DNA from: Ignavibacteriota bacterium
Lineage (GTDB): Bacteria > Bacteroidota > Ignavibacteria > Ignavibacteriales > Melioribacteraceae
NCBI GenBank assembly: GCA_002698995.1
Contig: PAAX01000002.1
Span: forward strand, 62,001 to 126,000
Length of the DNA: 64,000 nt
Reading direction: 5' to 3'
A model generated the notes under the pieces. It was given only the letters and a program-made list of their open reading frames with translations. It had not been told where the DNA came from and made no database searches. The position numbers and the translations under genes were made by a program. Numbering within the stretch: the stretch's first letter is position 1; every line of letters begins with the position of its first letter. Shown one piece after another: positions 1 through 64,000 of the stretch.

Positions 1-1629
1 AGCGAAGGATTAGCTTCAACAGTTGGAAAATTTGCTTCTGCATTTGCATTAGCTTCACAAATTCTGAAACCGTATTATCCTGAACTTACGGAAACTTTGA
101 AAGAGAAATCATTAAATGCTTTTAAAGTTGGGAAAGAAAATCCCGGAGTCTGCCAAACTGCCCCTTGCCGTGCTCCTTATTTTTATGAAGAAGATAATTA
201 TGTTGATGACATGCAGTTAGCAGCAATTCAGCTTTACAATTTAACTAATGATAAAAACTATCTTGATGAAAGTGCAGAGTTTGGAAGGAAAGAAATAGTT
301 ACTCCTTGGATGGGAGCCGATACGGCAAAGCATTATCAATGGTATCCGTTTGTGAATCTTGGACATTCCTACATAGCAAATACAAATTCTAATTACTCAG
401 ATGAATTTGTTAATTATATAAAAATTGGACTTGAAAAAATTTACGAAAGAGCAAATGATAATCCATTTCTAAATGGTATTCCATTTATCTGGTGCTCAAA
501 CAATTTAATTGCCGCTGCTTTAACTCAATGTCGTATCTATTCCAATATAACAGGTGATGATAAATTTAAGGAAATGGAAAACTCATTATTCGATTGGCTA
601 TTTGGTGTTAATCCTTGGGGCACAACTATGATTGTTGGACTTCCTGCTTGGGGCGATTATCCATCAGATCCTCATTCAGCTTTTTGGCATAATCATCAAT
701 ATCAAACTCTAGGAGGATTAGTTGACGGTCCGGTTTACGCTTCAATTTTTAATAAACTTATCGGGATTAAAATTTACAATGGTGATGAATATTCAGAATT
801 CCAAAATGATTATGTAGTTTATCATGATGATTACGGTGATTACTCTACAAACGAACCGACTATGGACGGAACTGCAAGTCTTTCCTTTTATTTATCTTCT
901 CTTGAATCAATTGGAAATTCAACTCAAAATAGTCTTGAACTTGATCAAGGAGCAATCGTTCGTGGTGATAATTCAAAAAAAGAAATTGCTCTTGTATTTA
1001 CCGGACATGAATATGCAGAAGGAGGAGAAATAATTAATGAAGTTCTCAATAAACATAATATTAAAGCTGCTTTCTTTTTAACCGGTGATTTTTATCGAAA
1101 TCCAAATCATAAAAATCTTATAGATGAATTAGTCAAAAATAATCATTACTTGGGTGCGCATTCAGATAAGCATCTGCTTTATGCTGATTGGAGTAAGAGA
1201 GACTCTACTTTAATTTCTAAAACCGAGTTTCAATCAGATTTGAAGCAAAATTATCAAGAGATGATACATCATCATATTGATTCCAAAAATGTAAAACTTT
1301 TTCTTCCCCCTTTTGAATGGTATAATGAAGAAATATCTAGTTGGACAAATGAACTAGGACTTCAATTAGTAAATTATTCCAAAGGAACTCTTTCTACCGC
1401 AGATTACACAACTCCAACTATGAAAAACTATAGAAGCTCAAATGAAATATTTGAAAGTATCTTAAGTTATGAAAGGAGTAATTCATTAAATGGTTTTATA
1501 CTTTTAAGCCATATAGGAACTGCTCCTGAAAGAACAGATAAATTTTACAATCAACTCGATAAGTTAATTACTTACTTAATAGAAAAAGGATATAGTTTTA
1601 AAAGAATTGATTTGTTATTAAACGAATAA
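1..1629 (+). CDS. Glycoside hydrolase family 9 protein with C-terminal NodB-like domain, 5' truncated
   Basis: The frame is open to base 1 without a stop, so the gene begins outside the window; a TTG at 97 is only an internal codon. The first ~290 codons match the C-terminal half of a GH9 (endoglucanase/exo-glucosidase) alpha-barrel: an Asn-Pro-Trp-Gly block near 604-620 and, at 838-855, DYSTNE, the usual GH9 signature carrying the catalytic acid Glu (GAA at 853). The Asp pair of the active site would lie upstream, outside the window. From about 980 a NodB/polysaccharide-deacetylase-like barrel follows. Its HSDKH metal motif is kept at 1159-1173, but the first motif (normally TFDD) reads VFTGHE and the Arg of the RxP motif is Leu. 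It probably degrades beta-glucans or amino-sugar polymers; the deacetylase part may be inactive. No regulator is adjacent. Confidence 0.8.
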   Translation, partial: SEGLASTVGKFASAFALASQILKPYYPELTETLKEKSLNAFKVGKENPGVCQTAPCRAPYFYEEDNYVDDMQLAAIQLYNLTNDKNYLDESAEFGRKEIVTPWMGADTAKHYQWYPFVNLGHSYIANTNSNYSDEFVNYIKIGLEKIYERANDNPFLNGIPFIWCSNNLIAAALTQCRIYSNITGDDKFKEMENSLFDWLFGVNPWGTTMIVGLPAWGDYPSDPHSAFWHNHQYQTLGGLVDGPVYASIFNKLIGIKIYNGDEYSEFQNDYVVYHDDYGDYSTNEPTMDGTASLSFYLSSLESIGNSTQNSLELDQGAIVRGDNSKKEIALVFTGHEYAEGGEIINEVLNKHNIKAAFFLTGDFYRNPNHKNLIDELVKNNHYLGAHSDKHLLYADWSKRDSTLISKTEFQSDLKQNYQEMIHHHIDSKNVKLFLPPFEWYNEEISSWTNELGLQLVNYSKGTLSTADYTTPTMKNYRSSNEIFESILSYERSNSLNGFILLSHIGTAPERTDKFYNQLDKLITYLIEKGYSFKRIDLLLNE

Positions 1630-1713
1630 ATTTTTTATTTAAATTTTTGAATAATTTTGTTTCTTAAGAAAATTTTATTTTTTGCGATAATGTGATAATA
1701 AATTAAATAGTAA

Positions 1714-3966
1714 ATGGAAATAAATCGGTTTATAAAATACGTTGCTGCAGGATTAATTTTTATTCTGGCATTTAGTAATTGTGCTTCGGATGAATCTTCA
1801 GAAGAAAGTGCGATTAATAATCTTATGAAAGAACTGGAGAATGTTGATCCGGAGAATATCAGCAATTATGATTTTATAAAAATCGATTCACTTCAAAGGC
1901 TTTCTACAAGAAGAAATTATTTAGACGGTATTGCAAAAGCATATTCATTAAAAGGATCATTTTATTATTACCTAAAAGAATTTGACGTTGCATACAGAAA
2001 TTATAAATCCGCCATAGAAACTGCTAAACTCGGTAATAATTATAATCAACTTGGTATTGATTATGAAAATTTAGGAAGAGTTTATAATAGACTTAAGAAC
2101 AGAGATTCTTCGGTACATGCTTTTAAGCGATCTGCCGAAGTACGTAGATTAATAAATGATTCAACAGGAGTTGGAGTTGCATTTCACAATGCCGGATTTA
2201 TTTTTTGGCAGTTCACACAATACGACAGCGCAATTTATTACTTTGAAAAGGCTCTTGAAATAAGAAAAAATCTTCCTAACAAAGAACATCTCGCTTCAAC
2301 AATTAATAACATCGGTACAATTTATTATCAATGGTCTATTTATGATAGAGCATTGGAATATTATTTCAAATCTTTGGAACTAAACAGAGAAATTGGTGAA
2401 GACAGAAGTATTGCAATTAATTTAGTTAACATCGGACTTGTATATAAGGAAACTTCTAAAAATGATAGAGCTGTAAAGTTTTATAAAGAAGGGCTGCCTT
2501 ATGCCTTTGCGGCTCAAGATACGGAAACAATAGGTTATGTTTTTAATTCGCTTGCATCGTCTTTTCTGGAAATAGACGGGGATTCATCAGAATTTTATTT
2601 TAAGAAATCTTTGGAAGCATATCAAAAAATAAATTCCGTTGGCGGAGTAATTATTTCCTTAAAGGGTCTTGCCGAAAATGCCATAAGAAAGAAATACTAT
2701 GGCGAAGCAAAAGAATATTTTTATGAGATATTAACTCTGGCAAAAAACGACAACAATAGATTAAGAATTGCTGAATCATATAAATTTTTAGGAGAAGTAA
2801 ATTTAGCCGAAGGGAAACTTATTAAAGCTAAGGAATACTTTATTGACTGCATAGAAATTAGCAGCAATCTTAATCTAAGAGGATTTTTAAGAGACAGCTA
2901 CTTAGGGCTTTCAAAAGCTTATGAAGATTTGGGACAAATCGATTCAGCTTTATCATCGCTTAAAAAATATGAAGTTTATAATTCTGAAATAAATGATGAA
3001 GATACTAAGAGAAGAATTGATGATCTTAGAACCAAATTTGAATTTGAAAAATTCCAAAGACAAATTGAAGCTCAGAAGTATGAGAATGAAACGAAAAATT
3101 TATATTTAATTTCTGTATTGGCTCTTTTACTTTTTGTTACAATTATTACCGTAATCCTTTATAGAACAAATAAGAAGAGAAAGAAAGTTAACGTTATATT
3201 AAAGCAGAAAAATGAATTGATTGAAGGGCAATCGAACCAATTAGAAACAACCAACAAGGAATTGGTTGAACTTAATAATGCAAAAGATAAACTCTTCTCA
3301 ATTATTGCACATGATTTGAAGAATCCTTTTTCAACCCTTCTTAATTATTCGTATTTCCTAAAAGAAGAATACGCTGAATTATCGGAAAAGGAAAGATTAG
3401 AGTTTGTTTCTTATATGTATCAAACAACAACTAAAACTTACGAACTGCTTGAAAACCTTCTCAATCTTTCTGCTTCAAGAACCGGCAAAATTGCTTTTAC
3501 TCCGGATAATATTGAAATTAACCTGTTAATCGAAAAAGTTGCTGCTTTGTATAATTCACAATTGAAAGAGAAGAATATTGAACTCAAGAATAATTTTAAC
3601 AATTCTATAAAATCTTTTGCTGATCCTTATATGGTTGAAATAGTTCTGCGAAATCTGTTAAACAACGCAATTAAATACACACCGGTAAATGGATTGATTG
3701 AGATTTCATCCGAAATTAATAATGGCAGAGTCTGTATCTCAGTAATTGATAACGGAATTGGAATGGATGACGAAACTGTTAATAATATTTTCAACATAAG
3801 TGTTATAAAATCTCAAACGGGAACTAAAGGTGAAAGAGGTACGGGATTGGGTTTAGGTTTATGCAAAGAATTTGTTGAACAAAATAACGGAAAGATTTTC
3901 GTGGAATCTGTACTCAATAAAGGAAGTATCTTTAAAGTCTGCCTTCCGACAGCAGCTCCAATTTAG
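1714..3966 (+). CDS. TPR-repeat membrane sensor histidine kinase
   Basis: A 750-residue sensor kinase. The N-terminus has a hydrophobic stretch ending in AFSNC, compatible with a lipoprotein signal, then about nine TPR-like repeats (residues ~60-430) that would form the periplasmic sensing part. One membrane helix (~464-486) is followed by a short coiled coil, a HisKA domain with phospho-acceptor His533 in IIAHDLKN, and a HATPase with NNAIKYTP, DNGIGMDDE and GTGLGLGLCKE boxes. The protein lacks a receiver and no response regulator gene adjoins it, so it is an orphan whose partner lies elsewhere. TPR kinases of this build are common in Bacteroidota. The signal sensed cannot be read from sequence. 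Confidence 0.9.
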   Translation: MEINRFIKYVAAGLIFILAFSNCASDESSEESAINNLMKELENVDPENISNYDFIKIDSLQRLSTRRNYLDGIAKAYSLKGSFYYYLKEFDVAYRNYKSAIETAKLGNNYNQLGIDYENLGRVYNRLKNRDSSVHAFKRSAEVRRLINDSTGVGVAFHNAGFIFWQFTQYDSAIYYFEKALEIRKNLPNKEHLASTINNIGTIYYQWSIYDRALEYYFKSLELNREIGEDRSIAINLVNIGLVYKETSKNDRAVKFYKEGLPYAFAAQDTETIGYVFNSLASSFLEIDGDSSEFYFKKSLEAYQKINSVGGVIISLKGLAENAIRKKYYGEAKEYFYEILTLAKNDNNRLRIAESYKFLGEVNLAEGKLIKAKEYFIDCIEISSNLNLRGFLRDSYLGLSKAYEDLGQIDSALSSLKKYEVYNSEINDEDTKRRIDDLRTKFEFEKFQRQIEAQKYENETKNLYLISVLALLLFVTIITVILYRTNKKRKKVNVILKQKNELIEGQSNQLETTNKELVELNNAKDKLFSIIAHDLKNPFSTLLNYSYFLKEEYAELSEKERLEFVSYMYQTTTKTYELLENLLNLSASRTGKIAFTPDNIEINLLIEKVAALYNSQLKEKNIELKNNFNNSIKSFADPYMVEIVLRNLLNNAIKYTPVNGLIEISSEINNGRVCISVIDNGIGMDDETVNNIFNISVIKSQTGTKGERGTGLGLGLCKEFVEQNNGKIFVESVLNKGSIFKVCLPTAAPI

Positions 3967-4051
3967 GTTTTTGTAAAAATAATTCCGCAATCTGATTCTA
4001 TTTACAACTCCTCAAAAAAATAATTATGATAATTTATTCACTTTTTCTATT

Positions 4052-4080
4052 TTTCGAACATTTAACTCAAAAGTTCGAAA
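4052..4080. promoter_or_regulatory. Inverted repeat, probable TetR operator
   Basis: TTTCGAAC and GTTCGAAA form perfect 8-bp arms 13 nt apart, ending 8 nt before the ATG at 4089 of the TetR gene. The position suits autorepression of the regulator and the efflux genes behind it. It also argues that an ATG at 4026, which lies upstream of the repeat, is not the real start. Confidence 0.6.
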
Positions 4081-4088
4081 GTACGAAA

Positions 4089-4709
4089 ATGCCGGATAAA
4101 AAATCATCACAAAATTACGACATAAAAAGAGAACAGATAATTGAAGCCGCAGAAGATACTTTTGCTTACTACGGTTATCATAAAACTACTCTTGAAGATA
4201 TAGCGAAGAAAGTTGGAATAAAGAAAAACAGTATTTATTACTACTTCAAAAGTAAAGAAGATCTATTAAACGAAATCATCACAAGAATATATAAATGGAA
4301 AATAGATCAATTCGAAAAGGAGACAGTTTCTGTTAAATCAACTAAAGTTAAGTTAAAAATATTTTTTTTGATGTTGATCTCACCCATTGTAACCGATAAG
4401 AAAACATACAATGTTACTCCAAATGCTTTTATTGAGATTGGAAGAGTTATTTATGAATCATTCAGAGAGTTTTATCAAAACACTGAATTTTATCTTACCA
4501 CAATCTTAAAAGAGGGAATAAAAAAAGGAGAGTTGAAGAAAATAGATACCGAAAAAACCGCTCAAACTATACTTCTTTTTGTTCAGGCTGTAGAAATGTT
4601 CGAGTATTCACAAATAACTTCAAAGTTTATTGATAAACCAACCTTCGACAAACTGGAAATTGAAATAAGTAATTTTATCGACTTGATCTACAATGGAATT
4701 AAAAAATAA
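4089..4709 (+). CDS. TetR/AcrR family transcriptional regulator of the efflux operon
   Basis: The N-terminal ~60 residues are a TetR helix-turn-helix (REQIIEAAEDTFAYYGY, then TTLEDIAKKVGIKKNSIYYYF and KSKEDLL), followed by an all-helical ligand/dimer domain of ~140 residues with no recognisable pocket signature. I place the start at 4089 (206 residues, MPDKK); an in-frame ATG 63 nt upstream would put an inverted-repeat operator inside the gene. The gene ends 27 nt before a TolC-like gene and leads a four-gene block with an adaptor and an RND pump, the classical layout of a locally acting efflux repressor. Its inducer is unknown. Confidence 0.9.
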   Translation: MPDKKSSQNYDIKREQIIEAAEDTFAYYGYHKTTLEDIAKKVGIKKNSIYYYFKSKEDLLNEIITRIYKWKIDQFEKETVSVKSTKVKLKIFFLMLISPIVTDKKTYNVTPNAFIEIGRVIYESFREFYQNTEFYLTTILKEGIKKGELKKIDTEKTAQTILLFVQAVEMFEYSQITSKFIDKPTFDKLEIEISNFIDLIYNGIKK

Positions 4710-4736
4710 GTTATAAACAAACATAATGAGATACGG

Positions 4737-6155
4737 ATGATGCAAAATCTTAAACAAAGATTAAGAATTATTTTTATACTGTTGATCTTATTCTTTTCAC
4801 AGTATTACAGTCAAACCCTAACACTAAATGAATCAATTGAAACTGCCTTAAGCAATAACAGAGATATTAAGATTGCCAAACTTGATGTTGAAAAAGCGGA
4901 AGAAGCTGTTGATGAGGCTTTCGGTTATGCTCTTCCCTCATTTGATTTATCTGCTAACTTTTCACATTTCTTATCAAAACCAAAAATGGCTTTCCCCGAT
5001 TTTGAAGCATTACTTACAAATGCTACTTACAATATCCTGTTTAATGAAGGGGTGCTTCCACAGGATAATTCAAAATTTTTGCCAATGGAATCCAAACTTC
5101 AATCATTCTCGCAGACAAACAATTTTGAAGCTTCTGCTCAGGTAACACAAATTCTATTTAACTCAGCTGTATTTAGAGGAATTGGTGCTTCTCAAATTTA
5201 TTTAGACTTATCAAAAGAACAATTAAAAGCAAAAACCGCAGAAGTAGTTTTTAATGTTAAGCAGGCTTTTTACGGTGCTTTGCTTACCAAGCAAATGCTT
5301 GATATTACTAAAGCAACGTTGGCTAATGCAGAGGAAAATCTTAAAAATGTGAAATCATATTTTGAGCAGGGATTAACTTCTGAATTTGAGATGATGCAGG
5401 CAGAGGTTATGGTAGAGAATATTAGACCCAAAGTATATGAATTGGAAAATCTTTATAAAGATACTCTTAACAAATTGAAATTGGTTATTGGTGTTGACCA
5501 AAACAGCGAATTGAACGTAACCGGGGAAATCAATTATACAAATAAAGAAATTCCGGAAATTGATGATGCGCTTTCTATCGCATTATCAAAGAATTATGAT
5601 ATCTCCTCATTAAAAGTAAAGAAACAGATTGACGAAGAATTTATAGCCTTAGATAGATCCGAATACTGGCCTCAGCTTGCCGCTTTCGGAAATTATACTT
5701 ACGCAGGTTCATCCGATTCTTGGAATTTTCAAAACTATTCAGCTACCACAGTCGGACTGTCATTTTCGATGAATATTTTTAACGGCGGAAGAACTCAGAA
5801 TAAAGTAGATCAATCTTTAATTGGATTGAGACAAACCGAAGAGCAAATCAATACTTTAAAAGACTATACTGTTTCAGAAGTGAAAAATACTATTAATAAT
5901 CTGCATAGAGTAAAACTTCAAGTTGATGCAGTAGAAAGAAACGTAAGCTTAGCAGAAAGAGCTTATGATATTTCCGTAACAAGATACAATGAAGGAACCG
6001 GAACTCAGCTTGAAATTAAGAATGCAAATATTGAATTACAGACCGCTAAAACAAACAGACTTCAGGTTGTTCACGATTATATTATTGCATTTGCTAAGCT
6101 TGATAAATTACTCGGTATACTTAGCGAAACCGAAATTGATTTTATAAAAAAATAA
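4737..6155 (+). CDS. TolC-family outer membrane efflux protein
   Basis: About 472 residues with an N-terminal signal peptide ending near FSQYYSQ, then two repeated TolC-type units rich in long amphipathic helices (LTLNESIETALSNN at the first; EYWPQLAAFGNYTY and GLSFSMNIFNGG in the second half). It should form the trimeric outer-membrane/periplasmic duct of the tripartite pump. ATG codons at 4737 and 4740 are both possible. It sits between the TetR gene and an RND adaptor, with only 3 nt to the next possible ATG, so it is cotranscribed with them. Confidence 0.92.
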   Translation: MMQNLKQRLRIIFILLILFFSQYYSQTLTLNESIETALSNNRDIKIAKLDVEKAEEAVDEAFGYALPSFDLSANFSHFLSKPKMAFPDFEALLTNATYNILFNEGVLPQDNSKFLPMESKLQSFSQTNNFEASAQVTQILFNSAVFRGIGASQIYLDLSKEQLKAKTAEVVFNVKQAFYGALLTKQMLDITKATLANAEENLKNVKSYFEQGLTSEFEMMQAEVMVENIRPKVYELENLYKDTLNKLKLVIGVDQNSELNVTGEINYTNKEIPEIDDALSIALSKNYDISSLKVKKQIDEEFIALDRSEYWPQLAAFGNYTYAGSSDSWNFQNYSATTVGLSFSMNIFNGGRTQNKVDQSLIGLRQTEEQINTLKDYTVSEVKNTINNLHRVKLQVDAVERNVSLAERAYDISVTRYNEGTGTQLEIKNANIELQTAKTNRLQVVHDYIIAFAKLDKLLGILSETEIDFIKK

Positions 6156-6182
6156 TAAATGATTAAGGAGAATATTTTAGAA

Positions 6183-7223
6183 ATGAAATTAAAATCAAAA
6201 ATAGCCGGATTGTTATTCTTTGGGATTATTTCACTTTTGATAACAAACTGCAGCAGTGATAAAGAATTTGAAAACAAAAGTATGAATGAGATACAAAGTG
6301 AAACCGGTGTTCCGGTAGTTGTTAAAGAAATTAACTACGAAAGTTTCGAAAAAGATTTAAAATACTTTTCAACTTTATCAGGAATAATGCAGACCACAAG
6401 AGCCTCTGCAGTTGGAGGAAGAATTGAAAAGGTTAACTACAAAGTTGGTGATTATGTTAAAGAAGATGCAATTGTAGTTCAATTCCCAACCGATAATCCC
6501 GCAGTACAATATGAGCAGGCACTTCATGCATACGAAAATTCTAAGAAAACTTATGAGCGTATGAAAGCCTTACTGGAGGCGGGTGAAACTTCTCAAGCTA
6601 ATTTTGACGGTGCCGAAACTCAATACTTAGTGAATAAAAGAAATTATGAAATGGCTCATCAAGCATTATTTATTGATGCTCCTTATGATGGAATAATAGT
6701 AGAAGTAATGGTAAATGAAGGAGATGGTGTTGATTCAAAAATTCCACTATTTACAGTAGCTAAACTAAATAAAATGAAAGCAAAAATTTGGGCATCAGAA
6801 AGTGAAATAAGAGAAATAAAAAAAGGGATGAACGCACAAATAAATTATAACGGTAAAGTTTATAATGGATTTGTATCAGATATTTCTCTTGCAGTTGATC
6901 CTTATAGAAGGGCTTTTTACGCTGAAATTGAATTTGATAATAAAAATAATGAACTACGTCCGGGTTTAACAACTGAAATAGCAGTTAAAGTTTATCAAAA
7001 CCAAGAAGCAATAATTATCCCTAAAAATTTGATTATCAATAATAATGAGAATGAAGCAGTTTATATTTCCAATAATGGCAAAGCAGAATTGAGAGAAATA
7101 AAAGTCGGAAGCAGAAATGCAATTTCAGTTGAAGTAATAGATGGATTGAAAGTCGGTGATAAGCTGATTATTAAAGGAGCTAACATGCTGAGTAACGGAC
7201 AAAAAGTAAACGAAGTAAACTAG
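6183..7223 (+). CDS. RND efflux periplasmic adaptor (membrane fusion protein), lipoprotein
   Basis: A HlyD/AcrA-type adaptor: lipoprotein signal MKLKSKIAGLLFFGI with lipobox LITNC, split lipoyl halves (GRIEKVNYKVGDYVKEDAIV near residue 70 and DAPYDGIIVEVMVNEGDGV near 155), a short coiled-coil hairpin between them, and a beta-barrel plus membrane-proximal domain. An ATG at 6159 is in frame, but 6183 gives a proper lipoprotein signal; AAGGAG lies 12 nt before it, which is rather far. The protein links the TolC-like channel to the RND permease encoded 8 nt downstream. Confidence 0.92.
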   Translation: MKLKSKIAGLLFFGIISLLITNCSSDKEFENKSMNEIQSETGVPVVVKEINYESFEKDLKYFSTLSGIMQTTRASAVGGRIEKVNYKVGDYVKEDAIVVQFPTDNPAVQYEQALHAYENSKKTYERMKALLEAGETSQANFDGAETQYLVNKRNYEMAHQALFIDAPYDGIIVEVMVNEGDGVDSKIPLFTVAKLNKMKAKIWASESEIREIKKGMNAQINYNGKVYNGFVSDISLAVDPYRRAFYAEIEFDNKNNELRPGLTTEIAVKVYQNQEAIIIPKNLIINNNENEAVYISNNGKAELREIKVGSRNAISVEVIDGLKVGDKLIIKGANMLSNGQKVNEVN

Positions 7224-7231
7224 GGGAAAAA

Positions 7232-10200
7232 ATGATTCTTGCAAAAACATCAATTAATCGTCCCATTCTAACAACAATGGGTATTTTCGTTTTCCTAATT
7301 TTTGGTCTGCTTGCTTACTTTAGCCTTAACTTAGATCAGATGCCGGATGTTGAGATTCCTTATGTAACTGTTCAGACAGTTTATCCGGGTGCGGGACCAA
7401 AAGAAATAGAAACATTAGTTACAAAAAGAATTGAAGATGCAGTTTCAACTGTTAGTCAGATTGAAAGCATCAACTCTTATTCCCTTGATGGAGTATCAAT
7501 CATAATAATTGAATTCAGTTTAAGTAAGGATGTGGATGTTGCAAATCAAGAGGTTAAGGATAAGATAGATGCCATATTAAATGATTTGCCGGATGCATCC
7601 GAAAGTCCGATTATTCAAAAAGTTGACATACGTGCATTCCCAATTATTGATATTGTTTTGAGCGGTGATCTTGATCCGCGTGAATTATATAGAATTGCAG
7701 ATAAAACTCTTAAAGACAGATTTTCTCAAATTCAAGGTGTTGCAAGAGTTGATATTACTGGGGGACAAGAAAGAGAAATTAGAGTAATTCTTGAAAATAA
7801 AGATATTTATGAAAACTTAATTTCCATGCCTCAGCTTCTTCAAATTTTAGCCGCGCATAATATGAATATGCCGGGTGGATATTTCCAAATTGATGATCAA
7901 GAGTTTACTGTTAGAATGGATGGTGAGTTTGAAAGTTTGGAAGCAATAGAAGAGCTTCAAATTCCAACACCATTTGGCTATAAAAAGCTTCGTCAATTTG
8001 CAGCAGTTGCCGATTCCGGTAAGGATATTCGTCAACGTACTGTTTACTTTGACGGTATTAAAGAATTCAGAAATGAAAATGTTGTTAGACTTGGAATTGT
8101 AAAAAGTGCGGAAGGTAATGCAGTAGAAGTTGCCGATGCGGTAAAAGAAGCTTTACCGGAAATTCAAGCTTCACTTCCTTCAGGTACAAGTCTGGAAATG
8201 GTAAACGATGAATCTGTATTTATAAAATCAACAGTTGATGATACTATGAGCAACATTATTCTTGGTATTATTTTTACATCAATTGTACTTTTAGTATTTC
8301 TTTCAGATTTTCGTTCTACTGTTATTGTTGCACTTTCAATGCCGACTTCAATTATCTCAACTTTCCTTCTGCTGCAGGCTTTCGGCTTAACGCTTAACAT
8401 GATGACATTAATGGGACTTTCCGTTTCTGTTGGGGTTCTTGTAGCTAATTCCGTTGTAGTGCTCGAAAACATATTCAGGCATAAGAAAACCGGGATGGAT
8501 AATAAACGTTCTGCTTATACAGGAACAACCGAAGTTTTAGTCGCAGTTCTCGCTTCAACTTTAACAAACATAGTTGTGTTTCTCCCAATTGCAAATATGT
8601 CATCAATGGTTGGTAGATTTTTAAGTGAGCTTGCGCTTGCGGCCAGTTTTGCAACAATTTTTTCTTTGATTTTTTCATTCACTTTAACACCAATGTTGGC
8701 TTCATTAATACTTCCTCAAAAATTAACTTATGGAAAATTGAGCAGTAAGCTTAATGATATCTTTCATTCGTGGGATAATTATTATCAAAAACTGTTAGCT
8801 AAAACTCTTGCAAATAAAAAGAGAGCATTAATTGTTATTGTAATTTCATTTGTTTTGTTTATTGCATCAACAATAATTTATGCTCCTAACATAGGCTTTG
8901 AGTTTATGCCAAATCTTGATGACGGTAAATTGAAAGTTGAAGTTGAACTACCTGAAGGTTATAATCTTTACGAAACAGCAGAAGTACTTTCTAATATCGA
9001 GAACAGATTGAAAGAATATCCCGAAGTTGAATACTTATTAACCAATCTCGGCAAGATCAGCGATCTCAATACCGGTTCAAACATGGCTATCATGAGTATC
9101 CAACTTGTTGATCAGGATGAACGAGATGCCGGATTAGATGAAATGATTTCTACTTTTGTTAATGATTTATCCAATATACCAAATGCCAGAATTTTGATTG
9201 ATTACGGTTCAGGTATGGGTATGGGAGGTGCTCCAATTCAATTTTATTTATTAGGACAAGATCTAGATGTGCTGGAAGAATGGAAAAATAAAATTGTTAC
9301 TGAATTAAAAGATGTTCCCGGATTAATAAACTTTGATAACAGTTCCAGAGCAGGTAAACCCGAAATCACAATATTTCCAAAGCGTGAAAAACTTGCAGAA
9401 GCCGGAATCACAGTACAAGAAATTGCTCTCACTTTAAGAGCTGCAATAGCCGGACTTGAATCTTCTAAATACAGAGAGCTTGGTGAAGAATATGATATAA
9501 CAATAACATTAAATGACAAAAATGTAGATACCCCTGAGGAAGTTGGTGATATTCCGGTTGTTACTCAATCCGGTGTTGTATATAAAATGGCAGAATTAGC
9601 TGATGTAAACTTTACAGTTGGTTATACAAAAATTCTTCACAGAGATAAATACACTACTGTTCAGTTTACCGGTTCACCCGCACCTGATGTACCTTTGGGA
9701 AATGTTACTGCAGAGATTGATAACAGATTAAGCAGTTTGGATTTTCCTCCGGGTTATTCATACATCTGGGGCGGAAATGTTAAAATGATGAATGACATGA
9801 TAGCCGATATGCTGTTTGCATTTGTTTTAGCTATACTTCTAACTTATATGTTATTAGCGGCAATTCTTGAAAGTTTTCTGCAGCCATTTTTTATCTTATT
9901 GACTATTCCACTCGCCATGATTGGTGTATTTGCTTCCTTATTCCACACAAATATTTCTTTTGGAATTACATCTCTTATGGCTCTGATTATGTTAATAGGT
10001 ATAGTTGTTAATAATGCAATTCTAATGCTTGATTACACAAATCAGCTTGTTCGTGATGAAGGAAGACCGGTAAAAGAAGCACTAATACAAGCATGCCCAA
10101 CTAAGTTGAAACCAATATTAATGTCCACAATAGCAATTATTTTAGGAATGCTTCCAATGGCATTGGGAATAGGTGATGCGGGTAAAGAGATGAGAATGCC

Positions 10201-10324
10201 TCTTGGTGTTGTTAGTATTGGGGGATTAATAGTTTCAACAATATTAACTCTCTTTGTAATTCCGGCATTCTACTATATAACTTCAAGAAAGAAATCAGAA
10301 GGGGTTATTGTAGATAAGATTTAA
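7232..10324 (+). CDS. RND (HAE1/AcrB-type) efflux permease lacking the usual proton-relay residues
   Basis: 1030 residues, the normal RND length, with TM1 right at the N-terminus (NRPILTTMGIFVFLIFGLL), two large periplasmic loops and two six-helix bundles (~340-530 and ~855-1020). The start has AGGGGAA just upstream. In TM4, where AcrB has Asp-Asp, this protein reads GVLVANSVVVLEN (Ala405-Asn406); in TM10 the AcrB Lys940 position is Asn927 (GIVVNNAIL). The canonical H+ relay is therefore absent, so the energising ion or mechanism may differ, although I recall related Bacteroidota permeases that also lack the Asp pair. Substrate is unknown; drugs, lipids or metabolites are all possible. Confidence 0.93.
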   Translation: MILAKTSINRPILTTMGIFVFLIFGLLAYFSLNLDQMPDVEIPYVTVQTVYPGAGPKEIETLVTKRIEDAVSTVSQIESINSYSLDGVSIIIIEFSLSKDVDVANQEVKDKIDAILNDLPDASESPIIQKVDIRAFPIIDIVLSGDLDPRELYRIADKTLKDRFSQIQGVARVDITGGQEREIRVILENKDIYENLISMPQLLQILAAHNMNMPGGYFQIDDQEFTVRMDGEFESLEAIEELQIPTPFGYKKLRQFAAVADSGKDIRQRTVYFDGIKEFRNENVVRLGIVKSAEGNAVEVADAVKEALPEIQASLPSGTSLEMVNDESVFIKSTVDDTMSNIILGIIFTSIVLLVFLSDFRSTVIVALSMPTSIISTFLLLQAFGLTLNMMTLMGLSVSVGVLVANSVVVLENIFRHKKTGMDNKRSAYTGTTEVLVAVLASTLTNIVVFLPIANMSSMVGRFLSELALAASFATIFSLIFSFTLTPMLASLILPQKLTYGKLSSKLNDIFHSWDNYYQKLLAKTLANKKRALIVIVISFVLFIASTIIYAPNIGFEFMPNLDDGKLKVEVELPEGYNLYETAEVLSNIENRLKEYPEVEYLLTNLGKISDLNTGSNMAIMSIQLVDQDERDAGLDEMISTFVNDLSNIPNARILIDYGSGMGMGGAPIQFYLLGQDLDVLEEWKNKIVTELKDVPGLINFDNSSRAGKPEITIFPKREKLAEAGITVQEIALTLRAAIAGLESSKYRELGEEYDITITLNDKNVDTPEEVGDIPVVTQSGVVYKMAELADVNFTVGYTKILHRDKYTTVQFTGSPAPDVPLGNVTAEIDNRLSSLDFPPGYSYIWGGNVKMMNDMIADMLFAFVLAILLTYMLLAAILESFLQPFFILLTIPLAMIGVFASLFHTNISFGITSLMALIMLIGIVVNNAILMLDYTNQLVRDEGRPVKEALIQACPTKLKPILMSTIAIILGMLPMALGIGDAGKEMRMPLGVVSIGGLIVSTILTLFVIPAFYYITSRKKSEGVIVDKI

Positions 10325-10408
10325 TTGTAATTGATAATAAATATTATTTGAAATTTAGAAGATTTTTAGGAATAGTAAATTTACTTAACATAAAAGGTTG
10401 AGGTGAAT

Positions 10409-11185
10409 ATGAAAAAGCCCCTTCAAATTGAGTTTGAATCAGATTTTGTTAAGTGTTCAATTTCTGATAGAATTGCCGTTCTTAAATTTAAGTGTAATGC
10501 ATTTGAAGCACTTACAAATTTAGATCATGCAAATAAAGTTTTACCTTGGTTTGATTTGGTTGAGAATGATCCAAACATTAAAGGAGTTATAGTATTTACT
10601 GAAAAGAATTGTCAAGGTGAAGATGCATATGTTAATTTCTTATCCGAAATTACCGGGAGAAAAATTGAAAAAGATAAGCTTGATGAAATAACCAGGTTTG
10701 AAAAATCTGATATAAGAGCGATTGAAATTAATATGCTTATTATTCTTATCAGAAAAATCTATTCGTTCAAGAAAATATTTTTCTCTGCTGTAAACGGGGA
10801 AATAGTTACACCATTTTTAGGATTAAGTTTGGCAAGCGATTTCAGATTTGTTACCAACGATTTTAAAATGCTTTTTTCTCATGTGAAATTTGGACTTCAT
10901 CCTAGTGGTGCCGTCCCCTATTTATTACCAAAATATCTTAACAGACAGGTTGCAATGAATTATTTATTGCGGGGCGGTTCTATTAATGCTGAAGAAGCAT
11001 TACGATTTAATCTGGTAAATGAAATTCTTCCAAGCGAAAACTTTGAAGAAGATTGCATAAAAAAAGCAAATGATTATGTTTATTTGAGCATGAGCACTTT
11101 GAAAAGCACTAAATCACTTATGAATATAAATCTGAAGGAACTAGAAGATTACTTTAATATAGAATCGAATTATACCTATAAATAA
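10409..11185 (+). CDS. Crotonase-fold (enoyl-CoA hydratase/isomerase-like) protein
   Basis: About 258 residues with the crotonase fold, recognised from AVNGEIVTPFLGLSLASDFRF (second oxyanion-hole region) and the downstream GLHPSGAVPYLLPKYL and NAEEALRFNLVNEIL segments. Where true hydratases have Glu residues (PE..LG..PG..G) there is His-Val-Lys and Ser, and the first oxyanion motif (A-G-x-D) is also degenerate, so it may not be a hydratase. Start: GAGG at 10400-10403 precedes the ATG at 10409 by 5 nt; an in-frame GTG at 10403 is the alternative. It lies 84 nt behind the RND gene and may be cotranscribed, with no obvious functional link. It ends in a strong hairpin shared with the convergent recQ. 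Confidence 0.75.
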   Translation: MKKPLQIEFESDFVKCSISDRIAVLKFKCNAFEALTNLDHANKVLPWFDLVENDPNIKGVIVFTEKNCQGEDAYVNFLSEITGRKIEKDKLDEITRFEKSDIRAIEINMLIILIRKIYSFKKIFFSAVNGEIVTPFLGLSLASDFRFVTNDFKMLFSHVKFGLHPSGAVPYLLPKYLNRQVAMNYLLRGGSINAEEALRFNLVNEILPSENFEEDCIKKANDYVYLSMSTLKSTKSLMNINLKELEDYFNIESNYTYK

Positions 11186-11203
11186 GTTTTGAATAATTTT
11201 ATT

Positions 11204-11232
11204 AAGGCTGATTGAAACTGTCAATCAGCCTT
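11204..11232. terminator. Bidirectional hairpin terminator
   Basis: AAGGCTGATTGA and TCAATCAGCCTT make a perfect 12-bp stem with a 5-nt loop between the convergent crotonase-fold and recQ genes. T-tracts on both sides are weak. Confidence 0.7.
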
Positions 11233-11235
11233 AGT

Positions 11236-12693
11236 TTATTCGTCATCCTCTATCAGATCGCAAATATCACAGTTGCCGCATTTCTTTTCATCATAAAAAC
11301 CAAAGTAATTTGATATGTAGATTCTTCTGCAATTTTCAGTTTTATAATAATTAACCACGGAAAGCAGTTTTTTATTGTCATTCAATAACTTCTCTTTCAG
11401 CAGTTCTTCACTTTGAAGCTCATGCGGCAGTTCATTAATTATTTTTAAATTTTTATTTTCGATATCCCCTTCCGTAACTCCATATCTATCAAGCATCGAT
11501 AAGACAGTTTTAACTCTAAAATCACTTTTATCTTTAAAACTCATTTCTTCTCTTAAGTAATCAAATCCAATCGAGTTTGCAGCTTCCATATTATTTTTAA
11601 GAAGATCATACATTCTCGAATAATAATTTGCATCCGGATTTGCCCATTTAATAAATTCCATTTGAGTATAAAGATCATCTTGATTATACAATAGCATACA
11701 AAGCGAATCTTTGCCGTCTCTTCCGGCTCTTCCTATCTCTTGGTAATAAGATTCAATTGATGATGGAACTTCGGCATGAATTACAAATCTGATATCTGCT
11801 TTATCTATTCCCATTCCAAATGCATTAGTAGCAAGTATAACATCTTGTTTACCGCTTAAAAAGTCTCTTTGTATCTGCTTTCTTCTTTGTGAATCAAGTT
11901 TACCATGATAAATTCCGTGCCGGTATCCTTTATCTCTAAGCTTCTGTGAATAGTACTCAAGCTTCTTGATCAAAGAAAAGTAGATTATTCCTGATCCCTT
12001 ATAATTATCAAGCACATTTGTTATTGCTTGAAAAGTTGCTTTCTCATCAAATACATCAACTGCTTCCAATCTTAAATTCGGTCTGTTAATTCCTTCATGA
12101 AAAATTTTTATTTCTGATTTTTGAAGACCGAGTTTATTTACAATATCTTTCTGAACATTTAGAGTTGCAGTTGCAGTAAGCACTATTGTTAAAGGATTTC
12201 CAATTAGACCTCTGAACTCGGCTATTCTAGAATAATCCGGACGAAAATCATGTCCCCACTCAGAAATACAATGTGCCTCATCAATAGCAAGTAGATCAAT
12301 CTTTGCGGTTTTTATTTTCTCAATGAATTCTTTCTTTCTGAATCTTTCCGGAGTAACGTAAAGTAGTTTTGTTTTTCCTTCAACAAATGAATTTAATCTT
12401 CTTTCTCTTTGATCCGGTTTAACAGTCGAGTTTATAAATTCAGCAGGAATATTTTTTCTTTTCAACGCATCAACCTGATCCTGCATTAAAGCAATTAAAG
12501 GACTTATAACAATCGTTCCCCCGTTAAACATTAGTGCCGGAATTTGATAACAAATGGATTTACCGGCTCCTGTAGGCATCAATACTAGTGAATGCTTTTT
12601 ATCATTGGTAATTCTATTTATTATTTCCTCTTGACTTCCTCTGAAAGAATCATGTTTATAATAATGCTTCAATATTTCTAGTGCTGTTTTCAA
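11236..12693 (-). CDS. recQ: RecQ-family ATP-dependent DNA helicase, short form
   Basis: 485 residues. Walker A is MPTGAGKS (~39-46), the DEAH box with the RecQ aromatic loop is IDEAHCISEWGHDF (137-150), and helicase C motifs include ATNAFGMGIDKADIRFVIH and QEIGRAGRDG. The RecQ zinc-binding site is present as Cys455, 472, 475 and 478. The protein ends just after it, so the winged-helix and HRDC domains are missing, as in the short RecQ/RecS forms. It unwinds 3'-5' during recombination and repair. It starts 12 nt after a TetR gene on the same strand, so the pair is likely one transcript. Confidence 0.93.
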   Translation of the reverse strand: MKTALEILKHYYKHDSFRGSQEEIINRITNDKKHSLVLMPTGAGKSICYQIPALMFNGGTIVISPLIALMQDQVDALKRKNIPAEFINSTVKPDQRERRLNSFVEGKTKLLYVTPERFRKKEFIEKIKTAKIDLLAIDEAHCISEWGHDFRPDYSRIAEFRGLIGNPLTIVLTATATLNVQKDIVNKLGLQKSEIKIFHEGINRPNLRLEAVDVFDEKATFQAITNVLDNYKGSGIIYFSLIKKLEYYSQKLRDKGYRHGIYHGKLDSQRRKQIQRDFLSGKQDVILATNAFGMGIDKADIRFVIHAEVPSSIESYYQEIGRAGRDGKDSLCMLLYNQDDLYTQMEFIKWANPDANYYSRMYDLLKNNMEAANSIGFDYLREEMSFKDKSDFRVKTVLSMLDRYGVTEGDIENKNLKIINELPHELQSEELLKEKLLNDNKKLLSVVNYYKTENCRRIYISNYFGFYDEKKCGNCDICDLIEDDE

Positions 12694-12705
12694 TTTTACC
12701 TTAAG

Positions 12706-13302
12706 CTATTTTATTTTTAGAATGTTATTAATCTGTATCTCAGAAATTTTTAAGAATTCTTTATAGTTTGCCGGATGTTTTCTTGTTAGATAAAGAATTA
12801 AAATTCCCAAAACAGTATATCTTAAACTGCTGCTCATTAATTCCTTTTCATCAATAGTAATCAAATTATTTTCAGTTAAATAATTCCATTCTTCTTCACA
12901 AAGTCTGTCTAAAAAGGAGTATATCATTTCAACTGTCGGCTGCTTTTTGCCTGCAATTTCGTTTGTCTTTTCTATATAAAACAATTCAAAAATACCAGGA
13001 TATTGAACAAAATATTTCATATAAGATTGAGTGATAACTTTTATTTTCTGAAATCCTTGTTCTGCTTTTTTTGAATCTTTTTGAACTAAAGTAGTGCATT
13101 CATCCTGAAAATCTTTAACGCACTCAAAGATTAGATCTTTCACATCTTTGAAATAATTATAAAGAGTTGCATAAGAATACCCTGCTCTCTCTGCAATATT
13201 TCTTACACTGATATTTTTTAATCCTTCCCCTTTTAAGATTTCCTTAGCCGAATCAATAAAGTAGGAACGCATTCTTTCCTCTTGAATTTCTTTGTTCACC
13301 AT
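12706..13302 (-). CDS. TetR/AcrR family transcriptional regulator
   Basis: 198 residues. The DNA-binding part is typical: RMRSYFIDSAKEILKGEG, NISVRNIAERAGYSYATLYNYF and KDVKDLI. The C-terminal helical domain has no signature I know. It precedes recQ by 12 nt, an unusual partner for a TetR protein; its true targets may be elsewhere. A perfect 15-bp palindrome 32 nt upstream of its start is a good candidate for autoregulation. The upstream neighbour on the same strand ends in its own terminator, so this gene starts a new unit. Confidence 0.88.
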   Translation of the reverse strand: MVNKEIQEERMRSYFIDSAKEILKGEGLKNISVRNIAERAGYSYATLYNYFKDVKDLIFECVKDFQDECTTLVQKDSKKAEQGFQKIKVITQSYMKYFVQYPGIFELFYIEKTNEIAGKKQPTVEMIYSFLDRLCEEEWNYLTENNLITIDEKELMSSSLRYTVLGILILYLTRKHPANYKEFLKISEIQINNILKIK

Positions 13303-13334
13303 ATTAGTTCCAATTATTTAATAGCGCTAATATA

Positions 13335-13349
13335 ATTAACACTGTTAAT
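13335..13349. promoter_or_regulatory. Palindrome upstream of tetR-recQ, candidate operator
   Basis: ATTAACA-C-TGTTAAT is a perfect palindrome (7-bp arms) 32 nt upstream of the TetR start codon on the minus strand, where an autorepressor would bind. Confidence 0.5.
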
Positions 13350-13378
13350 ATTTCCAAATTGTATTAATAAAAAGATAA

Positions 13379-13410
13379 GGATCGACTCCCGTTTTAATGG
13401 GAATCAATCC
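13379..13410 (-). terminator. Intrinsic terminator of the large PEPCK-like gene
   Basis: On the minus strand a 12-bp stem (GGATTGATTCCC with GGGAGTCGATCC, two G-T pairs) and 8-nt loop is followed by TTATCTTTTTATT. It lies just after the stop of the 1148-residue gene. Confidence 0.75.
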
Positions 13411-13424
13411 TTTAAGAAATAGAA

Positions 13425-16400
13425 TTATCTATAAAGAGGATCTAAACCGATATAGCCATGAAGGTTTTTCAGATATTCTGGTGATTTTACATATTTAAGA
13501 TGTTCATCAGCTTTATTCAACTTCTCTTTTAAGTCATTCAACTGTTCTTCGGAAATATTGTAAGATTTTTTAATTACATCCGAAAGGTAATCAACATGTC
13601 TGTGCCACAATGCGATATCGTTTTTCTGTTTGTTAATGAGTCTCTCTTTATACCAGTCGCTGCCTAAAAGATACTCTCTTGTAAACATTTCTCTTATATC
13701 AGAATCGCTTATATCTTTGCCGTTATAATCACCGAAAGCCATAATGTGAAGTATAGCCTTTAACGGAGGACATGCAGCATTTATACTTCCATCATTAAAA
13801 TACATTTTTGCTACACGCTGCTGGGCTTCAACAATATTGTTTACCCCGTCAACAAAATCTTCTAATGACTGCAATTCAGGTTTTAACATTTCTTCATTAA
13901 ACACCGCATCAGGATTTTCAAATACTCTTCCTAAAAATGTTCTTGCAAACTTATCGGTAATTCTATAACCCAATCTGCTTGCCAGCACTTTCTTTCCTTC
14001 ATATTCAAAATCTTCTAATTTTTCAAGATACTTATGCTCAATTAAAAATTCATGCTCTCGCTCTTCCGGACGAAGTCTGCTCCATAATTCAGGAACTAAA
14101 AGACTTATATCATGATCGACTCGATATTTTGGTCCAACATAACCGGCAGCAGTTGTAAAACCATCATACCCGGTTAGGATAAATGATACCAAGGCATTGT
14201 TCAAATCCGTAATTGCACATAACGCATTAAATGGTCCTTTAGTTAAAGCCCCTTCTGAACCTGCTCCGGTTGTAGATGGAGATTTTCCGGTTAGACTGCA
14301 GACAAAGTCCATAAATAATTCAGGAAGTTCTTGAAAGTGAATTGGATTATATACTGCTAAAGATCTTATTCCCTTTTCGGGCGGATTATTTCTTCTTCCG
14401 GCTAATACTGAACTAACCGGAGTTACAACTGATTTTTCAATTGGAATCTTATTAAATAATCTTGTTCCAACTTCGGATACATACTTTTCTTTGTGTTTAA
14501 TTAAATCAGGACGATTCTGCAAATAACGCATATTCTTTGAAGGTTGTCCTTCAAATATTCTTGGATGAGAAGAAGAAACAAAATATTTATGATCTTTATC
14601 ATTAATTACATTTTCTATTAATCTCTTAATAGGAGTTGTATATTTATCAAACTCAACTGCATCGGAAATTATTTCTTCAGCATCTTTAACGGTTAACGGT
14701 TCAAAATTTGAGATGAAAGTATTCGGTTCTGCTAAATCTGTTTCAGCTTGTTTATCATAACCTCTGTGAATTGCTTCATCAGGTCGCTGGAAAAATCTAT
14801 ACTCACAGTTTTGAGTAAACTTTACTGCGGGATGATCTTTACCGATATACTCAAATTCATTAATAGGAATTACGGTAGAAACGGTAATGTCATCTTCCAT
14901 TTGAATTTTATCCGAAGCAATAAAATCTTGACGCAGCTTAAATGTTCTCCATGAATTATCATTCATCAAACCGACTCTGAGATAGCTGGCAACTAGTTTT
15001 CTGTTTTTGAATTTCAATTCATTACCATGTTTGCCGTCAATAATATCAACAGAAAAATAATCTCTCCAATTATTACCCCACTCCGGTTTATAAAATCTTT
15101 TTACGATATAAACCAAACCTTTTATGTAATGTGGAATTGATTTCAACCACTTATTGTATTCATCATTATATCTTGAAGGTGAAGGAGTAAGAAGTTTAAT
15201 AACTGATCCGAGTGATCTTTCGGGACTAAGAATAGGTCTGCTTTCTCCGGCATCAGGATAAATCTCTTTGAATCTTTTACTGTAATCTTTATTGATAATT
15301 TCTTCAACAAATTTGAAATCTTTTTCATAATCAGCCGTAAAGAAAGGACCATAAATTATTGCATCTGTAATTGACTTTGAAATTTCAGATTTTCCACCCC
15401 CCGAAACGGTACATGGTTTATGACAGAAAGTTCCTTCTGCACTTGTTCCAACCAATCTCCACGACGGAATAAAAGGATTCTTTTCCATTCTGATTTTGTA
15501 TCCCGAAGGAAGTACATAAATATGGGAAGGATGAAGTCTTATTGATTTCTCAACTCCGTTTTTATTCCATGATACTTTTTGTTCAACAAGCTCAAATTTA
15601 GAATCTTCCGGCACATAAATAATATCTTCATAATTTTTATCTACAGCAAATCCTTGCTCTTTATAATCCATAATGGAAGAATACATTTTGATCATTTCAT
15701 CAAAGCCGGTGTTGTTTGTGTTCAACTGGTTATCGTCCTTAAATCCATCACCTAAATTATAACTTGGGAATGCAGTTGAACCGCCGGCATGTTCTTCTTC
15801 AACATTTCCGTATAAATTAGCTGCATAACTAATTTGGGTTTTTACTTCTTTCTTGGAATAGCCGAAATAATTATCTGCAATAACTGTTACAATAATTCCT
15901 TCATCGGTTCTTGCTGTAATTTTGAAAGCACCGCCGTTATTGTAAAATTCATCTTCATTTTCCCAGCACATACCATCACGTTTTTGTCTTTCAGTTGCTT
16001 CCGAAATATGAGGGAGTCCTAATTCTTTCTTTTTTAATTTGGTTAAATGAGGAGCTAAAATTACACATCCTGTATGACCAGACCATCCTTCAATATCTAA
16101 TGCTGCATCATTCTCAGGTAAATACGGATCGCCGGCATTTCCAAAAATTGATTCAACAAAATCCAAATTGCTCACTAAATTTCCCGGAGCAAAGAATCTG
16201 ATCTCCATGCTTTTAGATTTACTTTTTCCGGGGACCTCAGGACTAACAAACGGTCTAAGTAATAGCGAAACAAATATTTCAGCTTTCTCTTCTTGAGAAG
16301 CTGTATAAGGTAATTGCAATAATTCACTTGGTGGATTTAATGCCTCAGTTAGTAATCTTGCAAATGTAACTTTAGGAACTGCTTTTTTATCATCGGGAAT

Positions 16401-16871
16401 TGGCAATCCTCCCTCTGCAATATGAAAAACACCTTTGGTTGTTCTTCTATCATTTTTAGGATTATGTAAAATTCCCTGCTTAATTCTGTATGAACTAATT
16501 ATATCTGACACGAACTCATCTTTATCTGGTGGAATTGATAGAGTTCTAGCAAGATCATGCGACTCTAAAATAAAAGTAACCGAGGGTAATCTGAATCCTA
16601 GTTCTTCTTTATAATCCGATAAATATTTATCTAAAAAGTCTTGAATTCTCTGGTCAGCCGGACAAAGATAATTTGATAAAAGTCTGTTTTTCTCTTTATG
16701 ATTTTTAATCAAATCATTTGCTAAATCCAAAAATCTTGTGTCCTTTAATCCCTTAAACACTGGTCTGTTAAGGGCTGCAAGCTTTAGATTGATATACTGC
16801 GCAAGTCTCTTTGTTTTAAGTAATTCATTTTTTCCATCACTATTAATTCCTAAAGATTTTCTTAAGTCCAT
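13425..16871 (-). CDS. Very large P-loop enzyme, candidate PPi-type phosphoenolpyruvate carboxykinase
   Basis: A single 1148-residue soluble protein without signal peptide or membrane helices. A glycine-rich segment, CTVSGGGKSEISKSI near the middle, resembles the kinase-1a loop of PEP carboxykinases. Near residue 880 is a second conserved-looking block, SPSTTGAGSEGALTKGPFN. The length of about 1100-1150 residues fits the pyrophosphate-dependent PEP carboxykinases described from Entamoeba and Propionibacterium, which are distant relatives of GTP-PEPCK. My assignment rests on length and this loop, not on a search, so treat it as a hypothesis. Start: ATG at 16871 with GAGGA 5 nt upstream; a TTG 12 nt earlier is less likely. 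The gene stands alone, divergent from trmO, with its own terminator. Confidence 0.5.
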   Translation of the reverse strand: MDLRKSLGINSDGKNELLKTKRLAQYINLKLAALNRPVFKGLKDTRFLDLANDLIKNHKEKNRLLSNYLCPADQRIQDFLDKYLSDYKEELGFRLPSVTFILESHDLARTLSIPPDKDEFVSDIISSYRIKQGILHNPKNDRRTTKGVFHIAEGGLPIPDDKKAVPKVTFARLLTEALNPPSELLQLPYTASQEEKAEIFVSLLLRPFVSPEVPGKSKSKSMEIRFFAPGNLVSNLDFVESIFGNAGDPYLPENDAALDIEGWSGHTGCVILAPHLTKLKKKELGLPHISEATERQKRDGMCWENEDEFYNNGGAFKITARTDEGIIVTVIADNYFGYSKKEVKTQISYAANLYGNVEEEHAGGSTAFPSYNLGDGFKDDNQLNTNNTGFDEMIKMYSSIMDYKEQGFAVDKNYEDIIYVPEDSKFELVEQKVSWNKNGVEKSIRLHPSHIYVLPSGYKIRMEKNPFIPSWRLVGTSAEGTFCHKPCTVSGGGKSEISKSITDAIIYGPFFTADYEKDFKFVEEIINKDYSKRFKEIYPDAGESRPILSPERSLGSVIKLLTPSPSRYNDEYNKWLKSIPHYIKGLVYIVKRFYKPEWGNNWRDYFSVDIIDGKHGNELKFKNRKLVASYLRVGLMNDNSWRTFKLRQDFIASDKIQMEDDITVSTVIPINEFEYIGKDHPAVKFTQNCEYRFFQRPDEAIHRGYDKQAETDLAEPNTFISNFEPLTVKDAEEIISDAVEFDKYTTPIKRLIENVINDKDHKYFVSSSHPRIFEGQPSKNMRYLQNRPDLIKHKEKYVSEVGTRLFNKIPIEKSVVTPVSSVLAGRRNNPPEKGIRSLAVYNPIHFQELPELFMDFVCSLTGKSPSTTGAGSEGALTKGPFNALCAITDLNNALVSFILTGYDGFTTAAGYVGPKYRVDHDISLLVPELWSRLRPEEREHEFLIEHKYLEKLEDFEYEGKKVLASRLGYRITDKFARTFLGRVFENPDAVFNEEMLKPELQSLEDFVDGVNNIVEAQQRVAKMYFNDGSINAACPPLKAILHIMAFGDYNGKDISDSDIREMFTREYLLGSDWYKERLINKQKNDIALWHRHVDYLSDVIKKSYNISEEQLNDLKEKLNKADEHLKYVKSPEYLKNLHGYIGLDPLYR

Positions 16872-17064
16872 AAATGTCCTCAATAAATGTTTTATATTTT
16901 CACAAACAAAGATATGCTTTATCGAGAAATAAATCTCTATAATGCAACTCTTTTTACACTATTTTAACAAAATAATAACTTTAAAATCAAATGATACTGT
17001 AGAATAATAATTTTACATCACAAAAGTGGATTGTTCAATTAAATGATTATAGTAATTTTGTAAT

Positions 17065-17874
17065 ATGGCAGAAATAATGATACATCCGATAGGAGTTTTA
17101 GAATCTGAATTAGAACATCGATATGAAACCCCAAGACAAGGAATATTATCCGAGGGAATCACGTCAGTAATAAAGCTCTTTCCAAAAAATAATTTTGAGC
17201 AGGCTTTAAAAGATCTTGAAGGTTTTGAGAGAATTTGGGTGATTTATCAATTTCATCTTAATAAGAATTGGAAACCTTTAGTAACTCCGCCAAGACATAC
17301 TAGAAGTAAAATTGGTGTTTTTGCAACCAGGTCACCACACAGACCCAACCATATTGGTTTAAGCTGCGTTAAACTCGAGAGGATTGATAAACTCAATATT
17401 TATATCTCAGGTTCTGATATTCTTAACGGTTCTCCAATTCTCGATATCAAACCTTATCTTCCTTATTCCGATTCATTCCCTAATGTAAAAACAGGCTGGG
17501 TTAAAAGCGGTTTAGAAACTATCTTTAAGGTTGTATTAGAAAGTAAAGCAGTACTTCAAACTGATTGGCTTAAAAAGTATTCCAAAATCCATCTTGTAAA
17601 CTTTGCAAAACTTCAGCTTGAGTTCTCTCCTACAGATGCTTCTAGAAAAAGAATCTCAAATATTTTGGATGAAAATCTTAATCCGACTAATAATTATGTT
17701 CTTGCTTACAGAACATGGAGAATTATTTATTTAGTAGATGAGGAAAGCAAAAAAGTAATTATTACAGAGATTAAATCGGGTTACAGCAAAGAGGAATTGC
17801 TGCATTCAGCGGTTGATAAATATGAAGACAAAGAACTTCACAATAATTTCATTAAACATTTCAATTACGATTGA
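17065..17874 (+). CDS. trmO: tRNA (N6-threonylcarbamoyladenosine-37) N6-methyltransferase TrmO
   Basis: 269 residues. The N-terminal ~140 residues are the TrmO/TsaA-like beta-barrel: IHPIGVLES at the start, PRHTRSKIGVFATRSPHRPN (SAM-binding/dimer signature) with NHIGLS, and NGSPILDIKPYLPYSD. The remaining ~120 residues form a C-terminal extension also seen in longer family members. The enzyme adds a methyl group to t6A37 in some tRNAs. It is divergent from the large PEPCK-like gene and convergent with alr, with only 4 nt between the stop codons and no terminator hairpin. Confidence 0.9.
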   Translation: MAEIMIHPIGVLESELEHRYETPRQGILSEGITSVIKLFPKNNFEQALKDLEGFERIWVIYQFHLNKNWKPLVTPPRHTRSKIGVFATRSPHRPNHIGLSCVKLERIDKLNIYISGSDILNGSPILDIKPYLPYSDSFPNVKTGWVKSGLETIFKVVLESKAVLQTDWLKKYSKIHLVNFAKLQLEFSPTDASRKRISNILDENLNPTNNYVLAYRTWRIIYLVDEESKKVIITEIKSGYSKEELLHSAVDKYEDKELHNNFIKHFNYD

Positions 17875-17878
17875 TTCT

Positions 17879-19027
17879 CTAATCGATTAGTTTTCTTTCT
17901 ATTTTTTCGGATAATCTAGTTAACAACTCATAATTCAGTCCGTTGTTCATTTCAGCAAAACTTGATACTGATATTTCATGATCTCCTTGTTTGCCAATGA
18001 GAATAACTTCATCACCTATTTTTACATTATCGATAAGACTAATATTTATAAGTATCATATTCATGTTTACAGTTCCAATAACTTCCGCTCTTTTACCATG
18101 CAGAAGAACGTGACTATTATTACTTAGTGTTCTGCTGTATCCGTTTGTATAACCAACAGGAACAATTGCAACATTCATTTCTTCCGCAGCTTGAAATCCA
18201 AATCCGTATCCAACAAATTCGCCTTGGTGAACTTTTTTAACAGACATAATTTTTGATTTCCAAACAACTGCTCTTTCAAGAGGATCGACATAAAGCTTAT
18301 GGTTGCTTAAATATTTAATGTAAGCTTCTTTTGTGGGCCAGTATCCAAAAATCATAATACCGGTTCTCACCATGTCCAATCTGTAATTTGGATAATTCAA
18401 TGCTCCGGCTGAACTAGCTACATGTTTGATTTTCGGTTTAATACTATTTTTCTCTAAATATTTTAGTCGCTGTTGAAATACTTTATACTGCTGAGTTATT
18501 CTAACATGGTTAGCTATACTTTCTGCACCAGCAAAATGAGTAGATGTTCCTTTAATAAAAAAGTATTTCTTATTTTCATTTAGAATTTTAACTGCTTCGC
18601 ATAATTGGTTTTTTGTAAGACCGGTTCTGTTCATTCCGGTTTCAATCTCTAAATGAATAACGGCTTTTTTATTTAATCGTTTTGAATATTTTAATGAAGT
18701 CTTGAGTATCTCCAGATCAAAGACATTAAATTCAATTCCATTTTTAATAACCCAACTAAAATCTCCGGGTTCTATGTATCCCATAATCATAATGTTTGAT
18801 TTTTTGATAGACGACTTAAAAGCTCTTTTTGCTTCTTCAGAACTGAAAACAGAGAAATGATTAATACCTAATTGTTCTAATGCGGGAACTGCTATTTCAA
18901 TTCCATGACCGTAAGCATTTCCTTTAATAACAGCGGATATTTTTACTTTATTACCGACTAACTCTTTTACAAACTTTACATTTTTTGCTAAAGCTGATTT
19001 CTTTATTTGAATTATTGAAGTACTCAT
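17879..19027 (-). CDS. alr: Alanine racemase
   Basis: Fold-type III PLP enzyme of ~382 residues. The PLP lysine is in ISAVIKGNAYGHG (Lys35 from the chosen start); EIETGMNRTGL and VRTGIMIFGYWP are family blocks, and GEFVGYGFGF near the C-terminal domain holds the region of the second catalytic Tyr. It interconverts L- and D-Ala for peptidoglycan. I start it at the ATG ending at 19027: its A overlaps the TGA of the upstream gene (TGATG), a sign of translational coupling; a longer frame to 19075 would overlap that gene by 49 nt. Confidence 0.92.
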   Translation of the reverse strand: MSTSIIQIKKSALAKNVKFVKELVGNKVKISAVIKGNAYGHGIEIAVPALEQLGINHFSVFSSEEAKRAFKSSIKKSNIMIMGYIEPGDFSWVIKNGIEFNVFDLEILKTSLKYSKRLNKKAVIHLEIETGMNRTGLTKNQLCEAVKILNENKKYFFIKGTSTHFAGAESIANHVRITQQYKVFQQRLKYLEKNSIKPKIKHVASSAGALNYPNYRLDMVRTGIMIFGYWPTKEAYIKYLSNHKLYVDPLERAVVWKSKIMSVKKVHQGEFVGYGFGFQAAEEMNVAIVPVGYTNGYSRTLSNNSHVLLHGKRAEVIGTVNMNMILINISLIDNVKIGDEVILIGKQGDHEISVSSFAEMNNGLNYELLTRLSEKIERKLID

Positions 19028-19728
19028 CACAATCTTAATTTCTTTAGATTTAGGATTAAATTGGGATCGGGACAAATAGATTTATAAAAATCCAATTCAT
19101 CTAAAGAAACAACTCCGGGAAAATCACCATTCTTTCCCAGCATATCTGTCATAACTTGAAAGTGAAGATGAGGAGCCCAAAAACCATTCTCGTTTTTATC
19201 ACCTAGTTCAGCAAAGATTTCTCCTTTACTTATCTTCATTCCTTGTGATTTTCCTTCCAATGATTTAAGCGATAAATGACCATATAAAGTATAAAATTTT
19301 TCCTCTTCAATTTGATGTTCAAGAATTATAGTTGGACCATAATCGCCGTAATTATCATTCACTTGAAAACTGTGAATAATTCCATCAATCGGAGAAATTA
19401 TTCTTGTGTATGCATCCACCCAAAGATCAACTCCCAAATGTATTATTCTTGAATTGTTACCTTCACCAAAATGCTTACTTCTTTTATAAATAATTCTATT
19501 TTCCAAATAACCTCCGGCACCAATCTTACACTTATACTGATGAAGTTTGGTTTTAACATAGTCTGAAAACTGATCTATATTATCAATATCAAACGAATTT
19601 AATTCATTATTCCTTTCAGAAAAATCAAAAACAAAAACTTCGTCATCATTGAAGGAAAGATCAATTACGCTTGCAAAGCTGTTATGATATCTTTTTAATA
19701 AAGTAGAAAGATTGTTAGATACCAACAT
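19027..19728 (-). CDS. M23-family (LytM-like) peptidase domain protein without signal peptide
   Basis: 233 residues. The C-terminal half is a LytM/M23 domain with the zinc ligands HLGVD and HLHFQ and a preceding YTLYGHLS segment; the N-terminal ~80 residues are unrecognised. There is no signal peptide or membrane helix, so the protein should be cytoplasmic, odd for an endopeptidase of murein. Similar domains occur in cytosolic fusion proteins with class-III aminotransferases, so a non-murein substrate is possible. Its stop codon overlaps the alr start (TGATG), tying it to D-alanine metabolism. Confidence 0.8.
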   Translation of the reverse strand: MLVSNNLSTLLKRYHNSFASVIDLSFNDDEVFVFDFSERNNELNSFDIDNIDQFSDYVKTKLHQYKCKIGAGGYLENRIIYKRSKHFGEGNNSRIIHLGVDLWVDAYTRIISPIDGIIHSFQVNDNYGDYGPTIILEHQIEEEKFYTLYGHLSLKSLEGKSQGMKISKGEIFAELGDKNENGFWAPHLHFQVMTDMLGKNGDFPGVVSLDELDFYKSICPDPNLILNLKKLRL

Positions 19729-19809
19729 TAACCTAATTTTCTGAAATGTATTGCAGTTGTTGTAATATAACTATAATGAATATTAAATAAAAATCTACAT
19801 GGTTTGTTT

Positions 19810-21633
19810 TTATTGAAAGGTCAATTTAAACTCGGTTCCAATACCCTTTTTACTTTTAACGGCAAGATCAATATTATTGATTTGACAATAGTTTTTGACC
19901 AATGCTAAACCTAATCCGTTGCCTTCATATTTTCTTGTATAACCAATTTCCTCTTGTGTAAAAGGAGTGAAAAGATTTGATAAAAAATCATCCGACATTC
20001 CAATCCCGGTATCAATAATCTTAACAACTATTTTTGATTCGGAATTTAATTCAATTGATATTTTTATTTCACCTTCTTCTGTGTATTTGATTGCATTATC
20101 AATTAAGTTAGCAAATATTTGGTTTACACTGTATTCATCGCAGGTTACATTGGTAACCGGTAATTCTGCACTAAAGCTTAGTTTAATATTTTTCTTATTT
20201 GCTGTTTCTAGATATTCATCCAGCAGATTACTTAACAATGGATTGAGATCGAGCATTGTAAAAATTGGATTATATGAAAGAGTCTGCAATTCTGACATAT
20301 TCAAGATTAAGTCGATGGTTCTAATCAATCTTGCACTTGAAAGTTCAATTGTTTTGAAATACTGATCGCATTCCGTTTTATCAAGATTTCCTTCAACTAA
20401 TCCTTCTTTAATAAGTGAGATATAACTAAGAATTCCAAATAGAGGCGATCTAATTTCATGGGACATCTGAGCAAGAAAGGCTGTCTTTACTTTTTCCGAA
20501 TTTTCCGCTTTTTCTTTGGCAGAAATTAAATCTTCTTCAGCTTTCTTTCTATCGTTTATATTTCTCCATGAAACGAAAATCAAGTCATTCTTTTCAAAAG
20601 GAAGAAGAGTTAATGTAACTTCAATCCATAACTCAATTCCTTCCTTAGTTGTATGAATCCATTCAAAATTATGACTTCCCCTAATTTTAGTAAGTGCAAT
20701 TAATTCTTGTGCTTTTGTTCTAGATAATTGACCATCAGATTGATATTCAGGAGAAATCTGGTCAGGTGTAATTTTCTTAAGATCTTCAATGCTCTCATAG
20801 TTTAATATTTTTGCTGCCGCTTCGTTACAATCAATAAATTCATTCCCTTGAATTAACAGCATTGGGTCGGCTGATTTTTCAAAAAGTGTTCTAAATCTCG
20901 ACTCACTCTCTTCAAGAGCTTTACTTACTCTGCTGTAATTTATAATATCATTAAAATTTTTTGAACTTAGAATTATTGCGAAAAGTACAAAGCTGATTTC
21001 GATTATAAAATTGACATTAACGGATTGTTGATCAAAAAAGGAAATTGTTATTCCCATTGAAATAACAACAGGCATAAATGAAATCAGTAAAAGAAGTGCA
21101 TCTTTTCTTCGTTTATTATTATAAGCAAAATGAATTGCCTTAATTATGTATAGAAGAAGAACAGCAAGATATATTTTAATAAATTGCAGCCAAACCGATT
21201 GAACAATTTCATATTTATTTAACTTTTCTCCGTAATATATTTCGGTTTTATTAATCCTTACTAATTCATCAATTGATATTCCATACTTCCTAAAGAAGTT
21301 TACAATCAAAAATAATATTAGGGGAACTGTTAAAAGTAAAAAAATATTTTTATTTCTATAGTTAGATATTTCCTGAACAAGTAGAATCAAAACTAAACAG
21401 CTCAGTAGTAGAACGACATTAATTGCTTTTTCTACAAAAATAAAATCATTGATTTCAGTTACATAATACGAAATAAGCGAAAGTATCAGAAATAATGACA
21501 TTCCGGTTACTATTAAGAAATAGTAAAGATTAAATTTTCTATCAATACCTCTAACAGCCAGATTTATAGAAAATAAACCACCAGCCATTAAAATACCGAC
21601 AAAAATCGATATAATGATTTGCAATAAACTCAT
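19810..21633 (-). CDS. Membrane sensor histidine kinase with PAS domain
   Basis: 607 residues. About seven hydrophobic helices occupy residues 1-225, then a PAS domain (~240-365, RFRTLFEKSADPMLLI through VSWRNINDRKKAEEDL), HisKA with His392 in AQMSHEIRSPL, and HATPase boxes NLIDNAIKYT, DTGIGMSDD and EGNGLGLALV. It has no receiver domain and no adjacent regulator. The M23-like gene and alr follow on the same strand after 81 nt and might be cotranscribed. The multi-helix N-terminus suggests sensing within or across the membrane; the ligand is unknown. Confidence 0.9.
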   Translation of the reverse strand: MSLLQIIISIFVGILMAGGLFSINLAVRGIDRKFNLYYFLIVTGMSLFLILSLISYYVTEINDFIFVEKAINVVLLLSCLVLILLVQEISNYRNKNIFLLLTVPLILFLIVNFFRKYGISIDELVRINKTEIYYGEKLNKYEIVQSVWLQFIKIYLAVLLLYIIKAIHFAYNNKRRKDALLLLISFMPVVISMGITISFFDQQSVNVNFIIEISFVLFAIILSSKNFNDIINYSRVSKALEESESRFRTLFEKSADPMLLIQGNEFIDCNEAAAKILNYESIEDLKKITPDQISPEYQSDGQLSRTKAQELIALTKIRGSHNFEWIHTTKEGIELWIEVTLTLLPFEKNDLIFVSWRNINDRKKAEEDLISAKEKAENSEKVKTAFLAQMSHEIRSPLFGILSYISLIKEGLVEGNLDKTECDQYFKTIELSSARLIRTIDLILNMSELQTLSYNPIFTMLDLNPLLSNLLDEYLETANKKNIKLSFSAELPVTNVTCDEYSVNQIFANLIDNAIKYTEEGEIKISIELNSESKIVVKIIDTGIGMSDDFLSNLFTPFTQEEIGYTRKYEGNGLGLALVKNYCQINNIDLAVKSKKGIGTEFKLTFQ

Positions 21634-21778
21634 TTATTATTTTTTTGTGATTCTTATTTTTATTTGAAGATAAGTGATCTTCTCTCTCAAGCACATTATC
21701 GATAATTTAATCCCGCTCTTTAACGATAATGGAAGAAAATAAATGAAAGAAATGAATAATGCTATGTAAAATATTGTT
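21634..21778. other. Intergenic DNA, nothing recognised
   Basis: AT-rich spacer upstream of the PAS kinase; it must hold that gene's promoter but I see no convincing motif. The rest of this 433-bp gap (to 22066) holds a gene relic and an inverted-repeat element listed separately. Confidence 0.5.
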
Positions 21779-21880
21779 TAACGATTTAATAATTAGGAAT
21801 CTCACAAAAACAATCTACATAAATCTGCTTGTAAATTCTAAAACAGAAGAAATTACTAAATCTCTCATAGGGGAAATTTA
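21779..21880 (+). pseudogene. Relic of the 3' end of a LuxR-type response regulator gene
   Basis: This stretch aligns with the last ~115 nt of the intact response regulator gene ending at 28380. Shared blocks include TGTAAATTCTAA, ACTAAATCTCTCA and AGGGGAAATTTA, in the same order and spacing. A gap of about 14 nt near 21796 breaks the frame, and the stop codon is changed. The relic keeps the same orientation and the same neighbour (a T9SS sorting-domain 3' end facing it) as the intact copy, so it marks a segmental duplication. Confidence 0.7.
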
Positions 21881-21909
21881 TTCTGTCACAATTTATCTTT
21901 AAAATAAAA

Positions 21910-22040
21910 AGGGGCTATCTCAAAAGATTAAAATGGTCATTGCGAAGCGGTTTTTGCTGAAGCAATCTGTTGAATTCAACTCGAAAAAGAGATCACTTCG
22001 CTTTGCTCGTGATGACATAGCTATTTTCGAGACAGCCCCT
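21910..22040. repeat. 131-bp MITE-like element with imperfect terminal inverted repeats
   Basis: The ends AGGGGCTATCTCAAAA and TTTTCGAGACAGCCCCT are inverted copies with two differences. Inner arms continue the symmetry (GGTCATTGCGAAGCG against CGCTTTGCTCGTGATGACA). No coding capacity. It sits exactly where the second copy of the surrounding sequence (28421-28441) has a simple terminator hairpin, so it inserted into or replaced that terminator. On the minus strand the hairpin is followed by TTTTTATTTTAAAG and could still terminate the T9SS gene. The GTCATTGCGA..GAAGCAATC core resembles dispersed repeats of many genomes. Confidence 0.7.
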
Positions 22041-22313
22041 CTTTTATTAAGTATTTTTACTTAATCTTATTTCATTAACATCATTTTTTGTACTTGTCTG
22101 AAATTGTCTGTTATCATTTCATAGAAGTATACGCCTGATGCTAAGTTTGATGCATCCCATGAATAGTTATAATATCCAGGTGTATATTGTCCGTTAACCA
22201 AAACTCCTACTTCTTTACCAACTGCGTTGTAGATTGTTATCTTAACATTAGAATTTTCTGGAACTGCAAACTTAATGTTTGTAGTTGGGTTGAATGGGTT
22301 TGGATAATTTTGT
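22040..22313 (-). repeat. T9SS sorting-domain duplication, copy 1
   Basis: 274 bp matching 28441-28714 with no gap and 4 mismatches counted by eye. It covers the 3' flank, stop codon and about 80 codons of the sorting domain. Similarity stops abruptly at the codons just before the Asn-Tyr-Pro-Asn-Pro motif. All four differences are silent, since the encoded segments are identical. Confidence 0.9.
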
Positions 22314-24451
22314 TCTAGAACATAACCCCCAGGCAGAATTTCATTGAAGTGTATTTCTACTATATTCGAGTATTCATACTTTCCGTCAAAATCAATTTGC
22401 TTAATTCTATATAGATATTTATCAGATTTAACAAGTGAATCATCAACATAGGAGTAATTTTTTACTGAATTACTATTCCCATATCCTTGAACAAAACTAA
22501 TAACCGACCAATTTTCAGAGTTTAGGTTTTTTCTTTCTATTTCAAAACCGTAATTGTTGAGCTCTGTTGCTGTTGACCAATTTAGTATAACAGAATTTTC
22601 ATTCTGCATTGCAGTAAAAGAAGTCAGTTCAACCGGAAGAGCATTCTGACTTGTTGAGCCAATTCCAAACTGACTAAAACTTGTTATGCCATTTACGGTT
22701 ATCTGATTTCCATTTATAGAGTATGTATTTGTATTTGGATCAAGAATTGACCATGATGAATTTTCATCTTCTCTATGAAGTATTCTTATATTATTAATAT
22801 TGCTTACTCCTCCAACACCAGTTAAGTCAAAAGTTATATTAGCAGTAAAACTTGAAGCTGTAGTTCCAAATTCCCAATATCTATCAGGACTAATTACTTC
22901 AATTCCAACTGGCAAATCTCCACCTGGATTTCCTTCAATTAATCTTGCCATACCATTACTTGCTGCTGTTAAATTCTGCGTTCCCTTAATTAATGATTTA
23001 CTTGCATTTGTGAAATTGAAAGAGACATAATACTCAGCCAAATAGTTAAGCACTCCCCCACCATCCGGAATATCAAATCCAACTATTTTTTCTCTCACAA
23101 ATGTCGGAACAATAGAAATCACTGCATCATAAAAAGGATTGTTAATAACCGAAGACATTGAATTAAAAACAAAATCAACTTGTCCGGTACCATTAGCATC
23201 AAATTCTGCTTCCCAAGCATCATCACTGTTTGCAGTATTTATTTCCCCCCAGCCTCCGCCGGTTGTCGAAAATCCTGGTCCATATGGCGCTGGATAAGAT
23301 ACATTCAACCCAATTCTACAATTTTCTAGCTGCAGTTTTAATACTCCATCTTGATAAATATTTGCTGTCCCATTTATATAAACTCTTTCATCCTCTTGTT
23401 GTCCCTCAATATCCACATCTTCAAAATCAAAAAGTTCAAAACCGGTCATATCAACTGTAATTCCGTCAACACTATTTAGTAAATCTGTATTTTCACTAAC
23501 TGCGTATGCTAATGACGTCCCGTTCAGCCAATCCATATTATTATAAGCAAACGCTCCGGTAGTTCCCATTGCCGGACCAGTGGCATCGCTTGCAAGTAAG
23601 TTGTGTAGTTGAAACTTCATTTTAGCAAGGTTATCAATTCCCGGATCGTTATTTAAATTATCATTCAACGGAATTGCTTCATCATCAAATCCGATTGAAA
23701 TTCCGGAACTGCCGTCAACTTTAAAGAAATTAAATGTATTATCTTCAGAAGCGGCATAAGCCCAAATTTCTAAAATAATATATCTTGTTTCACCATCTGG
23801 CACATTTGAATAAGCTGTTCCATTCTCTCTTATTTGAAGATTTGCTGTCGCTTGTCCTGTAGTATAAAGATTTGTTCCTAATGTTCCGTTTACATCTGAT
23901 TGATAAAGGGCAACATTATAATATCTTTGTCCGGATGCAGCATTACCTTGGAAATTATATCCAATATTAAACTTAATAAGATAATTAAGGTCTTTCGCAA
24001 GCCCGCTTGTATTTTGAAGTTGGTACAAAATTCTAAATGAAACTCTTGCTTGAGCATTAAAACTTGTACCAGTCTGAACAACTGGATCTTGATACATAGC
24101 AAAAAACTTTACAGTGTTTGTATTTATTGGGCCGCCAGCTGATGGATTAATTTCAGCCCAGCAAGATACTACTCCTATTTGAGCAGCATTATCAATAATT
24201 TCTATTCTAGTATCATTTATATTTTCTTGATTCTGTATTTCTGCCCCAACTTGAGCAAAGTTAGTATATATTCCACTGTTTTCTGGTTCTAGATAAGAAG
24301 TAAACAAATTACTGTAATTACTATTACTTCCCGGATCAGAGCCATTGGGATTTGGAAGTACTTTTGTACTTGTAACAGTAAAACCTGAGTTTTGTGCAAG
24401 AATGTTTATTGCCAGCATTGTATAAAAAAGTATTTGAACAAGGTATTTCAT
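22067..24451 (-). CDS. Secreted protein with T9SS type A sorting domain, function unknown
   Basis: 794 residues with a signal peptide (MKYLVQILFYTMLAINILAQ). The body is beta-rich and Asn/Thr-rich, without a catalytic motif I recognise. A short fibronectin-III-like segment (LPVELTSFTAMQNENSVILNW, ~residue 615 on) precedes the C-terminal sorting domain with NYPNPFNPTT and final MMLMK. Export through T9SS and attachment to the cell surface are expected. The last ~80 codons are a near-identical copy of those of the multihaem cytochrome at 28468. No partner gene is evident; the divergent neighbour is a propeller-type sensor kinase. Confidence 0.85.
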   Translation of the reverse strand: MKYLVQILFYTMLAINILAQNSGFTVTSTKVLPNPNGSDPGSNSNYSNLFTSYLEPENSGIYTNFAQVGAEIQNQENINDTRIEIIDNAAQIGVVSCWAEINPSAGGPINTNTVKFFAMYQDPVVQTGTSFNAQARVSFRILYQLQNTSGLAKDLNYLIKFNIGYNFQGNAASGQRYYNVALYQSDVNGTLGTNLYTTGQATANLQIRENGTAYSNVPDGETRYIILEIWAYAASEDNTFNFFKVDGSSGISIGFDDEAIPLNDNLNNDPGIDNLAKMKFQLHNLLASDATGPAMGTTGAFAYNNMDWLNGTSLAYAVSENTDLLNSVDGITVDMTGFELFDFEDVDIEGQQEDERVYINGTANIYQDGVLKLQLENCRIGLNVSYPAPYGPGFSTTGGGWGEINTANSDDAWEAEFDANGTGQVDFVFNSMSSVINNPFYDAVISIVPTFVREKIVGFDIPDGGGVLNYLAEYYVSFNFTNASKSLIKGTQNLTAASNGMARLIEGNPGGDLPVGIEVISPDRYWEFGTTASSFTANITFDLTGVGGVSNINNIRILHREDENSSWSILDPNTNTYSINGNQITVNGITSFSQFGIGSTSQNALPVELTSFTAMQNENSVILNWSTATELNNYGFEIERKNLNSENWSVISFVQGYGNSNSVKNYSYVDDSLVKSDKYLYRIKQIDFDGKYEYSNIVEIHFNEILPGGYVLEQNYPNPFNPTTNIKFAVPENSNVKITIYNAVGKEVGVLVNGQYTPGYYNYSWDASNLASGVYFYEMITDNFRQVQKMMLMK

Positions 24452-24673
24452 ATCTTTTCCCTCTATTAATAAAAATTGTGGTTCAATAATCCTTATATTT
24501 TTATCCCTCTACAATCACATGAATATGGGATATAGGCTTTAATTGTGATTCATCTCAATGATTTACTTTGACAGAGCTCACTTTTTATTTTCAGTTTAAC
24601 ATCATATTTTTTTATAAATAAATTTCACTTTGTTTATTATTACTTAGTTAATTAGAACATAAGTCGGGTTGTA

Positions 24674-27600
24674 ATGAGCCTTAAATCTTTAACTGCATTT
24701 TTAATTATTCTTTTTCTCTTTCTTAACTTAAAGAGTCAACCCCTTTCAAACAGATTTGATGGACTTACATTTGGATCTGATCCTTCAAGAAACAGTATTA
24801 CATCTATTATTCAAGATGAGCAAGGATTTATGTGGTTCGGTACAAAATTCGGCCTAGTAAGATATGATGGATACAACCATAAAGTTTTTATTTATGATCA
24901 CAAAACGAAGAACAGCTTAAGTAATAATTTCATTAGAGATTTACTTCTTGATAATAATGGTAGAATTTGGATTGCAACCGACGGCGGCGGGATTTCTATT
25001 TTCAATCCGGTAAATGAAACTTTTTCTACAATTAATCTTCAGACTGCTTTCCCGGAATATGAGAGAGTTAATGAAGTTTGGTCACTTCACCAAGATAAAC
25101 AAAATCCCGATAAGGTAATGTGGATTGGTACTTCAGAGGGTTTGATAAAATTTAATTCCGCAGACAGCAGCTTTACAATTTTTAGAAATGATAACTCGAC
25201 AATTAGCGGTAATCGTATTTCATGCCTTTTTGAAGACAGCAAAAATCGATTGTGGATTGGAACAATAACAGACGGAATTAATATTTTTGATAAAGAAAAC
25301 AGTTTCATCAACAAGAGAAACAACAGTAATATTACATTTAATATTGAGGCTGATTTTATTTGGGATATTATTGAAGATTCATCAAATACAATTTGGTTTG
25401 GTACACAAACTAATGGACTATATAAATTTGATGAACCAAATAAAATATTCATCAACTATAATCATTCCGAAACCAAAAAGAATTCTCTTTCTGAGAAAAG
25501 AGTTTTAGCTTTAATGCAGCCGAAGGGTTACTCCGGAAGTTTATTTATCGGTACATGGGAAGGAGGTTTAAACATACTAAATCCCTCAAACATTACTTTC
25601 CAAAATTATGATACAAAAGAAGGATTAAGCTCAACCAGCATTTTATCTTTTTTCCAAGATCACTCCGGTATAGTTTGGATTGGTACCGAGAAAGGAGGAG
25701 TTAATTATATTCTTCCGGGTAAAATCAAATTTGATTCTTATAACCTATCTGAAAACAATAACAATTTAGCAGTTACTTCTTTTCTGAAATTCAAAAACCA
25801 ACTCCTAATTGGAAGTACAAGCGGTTTATTCATTAAAGAACTTGAATCAAAAGAAATAAAAAAATTTAATGAAGTTTATCCTACAATAAAATTAAGCGAC
25901 CATAATATTCAATCACTTATTAAACTGCCGGATAACAAAATTTTAGCCGGAACATTTTTCGGTGGAATAAACTTAATCGATTTATATAAAATGGAAAGTT
26001 CTTCTGTTGTCCCTAATGAGTTTAAAAATGACGCAGTAAAAAAACTCTTTTTAGATTCCAAAAAAAATATTTGGATAGGTACACTGAAAAGCGGGATTAT
26101 AATTCTTGATCAAAACCTAATCATCAAAGATAAATTCAATAAAGAAAATGGCAAAATTAACTCGAACTTTATAACAGATATTTTTGAAGACAGTAATAAT
26201 AATATTTGGTTTGGGACTTACAGAAGCGGACTTTACAAATTTGATAACAAACTGCATCTCCATAATTATCTTAGTATTCCGGAAAATAGATCAACCTTAA
26301 GCAGCAATAACATTAATTCTATTTGGGAAGATAAAAATGGAATTATTTGGATTGCTACTGAGGGGGGCGGCTTAAATAAATTTAATCCTACTGCTAATTC
26401 ATTTGAAATGATTTCTGAATCAAATGGACTGGCAGGAAACAATGTAAAATCCATAGTTAATGATAACAGCAATTTTCTATGGATAAGTACTACAAATGGA
26501 ATCAGTAAACTTAATCTTGTTGACAACAGCATAATAAATTTTAATTCAGATGACGGACTTAACTCAAATGTTTTTACAAATAATTCAGTTTATAAAATTG
26601 ATGAGACAATTTATTTTGGGAGCATAAATGGATTTAGTTCTTTCAATCCGATTAACATAAATAAAAACAACTTTATACCTAATGTTCACTTAACACAGTT
26701 TTTGGTATTTAATAAACCAATTGAGCTTCAAAAAAGTATATCATACACAAATGAAATTAATTTGAGATATAATCAAAATGTATTTTCAATTCATTACACG
26801 GCTTTGAATTATATCTTTCCTGAAAGGAATAAGTATGCTTATAGATTAATCGGTTTTGATAACGATTGGATTTATACAAAAAACAGAAGTGTTGTTTACA
26901 CTAATTTGAATCCGGGCACATATTTGTTTGAAGTAAAAGCTTCAAATAATGACGGCATTTGGAATGAGCAAGGAACATCACTTAAGATTATTATTGCAGC
27001 CCCTTTTTGGATGACCTGGTGGTTTTACTTACTTGTTATTCTATTTGTTATCACCTTATTTTATTTCTTTTATAAAGTACGAATTAACAAATTAATTGCA
27101 ATGGAGCGGTTAAGAACAAAAATTGCCAGCGATCTGCATGATGAAATCGGTTCATCACTGACTAAGATTTCTATTAATGCCGGTTTACTGAATTACGAAC
27201 AAAATAAAAATGAAATTTCGAAAAGACTTAAAAACATTGAAAGTACCAGCAGAGAAGTAATTAGCTCTATGAGTGATATTATTTGGTCGATTGATGCTAG
27301 AAAAGATAAGCTTTCTGAATTGATATCGAGAATGAAGAATACTGCTTTCGATATTTTAGGAGACAAAGATATTGGGATTGAGTTTGATATTAATATCCCC
27401 CAAAAAGATATTAAATTACCCTTACGATTTAGAGAGAATATCTTTCTTATATTCAAAGAAGCTGTAAATAATTGTGCAAAACATTCCAATGCTGATAAAG
27501 TTCTTGTTCAGTTTATAATAAATAATAACCAAATAAAATTATTAATAAGTGATAACGGAATTGGAATGAGTGAAATTGATTTGAATAAAGGTAATGGCTT

Positions 27601-27715
27601 ACAAAATATGAAAATGCGGGCCGAAGCAATAAAAGGAGAAATTAATTACTTAAATAATAACGGTTTTTCAATAGAGTTCACTTCTAAACCATTTTCAAAT
27701 CACATGTTCGGGTGA
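24674..27715 (+). CDS. Two-component propeller-domain sensor histidine kinase (HisKA_3/LytS-NarX type)
   Basis: 1013 residues: signal peptide, about 14 Reg_prop repeats (IWIGT/IWFGT motifs; residues ~25-660) forming two periplasmic beta-propellers, a Y_Y_Y domain (~690-770, ending NNDGIWNEQGTSLKI), one membrane helix (WMTWWFYLLVILFVITLFYFF), then a dimerisation domain with His822 in SDLHDEIGSS and an HATPase with NNCAKHSNADK and GNGLQNMKMRA. This architecture in Bacteroidota usually senses polysaccharide fragments, but here the partner is a NarL/LuxR-type regulator encoded 35 nt downstream. Adjacent genes encode T9SS cargo, a plausible target set. Confidence 0.93.
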   Translation: MSLKSLTAFLIILFLFLNLKSQPLSNRFDGLTFGSDPSRNSITSIIQDEQGFMWFGTKFGLVRYDGYNHKVFIYDHKTKNSLSNNFIRDLLLDNNGRIWIATDGGGISIFNPVNETFSTINLQTAFPEYERVNEVWSLHQDKQNPDKVMWIGTSEGLIKFNSADSSFTIFRNDNSTISGNRISCLFEDSKNRLWIGTITDGINIFDKENSFINKRNNSNITFNIEADFIWDIIEDSSNTIWFGTQTNGLYKFDEPNKIFINYNHSETKKNSLSEKRVLALMQPKGYSGSLFIGTWEGGLNILNPSNITFQNYDTKEGLSSTSILSFFQDHSGIVWIGTEKGGVNYILPGKIKFDSYNLSENNNNLAVTSFLKFKNQLLIGSTSGLFIKELESKEIKKFNEVYPTIKLSDHNIQSLIKLPDNKILAGTFFGGINLIDLYKMESSSVVPNEFKNDAVKKLFLDSKKNIWIGTLKSGIIILDQNLIIKDKFNKENGKINSNFITDIFEDSNNNIWFGTYRSGLYKFDNKLHLHNYLSIPENRSTLSSNNINSIWEDKNGIIWIATEGGGLNKFNPTANSFEMISESNGLAGNNVKSIVNDNSNFLWISTTNGISKLNLVDNSIINFNSDDGLNSNVFTNNSVYKIDETIYFGSINGFSSFNPININKNNFIPNVHLTQFLVFNKPIELQKSISYTNEINLRYNQNVFSIHYTALNYIFPERNKYAYRLIGFDNDWIYTKNRSVVYTNLNPGTYLFEVKASNNDGIWNEQGTSLKIIIAAPFWMTWWFYLLVILFVITLFYFFYKVRINKLIAMERLRTKIASDLHDEIGSSLTKISINAGLLNYEQNKNEISKRLKNIESTSREVISSMSDIIWSIDARKDKLSELISRMKNTAFDILGDKDIGIEFDINIPQKDIKLPLRFRENIFLIFKEAVNNCAKHSNADKVLVQFIINNNQIKLLISDNGIGMSEIDLNKGNGLQNMKMRAEAIKGEINYLNNNGFSIEFTSKPFSNHMFG

Positions 27716-27750
27716 TTTAAAGTATTTCAACTATTAATTAGATTCTTATT

Positions 27751-28380
27751 ATGATTTCATTAGTTATAGTAGAAGATATAAACGAAATAAGAAACGGACT
27801 TTCCGAGTTCTTCAAATTCCAGGAAGATATACTTTTACTTTCTGCTCATAATTCTATTAAAGATTTTTTCGATAATTTTAATCAAGATATAGAACCGGAT
27901 ATTTTTATTATGGATATTGGACTTCCCGGTATAAGCGGTATTGCCGGGATAAAAATGATAAAAGAGAAATATCCAAATAGTGATTTTCTAGTTTTAAGTA
28001 TTTATGAAAGTGAGGATAAAGTTTTTGACGCTCTATGTGCGGGTGCAACCGGTTATCTAATTAAAAATACTCCGTTAGAAAAAATAAAAGATGCTGTTGT
28101 TGAGTTGAAAAACGGCGGTGCTCCTATGTCCCCTAAAATTGCTCGTAAAGTTATTCATCATTTTTCTCCAAAAAAGCAGAGCAATTTAAATGAAATATTA
28201 ACCCCTAAAGAAAAAGAAATTGTTAATTATTTGGTTGAGGGATTTAGCTATAAACAAATTTCGGAACAATTGAATAATTCTATTGAGACAATCAGGCATC
28301 ACATAAAAAACATCTACAAAAAGCTTCATGTAAATTCTAAGACCGAAGTAATCACTAAATCTCTCAAAGGGGAAATTTAG
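27751..28380 (+). CDS. NarL/LuxR-family response regulator
   Basis: 209 residues. Receiver domain (1-120) with phospho-acceptor Asp55 in IFIMDIGLPG, the acidic pair near residue 9 (VVEDI has Glu-Asp) and Lys in YLIKNTP; C-terminal LuxR helix-turn-helix (LTPKEKEIVNYLVEGFSYKQ, then RHHIKNIYKKLHV). It follows the propeller kinase by 35 nt and is certainly its partner. Its 3' end is duplicated as a decayed relic at 21779-21880. Confidence 0.95.
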   Translation: MISLVIVEDINEIRNGLSEFFKFQEDILLLSAHNSIKDFFDNFNQDIEPDIFIMDIGLPGISGIAGIKMIKEKYPNSDFLVLSIYESEDKVFDALCAGATGYLIKNTPLEKIKDAVVELKNGGAPMSPKIARKVIHHFSPKKQSNLNEILTPKEKEIVNYLVEGFSYKQISEQLNNSIETIRHHIKNIYKKLHVNSKTEVITKSLKGEI

Positions 28381-28420
28381 TTCGTACTGAATTTTTATTT
28401 AAACTATCTTTAAAATAAAA

Positions 28421-28441
28421 AGAGCGGGAATTTCCCGCTCT
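28421..28441. terminator. Bidirectional intrinsic terminator
   Basis: AGAGCGGG-AATTT-CCCGCTCT, perfect 8-bp stem, with T-rich flanks on both strands, between the convergent response regulator and cytochrome genes. In the duplicated copy at ~22 kb this hairpin is replaced by the 131-bp element. Confidence 0.85.
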
Positions 28442-28714
28442 CTTTTATTAAGTATTTTTACTTAATCTTATTTCATTAACATCATTTTTTGTACTTGTCT
28501 GAAATTATCTGTTATCATTTCATAGAAGTATACGCCTGATGCTAAGTTTGATGCATCCCATGAATAGTTATAATATCCTGGTGTATATTGGCCGTTAACC
28601 AAAACTCCTACTTCTTTACCAACTGCGTTGTAGATTGTTATCTTAACATTAGAGTTTTCTGGAACTGCAAACTTAATGTTTGTAGTTGGGTTGAATGGGT
28701 TTGGATAATTTTGT
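28441..28714 (-). repeat. T9SS sorting-domain duplication, copy 2
   Basis: Partner of 22040-22313 (same length, 4 mismatches). Here it forms the 3' end of the multihaem cytochrome gene. Confidence 0.9.
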
Positions 28715-31176
28715 GATAAGTTGAAGCTTTCAGGAATACCATCTTCAACTGCTACACCAGTAAGCATAATAATTACTTGTGATGAGAAATCACTTTGATT
28801 TCCTGTAAAGTCGAATGCAGTAACTTTATAGAACCATCTTGATGCACCGCTGATATTTTCATCAACAAAAGTATTTTCTGTTGTAGTAGCATATAATTGA
28901 GCTTCAGTTGGATTAACTAATGGTAATCTGCTTCTGTAAACTGCAAAGTAGTTGAAATCTTCATCTACTGGTTCATCCCATGCTAATTCAACTTTATTAG
29001 AAACAACAATACCATTTACGTTTGTTGGAACAGTTGGAATTAAATTATCAACTGAGAATCCGCTCTTTGGAGCTGTTTCTGCAGTTAATCCTTGAACTGT
29101 AACACCTTTTACCATAAATGTTGTTTCAACTGTATCAGCTGGTGTTGCATCATAAAGAGTAGGAGCAACAACACTATATTCTAACGAGAAGTCTGCAGGA
29201 ACAACTGCTACTGTTGTCCAGAAAGCCCCTTCTGCTAAAACTGTAGATCCTATTTTAATGCTTGCAGCATCACCAGGAACTTGATCAAAAGAAGTATAAT
29301 CTGCATTAACTTTACCTTCTGCAGAACCGTCTTCTCTATAAACTACATAACTGTGAATTGGGTTATCGCTAACACCGTCACCGCCGAATCTTGTCCATCT
29401 TACAAATACTTGTCTTCCGTTATCATTTGGTACGTCAGCTATATCAATAATTTCGCCTTCAGTTAATACACCATAGTTAAGTGCTTCTAAAGTAACCTTC
29501 AACAAACCTACAGCATATTGGAAGTTGTGCATACCCATACTTTGATCTTCTTCTACAAATAAATAATTGTAAGCAGCTTTTAATTCCAATTTGCTATATG
29601 CATTAGTAACAGTTACTGCTGGGTCTCCATAAGGAGGCAATAATTTACCAACTTCATCTAATAATCCGTGTAATTCTTCTCTAGCTGATTCAATTGTACC
29701 ATCTTCATCATAATCTTTTCTTGCCATAAACGAATCAAATGATGTGATTGAAGCACCATGGCATGTTTGACAGAAATCAACATTATCTATGTCATCACTT
29801 TCATCATCAGGTGTACCGTTATCATAACTCATATTAAATGAGTGGTCACCAATCTTATCATAAGCAGGACTATTAGAATCTGCTGTTGGAGCCATGTGGC
29901 AGCTAACGCAGAAGTTTTCTAATGCATCTCTATGTGTTGAAGAAGGAATATATCTTCCGAATGTTATTGCGTTTGTACCAAGCACCATGTCAGTTTGGTT
30001 GTTATAGTGAGGTCCAAAGTGAGATGAATAATTTTGTACATATTCTTCTGCATTTCTTCTTGATTTGTGGCAGTTCATACAAAGTTTTCCAGTTCCGCCA
30101 ACAGTTACAATTGTACCGTCGTTCAATTCAACGTCTGCAATTGTTCTTAAATGATAAACTTGACCTTCCTGAGCACCTGTAATCATTGGATCATGGTTAT
30201 CATGAGAAGCATGAGGATCGTGGCAAACTGCACAAGAAATATTTCCAGGATTTGTAGTGCTGTATTCAATACCAGGAGTTTCATCATATTCAGCTATAAA
30301 ACCTGTACCGCTGTGGCAAGGTTGACAGTTAGGTCTGCCAGCAGCACTTAATTGGTCTGCATGAGCATGAGCTGAGCTAGCCCACATTTTTGGACGTCTG
30401 TGATAATGGTTATCATCATGACATTTTGCGCACATACCGGTTTCAATAGTAACATCCATTTTTGCTGCACTAAATCCGGATGAAGTATGACCGCTTGCAG
30501 GTCCGTGACAGTTTTCGCATTGAATATTAGATTTTGCTTTGAGATCAGCATTTAAAGCATCCCAGTTGCCTGCTTGTAAAGTTGCAGGTAAAACCCAGCC
30601 TTGTGTTCTAGCAACATCATCAAAACCACCGTTGTCAGCTTCTGTATCTTCATTATAACCAACTGTGTGACATGAAATACAGCTAGAGCCGTAATGACCG
30701 CTTAATGTACCGTCAATAGCTCTGGTAAAAATTGTTGAGTGTCCGGTTTCTTCCCATTCATTTTTTTGAGTAGAGTGGCAAGTACCGCATGTTGTAGCAT
30801 TGTTTCCTAAGAAAGTTGCACTTACAATTGTAATTTCATAAGCAACGCCGTCTGCAGTTAATTCAACAACATAATCACCAGTCATATCTGGTCTGAAAGT
30901 TACTAATTTAGTATTAGTAAAATCCAAAGCTGCTGTAGAACCATTTGGAGCTGATTTGATGGTCCAAGCATAAGCTGCTGCATCTTTTGCAGATGTTAAG
31001 TAAACTAAATCTCCCTTACCTACTGTTTTTAATCCAGTGTAAGTTGAATGATATAGTGTTGTGTCTATGTTAACACCATATTCAACCATGTAAGGACTTA
31101 CTGGATAAGTCTTAATTTGTGCATTTAAACTGAGGCACAAAGTAAGAAGGATAATAAGTGATACTACTTGTTTCAT
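28468..31176 (-). CDS. Extracellular nonahaem c-type cytochrome with T9SS sorting domain
   Basis: 902 residues. A signal peptide (MKQVVSLIILLTLCLSLNAQ) and a PKD/Ig-like N-terminal segment (~25-120) precede nine CxxCH haem sites: Cys130, 166, 220, 249, 284, 315, 366, 423 and 469 start the motifs. Extra His residues between them can act as distal ligands. Two fibronectin-III-like domains (~560-810) and a T9SS C-terminal domain follow. The arrangement resembles the cytochrome c554/octahaem group, but enzyme residues cannot be assigned. Expected location is the outer cell surface, suited to electron transfer to extracellular acceptors. It is the second gene of an operon with a lone receiver protein (27-nt gap) read from a sigma-54-type promoter and divergent from a CxxCH sensor kinase. 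Confidence 0.9.
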   Translation of the reverse strand: MKQVVSLIILLTLCLSLNAQIKTYPVSPYMVEYGVNIDTTLYHSTYTGLKTVGKGDLVYLTSAKDAAAYAWTIKSAPNGSTAALDFTNTKLVTFRPDMTGDYVVELTADGVAYEITIVSATFLGNNATTCGTCHSTQKNEWEETGHSTIFTRAIDGTLSGHYGSSCISCHTVGYNEDTEADNGGFDDVARTQGWVLPATLQAGNWDALNADLKAKSNIQCENCHGPASGHTSSGFSAAKMDVTIETGMCAKCHDDNHYHRRPKMWASSAHAHADQLSAAGRPNCQPCHSGTGFIAEYDETPGIEYSTTNPGNISCAVCHDPHASHDNHDPMITGAQEGQVYHLRTIADVELNDGTIVTVGGTGKLCMNCHKSRRNAEEYVQNYSSHFGPHYNNQTDMVLGTNAITFGRYIPSSTHRDALENFCVSCHMAPTADSNSPAYDKIGDHSFNMSYDNGTPDDESDDIDNVDFCQTCHGASITSFDSFMARKDYDEDGTIESAREELHGLLDEVGKLLPPYGDPAVTVTNAYSKLELKAAYNYLFVEEDQSMGMHNFQYAVGLLKVTLEALNYGVLTEGEIIDIADVPNDNGRQVFVRWTRFGGDGVSDNPIHSYVVYREDGSAEGKVNADYTSFDQVPGDAASIKIGSTVLAEGAFWTTVAVVPADFSLEYSVVAPTLYDATPADTVETTFMVKGVTVQGLTAETAPKSGFSVDNLIPTVPTNVNGIVVSNKVELAWDEPVDEDFNYFAVYRSRLPLVNPTEAQLYATTTENTFVDENISGASRWFYKVTAFDFTGNQSDFSSQVIIMLTGVAVEDGIPESFNLSQNYPNPFNPTTNIKFAVPENSNVKITIYNAVGKEVGVLVNGQYTPGYYNYSWDASNLASGVYFYEMITDNFRQVQKMMLMK

Positions 31177-31203
31177 TTACAACCTCATTTTTGTTGAAGT
31201 TAA

Positions 31204-31584
31204 TTAGTTAGTTCTCTGTTTTAATTTGCTAAACGATTGGATTAATCCTTTACATTCCTGTTCTGAAATAGGTTTAATAGAATAAAAATGGATTCCAATC
31301 GGTAAAATTTCTCTTCCCAGTTCAATTGTAGAATCTGATGTAAAAAAGACCGTCGTTAAATTCGGATTTACTTTTTTAATCGAATGCAGAATTCGAGAAG
31401 TATTTGGCCTTAAATAATCATCATCTGCAATTAAAACCGAAGGAGAAGATGAACATACTGTTGACATTATATCCAAAGGATCTTCAATATCATTAACAAT
31501 TGAAAAGCTGTTCTCTTCCGGATTGAGAGTGCCAATCATTGTCTTTATTAAATTTTCGTCTTTGGATAACATTAGTATTTTCAT
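31204..31584 (-). CDS. Single-domain response regulator receiver protein
   Basis: 126 residues, CheY-like: strand 1 KILMLSKDEN keeps only one Asp of the acidic pair, Asp54 (VLIADDDYL) is the phosphorylation site, a Ser/Thr sits in VFFTSDS and the Lys in YSIKPIS. No output domain. It lies 27 nt upstream of the nonahaem cytochrome on the same strand. The ATG at 31584 is only ~12 nt beyond the -12 element of a near-consensus sigma-54 promoter, so the transcript may be almost leaderless. It may act as phosphate sink or connector for the divergent kinase/NtrC pair. Confidence 0.8.
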   Translation of the reverse strand: MKILMLSKDENLIKTMIGTLNPEENSFSIVNDIEDPLDIMSTVCSSSPSVLIADDDYLRPNTSRILHSIKKVNPNLTTVFFTSDSTIELGREILPIGIHFYSIKPISEQECKGLIQSFSKLKQRTN

Positions 31585-31595
31585 AACAACTTGTA

Positions 31596-31612
31596 TGCAA
31601 TCTTAATGCCAA
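31596..31612 (-). promoter_or_regulatory. Sigma-54 (-24/-12) promoter of receiver-cytochrome operon
   Basis: On the minus strand TTGGCATTAAGATTGCA matches the sigma-54 consensus TTGGCACG-N4-TTGCW at 11 of 13 fixed positions, with the invariant GG-N10-GC. Predicted transcription start is about 31586. Confidence 0.75.
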
Positions 31613-31743
31613 CAAAGATATCTGTGTCGTTAATTCTTTTTTGCTTTTTAGGAAATAAATACCTTATTTTTGAGCCATATATAACATTTTCTATTTTGTA
31701 TTATTCTTCTTTCAGTTTTTGATCAGTTTTTAAATGTTTTTTG

Positions 31744-31771
31744 ATGCGACAAGTTTGTCACATGGCGACAG
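31744..31771. promoter_or_regulatory. Inverted repeat plus extra half-site, candidate NtrC-type activator site
   Basis: ATGCGACAAGTTTGTCACAT is a 20-bp palindrome with one mismatched pair; a further GCGACA half-site follows at 31765. It is centred about 168 bp upstream of the predicted sigma-54 start, a normal distance for an enhancer-binding protein, and lies between the operon and the kinase/regulator genes that face it. Confidence 0.55.
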
Positions 31772-31849
31772 TAATAGGACACTCAGATATTTTATCTTAA
31801 TTATTTTGTTTGCCTAAAATATTTTTTAGTTCTTTAAGGAAATTGAACT

Positions 31850-33328
31850 ATGTTCAAAACCATAAAAAGTAAATTCATCATTCTTTCAATTTTATTCATA
31901 ACTCTAAGCGTTGGTATTCCGCTTCATTTTTTGGTAAATCAGTTCAAGCAGAATTTTGAACAAAGATCCGAACTCTTATTATCTACAACTTTGGATATGC
32001 TGTACTATGGCTTGGATAATGCAATGATGCTTGGTCCAAACAAGGATATTGAAGGAATAATTGAACAGATAAATTCCTTATCACAAATAAGCCACATTAG
32101 AATTTTTAAGGAAGATGGTACCATACTATATTCTAATGACTCAATTGAAGTTGGTAAAAATCTGCATATCCTTTATCCTAATCACATTGTTGAGCAGTTC
32201 AATAAAACAAACAAAAGAGAAATTAAAATTGATGAAACCAGGAGAGCATATGCAGCTTTTGAACCGATCTTAAATAAAGAAAAATGCCAAACATGCCACA
32301 CAGAAGAAAATGTTATTGCCTATCTTGATGTTGATTCGCATCTAACTCAAGCAGAAATAAATTTTTATACCGGGACATTTCATTTAATTTTTTTGGGAAT
32401 GGCAGTTATAGTTTTACTTGTAATTGGATTCATTTTCTTATTCAATCATTTTATTAATAACCATATTCAGCTATTTATTAAGGCTTTAACAAAGGTTGAG
32501 GAAGGTAATTTAGATACTAGACTTCCAGATAAAAGAAATGACGAATTCGGAGTTTTGAACAGACATTTTAACAGTATGGTAAGTGAGATTCAGACATCAA
32601 GAGAACAGATTGAAGAGCTTCATTTTGAACAATTGCGGCATTTCAAAAAATTGGTTACTGTTGGTGAACTTACAGCACAAATGGCGCACGAGATTAATAA
32701 CTACATCGCTATTATTTTTTCTAGAACCGATTATCTCTTATTGGAAGCTTTGAAATTTGATGCTCTCAATAAATTCAAACCCGATTTAGAAGTGATTCAA
32801 AATCAGATTTCAAAAGTCTCTAAAATTACAGGTAATGTTTTAAGGCATAGTAAAAAACTTTCAACAACAGTTAGCAAGATTGACTTGGTTTCTACAGTAA
32901 ATCAAAGTCTGCAAATTCTTGAACCTTTTCTTCCCAAAAAGAAAATTTCCTTAAATAAGATTTATCAGATTGATGAAGCGATAATTCAAGGTGATTCCCA
33001 GCAAGTTGAAGAATTGGTTATTAATCTGGTTAACAATGCAATTGATGCAATTCAATATGACGGAAAAATTGATATAAATATTTTCGAAAATGAAGCACAT
33101 TATAAATTATGGATAGCCGATAACGGCAGCGGCATTAATCCAGACATTTTGAAAAATATCTTTTCTCCATTCTTTACAACAAAAGAAGTAGGAAAGGGGA
33201 CAGGATTGGGACTTTACATTGTGAATAACATTTGCAAAAATCACAAAGCAGAAATTTCTGTTGAAAGCAAAATAAATGAAGGAACAAAGTTTATTATTTC
33301 TTTTCCAAAAGTGAAGGTTAACAAATGA
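31850..33328 (+). CDS. Sensor histidine kinase with periplasmic CxxCH (c-haem) motif
   Basis: 492 residues: membrane helix 1 (~8-28), a periplasmic domain of ~145 residues, helix 2 (~174-200), HAMP (~200-250), HisKA with His280 in AQMAHEINN, and HATPase with VNNAIDAI, DNGSGINPD and KGTGLGLYIV. The periplasmic part contains one Cys146-Gln-Thr-Cys149-His150 motif followed by a short beta segment (NVIAYLDVD), a layout also seen in haem-binding sensors of metal reducers. It is thus likely a redox or ligand sensor with covalent haem c. Its stop overlaps the start of an NtrC-type regulator (ATGA), and it faces the nonahaem cytochrome operon. GGAA lies 8-11 nt before the ATG. Confidence 0.9.
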   Translation: MFKTIKSKFIILSILFITLSVGIPLHFLVNQFKQNFEQRSELLLSTTLDMLYYGLDNAMMLGPNKDIEGIIEQINSLSQISHIRIFKEDGTILYSNDSIEVGKNLHILYPNHIVEQFNKTNKREIKIDETRRAYAAFEPILNKEKCQTCHTEENVIAYLDVDSHLTQAEINFYTGTFHLIFLGMAVIVLLVIGFIFLFNHFINNHIQLFIKALTKVEEGNLDTRLPDKRNDEFGVLNRHFNSMVSEIQTSREQIEELHFEQLRHFKKLVTVGELTAQMAHEINNYIAIIFSRTDYLLLEALKFDALNKFKPDLEVIQNQISKVSKITGNVLRHSKKLSTTVSKIDLVSTVNQSLQILEPFLPKKKISLNKIYQIDEAIIQGDSQQVEELVINLVNNAIDAIQYDGKIDINIFENEAHYKLWIADNGSGINPDILKNIFSPFFTTKEVGKGTGLGLYIVNNICKNHKAEISVESKINEGTKFIISFPKVKVNK

Positions 33329-34695
33329 AAAAGATTTTAATTGTTGATGATGAATTAGAAATGCTTGAAAGTCTTGAAAAAATTCTTTCTCATAAAAACG
33401 AATTTAACATAACAGCATGCAGCAGCAGCAAAGAAGCTATAAATAAAATTGAGAAGGAAAGTTTCGATTTAATTATAACCGATCTTAAACTTGGCGATTT
33501 GACCGGAATTGATATTCTTAAAACTGCCAAAAAATTTCATCCTAATACTTTGGTTATTATTCTTTCCGGTTACGGTACCATAGAAAGCAGTGTAGAAGCG
33601 GTTAAAAACGGTGCATTCGATTTTATTGAAAAACCTTTCTCCTCTGGCAAATTGTTTGAAACTATTGAAAGAGCCTTCTGCTCAATTGAATCAATGGAAC
33701 TGAATAAAGATAATTCCGTTCATGATGATACTCCTTTTGAAGGAATAATATACAGAAGCGAATCAATGCAAAAAGTTATTGAGATGATTAAGAAGGTTTC
33801 TAAAGGAAAAATTAATGTAATGCTTTTTGGTGAAAGCGGAACCGGAAAAGAATTGGTTGCAAGAGCAATTCACAAATTAAGTCATGGTGAAGGACACCCC
33901 TTTGTTCCGGTCAACTGCGGCGCACTCCCCGAAAGTCTTTTTGAAAGTGAATTATTCGGCTATGAAAAAGGAGCATTTACCGGAGCATTAAAAACGAAAC
34001 CTGGATTGATGGAATTTGCCAATGACGGAACTTTCTTCTTTGATGAGATTGGTGATCTTAGTTTATCTCTTCAAGTAAAACTTTTAAGAATTTTAGAAGA
34101 GAGGAAAATCAGAAGAATTGGGGGACAAAAAGAAATTGATATTGATGTAAGAATTATTGCTGCTACAAATAAAAATCTGGAAAATGCTGTTAGTCAAGGT
34201 TTATTTAGAGAGGATTTGTATTACAGATTAAATGCTTGCACAATTGAACTCCCTCCTTTAAGAGAAAGACGCGATGATATCATTCCTATTATAAATCATT
34301 TTCTCAATAAAATTTCACAGAAAGATGGCATTACTTCTAAAGTTTTAACCTCGGAAGCCGCGGAAACTTTAAAGAATTATACATGGCCCGGAAATATCAG
34401 AGAACTTCAGAATGTAATTCAAAAAATTTATTACTTGTGTCAATCGCAGGTAATAACTATTGACGATCTTCCTTTACCGGTAAATAAAAATGATGCATTT
34501 TTTGATAAGCTTACAATGGATCAGAATTATAAAGATGCGAAGAACAATGTGCTGGAAAAATTTGATGTTGCTTACTTAACTTATCATCTTAAAAAAAATA
34601 ACGGCAACATCTCTAAAACTGCACAGGAATGTGGAATTGATAGGAGATCAATTCATAGAATGCTTGCTAAATACGAGATTGTTTTTAAGGATTAG
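33325..34695 (+). CDS. NtrC-family sigma-54-dependent response regulator
   Basis: 456 residues. Receiver with Asp53 (IITDLKLGD), AAA+ domain with Walker A GESGTGKE, the sigma-54 contact loop GAFTGA intact, Walker B FFFDEIGD, and Arg-finger region LYYRLNACT; C-terminal Fis-type helix-turn-helix (ISKTAQECGIDRRSIHRML). It overlaps the upstream kinase by 4 nt. The nearest sigma-54-type promoter is that of the receiver-cytochrome operon, with an inverted repeat between, so the cytochrome is its most likely target. Confidence 0.95.
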   Translation: MKKILIVDDELEMLESLEKILSHKNEFNITACSSSKEAINKIEKESFDLIITDLKLGDLTGIDILKTAKKFHPNTLVIILSGYGTIESSVEAVKNGAFDFIEKPFSSGKLFETIERAFCSIESMELNKDNSVHDDTPFEGIIYRSESMQKVIEMIKKVSKGKINVMLFGESGTGKELVARAIHKLSHGEGHPFVPVNCGALPESLFESELFGYEKGAFTGALKTKPGLMEFANDGTFFFDEIGDLSLSLQVKLLRILEERKIRRIGGQKEIDIDVRIIAATNKNLENAVSQGLFREDLYYRLNACTIELPPLRERRDDIIPIINHFLNKISQKDGITSKVLTSEAAETLKNYTWPGNIRELQNVIQKIYYLCQSQVITIDDLPLPVNKNDAFFDKLTMDQNYKDAKNNVLEKFDVAYLTYHLKKNNGNISKTAQECGIDRRSIHRMLAKYEIVFKD

Positions 34696-34697
34696 AG

Positions 34698-34723
34698 TAG
34701 AGACGCAGTGTGCTGCGTCTCTA
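34698..34723. repeat. REP-like palindrome, possible terminator
   Basis: TAGAGACGCAG-TGTG-CTGCGTCTCTA is a perfect 11-bp stem 2 nt after the NtrC-type gene. The GAGACGC..GCGTCTC sequence resembles dispersed palindromes of many genomes. The following T-tract is weak, but it can close the transcript. Confidence 0.6.
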
Positions 34724-34826
34724 GACATTTAATTTTATAAAAATCAATTCCGGCTTTTCTCTTTTTACTTACAAACCATCTTTGTAATTTTCTAATTACT
34801 TATAAAATTAAACTAAGGAATATTAG

Positions 34827-36920
34827 ATGAAGAGGATATTTATGATGATTTTCTCACTAGCACTTTTTGCAAATTTAAATGCAGAAAGCAATCCTTTATT
34901 AGAGGATTGGAAAACTCCTTTTGGAACTCCACCGTTCGATAGAATTAAAACTGAACATTACCTCCCAGCTTTTAAAGAGGCAATTGAACTTCACAAAAAA
35001 GAAATAAGTGATATAATAGAAAACGAAGATAAACCTACATTCCAAAATACTATTGCTGCATTAGATTACAGCGGATCAAAATTAAAGCAGGTACAAAGAG
35101 TTTTTTCTGCTATGAATGAATCAATGAGCAGCAATGAAATGACTCAGCTTTCAAAAGAAATTTCTCCGATGCTTTCAAAACATAAGGATGATATTAATCT
35201 TAATGAAGATTTATTTAAAAAAGTGAAAGCAGTTTATGAAAATAAAGATAAAATGGATTTAACTACGGAAGAGAACAAAGTACTTGAAAAATATTATAAA
35301 GATTTTGTTAGAGGCGGCGCAAATTTATCAGATAAAGAAAAGGAAAAATTTAGAGAAATAAATAGAGAACTCTCAATCTTATCTGTTCAGTTTGGTGAAA
35401 ATGTTTTAAAGGAAACAAACAAATTTGAATTGATAATTGATAATGAAGAAGATTTAGCCGGCTTGCCCGAAAATGTAATTTCAACTGCATCAAATTCAGC
35501 TAAAGAAAAAGGTTATGAAAATAAGTGGCTCTTCACAATTCATAAACCAAGTATGATTCCTTTTCTGCAGTATTCAAGTAAAAGAGATCTAAGAGAGAAA
35601 CTCTACAAAGCCTATATAAATAAAGGGGATAATAATGATGAATTAGATAACAAAAAAATCCTCTCTAAAATGGCAATGCTTAGAGTAACAAGAGCTAATT
35701 TACTCGGTTATAATACTCATGCCGATTATGTGCTTGAAGAGAACATGGCAGGCAATCCGAATAATGTTTATGAATTATTGGATAAACTCTGGAAACCCGC
35801 TTTGGAAAGGGCTAAGGGAGAAGTTAAGGAAATGCAGAATATTATTGATAAAGAAAACGGCGGCTTCAAATTAGAACCTTGGGATTGGTGGTACTATGCA
35901 GAAAAAGTTAAAAAAGAAAAATATGATTTAGATGAAGATGAACTTCGCCCTTATTTTGAAGTTAATAATGTAATCAAAGGGGTTTTCACTTTATCCGAAA
36001 GTTTATTCGGTATTCAGTTTGAAGAAAGAAATGATATTTCTAAATATCATCCTGATGTAAAAGTGTTTGAAGTAAAAGAAGCAGACGGGACTCACATAGG
36101 AATTCTTTACACTGATTATTTTCCAAGGGAAAGTAAACGCGGCGGTGCTTGGATGGATGAGTTTAGAAGACAGCATAAAAAAGATGGGAAAATGATTACT
36201 CCTATAATTTATAATGTAGGAAATTTTTCTAAACCAACCGGAGATAAACCGGCATTATTGAGTCTGGATGAAGTACACACACTCTTCCATGAATTTGGAC
36301 ATGCTTTGCACGGTTTATTATCAAATTGCACTTATGAATCGGTAGCTGCAACAGAAACTCCAAGAGATTTTGTTGAGTTTCCTTCTCAGGTAATGGAAAA
36401 TTGGGCACTTCATCCTGATGTAATTAAATCTTATGCTGTCCATTATCAAACCGGTGAAGTTATTCCCGATGAACTACTAAATAAAGTAAAAAATGCTGCT
36501 TTGTTTAATCAAGGATTTGCAACAGTTGAATATTTGGCAGCTTCTTATCTTGATATGAACTGGCATACAATTACAGAGCCAATAGAATATGATGCAGCAG
36601 AATTTGAAACATCTTCAATGAAAAAAATCGGCTTAATTGATGAAATAATTCCGCGTTACAGAAGTACATATTTCAACCATATTTTTTCAGGCGGCTACTC
36701 AGCCGGTTATTACAGCTACATCTGGTCTGAAGTTCTTGATGCCGATGCGTTTAATGCATTTGTAGAGAGTGGAAATGTACTTAACAAAGATTTAGCTGCA
36801 AAGTATAGAAAATATATCTTATCAGCAGGTGGCAGTGACGATTCAATGAAGCTTTACGAATTATTTAGAGGAAGTGAACCGGATATTAATGCATTAATAA
36901 AAAAACGGGGTTTAAATTAA
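34827..36920 (+). CDS. dcp: M3-family peptidyl-dipeptidase Dcp
   Basis: 697 residues with a signal peptide (MKRIFMMIFSLALFANLNAE), so it is periplasmic or lipid-free secreted. Typical M3 features: N-terminal helical half starting PLLEDWKTPFGTPPFDRIKT, zinc motif His488-Glu-Phe-Gly-His492 in TLFHEFGHALHGLL, the third ligand region TPRDFVEFPSQVMENW, and the C-terminal IFSGGYSAGYYSYIWS substrate-binding loop. It removes dipeptides from C-termini of short peptides. It is a single-gene unit bounded by a bidirectional terminator. Confidence 0.95.
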   Translation: MKRIFMMIFSLALFANLNAESNPLLEDWKTPFGTPPFDRIKTEHYLPAFKEAIELHKKEISDIIENEDKPTFQNTIAALDYSGSKLKQVQRVFSAMNESMSSNEMTQLSKEISPMLSKHKDDINLNEDLFKKVKAVYENKDKMDLTTEENKVLEKYYKDFVRGGANLSDKEKEKFREINRELSILSVQFGENVLKETNKFELIIDNEEDLAGLPENVISTASNSAKEKGYENKWLFTIHKPSMIPFLQYSSKRDLREKLYKAYINKGDNNDELDNKKILSKMAMLRVTRANLLGYNTHADYVLEENMAGNPNNVYELLDKLWKPALERAKGEVKEMQNIIDKENGGFKLEPWDWWYYAEKVKKEKYDLDEDELRPYFEVNNVIKGVFTLSESLFGIQFEERNDISKYHPDVKVFEVKEADGTHIGILYTDYFPRESKRGGAWMDEFRRQHKKDGKMITPIIYNVGNFSKPTGDKPALLSLDEVHTLFHEFGHALHGLLSNCTYESVAATETPRDFVEFPSQVMENWALHPDVIKSYAVHYQTGEVIPDELLNKVKNAALFNQGFATVEYLAASYLDMNWHTITEPIEYDAAEFETSSMKKIGLIDEIIPRYRSTYFNHIFSGGYSAGYYSYIWSEVLDADAFNAFVESGNVLNKDLAAKYRKYILSAGGSDDSMKLYELFRGSEPDINALIKKRGLN

Positions 36921-36932
36921 TTCAAAATTTTG

Positions 36933-36959
36933 AAAGGGGCTTATTAATCAAGCCCCTTT
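36933..36959. terminator. Bidirectional intrinsic terminator
   Basis: AAAGGGGCTT-7 nt-AAGCCCCTTT followed by further T residues, between dcp and the convergent NtrC-type gene. Confidence 0.85.
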
Positions 36960-36960
36960 T

Positions 36961-38322
36961 TTATTCATCATATTTATCAATTCCCAATTTCTGCATTTTC
37001 TTAAAAAGATTTGTTCTATCAATTCCTAATGCATCAGCAGTTTCATTTATTTTCCAATCATTTTTATTTAGTGCTTCTAAAATGTATTCCTTTTCAAAAT
37101 TTATTTTTGCTAATCTTAATGGAAAAACTTCATCAGTTTCCTTCGGTTCAAACTGAGATTTTACATTTAGTGCGTTAATAGTTTCATTTAGCGAAATTTC
37201 ATTCCCCTTACAGAATATCACCAGCTTCTCAATTATGTTTCTTAATTCTCTTACATTTCCCTGCCAATGATGATTTCTTAATTTTGCTTCTGCCTGCTGA
37301 TTTATTTTATCAACCATTTTATTGTACTGTTTAGAAAAATAATTTAAGTAATGATATGCAAGAGGAATTATATCCTCTCTTCTTTCTCTTAACGGTGGAA
37401 TAATTAATTTAACTACATTCAAGCGATGGTAAAGATCATTACGAAACATTTTTTCTTTTACTAATTCCGGTAAGTTTTTATTGGTTGCGGCAATTATCCG
37501 CACATCAACTTTTCTTGGAATATTTTCACCGATAACTTCAACTTCACTTTCTTCAAGTACTCTAAGTAGTTTTGCTTGCAGATTCAAACTCATATCACCA
37601 ATTTCATCCAAAAATAAAGTGCCTCCGTCTGCAGCAATAAATTTTCCTTCTCTATCTTTTTCTGCTCCGGTAAACGATCCTTTTCTATGTCCGAATAATT
37701 CACTTTCTAAAAGCTCGCTTGGTATTGCAGCACAATTAACTTTTAGGTATGGTTTTGATTTTCTATTACTGTTATTATGAATTGCCCATGCAATTAATTC
37801 TTTACCGGTACCGCTTTCCCCTTCAATTAATACCTTTGCGTTTGTTGGTGCCAGACTAGATATATTCTGAATCAATTTTTTGAAAGGTTCACTATTACCA
37901 ATCATTCTAAAATTTTCTTGCAATTCTTTAAACAGAAATTCTTTTTCTGTTTGAAGAGCTTTTTTGCTGATTGCATTATTTATTGTTATTAGAAGTCTTT
38001 CTGTTTCAATCGGTTTTTCAATAAAATCAAAAGCTCCTTTTTTTATAAGATCAACAGCAATATGAATATTGCTTTGACCTGAGATCATAATTACAGGAAG
38101 AAAAGGATTCTTTTTAGTGATGATATTAAAAATCTCAATTCCATTTAAACCCGGCATTCTTACATCAAGCAAAACACAGTCATAATCCAACTGATTTAAT
38201 GCATCTAATATTTCTCTCTGATTTGAAATTGAAGTTACGCTGAAGCCTTTTATTTCGAGCAGTTTTTTTATAGAAATTAAGTACTTATTATCATCATCAA
38301 TAGCTAAAATTTTTGCAACCAT
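36961..38322 (-). CDS. NtrC-family sigma-54-dependent response regulator
   Basis: 453 residues. Receiver with Asp53 (CVLLDVRMPG) and Lys in FIEKPIE; AAA+ with Walker A GESGTGKE, sigma-54 loop GSFTGA (Ala replaced by Ser at position 2), Walker B LFLDEIGD; Fis-type HTH near the end (INETADALGIDRTNLFKKM). It follows its kinase by 9 nt. A GTTGCAA-N3-TTGCAAC palindrome stands upstream of the kinase and again upstream of the cohesin/dockerin operon, the likely binding site of this protein. Confidence 0.94.
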   Translation of the reverse strand: MVAKILAIDDDNKYLISIKKLLEIKGFSVTSISNQREILDALNQLDYDCVLLDVRMPGLNGIEIFNIITKKNPFLPVIMISGQSNIHIAVDLIKKGAFDFIEKPIETERLLITINNAISKKALQTEKEFLFKELQENFRMIGNSEPFKKLIQNISSLAPTNAKVLIEGESGTGKELIAWAIHNNSNRKSKPYLKVNCAAIPSELLESELFGHRKGSFTGAEKDREGKFIAADGGTLFLDEIGDMSLNLQAKLLRVLEESEVEVIGENIPRKVDVRIIAATNKNLPELVKEKMFRNDLYHRLNVVKLIIPPLRERREDIIPLAYHYLNYFSKQYNKMVDKINQQAEAKLRNHHWQGNVRELRNIIEKLVIFCKGNEISLNETINALNVKSQFEPKETDEVFPLRLAKINFEKEYILEALNKNDWKINETADALGIDRTNLFKKMQKLGIDKYDE

Positions 38323-38331
38323 AAATCACCA

Positions 38332-40809
38332 TTAAAAAGTAAACTTTGGAAAAATAACTTTAAAGATTGTTCCCTTACCAGGCTCAGATTCTACTTCTAC
38401 CCTGCCTTTATTGTCCATTGCTATTTTGTTTGCAATTGCCAGTCCCAAACCTGTCCCTTCAATTTTGGTTGTAAAGTAAGGTTCAAAAATTCTGGCAACT
38501 TTTTCTTCTTCTATACCCGAACCATTATCGCTAATGCAGATACAAACTGATTCTTTAGAAAGGTTGTTATAATTAATTACTACTTCAGTTTTAATTCTTA
38601 TTGTTCCATTTCCATTTAATGCATCAATTGCATTTTCAATAAATATCTGTAATAGTTGTTCAATTTGATTAGGATCGGCTAAAATGTATTCTGCATTTTT
38701 GCCTATATCAATTTCAATTGAAATGCCATTACCAAAATAAGAGGAAAAATTGTTTTTTGTCGATTCAATAATTTCCTTCAATTCTACTGCTTGAAAATTT
38801 GGCTTCTCAAGATTTGAAAACTTCAGAAAATCCTTAGTTAATCTGGTTATTCTTTTTATTTCATCCTGAATCATTTCAATATCAGAAAAATAATCCCTTT
38901 TTTTTACAATAAATTCTTGTTCAATTCTAGCTTTAAGCGAACTAAGATTTAACTGAATTATGGAGAGCGGCGTTTTAATATCATGAGCAATTTTTTGAGC
39001 TGTTGATGCCCAGATTAAATTTCTCTCATGCTGAATTACTTTTGTTCTGTCTTCAAACCTAATTAAGTAAGCATAAACATAACCTAACATTGATTTAAGA
39101 GGAGTAACAGATAACTCTCCTTCCGAAATTCCAAGTTCATTATAAATAGGTTCCGATATTGGTTTAGTAATCCTGTTGTGAATTGCATCGTATGCCAATC
39201 TGTATAAAACTGTATTTTTAGGAATTTTGGTTAGAATGGAATCACCGGTTTTGTTATTATCAGAACTCAATCTGCTAATTATTTGCGGATTATATTCTTT
39301 AAGTATACCTTCATGATCAATCAAAATAACATTGTTATTCTCTTGATTGATTAAATACTTCAACGAATCGGAATATTTTTTTACATAATGAACAATTGAA
39401 TTAAAGAATAGCAAGAGGAAATAAAAAACCGGAAAACTAAGCATTGAAATGGGAATGATATAGCTATGAATAAAACTGCTTTCCAAATGTGAATAAGTTT
39501 GGATGTTGTTTTTTCTGGTTAAAAAATGATTTGTATTATTTGCATAACCAATGGATAAATAATAATCATCATCTATTAATTCGGCTGGAATTTCATCTAA
39601 TGCTAATAATTCTAATTCAGTATTCATAATAAATAAATTATCATCCATTCCACCTATAAAATAGAGTTTGTCGTCATTATTCAAAAAATAACTTTTTGTT
39701 GATATTATTAAACTCCCATCAAATTCTTTTTCTTTTAGGATTTGTAAATTCTTGTCATAAATTCTAAATATTCTTTTATCATTGTCGCTTATTACTGCTA
39801 GAAGCCTTTCTTCATTATTTATTTTAAAAGAGAAAGTGCTAACAGAAATAGATTCATTGGAAAATGTTACTTTATTAATAACTTCTAAATTATTATTTAA
39901 AACTAAAATGCTGGCACCTTCATCTTTATTATTTTGATGAGCAGTTATAAAAATTCTTGGTTCATTTTCTATATCGATAATACTCAATCCAGTTGAAGAA
40001 GGGTAAACTCCTAAAACTTCCGATTCATAAATTAATTCTAGTTTGGAGTTTAATATCATAAACCTCGTTTCCCAATCGTTATGTCTCAGATTTTTATCAA
40101 AATTACCCGGAGCTGTTGTTGTATAAAGAATTTCGGGGTTAGAATCATTATTGAAGTCGTTTATATAATAATTAGTTACTGCTTGTGCAGTCAGAAATTG
40201 GTTTGTTATTTTATTTTCTTCAAAGTCATAGATAATAAATCCACGCATTGGAACAGAATGAGCTGTTTGAATATATGTTAAAAGCTCTAATCTACCGTCA
40301 TTATCAAAATCGTATAAATTCCCGTTCGCTTTATTAATATCCCATTGTTTATTAAATAAAGGTTCTCTAACAATTAATGGAAGTTCATCAACATATTCAT
40401 ACTCTTTTTTTATATCAAGAATTGATACAAAAAGTGTATCCAGATTTATAGTATAAATAATGAGATCACGAATTTTATCTCCATTATAGTCATCAAAAAA
40501 AAGCTGCGCCGTTTTAGATATTTTTCTCTTTAAATGATAAGCTCCGATATCATTTTTAGGTTCGACAGAATTTAATGTTATATAAGTTAAGTCGGTTAAT
40601 GTATGAATATAAGGAGTAATTCTTTCGCTGATACCGTCTTCATCAGCATCTATATAAATATTAAAACGGGTATCTGATAGAACTTGTTTTTCATCAACAA
40701 CTATTCTATACGGGAATGAATAAAGAAGCAATAAAACTAGAGTTGCTAAAGAAAGACATAGAGAAATAACTATGAATAATATTTTTACACTTCTATAAGA
40801 TTTTAACAT
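38332..40809 (-). CDS. Sensor histidine kinase with periplasmic FG-GAP/VCBS-like Ca-binding repeats and PAS domain
   Basis: 825 residues. Helix 1 (~8-30) is followed by a ~430-residue periplasmic domain with Asp-rich loops DADEDGISER, DDYNGDKIRDL, DFDNDGRLELL and DFNNDSNPEIL, typical of FG-GAP/VCBS beta-propeller blades. Helix 2 (~450-470) leads to a PAS domain, HisKA with His609 in KIAHDIKTPLS and HATPase with IENAIDALNGNG, DNGSGIEEE and GTGLGLAIAN (NtrB-like). Integrin-like propellers bind calcium or carbohydrate/protein surfaces, so a polymer or contact signal is conceivable. The NtrC-type partner is 9 nt downstream. Confidence 0.9.
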   Translation of the reverse strand: MLKSYRSVKILFIVISLCLSLATLVLLLLYSFPYRIVVDEKQVLSDTRFNIYIDADEDGISERITPYIHTLTDLTYITLNSVEPKNDIGAYHLKRKISKTAQLFFDDYNGDKIRDLIIYTINLDTLFVSILDIKKEYEYVDELPLIVREPLFNKQWDINKANGNLYDFDNDGRLELLTYIQTAHSVPMRGFIIYDFEENKITNQFLTAQAVTNYYINDFNNDSNPEILYTTTAPGNFDKNLRHNDWETRFMILNSKLELIYESEVLGVYPSSTGLSIIDIENEPRIFITAHQNNKDEGASILVLNNNLEVINKVTFSNESISVSTFSFKINNEERLLAVISDNDKRIFRIYDKNLQILKEKEFDGSLIISTKSYFLNNDDKLYFIGGMDDNLFIMNTELELLALDEIPAELIDDDYYLSIGYANNTNHFLTRKNNIQTYSHLESSFIHSYIIPISMLSFPVFYFLLLFFNSIVHYVKKYSDSLKYLINQENNNVILIDHEGILKEYNPQIISRLSSDNNKTGDSILTKIPKNTVLYRLAYDAIHNRITKPISEPIYNELGISEGELSVTPLKSMLGYVYAYLIRFEDRTKVIQHERNLIWASTAQKIAHDIKTPLSIIQLNLSSLKARIEQEFIVKKRDYFSDIEMIQDEIKRITRLTKDFLKFSNLEKPNFQAVELKEIIESTKNNFSSYFGNGISIEIDIGKNAEYILADPNQIEQLLQIFIENAIDALNGNGTIRIKTEVVINYNNLSKESVCICISDNGSGIEEEKVARIFEPYFTTKIEGTGLGLAIANKIAMDNKGRVEVESEPGKGTIFKVIFPKFTF

Positions 40810-40872
40810 AGCACTTATCTTATATCAAATATTAAACCTAAAATTTAATGAGAATTTCGAATGAATTCGAAC

Positions 40873-40897
40873 AAATGTTGCAATCTTTGCAACATTT
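40873..40897. promoter_or_regulatory. Perfect palindrome, candidate binding site of the adjacent NtrC-type regulator
   Basis: Two 11-bp arms, AAATGTTGCAA and TTGCAACATTT, with spacer TCT. The core GTTGCAA-N3-TTGCAAC recurs at 44965-44981. It is 64 bp upstream of the kinase start on one side and ~106 bp upstream of a predicted sigma-54 start on the other. Confidence 0.65.
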
Positions 40898-40964
40898 ATA
40901 AATGGACAAGTTGCATATTAACAACATAATAAAATGAAAACTCTCTTTATTGCAAATAATTAAG

Positions 40965-40981
40965 TTGGAACGGAATTTGTC
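40965..40981 (+). promoter_or_regulatory. Candidate sigma-54 promoter of a small RNA
   Basis: TTGGAACGGAATTTGTC agrees with TTGGCACG-N4-TTGCW at 10 of 13 positions, keeping GG and the -12 G at correct spacing but with T for C after it. A start near 40991 is predicted. Confidence 0.5.
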
Positions 40982-40990
40982 TTATATCGA

Positions 40991-41063
40991 TAAATTTATC
41001 GAGGGCCGATAATATACCGGGAACCAGCAGAGCCGAACAGTAAAACTGGTTTCCGGTTTTTTT
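40991..41063 (+). ncRNA. Predicted small RNA (~75 nt)
   Basis: Inferred from a sigma-54-like promoter and, 50-80 nt later, a strong intrinsic terminator (12-bp stem, seven T) on a strand with no open reading frame between or upstream. It starts within the palindrome TCGATAAATTTATCGA (40987-41002). No match to an RNA family that I know. Confidence 0.4.
41016..41063 (+). terminator. Strong orphan intrinsic terminator
   Basis: ACCGGGAACCAG pairs with CTGGTTTCCGGT (one G-T pair), 18-nt loop, followed by seven T on the plus strand. No plus-strand gene precedes it. Confidence 0.75.
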
Positions 41064-41120
41064 ATTTTAAAAATTATTTGTACAAAAAAAGAGTGGTTAA
41101 AAGGATCAATTGATATAATA

Positions 41121-41156
41121 TTAGGTGGTAATTAGGATTATATAATTACCACCTAA
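41121..41156 (-). terminator. Hairpin downstream of the cohesin operon
   Basis: TTAGGTGGTAATT and AATTACCACCTAA, a perfect 13-bp stem with 10-nt loop, 14 nt after the stop of the small cohesin gene. The T-tract is weak. Confidence 0.6.
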
Positions 41157-41170
41157 GTATATGAAGTTAG

Positions 41171-41905
41171 TTATTTGATAAGAAGCATTTTATGAGATTG
41201 ATAAAAGTTTCCAGCTTGGAGAGAATATATATAAACTCCGCTTGTTAAAGCTGAAGCATCAAAATTAGTTTGATATTTCCCAGCCTCTTTTTGTTCATTT
41301 ACCAAGACGGATATTTCATTTCCCATTATATCATATATTTTTAATATGACGTATTCTTTACTCGGGAGTGAATACTCAATTTTTGTTGTTGGATTAAACG
41401 GATTTGGATAATTCTGGGATAGATCAAAGTCTAAAGGGAAATTCTCCTTTTCAGTAACTCCAACCAACACTGAGCCTCCATTTACATTTGCAGACGGACT
41501 TCCACCATTAAACATAAAGTTCTGAATTGTAAGATTAGAATTCGATTGCTGGTTTTTACCCTTTAGTTTTATAATTATTAGATTACCATCTCCCGACAAT
41601 TCATTTGCACCTGCCGCAGCGATATTGACTTGACCGGCAGTATTCAAGTTGCTCAAGACTGACCAATCAGAAGGGGTTAGTGTATTACTCTTTAAGACTT
41701 CCAATGCTTCAAATTCATTTGAGTCATATATTAATTCAAACTGATATGAAATAACAACCATACTACTGCTGATTGAACTAACGACTATTGGTACTTCTAT
41801 AATCCCATCGCTTGTTGTAAATTGCAAATTTGAAGGTATATTAACATTAATCGACTGACCAAGCAAAACTGTAACACAAGCAAATAATATTATTATTTTT
41901 CTCAT
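41171..41905 (-). CDS. Surface cohesin-domain protein with T9SS sorting domain
   Basis: 244 residues: signal peptide (MRKIIILFACVTVLLGQS), one cohesin-like beta-sandwich (~18-150; ISYQFELIYDSNEFEALEV, NIAAAGANELSGDG, IIIKLKGK are typical), then a T9SS domain with NYPNPFNPTT. This is a minimal anchoring scaffoldin: one cohesin fixed on the cell surface. It starts 8 nt after a larger gene that has its own cohesin and a dockerin, with GAGG 5 nt before the ATG. The cohesin is clearly paralogous to the one next door. Binding to that dockerin is an inference. Confidence 0.82.
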   Translation of the reverse strand: MRKIIILFACVTVLLGQSINVNIPSNLQFTTSDGIIEVPIVVSSISSSMVVISYQFELIYDSNEFEALEVLKSNTLTPSDWSVLSNLNTAGQVNIAAAGANELSGDGNLIIIKLKGKNQQSNSNLTIQNFMFNGGSPSANVNGGSVLVGVTEKENFPLDFDLSQNYPNPFNPTTKIEYSLPSKEYVILKIYDIMGNEISVLVNEQKEAGKYQTNFDASALTSGVYIYSLQAGNFYQSHKMLLIK

Positions 41906-41913
41906 TTCTACCT

Positions 41914-44877
41914 CTATTTAATTAAATTTAGTTTTATAGATGATGAGAACAAATTTGATCTTAAATTAAGTATATAGATTCCTGTTGATACTTGTTCTCC
42001 AAAATTATTAGTACCATCCCAAACAAGTTGATGAGTGCCAGACATCAACTCTTCGCTAAGCAAAGTTTTCATTTCCCTTCCAAGAAGATCAAAAATTTTA
42101 ACGACTGTAAATGAATCCTCAGGAATTGAAAACTTAATATTTGTTTTAGGATTAAATGGATTTGGATAAGCATCATAAAGGGTATATTCATTAACAGGTG
42201 AGTTGTTGCTAAGATTCAATAAACTAATTTCACTATTGTTCAGAATTAGCTTGTCAATTCTGTTTGAAACTCCTTCTTTCCCTATAATTTTAATATTATC
42301 AAGGTTTACTCCGCTTGCCGTAGCCATCGCAATCTTAAAGGTTCCATTTATATTGTTTTTTTCGATAATTGCATCAGCTGGTAAGCCAGCAATATTTATA
42401 TCGCCACTTCCATTTATTTCAAGAAATAATGAGTGAATCACCTGTGGAATTTTACTTTCTAGAGATAATATGTTTTCGACATTTTTATACGATAGATCTG
42501 ATTGATTTATAGTTGGCTGGTTATATGAATCATTACTCTTTCCTCCAAAGCAGTTAGGACTTGGGACACTTAGACCGACCACTTTACGTAAGATTAGTGC
42601 AGCATCATATGCATTACAATTATTATCTTCATTAATATCACCATTGTTTTGCTGATCAGCATTCAAGGTTATTAATCCAACTGTATGTCTTAAAATAAGT
42701 GCTGCATCATATGCATTTACCGAACCATCAACAGAAACATCTCCACATACTTTACAAACTAAATTTACAGATCCATTTGTTACAATAGCCGTAGGAACTC
42801 CACTATTGAATTGAAAATTATTTAGTGTGAGACTTGAAGTTCCCTCAGTTCCCTTTCCTTTGAATTTAATATTCAACAGTATGCCAGAACCACTTATTTC
42901 ACTTGCGCCAGCAGCAGCAATTGTGATGGAACCAGCAGAATTATTGATATTGGGAATTATTGACCAGCCTGATGGTAAAATTGTACCAGATTGTTCAACA
43001 CTAACTGCTTCAATTAAATTTGGATTAAAGTTAAGAGTAAATTGAAATGATATTACTCCTTTACCTGTTAAATCTGCTGTATTTATAGGAACCAAAAACT
43101 CATTATTGCATGATACAATAATTCCTGATGGAATATCAACACTCACTCCAGGTCCATCTGGTTTTCCTTCAATTGTTACTGGAATTTGCACAGAAGGAAC
43201 TCCATTACTACCACTAATTGTGATCGTTGCAGATTTAGAGGATGTTGAATTATTTTGTGAAGCTGTTATCTGGATATTTCCATTATTTGTTCCTTGAACC
43301 GGACTGACCGTTAGCCAATCAGCACTTTCACTTACACTCCAAGAAACATTTGAACTAATTCCCTTCGTTTCAGTTCCACCTTGCCATGGGAAATTAACTG
43401 GACTCGATGGGACATTAAGATAATAGTCTACTGATTTTCCTGGTTGATTGACGGTTACAGTCTTAGACGACACGCCATTTGCAGATATAGTAATTGTTGC
43501 AGAACGTGGAGAAGTGTTTGTATTTTCTGTCACTGTAACTGTAACGTCGTCATTATAACTACCACTTCCTGGATTTACCGATAACCAAGTAGCATTTTCA
43601 TTAACAGTCCATGAGACATTTGAAGCAATAGCAAATTCATCTGATCCAGGATTAGAATTCGGGAAATCTATAGTAGGAGGATTTACATTTAAAAACGGCA
43701 GCTCACTACCCATAGGTGTATAAAAAATATCATAATCATTTGCAGCATATTTATTTGCAAACACAACACCTTTTTGCGTATTACTTGGCCACATTGATAT
43801 AAAATCATCACTGCTCGGTTCATAATTATCTGTATAAAGTTGTGCAGCTGGACTCCATGTGCTGATTTGAGCAACACTAGATGATTGTGAATAAATTCTT
43901 GAATTTTTAACATATGCTGCTGCAATATAACCTGAAGGAGAATCTGTCATATCAAATACAGGAAATTTTGCACTTGTCGTCAAAGTTTTTTCCGAAGATA
44001 CACTCCCGCTTAACTTGTAAAAATATTTAATTGTTGTTCCTTCCGAATATCCAACAATCCAATTGCCTCCATAAGAACCAATTGTTGGAGATGCACCAGA
44101 TGAACTAATACTTTTTTCATATTCTTTTGTAAATGAGCTAGTCCCGGTTCTTGCCAAAACAATGATTTTATTTGATCCAGATATTTTTGCGTTATAGACA
44201 AACATATCGGTTCCACTTCCATTTGTTGCATCAGTTCTAAATAATCCATCAGGATAAGTGAAGCTGTTCGTTGGAGAATAGATTTTTGAAAAAGTGCCTC
44301 CAGAAGTACCTTTTGCAATAATAAATTTACTATTACTTTTATCTGCATAAGCAACATAAATTGTTGAACCATTAGCAATTATGGAAGGTCTCATTAGTTC
44401 AGTGCTAGAGTATTCGACAGTAGTATACTCCAATGAATAGTCTGACAGAGACATTCTTGCAACTTTTATTGCATTTTTACCATTATCAACAATCTGCTGA
44501 TAACTGACATATAAATAATTGTTTTCAACAAAAGCCTGTGGTAATACTAAACTTTGAGTACTTGTTGAAAATGTTTTTTTTCTTGTCCAATTATTTCCAT
44601 TATCTGTCGATTCATAAATTGCAATTTTTATTGGACCTGTGCTATTTGCCTCAGTATATTCAGATACAACATATAATTTTGAATTCGTCCCGGCAATAAA
44701 AGGTGATTTTTCATTTGCACTTGTGTATGCAACTTGAAAAGTGCCCGAAGATAATTCAAGAGTACCTTTTACCTTATTTGTCTGAAAATTCTCAATTTGT
44801 GTTTCTTCCAGATCCTGCGCAAAAATAGAACTAAATGAAAAAATCATTAAATAAATGTAAAAAAAGTATTTGGACAT
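41914..44877 (-). CDS. Large secreted propeller/BACON/cohesin/dockerin protein with T9SS sorting domain
   Basis: 987 residues. Signal peptide to residue ~20; a BNR/sialidase-like beta-propeller (~30-390); two BACON-type Ig domains (~396-485 and 485-572, each with NVSW and a W-L-x-V core); a cohesin (~576-706, ISFQFTLNFNPNLIEAVSV); a dockerin (~708-771) with two Ca loops, DVSVDGSVNAYD and DINEDNNCNAYD, both continuing DAALILR; a T9SS domain with NPFNPKT. Having a cohesin and a dockerin allows chain or network assembly. BACON domains often bind mucins or glycans. It leads an operon with a second cohesin protein. AGGAGG lies 4-5 nt before the start. Confidence 0.85.
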   Translation of the reverse strand: MSKYFFYIYLMIFSFSSIFAQDLEETQIENFQTNKVKGTLELSSGTFQVAYTSANEKSPFIAGTNSKLYVVSEYTEANSTGPIKIAIYESTDNGNNWTRKKTFSTSTQSLVLPQAFVENNYLYVSYQQIVDNGKNAIKVARMSLSDYSLEYTTVEYSSTELMRPSIIANGSTIYVAYADKSNSKFIIAKGTSGGTFSKIYSPTNSFTYPDGLFRTDATNGSGTDMFVYNAKISGSNKIIVLARTGTSSFTKEYEKSISSSGASPTIGSYGGNWIVGYSEGTTIKYFYKLSGSVSSEKTLTTSAKFPVFDMTDSPSGYIAAAYVKNSRIYSQSSSVAQISTWSPAAQLYTDNYEPSSDDFISMWPSNTQKGVVFANKYAANDYDIFYTPMGSELPFLNVNPPTIDFPNSNPGSDEFAIASNVSWTVNENATWLSVNPGSGSYNDDVTVTVTENTNTSPRSATITISANGVSSKTVTVNQPGKSVDYYLNVPSSPVNFPWQGGTETKGISSNVSWSVSESADWLTVSPVQGTNNGNIQITASQNNSTSSKSATITISGSNGVPSVQIPVTIEGKPDGPGVSVDIPSGIIVSCNNEFLVPINTADLTGKGVISFQFTLNFNPNLIEAVSVEQSGTILPSGWSIIPNINNSAGSITIAAAGASEISGSGILLNIKFKGKGTEGTSSLTLNNFQFNSGVPTAIVTNGSVNLVCKVCGDVSVDGSVNAYDAALILRHTVGLITLNADQQNNGDINEDNNCNAYDAALILRKVVGLSVPSPNCFGGKSNDSYNQPTINQSDLSYKNVENILSLESKIPQVIHSLFLEINGSGDINIAGLPADAIIEKNNINGTFKIAMATASGVNLDNIKIIGKEGVSNRIDKLILNNSEISLLNLSNNSPVNEYTLYDAYPNPFNPKTNIKFSIPEDSFTVVKIFDLLGREMKTLLSEELMSGTHQLVWDGTNNFGEQVSTGIYILNLRSNLFSSSIKLNLIK

Positions 44878-44907
44878 AGACCCTCCTTGTTTAGAAAGTC
44901 TTTAAAA

Positions 44908-44924
44908 ATCAAAAAATAGACCAA
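44908..44924 (-). promoter_or_regulatory. Weak sigma-54-like promoter of the cohesin/dockerin operon
   Basis: TTGGTCTATTTTTTGAT on the minus strand has the GG-N10-G spacing but only 8 of 13 consensus positions. Support comes from the palindrome about 76 bp upstream of the implied start. Confidence 0.3.
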
Positions 44925-44964
44925 CTAATCTTTATTAAAGAAAATAGAAGAATTTGAGAAATGT

Positions 44965-44981
44965 GTTGCAAATTTTGCAAC
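44965..44981. promoter_or_regulatory. Second copy of the GTTGCAA-N3-TTGCAAC palindrome
   Basis: GTTGCAA-ATT-TTGCAAC, perfect arms, upstream of the cohesin/dockerin operon. A lone half-site TGCAACAT is at 45009. The core is identical to that at 40873-40897, suggesting one regulator for both units. Confidence 0.65.
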
Positions 44982-45267
44982 CTTAAAAATTATCTTTGTT
45001 GAAGTTTATGCAACATAGTCAATGAATTTAAAAAGAAGCATTCCTTTATGAAGTGTATTAGTAATCGGGTTGCTAACCTCTGATAAAACTAAAATTCATG
45101 GATTAGCACTGATACCTAAAATAATATTATGAATTGATTTATCGTAAATGAGTATAGAAATTGATCCAACTTCCTAGCAGAAATCATATTTTCCAATTAG
45201 TCCATCTATACTTTATGAATCTATTATACTTACAGAAAAGGAATTTTGATTAGTCATTTAAAATGTT
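44982..45267. other. Intergenic DNA, little recognised
   Basis: Spacer between the cohesin operon promoter region and the 3' end of rex. Apart from the half-site at 45009 I see no gene, hairpin or repeat that I can support. Confidence 0.5.
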
Positions 45268-45909
45268 TTAATCTATTTCAAACAATCGTCGTGTTAAAAC
45301 TGCAAGACTTTGAGTAAGCTGAGCATTTTCTAAAACTACATTTTCCGGAAGTTTAATTTGAATTGGAGCAAAATTCCAGATTGCCTTAATTCCTCCGGCA
45401 ATCATATGGTCTGCTACAGTTTGGGCTGCAAAAGCTGGTACAGTTATTACTCCAATTTTTATCTTCATTTTTTTTGCTAGATCGGGAATTTTATCAATTG
45501 AGAATATTGGAACGTTATGAACTTTTGTCCCTATTTTCATTTGATCATTATCAAATGCTGCAACATAATTCAATCCATATTCTTTGAATCTTGTATAACC
45601 GAGCATGGCAGTTCCCAAACTTCCCACTCCGGCAATAAAAGCATCATTTATTTTGTTCCAGCTTAAAAATCCTTTAATTCCCTTGATAAGTTCCTCAATA
45701 TTATAACCGGTTTTGGGTTTTCCGGTTACACCTGTATATTCTATATCTTTTCTAACTTGAGTAGGATCTAAATTCATTTCATTAGCAATAATTGTACTGG
45801 AAACTTCTGTAAGTCCATCCAACCGTAATTTATTTAATAGATGAACATACCTTGGAAGTCTTCTCAAAGTAGGTTCAGGGGTAGCTTTATAGGTTTTTAT
45901 AAGATTCAT
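45268..45909 (-). CDS. rex: Redox-sensing transcriptional repressor Rex
   Basis: 213 residues. N-terminal winged helix (LRRLPRYVHLLNKL, SSTIIANEMNLDPTQVRKDI, EYTGVTGKPKTGYNIEELI) and a Rossmann domain with GVGSLGTAML in place of the usual GxGxLG; a domain-swapped C-terminal helix ends LTRRLFEID. Rex binds NADH/NAD+ and represses fermentative and respiratory genes at high NAD+. Start: ATG at 45909 with GGAG 6 nt upstream; the TTG at 45945 would read through a hairpin. It is divergent from an aldo/keto reductase, a possible target, though no TTGTGAA-N4-TTCACAA box was found. Confidence 0.93.
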   Translation of the reverse strand: MNLIKTYKATPEPTLRRLPRYVHLLNKLRLDGLTEVSSTIIANEMNLDPTQVRKDIEYTGVTGKPKTGYNIEELIKGIKGFLSWNKINDAFIAGVGSLGTAMLGYTRFKEYGLNYVAAFDNDQMKIGTKVHNVPIFSIDKIPDLAKKMKIKIGVITVPAFAAQTVADHMIAGGIKAIWNFAPIQIKLPENVVLENAQLTQSLAVLTRRLFEID

Positions 45910-45923
45910 TAAAACTCCAAAAT

Positions 45924-45939
45924 CGAGAAACTTTTCTCG
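45924..45939. promoter_or_regulatory. Short palindrome in the rex leader
   Basis: CGAGAAA-CT-TTTCTCG, perfect 7-bp arms, 14 nt upstream of the rex start. It may be an operator or an RNA hairpin close to the ribosome-binding site. Confidence 0.35.
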
Positions 45940-46155
45940 GCACAATTATAACAAATAAAGAGTTAGATGTCAATTTATTATTAATCGATTCAAAATGAAT
46001 TATTAGTTTAATTTCTCAATCATTTTTATTCTCCTTTTGCTTATACAAAATAAATTACCTTAGAGATTTTTTTAGTTCAATGATGATTTTTATTTCAGCT
46101 TATTTTAGTTTGCAGTTATATAGATTCTCTTGGTTAAATAAAATTGAGGCGTAAA

Positions 46156-47148
46156 ATGAATTACAGAAAATTTGGTAATACCGATTTAAAAGTTAGTGAG
46201 GTTGGTTTTGGTGCATGGGGAATTGGAGGACCTGCAATGGCAGGTGATATTCCAATCGGCTGGGGAGAAGTTAATGATGATGAATCAATTAAAGCTCTTA
46301 AAAAATCTTTTGATTTAGGAATTAATTTTTTTGATACGGCAGATTTTTACGGTTTAGGACATTCCGAAGATTTAATTGGAAATGTATTTGGAAACAGAAA
46401 AGATGTTATTATTGCTACAAAAGTCGGACACCGATTAAATACTGACAATTCAATAGCATTAGATTACTCAAAGAACCATATTCTAAATGCATGTGAAGCG
46501 AGTCTAAAAAGACTTAAAAGAGATTCAATTGATTATTACCAGCTCCATTCAGCTAAATTAACACACATAGAAAACGGCGAGTGTATTGAGGCTATGCAGC
46601 AGTTAGAAAAAGAAGGAAAGATTAGATATTGGGGAATTTCTTTGAATACTTTTAACCCTTTTCCGGAAGCTGATTTTTTTATTAAGAATGAAATTGGAAA
46701 TGGTTTTCAGCTAGTGTTTAATGTTATCAACCAAAGAGCAATTGATCTATTCGAAAAATCAAAACAGAATGGTTACGGAATTATAGCAAGAATGCCTCTG
46801 CAATTTGGACTCCTTACAGGAAAGTTTACAAAAGAAACAACATTCCCTCCAAATGATCACCGCCATTTTAGATTAACAGAAGAAATCTTAAGTAAATCAT
46901 TAGATATGCTTGAGGAAGTCTGGCCTTTAGCAGAGAAGATGAATATCAGTAAAACTTCTCTTAGTATGAGTTACATTTTAGCATTTGATGAAATTTCAAC
47001 GGTGATACCTGGAATCAAAACCGAATCGCAGGCAATCCAGAATACAAAAGATATTATAAAGCTTAGTGCTGAGGAAAAAGATCGCTTAATAAATCTCTAT
47101 AATGATAAGCTGTATCAAATTGTCAACTTAATGGAAAGACAAGGTTAA
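46156..47148 (+). CDS. Aldo/keto reductase family oxidoreductase
   Basis: 331 residues, TIM-barrel AKR with the complete catalytic tetrad Asp60 (NFFDTADFYG), Tyr65, Lys89 (IIATKVG) and His131 (YQLHSAK); the NADPH-binding end is near VIPGIKTESQ. Start: ATG at 46156 preceded by TTGAGG; the TTG at 46144 lies in front of this site. Substrate cannot be deduced. It stands alone, divergent from rex and closed by a strong terminator. Confidence 0.9.
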   Translation: MNYRKFGNTDLKVSEVGFGAWGIGGPAMAGDIPIGWGEVNDDESIKALKKSFDLGINFFDTADFYGLGHSEDLIGNVFGNRKDVIIATKVGHRLNTDNSIALDYSKNHILNACEASLKRLKRDSIDYYQLHSAKLTHIENGECIEAMQQLEKEGKIRYWGISLNTFNPFPEADFFIKNEIGNGFQLVFNVINQRAIDLFEKSKQNGYGIIARMPLQFGLLTGKFTKETTFPPNDHRHFRLTEEILSKSLDMLEEVWPLAEKMNISKTSLSMSYILAFDEISTVIPGIKTESQAIQNTKDIIKLSAEEKDRLINLYNDKLYQIVNLMERQG

Positions 47149-47176
47149 CTGAAACCTTATCAACCTTCTAAATTAT

Positions 47177-47208
47177 TTCGGAACTGCAAATTACAGTTCC
47201 GAAGTTTT
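47177..47208 (+). terminator. Intrinsic terminator of the aldo/keto reductase gene
   Basis: TTCGGAACTG-7 nt-CAGTTCCGAA (perfect 10-bp stem) followed by GTTTTT. Confidence 0.85.
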
Positions 47209-47221
47209 TCTTAATCATTTC

Positions 47222-47293
47222 TGAATCATAATTCATTTTTAACTTGACGAAAATTTATTTTCATTTTATTTTTGAATAGTGATTCATTAATCA
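47222..47293. promoter_or_regulatory. Promoter flanked by two similar palindromes, probable TetR control region
   Basis: TGAATCATAATTCA (47222-47235) and TGATTCATTAATCA (47280-47293) are related palindromes 58 bp apart (11 of 14 bases shared). Between them TTG (47244-47246), 20 nt, TATTTTTG (47267-47274) fits the Bacteroidota -33/-7 promoter, with a start near 47281 inside the second palindrome. Both sites could be bound by the TetR protein encoded just downstream. Confidence 0.5.
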
Positions 47294-47304
47294 TTTATGA
47301 GAAT

Positions 47305-47898
47305 ATGAGAGTTAAAGAAGGTAATAAACGGGAAGATATCATTAAAGCTGCGATTAAAGTTTTTGCAAAGTACGGATTTTATAATGCAAAGATTTCCAAA
47401 ATTGCAGAAACAGCAAATGTAGCAGCCGGAAGTGTTTATCTCTATTTCAAAAACAAGGAAGATATACTTTATCAAATCTTTACTGAAATCTGGGAAGAGT
47501 TGAATCTGAAATTAAAGGATATTGCCGATTCCAAAACACTTTCGCCAATAGAAAAAGTTAACTGTATAATTGATTCAACATTTGATGTGTTTGAATCTAA
47601 TCCCGCTCTTGGGATTGTATTTGTGAACGAACAGAATCATGTGAACGATACTTGGAACGACTTTATAAAATATTATGACAGCTTTCTTGATCTTGGAGAA
47701 ACAGTTATTAAAGAAGGAATAAAAAAGAAAATTTTCTATTCAGATATAAATGTTTCAGTATTCAGATTTTTTGTTTTTGGTGGAATAAGACATTCAATTC
47801 AAACTTGGGCTAAAAATCCAAAAGCTTATTCACTAACTGATTTTAGAAACGGTATTAAAGAATTAATTAACAATGGTATTGTGATAAGAAGTAAGTAG
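47305..47898 (+). CDS. TetR/AcrR family transcriptional regulator of the export cluster
   Basis: 197 residues from the ATG at 47305 (MRVKEGNKREDIIKAA). An in-frame TTG at 47272 would fall inside the promoter and upstream of the predicted RNA start. HTH: FAKYGFYNAKISKIAETANV then GSVYLYFKNKEDIL. The C-terminal half resembles FadR/PsrA-like acyl-CoA-responsive TetR proteins in general style, which is only an impression. It is followed by a TolC/HlyD/ABC-2 cluster, its presumed target. Confidence 0.88.
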   Translation: MRVKEGNKREDIIKAAIKVFAKYGFYNAKISKIAETANVAAGSVYLYFKNKEDILYQIFTEIWEELNLKLKDIADSKTLSPIEKVNCIIDSTFDVFESNPALGIVFVNEQNHVNDTWNDFIKYYDSFLDLGETVIKEGIKKKIFYSDINVSVFRFFVFGGIRHSIQTWAKNPKAYSLTDFRNGIKELINNGIVIRSK

Positions 47899-47904
47899 TT
47901 ATTG

Positions 47905-47978
47905 AGATTCCGGCATTACATGAATGACATTGATATTTTAATATTTTCATTTCGGTTCCCGCAAGGATACCGGAATCT
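47905..47978. repeat. Inverted repeat between tetR and tolC-like genes
   Basis: AGATTCCGG and CCGGAATCT are perfect 9-bp arms about 56 nt apart, right after the tetR stop. It could be a degenerate dispersed repeat or a hairpin affecting read-through. Confidence 0.4.
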
Positions 47979-48031
47979 GGACTGAAATTAAATTATATAG
48001 AGAAAAATAAAAGCACTTAAAAATTTTTGTT

Positions 48032-49474
48032 ATGACAAAGAAATTAATATTAGCAATCATATTTTCTACTACGATGTTTGCCCAAGTAACTTCTCTTACT
48101 GATGCTGTTGATTTAGCATTAAGCAGAAATCTTGAAATCAAAAAATATGAAGAAAAGCTTGTACAAAAGGAATTCAACAATAATAAAGCTTGGGGAAATT
48201 TTCTTCCTTCGGTCAATTTTGATTACAGTTATAACAGATTAAATGATGACTTATCAATTGATCTTGCTCCAATTAGAGATGGAATAATTTCTCTTCAAGC
48301 AAGTACACAGACAGAAATCGCAAACATTTACAATATTCTTCAGACCGGTCTGCCGTTGCAAAATCAAGATAAATTGATTTACTATAATCAAGCTTTAGCG
48401 CAGCTCAATAATTTAATTCCCCCATTTGCAGCTACTTTAAAGAAAAAGGAATTTCAAAAAGCCGGCTTCACCGGCATACAGCCTTTATTTACGGGCGGTA
48501 AACTTTTAGCTGCCAAGAAGAATGCATCTGCCGAATTAAAATCGGCTGTACATGAATTAGATCAGACAAAAAACAGAATAATTCAAGAAACCATTTCCGC
48601 TTACCTAAACATTATTCTGGTTAATAGTATTATCAATACAAGAGAAGAAGTAATTAAAGGAATTGAAGAACACTATAAGAGAGCAGAAAATCTTTACAAA
48701 GAAGGTTTTATATCAAACAATAATGTATTGAGAGCAAAAGTTGCTTTAGCAGAAGCAGAAAGAAATTTATTGAATGATAAATCAAATTACGACTTAGCAG
48801 TCCTCGCCTTAAAGGAAAAGCTTTGCAATGATAGTGATTCATTGCAAATAGTAATCAATGATTCGTTATTGTTTAATGATGTGGAATTTTTAAAAAATGA
48901 AGCAGCGTTGTTAATGAAATCTAATCAACCGATATTGAAAATGCTTGACGAAAAGCTGGTAAGTGCTGAGCAAAAATTTAATGCAGTAAGAGCTGAGTTT
49001 TTACCCCAGATAGCGGCTTTCGGCAGATATGAAATCTATCCTCAATATTTGTCTGCTTTAGAACCTCGCTGGTCTGTCGGAATTCAATTAAAAATGAATC
49101 TGTTTAACGGATTTAAGAATTATAATGAACTTCAAGAAGCATCTCATTTAGAGAATGAAGTTAAGCTTGTAAAAAGTGATGTTGAAAATAAAATGAATCT
49201 ACTACTCAATAGTAAGTTAACTGAATTTGAAAACAGTAAAAGGAACTTCTTAAAACTGCAGAGTGATATTGAATTAACTGAAGAAAATCTAAGAGTTAAC
49301 AAACAAAGATTCGAATCCGGTTTGGGAATTTCATTGGAAGTTATTGATGCACAGCTTGCTTTAGAAAAAACAAAACTGGAAAGAGTAATAAGTCTTTACC
49401 AGTATTACAAAAACCTGGCTTCAATTTATGAACTAATTGGAACACCTAACAAATTTTTGGAAATATATAACTAA
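48032..49474 (+). CDS. TolC-family outer membrane protein
   Basis: 480 residues, signal peptide MTKKLILAIIFSTTMFAQ, then the two-unit helical TolC fold (SLTDAVDLALSRNLEIKK; FTGIQPLFTGGK; EFLPQIAAFGRYEI; IQLKMNLFNGFKNY). It is the first structural gene of an export cluster with an HlyD-type adaptor 9 nt downstream and two ABC-2 permeases. It would supply the outer-membrane channel. It is only distantly related to the other TolC-like protein at 4737. Confidence 0.9.
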   Translation: MTKKLILAIIFSTTMFAQVTSLTDAVDLALSRNLEIKKYEEKLVQKEFNNNKAWGNFLPSVNFDYSYNRLNDDLSIDLAPIRDGIISLQASTQTEIANIYNILQTGLPLQNQDKLIYYNQALAQLNNLIPPFAATLKKKEFQKAGFTGIQPLFTGGKLLAAKKNASAELKSAVHELDQTKNRIIQETISAYLNIILVNSIINTREEVIKGIEEHYKRAENLYKEGFISNNNVLRAKVALAEAERNLLNDKSNYDLAVLALKEKLCNDSDSLQIVINDSLLFNDVEFLKNEAALLMKSNQPILKMLDEKLVSAEQKFNAVRAEFLPQIAAFGRYEIYPQYLSALEPRWSVGIQLKMNLFNGFKNYNELQEASHLENEVKLVKSDVENKMNLLLNSKLTEFENSKRNFLKLQSDIELTEENLRVNKQRFESGLGISLEVIDAQLALEKTKLERVISLYQYYKNLASIYELIGTPNKFLEIYN

Positions 49475-49483
49475 AGAATAATT

Positions 49484-50452
49484 ATGAAACAAATTAATGC
49501 TAAATATCTATTGATTATCCCATTATTAATATTGGTTACGGCTTTTGTGTATATGGCAAATAGTGATGAATCAAAAAATATAACTGTTGGATTTATTGAG
49601 TCGACAACAATTGATGTCTCTTCTAAAATTCCCGGAAGATTAGAAAACATATTAATACAAAAAGGAAGTCCGGTAAAAAAAGGTGATACTCTTGCAATTT
49701 TAGAAAGCAAAGAAATGCGTGCAAAAGTTGAACAGGCAAGAGGTGCAAAAGAAGCAGCTTATAATAAATATAAGATGGCATTAAACGGTGCAAGAATAGA
49801 AGAGAAAAAAGCAGTTGAGCAATTATATCTTCAAGCAAAAGAACAATACTTATTTGCAGAAAAAACATGGAATAGATTTCAGAATCTTTATGAAGAAAAG
49901 GCAGTCTCACTTCATGAAAAGGATGAAGTTGAATTCAAGTATAATGCTGCTAAATCTCAAATGGAAGCTGCTAAAGCAAAACTTGATATGGTAAATAACG
50001 GAGCAAGAGAAGAAGAAAAAGCAGCAGCAAAAGCATTATTTCATCAAGCGGAAAATGCTTTTAATGAAGCTTCGGCATACTTACAAGAACTTACGATAAT
50101 CTCACCAGTAAATGGAATTATTTCGAATATTATTGCAGACGAAGGTGAAATAGTAAACAGCGGTTATCCAATAATCTCAATCCAAAAAGAGAATGAATCA
50201 TATGCTATTTTGCAGATAAGAGAAGACAGATTGAATGGTCTGAATCTAGAAGATAAAGTAAAAGGATATCTTCCAGCATTAGGAAAGATATCTGAGTTTA
50301 AAGTCTCTTATATAAGTCCATTAGCAGATTTTGCAACTTGGAAGCCTACCAATCAAAAAGGGGAATTCGACTTAAAAACTTTTGAAATTCATTTAGTACA
50401 ATTAAGTAATGATAATATAAAACCGGGAATGACTGTACAGTTTGAACTATAA
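49484..50452 (+). CDS. HlyD-family membrane fusion protein (YhiI/YbhG-like)
   Basis: 322 residues. One N-terminal membrane anchor (YLLIIPLLILVTAFVYM), a lipoyl half (VSSKIPGRLENILIQKGSPV), an alpha-helical coiled-coil hairpin with two repeated Asn-Gly-Ala-Arg-x-Glu-Glu segments (~85-180), second lipoyl half (ISPVNGIISNIIADEGEIV) and a beta-barrel. This is the periplasmic link for an ABC-2-type exporter. The next gene begins 2 nt after its stop codon. Confidence 0.9.
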   Translation: MKQINAKYLLIIPLLILVTAFVYMANSDESKNITVGFIESTTIDVSSKIPGRLENILIQKGSPVKKGDTLAILESKEMRAKVEQARGAKEAAYNKYKMALNGARIEEKKAVEQLYLQAKEQYLFAEKTWNRFQNLYEEKAVSLHEKDEVEFKYNAAKSQMEAAKAKLDMVNNGAREEEKAAAKALFHQAENAFNEASAYLQELTIISPVNGIISNIIADEGEIVNSGYPIISIQKENESYAILQIREDRLNGLNLEDKVKGYLPALGKISEFKVSYISPLADFATWKPTNQKGEFDLKTFEIHLVQLSNDNIKPGMTVQFEL

Positions 50453-50454
50453 TA

Positions 50455-51573
50455 ATGTTTAGCATGAGTGTAAATATAAGGAAAGAAATTAAGAGAGCTT
50501 TTAAAGTTAAAAATCTCTTGATTGCCGTAGCAGCCCCCCTAGCCGGGGCAATTTTCTTTTCCATTCTTTATTCAAATGAAATTGCCAGAGATTTACCGAT
50601 TGGAATTATTGATTCTGATAATTCCGAATTATCTAGAACAATTGTAAGATATTTGGATGCATCAAACTATATGCAGATTTCCAAGACGGTAGATTCTTTC
50701 AATCAAATTGAGAATGAGTTAAGTTCTGGAAGATTAGAAGCAGTTTTTTTCATTCCCAAAAATTTAGAAAAGAATGTGAAAGCCGGAATACCGGAAAATA
50801 TAGTTGTTTATAAAAATACAGCAAACATTGTTACCGGTAATATGATTCTAAAAGATGCATCCACAATTATTAGAACTGTTTCAGCCGGAATTTTTATCAA
50901 GAAAAATCAAGCCAAAGGGGAAAGTTTTAATTCTTCATTAAGTCTTGCAAACCCTATCAATATTGAATCAAAACCGTTGTTTAATGAAACATACAGCTAT
51001 TCATTTTTTTTAGTACCCGGATTAATATTCGTGACCTTGCAGTTGGCGGTAATGCTTTCTTCGGTTATTTCAAATGATAATAAAAGCAGTGAAGGTGAAT
51101 CTAACTTTTTATCCAGATTGATTGTGCAATTGTTGATTCAATATATAAACTTAGCTGCACTTTTATTGCTTATACTTCCCTTTTTCAATTTTGATTTTTA
51201 CAACAACTTCTTCCCGCTTTTTATTTTATTTACTTTATTGATTATAACTTCGGCTTCATTATCGATTTTTATTTCTACTGTTTCTAACAATGAGCTGTTA
51301 AATACAGAAATTGTTCTGCTTCTAAATACTCCGGCTTTCTTGTTCTGCGGCTTGACTTATCCTTTAAACCTAATGCCCGATCTTCACAATTGGTTTGCAC
51401 AAATTATTCCATTTACTCATTTCTTAGAAGGATTGCTAAAAACAAACTATATGAACAGTTCAATTTTTTATGCTGCTAGAGAAGTTAATCTGCTTATTGG
51501 TTATACACTTGTAATACTGATTATATCATACTTTGTGATAAATCAAAAAAAGAAAAAGAGATTGAATAGTTGA
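50455..51573 (+). CDS. ABC-2 type transporter permease
   Basis: 372 residues: one membrane helix near the N-terminus (LLIAVAAPLAGAIFFSILY), a ~150-residue extracytoplasmic domain starting ARDLPIGIIDSDNSELSRTI, then five helices, the DrrB/YhhJ pattern (ABC2_membrane_3). A second, related permease overlaps its stop codon. No ABC ATPase gene occurs in the cluster, so the nucleotide-binding subunit must be encoded elsewhere. Confidence 0.9.
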   Translation: MFSMSVNIRKEIKRAFKVKNLLIAVAAPLAGAIFFSILYSNEIARDLPIGIIDSDNSELSRTIVRYLDASNYMQISKTVDSFNQIENELSSGRLEAVFFIPKNLEKNVKAGIPENIVVYKNTANIVTGNMILKDASTIIRTVSAGIFIKKNQAKGESFNSSLSLANPINIESKPLFNETYSYSFFLVPGLIFVTLQLAVMLSSVISNDNKSSEGESNFLSRLIVQLLIQYINLAALLLLILPFFNFDFYNNFFPLFILFTLLIITSASLSIFISTVSNNELLNTEIVLLLNTPAFLFCGLTYPLNLMPDLHNWFAQIIPFTHFLEGLLKTNYMNSSIFYAAREVNLLIGYTLVILIISYFVINQKKKKRLNS

Positions 51574-52724
51574 AGAATTTTAAAAATATATTGTTTAGAG
51601 AACTAAATTTCATTAAGGAGGAAACCAGTCTATTTGCTTTAATTATTCTTGCTCCGTTTTTCTTTGCGTTTTTTTATTCAACTGTATATTCGGCAAAAGT
51701 TGAGACTAATATTAAGATAGCTATTGTAGATAATGACAATACTGAAACTTCACGAAATTTTACAAGATACTTAGAAGCACATCAGCAGTTATCAATTTAC
51801 TCTAATCAATTAGATTTTTATGAAGCAAAAGAATTAATTAAGAAAGATAAAATTCCGGCATTCCTATTTATTGATAAAGGATTTGAAAAAGATTTAAAGC
51901 AAAGGAAATCCACCAACATCCCATTATTTCTGAATAATACAAGATTTCTTACATCGAATGATATAAATAAAGCTGTAAATGAAACCGCTGCTTATTTTGG
52001 TGCAGGAATAAAGTTGAAGTATTTTGAAAGCAATAAATTCAATCCCGAGCAAAGTCTTGCTCAAATTGAGCCGATTAAGATTGACATGAGATCTTTATAC
52101 AATTTTACTGAAAGTTACGGTGATTTCATTATCCCGGGTTTACTTGCTTTAATTATTCAACAGACTTTATTAATCGGAATATCTCTCACTTTTACAAAAG
52201 AAATTGAGGAAAAGAAGATAAATGAGTTTATAAGTAATTCATTGCTTAATACAGTATTGCAGAAATCATTTATCTATCTAATCTTTTTTGGAATATTAGC
52301 ATTTTTCTTTTATACAGTGCTATTCAGTTTATTTAAGATTAACAACAACGGAAATTATTTTGCTTTATCAGTTATAGCAATATTACATTTAACTGCTTCT
52401 ATTTCATTTGGAATTTTTATTTCAACATTTCTTAAAAGAAAGATTGCTGTGCTGCAGTTTTATGCTTTTACATCCCTTCCATTCTTTCTGGCATCAGGAT
52501 ACAGCTGGCCAAAGACTACAATTCCGGATTTTATAAACTGGATAATGTACTTGATACCAAGTACTTCATTTTTAGAATCGTTTATAGGAATAACGCAAAA
52601 GGGACAAGGACTTGAAGTTAATTTGACTGCGGTTGGTATTATGTTGTTTCTAAGCTTGATTTACTTTCCAATTGGATTCTATAGACTAAGAAAATTAACC
52701 TCTCCACTAAATAGTTGGGACTAA
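51570..52724 (+). CDS. ABC-2 type transporter permease, TTG start
   Basis: 384 residues, same build as the preceding permease (helix SLFALIILAPFFFAFFYSTVY, extracytoplasmic IKIAIVDNDNTETSRN, five C-terminal helices ending in LFLSLIYFPIGFYRL). The TTG start overlaps the preceding stop (TTGA); no ATG lies close enough to preserve the first helix. The two permeases probably form a heterodimer. The gene ends inside a bidirectional hairpin. Confidence 0.88.
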   Translation: MKNFKNILFRELNFIKEETSLFALIILAPFFFAFFYSTVYSAKVETNIKIAIVDNDNTETSRNFTRYLEAHQQLSIYSNQLDFYEAKELIKKDKIPAFLFIDKGFEKDLKQRKSTNIPLFLNNTRFLTSNDINKAVNETAAYFGAGIKLKYFESNKFNPEQSLAQIEPIKIDMRSLYNFTESYGDFIIPGLLALIIQQTLLIGISLTFTKEIEEKKINEFISNSLLNTVLQKSFIYLIFFGILAFFFYTVLFSLFKINNNGNYFALSVIAILHLTASISFGIFISTFLKRKIAVLQFYAFTSLPFFLASGYSWPKTTIPDFINWIMYLIPSTSFLESFIGITQKGQGLEVNLTAVGIMLFLSLIYFPIGFYRLRKLTSPLNSWD

Positions 52725-52757
52725 TCAATACTCTAACCCAAGCGGAAGATTAGTCCC
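52717..52757. terminator. Bidirectional terminator hairpin
   Basis: GGGACTAATC and GATTAGTCCC, perfect 10-bp stem, 21-nt loop, followed by ATAATTTTATT. The left arm includes the stop codon of the second permease gene. Confidence 0.7.
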
Positions 52758-52763
52758 ATAATT

Positions 52764-53234
52764 TTATTCAACAATCTGCAATGCAGCATTTCCATTTATT
52801 AATGAAGTAAGCTGACTTTCAGAACCAAGCAGATCTTTTATTGTAAGATTGTTAACAACCTTATCAATTGCATCCTGCATAAACTTCCACAATGATCTTA
52901 AAGAACAATCTATAGTGTTAGTGCAAATATCAGCGGCACCTGAATGAGCTTCACAGAATTTTTCATCATACAATCTTCCGCCAAGTACATTAAGAACTTC
53001 ACCAATATAGATTTTATCAGGTGAACGAGTTAAAGTATAACCTCCGCTCTGTCCTCTTTCACTTTCTAAAAATCCACCTAATCTTAAGGTTCTTAGAATT
53101 TTTGCAGTATTGTGCAGAGTAATACCTTCGGCTTCACTAATTTCCGGAATTGTAAGTATTCTTTCTGTATCGTAATACTTAGCAATTCTAAGTAAACATC
53201 TCAATCCATATTCTTCTTGTGCACTAAATTTCAT
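52764..53234 (-). CDS. Rrf2-family transcriptional regulator with three cysteines
   Basis: 156 residues. Winged helix with KFSAQEEYGLRCLLRIAKYY, TIPEISEAEGITLHNTAKIL and ESERGQSGGYTLTRSP; Cys94, Cys104 and Cys110 are placed to bind an Fe-S cluster as in IscR/NsrR. It lies at the end of the SUF region on the same strand as the suf genes, 43 nt after a bacilliredoxin gene, so it likely senses Fe-S status and controls suf. Usually such a regulator is promoter-proximal; here it is at the distal end. Confidence 0.9.
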   Translation of the reverse strand: MKFSAQEEYGLRCLLRIAKYYDTERILTIPEISEAEGITLHNTAKILRTLRLGGFLESERGQSGGYTLTRSPDKIYIGEVLNVLGGRLYDEKFCEAHSGAADICTNTIDCSLRSLWKFMQDAIDKVVNNLTIKDLLGSESQLTSLINGNAALQIVE

Positions 53235-53277
53235 TTTGTATCAAATCTTTCTTTTTGTTATTCTTTGAAAAAGAAAA

Positions 53278-53814
53278 TTAGTTTTGATTTAGCGGAATTT
53301 TAGAACCACAAGCTCTTGCATGAACAAGCTTTCCATAAGCTTCATCGGAAATTGCCGGACCTTGTTTTTTACAGTTTTCATTAAACTGATCAATTAGTGA
53401 ATCGGCAACTTCTTGAGGTGATCTTCCTTCAATATGGTGCCTTGGCATTACAAATATCGGCTCTCCATTTTTAATCAATGCCATAAATGGAGAAGAAGGA
53501 GGAATATTGGTTAAATATTTCTCTCTTATTAAATCAATTGCATCTCTATCCTGTCCAGCAAATGCTGTAACAAGTCTATCCGGAATTAAATCATTTTGAA
53601 CTGCATGACATGCTCCAGGTCTTGCACTCCCCGCAGCACAACCGCAAACTGAATTAATTACTAAAAATATTACTTCATCATTTTTTGAACCGAGAACTTC
53701 CTCAGCAATTTCGGGTGTAGTTAATTCTTCAAATCCCATATAAAGCAATTCATCTCTCATAGGCTGAACTGCTTCCGGATCATATATCGGTGGTTTTTGA
53801 TTTATATTAAACAT
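53278..53814 (-). CDS. BrxA/BrxB-family bacilliredoxin
   Basis: 178 residues, thioredoxin-fold member of the YphP/YqiW family: Cys57-Gly-Cys59 in INSVCGCAAGSARPG, with MPRHHIEGRSPQEVAD near the C-terminus. Bacilliredoxins remove bacillithiol from oxidised proteins. It has a C-terminal ~25-residue extension beyond the usual ~145. It is 154 nt downstream of the last suf gene and may have its own promoter in that gap. Its presence suggests bacillithiol use. Confidence 0.9.
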   Translation of the reverse strand: MFNINQKPPIYDPEAVQPMRDELLYMGFEELTTPEIAEEVLGSKNDEVIFLVINSVCGCAAGSARPGACHAVQNDLIPDRLVTAFAGQDRDAIDLIREKYLTNIPPSSPFMALIKNGEPIFVMPRHHIEGRSPQEVADSLIDQFNENCKKQGPAISDEAYGKLVHARACGSKIPLNQN

Positions 53815-53898
53815 GCATCTTTCCTTTGTAGATTTTTTGTAAAAACTTATAAACTCTTTTTTGATTACAGCATCATGCCTATCAACAATACCAGCATC

Positions 53899-53924
53899 TG
53901 TTAGTATTTAATAAAAAACTAACA
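53899..53924. promoter_or_regulatory. Inverted repeat between suf operon and bacilliredoxin gene
   Basis: TGTTAGT and ACTAACA, 12 nt apart, about 85 nt upstream of the bacilliredoxin start. Either a weak suf terminator or an operator. Confidence 0.3.
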
Positions 53925-53968
53925 ATAAAAGATTTGTCGCCCAGCATGAATTGCCAATTCTTTTAAAA

Positions 53969-54283
53969 CTAAAAAAAACCTAATTCCAATTTTGCTTCTT
54001 CACTCATCATATCTTTATCCCATGGGGGATTCCAGACCAAATCAACATATACATCATTAACTCCTTCAACGGTCTTTACTTTTTCCTTTACTTCAGGAGG
54101 AAGACTACCAGCAACAGGACAAGCAGGAGAAGTCAAAGTCATTTTTATGTATGTGTTCCCTTCATCATCTATTTTAATTTCATAAACTAGTCCCAATTCC
54201 CATATATCAACCGGTATTTCAGGATCGTAAACCGTTTTAAGTTTAGCAATTATATCTTGTTCTAATTTTCCTTTATCAATCAT
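53969..54283 (-). CDS. sufT: MIP18/DUF59-family Fe-S assembly protein (SufT-like)
   Basis: 104 residues spanning the complete DUF59 domain: LKTVYDPEIPVDIWELGLVY, MTLTSPACPVAGSLPPEV (with the conserved Cys) and a final DLVWNPPWDKDMMSEEAK. SufT-type proteins help mature Fe-S proteins. It begins 9 nt after sufS and ends the suf operon. GAGGTTGG is close upstream of the ATG. Confidence 0.9.
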   Translation of the reverse strand: MIDKGKLEQDIIAKLKTVYDPEIPVDIWELGLVYEIKIDDEGNTYIKMTLTSPACPVAGSLPPEVKEKVKTVEGVNDVYVDLVWNPPWDKDMMSEEAKLELGFF

Positions 54284-54292
54284 TCCAACCTC

Positions 54293-55564
54293 TTATTGAA
54301 ACATCTTTTTAACTTTCAGTAAACCTTCAGCCAATTTATCCACTTCATCAAAAGTATTATAAAATGCAAATGATGCACGAGCAGTTGCCGGCAGATTATA
54401 TCTCTGCATTATAGGCTGAGTGCAGTGATGACCAGTTCGAATAGCAATGCCGTATGTATCCATCAAAGTACCTATATCATACGGATGAATACCATCAATT
54501 ACAAAAGAAACTACCGAAGCTTTATTTTTAGCTTTACCGATAATCTTAAGTCCTTCTATTTCCAATAATTTTTCAGTTGCGTACTCAAGAAGTTTATCTT
54601 CATGCTTTGTTAGTTCTAATCTATCATATTGATTTATATAATCGATCGCAGTTCCCAAACCGATTCCACCGGAGATATTTGGAGTTCCAGCTTCAAATTT
54701 ATGGGGAAGATCATCAAAAGTAGTTTTTTCAAATGTAACAGTTCTAATCATATCTCCTCCCCCTTGATACGGAGGAAGTTCATTCATAAGATTAGTTTTG
54801 CCGTATAAAATTCCTATTCCAGTTGGACCAAACATTTTGTGTCCGGAAAAAACATAAAAATCACAATCCAATTTTTGTACATCTATTTTAACATGGGGTG
54901 CAGCCTGAGCACCATCAAGCAATACCGGAATGTTATAACTGTGTGCAATTTTTACAATTTCCTTAACCGGATTAATAGTTCCAAGTGAATTAGAAATATG
55001 AACTACAGAAACTAATTTTGTCTTTTCCGAAATTAACTTTTTAAATTCATCAAGATCCAATTCACCATCATCGGTAATTGGTATAACTTTTAATTTGATA
55101 TCTTTCCTTTCGCATAGAAGCTGCCATGGAACAATGTTTGCATGATGTTCCATGTGAGAAATAATTATTTCATCTCCCTCTTTGAGAATATTTGCTCTGC
55201 ACATTGTGTTGGCAATTAAATTTATTCCTTCGGTAGCCCCTCTTACAAAAATTATTTCGGAAGCACTCATAGCATTAATAAATTCTTTTACTTTTAGTCT
55301 CGCACTTTCATACGATTCGGTTGCCAGTTCACTAAGGAAATGAAGACCTCTATGAATATTAGCATTTTCAAAAGTGTAGTAATGCTTAATATTCTCTATA
55401 ACGCTGCTTGGTTTTTGTGTTGTAGCTGCGTTGTCTAAATAGACTAAGGGTTTTCCGTTTACGAGTCGGGATAAGATTGGAAAATCTTTTCTTAGCTCAT
55501 AAACATCAAACTTTCTTCTATTAATTGTTTCCTCTTTAGGAAAAATATCAAATTCGTTTTTCAT
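54293..55564 (-). CDS. sufS: Cysteine desulfurase SufS
   Basis: 423 residues, group-II NifS-like. PLP lysine Lys243 in VFSGHKMFGPTG; catalytic Cys381 in RTGHHCTQPIM; other marks are YLDNAATTQKP and HANIVPWQ. It supplies persulfide sulfur to SufBCD. Neither sufE nor sufU occurs in the operon, so the sulfur carrier is encoded elsewhere or absent. The gene starts 3 nt after sufD. Confidence 0.96.
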   Translation of the reverse strand: MKNEFDIFPKEETINRRKFDVYELRKDFPILSRLVNGKPLVYLDNAATTQKPSSVIENIKHYYTFENANIHRGLHFLSELATESYESARLKVKEFINAMSASEIIFVRGATEGINLIANTMCRANILKEGDEIIISHMEHHANIVPWQLLCERKDIKLKVIPITDDGELDLDEFKKLISEKTKLVSVVHISNSLGTINPVKEIVKIAHSYNIPVLLDGAQAAPHVKIDVQKLDCDFYVFSGHKMFGPTGIGILYGKTNLMNELPPYQGGGDMIRTVTFEKTTFDDLPHKFEAGTPNISGGIGLGTAIDYINQYDRLELTKHEDKLLEYATEKLLEIEGLKIIGKAKNKASVVSFVIDGIHPYDIGTLMDTYGIAIRTGHHCTQPIMQRYNLPATARASFAFYNTFDEVDKLAEGLLKVKKMFQ

Positions 55565-55567
55565 AAA

Positions 55568-56905
55568 TTATTCTACTTCAACTCTGTGTAGGCTTTCAAA
55601 TATCATATGATTTAACTGCTCTTTAAATTCTTCAATTGTTACATTATCAAGTACATCACTAGCGTAAGCTTTTATTAACATTGATTTTGCAATTGCTTCC
55701 GGAACTCCTCTTGAACGAATATAAAAGTAGGCTACATCATCCAATCTTCCTATAGCTGCACCGTGAGAACATTTAACATCATCCGCAAATATTTCTAATT
55801 GCGGTTTTGTATCAACTTGGGTTTTCTCTGAAAGCAATACTGCTTTATTTGACTGATAAGCATTTGTTTTTTGCGCATCTTGTCTAACTAAAATTCTACC
55901 GGTAAATACACCTCTTGCTTTATCATCCAAAATTCCTTTGTATAATTCATTGCTTTCGCAATTTGGCTTTGCATGATCTACAAAAGTATAATTATCAATA
56001 TGCTGATTTTGCTGACCAACATATAAGCCATAATAATGTGTCTGAATATTTTCATCATCAAGAAGAGATGCTAAATCATTACGCACAATTAATCCCCCGA
56101 ATGATAAAGAAAGATGATTAAAAACTGAATCTCTGTTTTGATATCCGTCTGTTAAATCAATATGATAAGCATTCTGTGATTCATTCTGAACTTTATAGTA
56201 ATTTAAATGTGCATTCTGCTCAATAACAAATTCATTTATTACATTTGATAAATACGGATTTTTACCCATTCCCCTATAATTAGCAATTACTGATGCTTCG
56301 GCAGATTTACCGATATAAATAAAACTTCTTGGAACAGATAAAACCTCAGCATTATCATTGCCGTTTAAGTAAAGAACTTGAATAGGTTTTTCAAGAACTT
56401 TATTGTTAGGAACATATAGAACTAAACCATCATTTGAGTATGCTGCATTTAAAAAATTGAAAGCATTTTTCAGTTTGATATTTTTTCCAAAATGATTTTT
56501 TATCAACTCCGGATTTTCTCTTGAAATCTTATCTAAGCTTCCAATTACAACACCATCGGGAAGATTTTTAATATCTGATAATTCTTCTGAAAAAATTCCG
56601 TTTATAATTACTACTAAATGCGAATCAAATCCGCTGAATATATATTTACTAATTTCTTCTTTAGTGTATTCAACTTTCTCTACACTTAAAGGATGAACAA
56701 AATTGTGCTTAAGAATTGGAGAAACATTTGTGTATCTCCATTCTTCATCCTTCAAAGTAGGAAAGTTCATTTCATTAAGTTTTGATAACGCATCTTTTCT
56801 AAGATCATGTAAAAATGTTTTTGTCTGACCATTCAGCTTACTTTCATATTCACTGAATTGAGACGCATACCAATCTTTTATATTTTGAATTTCTGTTTTA
56901 CTCAT
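55568..56905 (-). CDS. sufD: Fe-S scaffold subunit SufD
   Basis: 445 residues, beta-helix SufBD core (~140-400; VLLSEKTQVDTKPQLEIFADDVKCSHGAA with the conserved His and Cys region) and short helical ends. AAGGAG precedes the ATG by 9 nt. SufD pairs with SufB and SufC to build clusters. It lies between sufC (15 nt) and sufS (3 nt). Confidence 0.95.
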   Translation of the reverse strand: MSKTEIQNIKDWYASQFSEYESKLNGQTKTFLHDLRKDALSKLNEMNFPTLKDEEWRYTNVSPILKHNFVHPLSVEKVEYTKEEISKYIFSGFDSHLVVIINGIFSEELSDIKNLPDGVVIGSLDKISRENPELIKNHFGKNIKLKNAFNFLNAAYSNDGLVLYVPNNKVLEKPIQVLYLNGNDNAEVLSVPRSFIYIGKSAEASVIANYRGMGKNPYLSNVINEFVIEQNAHLNYYKVQNESQNAYHIDLTDGYQNRDSVFNHLSLSFGGLIVRNDLASLLDDENIQTHYYGLYVGQQNQHIDNYTFVDHAKPNCESNELYKGILDDKARGVFTGRILVRQDAQKTNAYQSNKAVLLSEKTQVDTKPQLEIFADDVKCSHGAAIGRLDDVAYFYIRSRGVPEAIAKSMLIKAYASDVLDNVTIEEFKEQLNHMIFESLHRVEVE

Positions 56906-56920
56906 TCTTAAACTCCTTAA

Positions 56921-57679
56921 TTATGCTGTTTCAAGAACTTCGTTCTTAATCCAATCGTATCCTTTTTCTTCTAATTCTAAAGCTAATTCTTTAGTACCCG
57001 ATTTAATTATTCTTCCTTTATAAAGAACATGAACAAAATCGGGAACTATATAATCAAGAAGTCTTTGATAGTGAGTAACAAGAATAACTGCATTATCTTT
57101 TGATTTGAATTTATTCACTCCTTCGGAAACAATTTTTAATGCGTCAATATCCAAACCTGAATCGGTTTCATCAAGCAAAGCTAATTTTGGATTGAGCATT
57201 AACAGCTGAAAGATTTCATTTCTTTTCTTTTCACCCCCGGAGAAGCCAACATTAACGGCACGACTAATTAATGAATCATCCATTCCAAGTATTTTTGCTT
57301 TCTCTCTTATTAGTGCTAAAAATTCTTTTGCCGTAAGTTCTTCTTGTCCATGATGTTTTCTAATTTCATTAATTGCTGTTTTTAGAAAGGTTGCATTACT
57401 GATACCCGGAATTTCAACAGGATATTGAAAAGCTAAAAATATTCCTTCTCTGGCTCTTTCATCTGGATCCATTTCAAGCAATTGCTTTCCTTCAAAAATT
57501 ACTTCACCGCCAGTAACTTCGTAGCTTTCATGTCCGGCTAAAACATTAGCTAAAGTACTTTTTCCTGATCCGTTAGGACCCATAATTGCGTGAACTTCAC
57601 CAGGCTTAACTTCTAAATTTATTCCTCTTAAAATGTCTTTACCTTCAACTTTGGCTTGAAGATTTTTTATACTAATCAT
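56921..57679 (-). CDS. sufC: Fe-S assembly ATPase SufC
   Basis: 252 residues. ABC ATPase with Walker A GPNGSGKS (34-41), Q-loop FQYPVEIPG typical of SufC, signature FSGGEKKR and Walker [13 protein letters not shown]. It powers the SufB-SufD scaffold in the cytoplasm. sufB ends 60 nt upstream. Confidence 0.97.
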
Positions 57680-57739
57680 TATTTTATTCCTCTATTTTTC
57701 TCTATTCAAATTCTATTATTTGTTGAAGTAATTGATTTA

Positions 57740-59197
57740 TTAACCAACACTTCCTTCAAGACTAATTGCAAGAAGTTTTTGAGCTTCTACAGCAAATTCC
57801 ATTGGTAATTCATTAAATACTTCCTTACAAAAACCGTTTACAATCATGTTAACTGCATCTTCAGTAGAAATTCCTCTTTGGTTAAGATAAAATATTTGAT
57901 CTTCACCAACTTTTGATGTGGTAGCTTCATGTTCAACAATTCCGGATTTATTATCTACTTCAATGTATGGGAAAGTATGAGCACCGCATCTATCTCCAAT
58001 TAACATAGAATCACATTGAGAGAAATTTCTTGAATTCTCTGCATTCTTTCCTACTTTAACTAATCCCCTGTATGTATTTTGACTTTTACCAGCAGAAATT
58101 CCTTTTGATATGATTGTACTTCTTGTATTCTTGCCTAAATGAATCATCTTAGTCCCGGTATCTGCCTGCTGAAAATTATTTGTTACAGCAACAGAATAAA
58201 ACTCGCCGACTGAGTTATCTCCCTGCAGAATACAGCTTGGATATTTCCAAGTAATAGCCGAACCGGTTTCTACTTGAGTCCAAGATATTTTTGAATTTTT
58301 ACCGCGGCATGCACCTCTTTTTGTAACAAAATTATAAATTCCGCCTTTGCCGTTTTTATCACCGGGATACCAATTCTGAACTGTTGAATATTTAATTTCA
58401 GCATTATCTAAAGCAACTAATTCTACTACTGCAGCATGAAGCTGATTCTCATCTCTCATTGGAGCTGTACACCCTTCAAGGTAACTTACATAACTTCCTT
58501 CTTCGGCTATAACTAATGTTCTTTCAAACTGTCCTGTTTCCTGAGCATTAATTCTAAAGTATGTTGAAAGTTCCATCGGGCATCTTACACCTTTTGGAAT
58601 ATAAACAAAAGAACCATCGCTGAATACCGCAGCATTTAACGCAGCATAATAATTATCGGATGGAGGAACAACAGAACCTAGATATTTCTTAACTAATTCC
58701 GGATGATTCTTTACAGCTTCTGAAACCGAACAGAAGATTATTCCTTGTTCATTCAATGTTTCTTTAAAAGTTGTAGCAACAGAAACTGAATCAAATACGG
58801 CATCAACTGCAACTCCGGCTAATCTTTTCTGCTCATCAATCGGAATTCCTAATTTTTCAAATGTTTCAATTAATTCGGGATCTACTTCATCTAGACTGTT
58901 TAACTGCGGTTTCTTTTTAGGTGCTGAATAATATTTTATATTCTGGAAATCGACTTTGGGATATTTCACATTAGGCCAGGTTGGTTCTTCCATTTTCTGC
59001 CATTGACGAAATGCTTTTAACCTCCACTCAGTCATCCATTCAGGTTCTCCTTTTTTAGCTGAAATGAATCTTACTATATCTTCATTTAATCCTTTGGGCG
59101 CTTCATCTGCTTCAATGTTAGTTACAAATCCCCACTTATATTCAGATTGCGTAACATCTTCTACAAGTTTGATATCTTCTCTAACTTGTTCACTCAT
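57740..59197 (-). CDS. sufB: Fe-S scaffold subunit SufB
   Basis: 485 residues, full-length Suf[19 protein letters not shown] at the start, [38 protein letters not shown] and [13 protein letters not shown] near the end. It leads the suf operon (sufB-C-D-S-T) behind a Bacteroidota-type promoter, with an AAGGAAAGG site just upstream of the ATG. Confidence 0.97.
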
Positions 59198-59227
59198 TTT
59201 TAACCTTTCCTTATATATTTAATTATA

Positions 59228-59257
59228 CAACCTATCGAATCTGGAAAAAATTGTCAA
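59228..59257 (-). promoter_or_regulatory. Bacteroidota-type promoter of the suf operon
   Basis: On the minus strand TTG, 20 nt, TAGGTTG resembles the -33/-7 consensus (TTTG, TAnnTTTG), with the same 20-nt spacing as the tetR promoter at 47244. GTCAA and TTGAC repeats around 59254-59279 might be part of an Rrf2 site. Confidence 0.45.
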
Positions 59258-59350
59258 GATTCTTTTTCGACATTTTGACTTATTTTCAAAGAAAACTGAA
59301 ATATTTTGATTTTAGTTCCTAATCTGGACTTTTTTTGCAAGATTAAAGAA

Positions 59351-59368
59351 GAATATCAGTTGATATTC
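59351..59368 (-). terminator. Hairpin downstream of the glycosidase-like gene
   Basis: GAATATCA-GT-TGATATTC, perfect 8-bp arms, 14 nt after the stop; T-rich sequence follows on both strands. Confidence 0.6.
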
Positions 59369-59382
59369 GATCTTTTTTAATT

Positions 59383-60480
59383 CTATTCCGAGGTAATACT
59401 CATAAGCTCTGTAGAAGTGTAATTTTCTTTCAGTCTATTGAAATCAAAAAGTATGATTTTCTTTATTTGCATACTCTTTGCTAATTGGAAAGCTGATTCT
59501 AAGTCTTCCTTCTTATATTCTTCACTTGTAACTTTTCCTGCTTGAAAAGCCGGGAATAAATTTTGGAATTCAACTTGATCTTTAATTATTTCTAGAATGA
59601 ATTGATCATCAGCATTTATTTTTTTGTGATAAATCATTGGAGAAAAGAAATCAGAATATTGAGCTAGTTGACTTAAATCCTGTCCAGTAATTTTATAAAG
59701 GGCGTTATCTGCAAACTCTGCTGTCCATGGAATTGTATTTATAATTATTTGAATATTAGGATCAACAATCTCTCTAACATTTTTCACAAAATCAGAAATT
59801 AATGAAGAACGCCATTTATGCCAGTCGGTTTGAAATTTATTTGTTAGAACGGAAGAACTATCTGAGTCATTAAATTCTTTCGAATTCTCTTTTAAGTAAA
59901 TTTTAAATTGATTTATACAATTAGTACAGAAACAAAATTCTTCAAAGTTATAATTAGATTCCTTTACATCAATTTCTTCCCAATGAACCGGAAATCGGAT
60001 AAAATCCAGCAGGAGATATTTTGGATGAAGTTTTTCAGTGCTTTCCTTAATTAATTTTAATTTTTGGGATTTATATTCTGAATTAGAAGGACAAACCATT
60101 TTCTGCCAAGTTCTATCGGCTCTTTCACCATTTTTATTTACTGCAAGAAATGGTTTATAGTTCTCATCTTGCTCTAAAAAGATAGGCATAATCAATCCAA
60201 GATCTAATGAATTTTCTGCGAGATATTTTTTTTCTTTGATAAGATTAATTTTCTTAGGAGAACTTAATAATGAATAATTATAAAATGCTGAATCCCCTTT
60301 GAAGGGGTTAACAAACAGAGTTGAAATTCTGTATTCTTTAATCTGTCTTAGATTTTCTCTAAAATCATTAAGTGAAGTATTTTGATCTAAATAATATTTT
60401 ACTCCTATTTCATCAAACATTTCTGTTTGTGAAAATGTTGTAGAAATCATAAAGGATAATATTAAAAGATATTTCAACAT
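59383..60480 (-). CDS. Secreted TIM-barrel protein, glycoside hydrolase-like
   Basis: 365 residues, signal peptide MLKYLLILSFMISTTFSQ. The pattern of strand-end motifs (STLFVNPF, LGLIMPIF, KYLLLDFIRFP, INTIPWTAEF, DFFSPMIYH, KIILFDFN) is that of a GHL10/DUF187-type glycosidase-like TIM barrel. A Cys-x-Cys-x2-Cys cluster (FCFCTNC, ~180) is typical of some relatives. Catalytic acids cannot be assigned with confidence. It starts just after the terminator of the T9SS operon, so it is independently transcribed or relies on read-through. Confidence 0.65.
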   Translation of the reverse strand: MLKYLLILSFMISTTFSQTEMFDEIGVKYYLDQNTSLNDFRENLRQIKEYRISTLFVNPFKGDSAFYNYSLLSSPKKINLIKEKKYLAENSLDLGLIMPIFLEQDENYKPFLAVNKNGERADRTWQKMVCPSNSEYKSQKLKLIKESTEKLHPKYLLLDFIRFPVHWEEIDVKESNYNFEEFCFCTNCINQFKIYLKENSKEFNDSDSSSVLTNKFQTDWHKWRSSLISDFVKNVREIVDPNIQIIINTIPWTAEFADNALYKITGQDLSQLAQYSDFFSPMIYHKKINADDQFILEIIKDQVEFQNLFPAFQAGKVTSEEYKKEDLESAFQLAKSMQIKKIILFDFNRLKENYTSTELMSITSE

Positions 60481-60491
60481 AATAAAAAAAA

Positions 60492-60509
60492 GGACGCCCG
60501 AAGGCGTCC
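60492..60509 (-). terminator. Strong intrinsic terminator with UUCG tetraloop
   Basis: On the minus strand GGACGCC-TTCG-GGCGTCC followed by eight T. It closes the PorV-like/lipoprotein/T9SS-propeller operon. Confidence 0.92.
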
Positions 60510-60540
60510 CGTATCACTCATGCCTCTGTATTGGGAAATA

Positions 60541-61884
60541 CTATTTTAAGAACATCATTTTTTTCATTTCTTTAAATAATTTTCCATCAACACCAACTGC
60601 TTCCATTTGATATAGATAAAGTCCGCTTGCTAAATTTGCGGCATTAAATCTAACTTTATGGAAACCGTTTGAATAGTTTCTATCGGTTAATGTTCTAATT
60701 TCCTGACCCATTGCATTATAAACTTTTATAGTTACTTGAGCTTGTGTAGGCAGTGAGAAACTGATAGTAGTTTCAGGGTTAAACGGATTAGGATAATTTT
60801 GTGCTAATTGGAAATTAACAGCACTTACAATTTCTTCATCATCTTCAACTGAAACAGGATCGCCAATTCTAACAAATCTTTGAATGTTATTTCCTGTACC
60901 GTCATATTGAGTTACATAAAGAGTATCTCCGGATGGAGAAAAAGCTAAAGCTCTATGTTTGAAAGGATCGAAAGGAGTATAACCTTGGAAGATTACACTA
61001 TCAACAACTGTTTTAGTTTCCCAATCAATTCCATAAAATGCGTGAGGTGTATAACCTTCCGGTGCACCATCAGCAGGACCAGCAGAAACCCACAAATGTC
61101 CATGTTTAGGATCCCAAGTTGAAGATTCTGCAGCAATACCTTCTAATAAAGAATCAACTTGAGTGTATTGTGAAAATATATTTGGACGAGTATAAGTAGT
61201 CAACTGGTAATTTGTATAACTTGTATGGACTAAAGTATTACCGTCAGGAGTTACAGTTCCGCCCCAGCAAAATCCTGGAGTTTCTGCAACTGCAATACTT
61301 TTACTGCTTTCTTCTAAATCGCTGTTGTATTTATATATTGGGAATCCAGGATAAATTGGATAAACATAAACATTACCGGCATTATCAACTGCAACTTTAG
61401 ATTGTCCGTTCGGATATCCCGGTTTAGCTTTTAGTAAACCTTCATAAGTTTTATAGTCAATCTTTCTTGTACCGCCGTATCTTGAAGCAACAATAACGTT
61501 CCCATCTGCAGCCAAAGTTAAACCTGTTTGAAAATCAGGTGACCATATTCCGGTAGAAGGATTTTTGAATCCGCCTAAAGTATCAGCTTCAAAACCATAA
61601 CGTACAATAAGAATTGTTGTGTCTTTTGTACCGTCAGGATTATAAACTCTAATTCCGCCTACTGCTGTTGGAGTACCGTTAATTAACAAAGAATCTCTTA
61701 AAGTAGAATATTTAAGAATCCATACTTTACCATCTTCAGTAACAACAATCCCATTAGTACCAAATTCGGCAATAGATGAATCCGGAGGGAAAACTCCGTC
61801 ATAGGCCCAATTATCAACCTCTTGAGCACTAACTGATGTAAAGAAATACATCAAAATAATAGAAAAAAATAATAGTTTTTTCAT
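60541..61884 (-). CDS. Secreted NHL/SMP-30-like beta-propeller with T9SS sorting domain
   Basis: 447 residues: signal peptide (MKKLLFFSIILMYFFTSVSAQ), a six-bladed-type propeller with repeats such as GIVVTEDGKVWIL, GLTLAADGNVIVAS, KVAVDNAGNVYVY and ALAFSPSGDTLYVTQ, then a T9SS domain with NYPNPFNPETT. Role unknown; surface binding or structural. It is the last gene of an operon with an IPT/TIG-NHL lipoprotein and a PorV/PorQ-like outer membrane barrel. Confidence 0.85.
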   Translation of the reverse strand: MKKLLFFSIILMYFFTSVSAQEVDNWAYDGVFPPDSSIAEFGTNGIVVTEDGKVWILKYSTLRDSLLINGTPTAVGGIRVYNPDGTKDTTILIVRYGFEADTLGGFKNPSTGIWSPDFQTGLTLAADGNVIVASRYGGTRKIDYKTYEGLLKAKPGYPNGQSKVAVDNAGNVYVYPIYPGFPIYKYNSDLEESSKSIAVAETPGFCWGGTVTPDGNTLVHTSYTNYQLTTYTRPNIFSQYTQVDSLLEGIAAESSTWDPKHGHLWVSAGPADGAPEGYTPHAFYGIDWETKTVVDSVIFQGYTPFDPFKHRALAFSPSGDTLYVTQYDGTGNNIQRFVRIGDPVSVEDDEEIVSAVNFQLAQNYPNPFNPETTISFSLPTQAQVTIKVYNAMGQEIRTLTDRNYSNGFHKVRFNAANLASGLYLYQMEAVGVDGKLFKEMKKMMFLK

Positions 61885-61907
61885 GTTATACCCCGTTTAG
61901 TTTGAAT

Positions 61908-63170
61908 TTATAAATCACCGCGTCCATAATAAGGAGCTGAACGTTTATCTTTCATATCAATTTTTACAATTTTACTTTCATCGTCGGATGTTGTTGTTAC
62001 ATCATTTTCCAAAAGAACAGTTGCATATAAATAATTATTATTTCCCCAAGCAATATTAGTAACTCTGTAATTCATAACTTCATTATAGAATGGTTCATAA
62101 TTACCGCTGGAATTTATTCTAATCATCGATGTATTTGGAGCATCAATAGCTAAATAAATATTTTCATCACGATCTAATGTTAATGATTTTGGAATTAACT
62201 GTTTATCACCAAAAGTTGAAGTTACATCAAAAAACTTTTCCGGTGTTCCTAATGAGCTAATTGAATTTACCGGTATTTTATAGATACTAAAGTTAGAATC
62301 AACTTGAGCTGCAACGTAAAGATTATTATTAAAATAACGCACGGATTCAACACGGTTGAATAAGTTAAACTCATTATATGAAGAATTGGAAGTGTTTATG
62401 CCGTAAATAATTCCGTTCCTCGATCCTGACCAAATATTAAGGTCTTTATCAAAATCAAAATCTTTAACTACGGCAGATTCTTTTGGAAGAATGTACAATG
62501 GATTAGGATTTGTACTAGGAGCATCATAAGTAAAGACTACCCAAAATATTTCTGTACAAGCATGAAGAGAATTTCCCGGACCCATCTTTAAATTATTCCA
62601 AAATGATTCTCCCCCCTTTATTCCATAATCAGTGATTGATCCATTTGGGGTAATCATCATTACATTATCATTAAATACAGATACAAAAAGATTTTCACTT
62701 TGATCAACTGTAATTCCCCTATTGATTGTTTTAACATTAGGATCAATTGTAGCATAAAGTTTTACCGGAGCTTTTATTTTGTATACTAATGAATCGCTGA
62801 ATAAAGATGAGCCTCTGCTCCACACTTTAATTCCAACTACCGAATCCTTCAGCGCCATCAAATCAGTATTAAGCATCGGAACTCTAACTTTTAACTGTGT
62901 AGCTGTTGCTTCAATAATTTCTCCTTTAACACCGTTAAAAGAGACTAAGTTAGAATCATTAAGCAATCCCGGTGCAAAATAATTTCCGTTTATTGTAATT
63001 ACATCAACACCCATATACGCACTATCTGCCGGTTCAATACTTGTAACAACCGGTGGAGGATTATTTCCCGAATTAAAATTCTCATAAAGCGTTGGAGTTG
63101 GTTCTTGACCGCATCCTGTAAAAATTAAGATTAATATTAACAAACTTATTAAACTGATTATCGATTTCAT
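61908..63170 (-). CDS. IPT/TIG-domain lipoprotein with beta-propeller
   Basis: About 420 residues from the ATG at 63170, which gives a clean lipoprotein signal (MKSIISLISLLILILIFTGC). The frame extends 96 nt further upstream, but that would overlap the preceding gene by 77 nt. An IPT/TIG Ig-like domain (PPVVTSIEPADSAYMGVDV, ~30-115) is followed by NHL-like repeats (GITVDQSENLFVSVF, SLTLDRDENIYLAID). It could act as surface partner of the T9SS propeller protein encoded 23 nt downstream. Confidence 0.85.
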   Translation of the reverse strand: MKSIISLISLLILILIFTGCGQEPTPTLYENFNSGNNPPPVVTSIEPADSAYMGVDVITINGNYFAPGLLNDSNLVSFNGVKGEIIEATATQLKVRVPMLNTDLMALKDSVVGIKVWSRGSSLFSDSLVYKIKAPVKLYATIDPNVKTINRGITVDQSENLFVSVFNDNVMMITPNGSITDYGIKGGESFWNNLKMGPGNSLHACTEIFWVVFTYDAPSTNPNPLYILPKESAVVKDFDFDKDLNIWSGSRNGIIYGINTSNSSYNEFNLFNRVESVRYFNNNLYVAAQVDSNFSIYKIPVNSISSLGTPEKFFDVTSTFGDKQLIPKSLTLDRDENIYLAIDAPNTSMIRINSSGNYEPFYNEVMNYRVTNIAWGNNNYLYATVLLENDVTTTSDDESKIVKIDMKDKRSAPYYGRGDL

Positions 63171-63189
63171 TTTATCTCCAAAACTAAAA

Positions 63190-64000
63190 TCAGTAACTAA
63201 ATGAAACAGTAAAACGATGCAGGTTATCAAACACGCCAAAATCTGTATAAGCATAATCAAATCCAAAATTTACTCCCATTAAACTTTGCTTGATACCGAT
63301 TCCCGCATTAATTCCCTGTTCATCGGTTGGAGTAATATAACCTGCTCTAAAAGATACTGAATTAAAAAGTGTATATTCCAAACCAATATTTATCTGCTCA
63401 TCATAATCTCTTGGATGAGACGCATCAACAGCAACCAATATTGAATGAGTTTCTTTATCAAATTCTAAAAGGTCACTCATATTCATTGAAAAGCCTATTT
63501 TAAATGTTAGCGGAAGCTGGAAACTTTCTTCAATATATTTAATTTCTTCAGAAAAGTTTCTTATGCTCATACCAAAATTCAAGCTTCTAAATCCAGTACG
63601 ATATATAATACCGAAATCAAAAGCTAAAACATTAGTTTCAAAATTTTCGTAAGAATATCCACCTGAACCGTCAAGCGCAGTTACATGATCACCAAGAGAT
63701 TGGCGAACATATTTAATATTACCTCCGACAGAAAATTTATCGGATAGCGCCTTAGCATACCCAACTCCCATCGAAATTGCTGTTGGTGAAAATGTTCCTA
63801 AATCTTCATAACCGTCAGCCCCTTTTCTTACAGTTCTGTTAAGCTTTCCATAATCAACAGAAGTTAAAGAAAATCCTATGATGCCGTAGTCACCATCAAA
63901 AGGAGCAAAAGAAGCACTGCCGTACATGTAGTTAATGTCTGCTATCCATTCTGTTTGTCCCAATGTAATATCAACAAAATTGGTTTGTCTAGCCATTCCG
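63190..64000 (-). CDS. PorV/PorQ-family outer membrane beta-barrel protein, 5' truncated
   Basis: The frame remains open through the right edge (a Gly codon precedes the first Met), so the N-terminus is outside the window. The ~270 visible residues alternate in beta-barrel style (ISMGVGYAKALSDKFSVGGNIKY, SLNFGMSIRNF, VSFRAGYITPTDE, GVNFGFDYAYTD) and end in an aromatic-rich FTVSFSY. This pattern matches PorV/PorQ-type proteins of the T9SS outer-membrane machinery. It heads an operon with a lipoprotein and a T9SS cargo, so it may be a dedicated export or attachment factor. Confidence 0.8.
   Translation of the reverse strand, partial: GMARQTNFVDITLGQTEWIADINYMYGSASFAPFDGDYGIIGFSLTSVDYGKLNRTVRKGADGYEDLGTFSPTAISMGVGYAKALSDKFSVGGNIKYVRQSLGDHVTALDGSGGYSYENFETNVLAFDFGIIYRTGFRSLNFGMSIRNFSEEIKYIEESFQLPLTFKIGFSMNMSDLLEFDKETHSILVAVDASHPRDYDEQINIGLEYTLFNSVSFRAGYITPTDEQGINAGIGIKQSLMGVNFGFDYAYTDFGVFDNLHRFTVSFSY

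Follow-up and report, generated by a model that had tools for sequence, protein, structure and literature searches.

A candidate self-locking cohesin-dockerin pair with type IX secretion tails in an Ignavibacteriota bacterium

Introduction

The closest described counterparts of the gene pair reported here come from archaea and from the Cloacimonadota. In Archaeoglobus fulgidus two adjacent genes encode such a pair, one carrying a cohesin together with a dockerin and the other a cohesin; this archaeal pair is not known to have tails for the type IX secretion system (T9SS) or a propeller-BACON cargo. A Coh-Doc pair from Archaeoglobus fulgidus served as a working binding pair in one study (PMC9705933). 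The cellulosome-like complex of Ca. Stygibacter (Cloacimonadota) is described as having a scaffoldin of 3,755 aa with tandem cohesins and CBMs, several dockerin-bearing enzymes of GH18 and GH57 as well as peptidases, and a conserved C-terminal scaffoldin domain for which, citing a T9SS review, surface attachment was proposed (PMC8542988). Furthermore, ANME archaea possess single proteins that mix a dockerin with cohesins outside cellulose degradation, with up to five cohesins per protein and with dockerin proteins that include ABC-transporter binding proteins (PMC9012536). Nearer to the organism studied here, the Melioribacter genome paper reports cellulase genes without dockerins (PMC3534657).

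Here, we analysed a pair of adjacent genes in the window, by which we mean the whole stretch of 64,000 nucleotides of Ignavibacteriota DNA. The pair shares with that of Archaeoglobus a non-cellulosomal cohesin fold (2xdh, Z 15.8 to the modelled cohesin of the large protein) and two dockerin calcium loops, their ligands being read from the sequence. With the clostridial cellulosome it has in common the type I cohesin fold and the dockerin repeats, but it carries T9SS tails instead of SLH or sortase signals, and neither a multi-cohesin scaffoldin or dockerin enzyme in the genome nor a CBM match in the pair was found. In contrast to Ca. Stygibacter, we found in this genome a single dockerin, cohesins that occur one to a protein, and no client enzyme. 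Since both a T9SS-tailed scaffoldin and an archaeal pair outside cellulosomes have been described before, the present pair is a variation of that kind. Our literature searches found nothing linking Ignavibacteri-, type IX secretion and cohesin, and no other account of such an arrangement, as judged by titles and the starts of abstracts, by which its absence in print is unproven.

Results

Both genes lie on the minus strand, the gene for the 987-aa protein upstream of that for the 244-aa protein in the list of open reading frames, which bears out the two-gene layout of the initial annotation. The features are as follows.

41914..44877, minus strand: large gene, 987 aa, encoding signal peptide, beta-propeller, two BACON domains, cohesin, dockerin, beta-rich module and T9SS tail
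44818..44877, minus strand: signal-peptide-like N-terminus of the large protein, residues 1-20 (sequence, by eye)
43699..44745, minus strand: beta-propeller, residues about 45-393 (AlphaFold model and structure matches)
43441..43689, minus strand: BACON domain 1, residues 397-479 (Pfam)
43168..43425, minus strand: BACON domain 2, residues about 485-570, limits approximate (Pfam stretches and self-alignment)
42772..43152, minus strand: cohesin of the large protein, residues 576-702 (Pfam, model, structure match)
42574..42750, minus strand: dockerin, residues 710-768, two calcium-loop repeats with flanking cysteines (Pfam, relatives' profile, loop reading)
42181..42573, minus strand: beta-rich module, residues 769-899 (model, partly of low confidence, and profile comparison)
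41917..42180, minus strand: T9SS type A sorting tail of the large protein, residues 900-987 (TIGR04183)
41906..41913, minus strand: intergenic spacer of 8 bp (sequence)
41171..41905, minus strand: small gene, 244 aa, encoding signal peptide, cohesin and T9SS tail
41474..41857, minus strand: cohesin of the small protein, residues 17-144 (Pfam, relatives' profile)
41174..41422, minus strand: T9SS type A sorting tail of the small protein, residues 162-244 (Pfam, TIGR04183)
41121..41156, minus strand: terminator-like hairpin of 14 pairs, four of them G-C, directly past the small gene (consensus scan)

A ribosome-site-like AGAGGT stands just before the ATG of the small gene. The scan for terminator-like sites returned five in the 4.7 kb covered where shuffles predicted 2.3, so the hairpin adds little weight by itself; taken together, the 8-bp spacing, the AGAGGT and the hairpin fit a two-gene operon, which the large and the small gene would then form. 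Both proteins start with N-termini that, read by eye, resemble signal peptides.

The domain make-up proposed in the initial annotation, and put by us to profile searches, was recovered with BACON, both cohesins and Dockerin_1 above the Pfam cut-offs, the tails by Pfam or TIGR04183, and the propeller by an AlphaFold model. BACON matched the large protein in two stretches (Pfam E 1.5e-21), and aligning the protein with itself gave 24 of 52 identical positions between them. The propeller region has no Pfam match, and its assignment comes from the N-terminal model (residues 1-574, four sequences, pLDDT 78.3), in which residues about 45-393 reach Z 23.8-32.6 against the best 50 PDB entries, mostly beta-propellers. 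As those listed span CylK, integrin alpha, Photorhabdus lectins, lyases and glycosidases, the fold is clear and a role cannot be read off from it. Together, the propeller and the two BACON domains look like binding parts, and the large protein may have an adhesive role; Pfam found no enzyme match in the large protein and no CBM match in the pair.

Pfam recognized the cohesins with E values of 9e-13 (large protein) and 2.6e-9 (small protein). In the C-terminal model (residues 575-987, 34 sequences, pLDDT 85.9, pTM 0.60), the large-protein cohesin aligns over ~130 residues with type I cohesins at a Z of about 17; as modelled, its fold is that of a type I cohesin, and profiles built from cohesins and dockerins of the family match cellulosomal ones. 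The two cohesins of the pair are identical at 58 of 132 aligned positions (44%) and form sister rows in a 49-row tree (support 99/90); by alignment and tree they are paralogues, as had been claimed, and since they are sisters one dockerin may fit both. The sheet expected to face the dockerin was identical between the two at 16 of 32 positions, the other sheet at 18 of 40 (Fisher p 0.81); the dockerin-facing sheet is thus no better conserved between them than the other.

The dockerin begins seven residues behind the cohesin of the large protein (Dockerin_1, Pfam E 7.1e-8), and the best PDB sequence matches of this protein are dockerins (E 2.5e-4). Its loops, DVSVDGSVNAYD and DINEDNNCNAYD, both fit the calcium pattern, with ligands assigned by sequence, and the residues AY are identical in both repeats; symmetric dockerin repeats hint at two binding modes. 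Two cysteines flank the dockerin, are invariant in the large protein and its three close homologues (4/4 sequences), and may form a clasp around it. Where the beta-rich module follows in the large protein (residues 769-899), relatives have a module that is a cohesin or resembles one. The post-dockerin segment of nine dockerin proteins of another layout scored as cohesin-like (hhalign probability 97.6, E 4e-12) and is, by this profile comparison, a diverged cohesin, whereas the segment in the subgroup of four that includes the large protein matched cohesin weakly (probability 16, E 0.0016) and, when compared with the segment of the nine, again gave a probability of 16; the structure search with the 413-residue model barely probes this module.

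Regarding export, TIGR04183, which denotes the type A sorting domain, is above its cut-off in both proteins. The tail of the small protein is also found by Pfam (Por_Secre_tail, 5.4e-11); that of the large protein reaches 21.9 bits in Por_Secre_tail, below the Pfam cut-off of 27, and 25.6 bits in TIGR04183, above the cut-off of 23. The genome encodes the T9SS sortase PorU (NF033707, 989.7 bits, cut-off 420) and has 140 type A tail matches. The prediction that both proteins are exported by T9SS, already made in the initial annotation, is thereby sound and supported. Type A cargo of T9SS is either anchored or released; the two proteins of the pair may be retained on the cell surface.

The number of potential partners was assessed in the entire genome of the organism (4.23 Mb, 99.99% complete). 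Pfam detected two cohesins and one dockerin, all of them within the gene pair. Profiles built from 41 dockerins and 60 cohesins of relatives, searched at E<=1, added no further dockerin and a single sub-threshold cohesin-like match (E 0.12, C7:17656-17823), Pfam having found no further cohesin. The genome thus contains no detected multi-cohesin scaffoldin, its two cohesins being distributed one per protein, and no detected dockerin-bearing enzyme, since the sole dockerin found sits on the large protein. Because this dockerin belongs to the pair itself, the pair most likely acts as a self-locking unit rather than as a docking scaffold for enzymes.

Among 196 surveyed genomes, the window's own included, a cohesin was matched in 106 and a dockerin in 89; 74 had both families, 32 cohesin alone, 15 dockerin alone and 75 neither (co-occurrence, Fisher p 4.7e-14, uncorrected for relatedness). 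Pfam undercounts, as genome G012 has no Pfam dockerin, yet the family profile recovers one (L112). In cellulosomes, dockerins typically outnumber cohesins. Within the window's family, both domains occur in 32 genomes, which hold cohesin and dockerin matches at 126:49 (domains, not proteins); a single dockerin match is present in 24 of these genomes, and in 25 cohesins exceed dockerins. Across all 74 genomes with both families, cohesins were more numerous in 47, equal in 12 and fewer in 15.

We compared gene order in 40 neighbourhoods, namely the window and 39 loci of relatives picked for cohesin, dockerin or large-protein matches, which together contain 41 dockerin genes. The next downstream gene on the same strand carries a cohesin in 29 of the 41, with gaps of 7-100 bp, and the next upstream gene in two; 21 have a cohesin within the same protein, and three have neither a cohesin neighbour nor a cohesin of their own. 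A possible partner encoded next door, as in the window, is in this sense a recurrent pattern. In a less selected count of 47 dockerins from the same family, at least 26 have a cohesin no more than 10 kb away and 21 have none within that distance, in both cases among the matches listed. Three layouts were seen in relatives. In the first, giant dockerin proteins of about 2,100-3,000 aa precede cohesin proteins; in the second, cohesin proteins, often with three cohesins, come after dockerin-cohesin proteins; the third has cohesin-dockerin proteins as in the window. For instance, in genome G175 (L117) the window's C-terminal order is kept by one protein of 948 aa (cohesin-dockerin-tail) and a second of 258 aa (cohesin-tail), with TIG and FG-GAP replacing propeller and BACON. 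All 41 dockerin proteins have a T9SS tail C-terminal to the dockerin. The N-terminal cargo in the 11 relatives' dockerin proteins scanned varied and comprised cadherin-like, FG-GAP, beta-helix, subtilase S8, InlB-like repeat, Vps10 and DUF4397 domains or was unmatched, the subtilase, in one of the 11, being the only enzyme match. A contrast set of 10 further dockerin proteins included four polysaccharide deacetylases and one GH18, all five from another family of the same order and none of the five with a match to the T9SS tail. Two of those genomes, G101 and G110, also encode multi-cohesin T9SS proteins (L108, L109) and possibly harbour a real client system. Finally, distances among the dockerins correlated with those among the downstream cohesins over 25 neighbouring pairs (r 0.69, and 0.58 with the tail held constant, each reached by 0 of 2000 shuffles), a correlation that may reflect shared descent alone, as the shuffles retain shared descent; distances of cohesins and tails also correlated (0.70, 25 pairs).

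Discussion

We propose, with a probability of roughly 0.55, that the two genes encode a cohesin-dockerin pair of non-cellulosomal type which is self-contained, leaves the cell by T9SS and cross-links the cell's own adhesin-like proteins. The genome-wide domain counts, the close spacing of the genes with the hairpin behind them, the modelled cohesin fold, the two calcium loops and the gene order in relatives, G175 among them, speak for it. The large protein would present the beta-propeller and the two BACON domains, while the small protein's cohesin would grip the single dockerin of the large protein in trans. Because the two cohesins are sisters, the dockerin would probably also be gripped by the cohesin of another copy of the large protein. 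In this way the cell would join its own exported proteins into short chains or a cross-linked layer, in which the small cohesin protein might act as a cap or anchor. Binding between cohesin and dockerin, its calcium dependence and the preference for trans over cis pairing are our inference. Counting against our proposal, each of the two proteins has its own T9SS tail, which makes an anchoring role of the dockerin redundant. The equal conservation of the two cohesin sheets, the same-family dockerins for which no cohesin is listed within 10 kb, and the 15 genomes whose dockerin matches exceed their cohesin matches count against it as well.

The same tails bear on the minimal surface scaffold put forward in the initial annotation, in which the large protein is held at the surface by the small one and recruits further dockerin proteins through its own cohesin. 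The cohesins, the dockerin and the T9SS tails it builds on are genuine, and some relatives do possess dockerin enzymes that lack such a tail match, alongside multi-cohesin T9SS proteins in G101 and G110. The export part of that scheme stands, but the large protein, bearing its own tail, has no need of the small one to be attached, and the further dockerin proteins expected for its cohesin were not found when the genome was counted by Pfam and the relatives' profile; for this genome we regard such a scaffold as quite improbable, since it would have to draw its dockerin partners from other cells.

Two other readings keep both domains and dispense with pairing between proteins. The dockerin could fold onto the adjacent cohesin of the same chain and form a rigid joint there, stiffened by calcium and placed ahead of the sorting tail; the linker of only seven residues is consistent with this, as is the recurrence of the C-terminal cassette in three close homologues, bracketing cysteines included. 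Such a lock in cis would leave the separate small cohesin protein without purpose, and the giant proteins of relatives have no detected cohesin on the N-terminal side of their dockerin, full cohesins lying instead on the next protein; we consider it unlikely. Alternatively, the two folds may have been kept only as beta-sandwich and EF-hand-like spacers close to the sorting tail that lost their pairing, as genomes with a single family (32 and 15 of the 196) and the absence of special conservation in the face residues would allow. Against this, the calcium loops are intact, the 74 genomes holding both families give the co-occurrence reported above, which is uncorrected for relatedness, and cohesin and dockerin genes neighbour each other, so that we give this explanation, too, little credence. 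Our preferred reading remains that of a pair which ties together its own exported proteins.

A wider and more tentative proposal concerns the entire order, where cohesin-dockerin pairing might have been turned from an enzyme scaffold into self-assembly. Compact operons would encode a single dockerin with cohesin or cohesin-like modules on its flanks and, after it, proteins with cohesin alone, every one of them bearing its own T9SS tail. Depending on calcium, their products could assemble at the surface into a lattice or adhesive layer, with N-terminal cargo that is freely swapped; we hold this to be possible, although the odds are somewhat against it. The pair in the window is small enough for a direct trial with purified domains and might also serve as an orthogonal coupling tool. 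If our reading is true, there would be bacterial cohesin-dockerin pairs without cellulosomes, which tie together the cell's own T9SS-exported proteins and whose partners are encoded by adjoining genes.

Sorting tails in the window

The comparison of T9SS tails (C-terminal sorting domains) and the genes downstream of the cohesin-dockerin pair concern the following features:

28468-31176, minus strand, multihaem cytochrome of 902 aa with Cytochrome_C7 and MtrC-like matches
28468-28714, minus strand, T9SS tail at a gene 3' end, used in the DNA comparison
22067-22313, minus strand, T9SS tail at a gene 3' end, used in the DNA comparison
36961-40809, minus strand, histidine kinase (825 aa) and sigma-54 response regulator, downstream of the pair

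The cytochrome carries nine CXXCH motifs and terminates in a T9SS tail, which suggests that this cytochrome is extracellular and exported by T9SS. The two compared tails belong to separate genes about 6 kb apart and share 98 % DNA identity over 247 bp, whereas the remaining listed matches to this tail DNA in the genome (40 of 99 candidates scored) were partial, with 66-72 % identity where longer than 100 bp; this looks like recent gene conversion of a sorting tail. The kinase and regulator genes share the strand of the pair and lie past its terminator-like hairpin.

Dockerin proteins in related genomes

A differing dockerin type (GDANGDL) occurs in large proteins at loci L098 (genome G043) and L116 (G048), followed by a short module and then a T9SS tail; the one large protein scanned there contained a subtilase S8 domain. 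For three of the four GDANGDL-dockerin proteins at these loci, cohesin was missing from both the protein itself and the adjacent genes. In further genomes of the order, four polysaccharide deacetylases and one GH18 enzyme (L035, L036, L039, L044, L047) bear C-terminal dockerins, and the domain scan returned no T9SS tail match in any of the five. These enzymes are possibly true clients of T9SS-tailed cohesin proteins.
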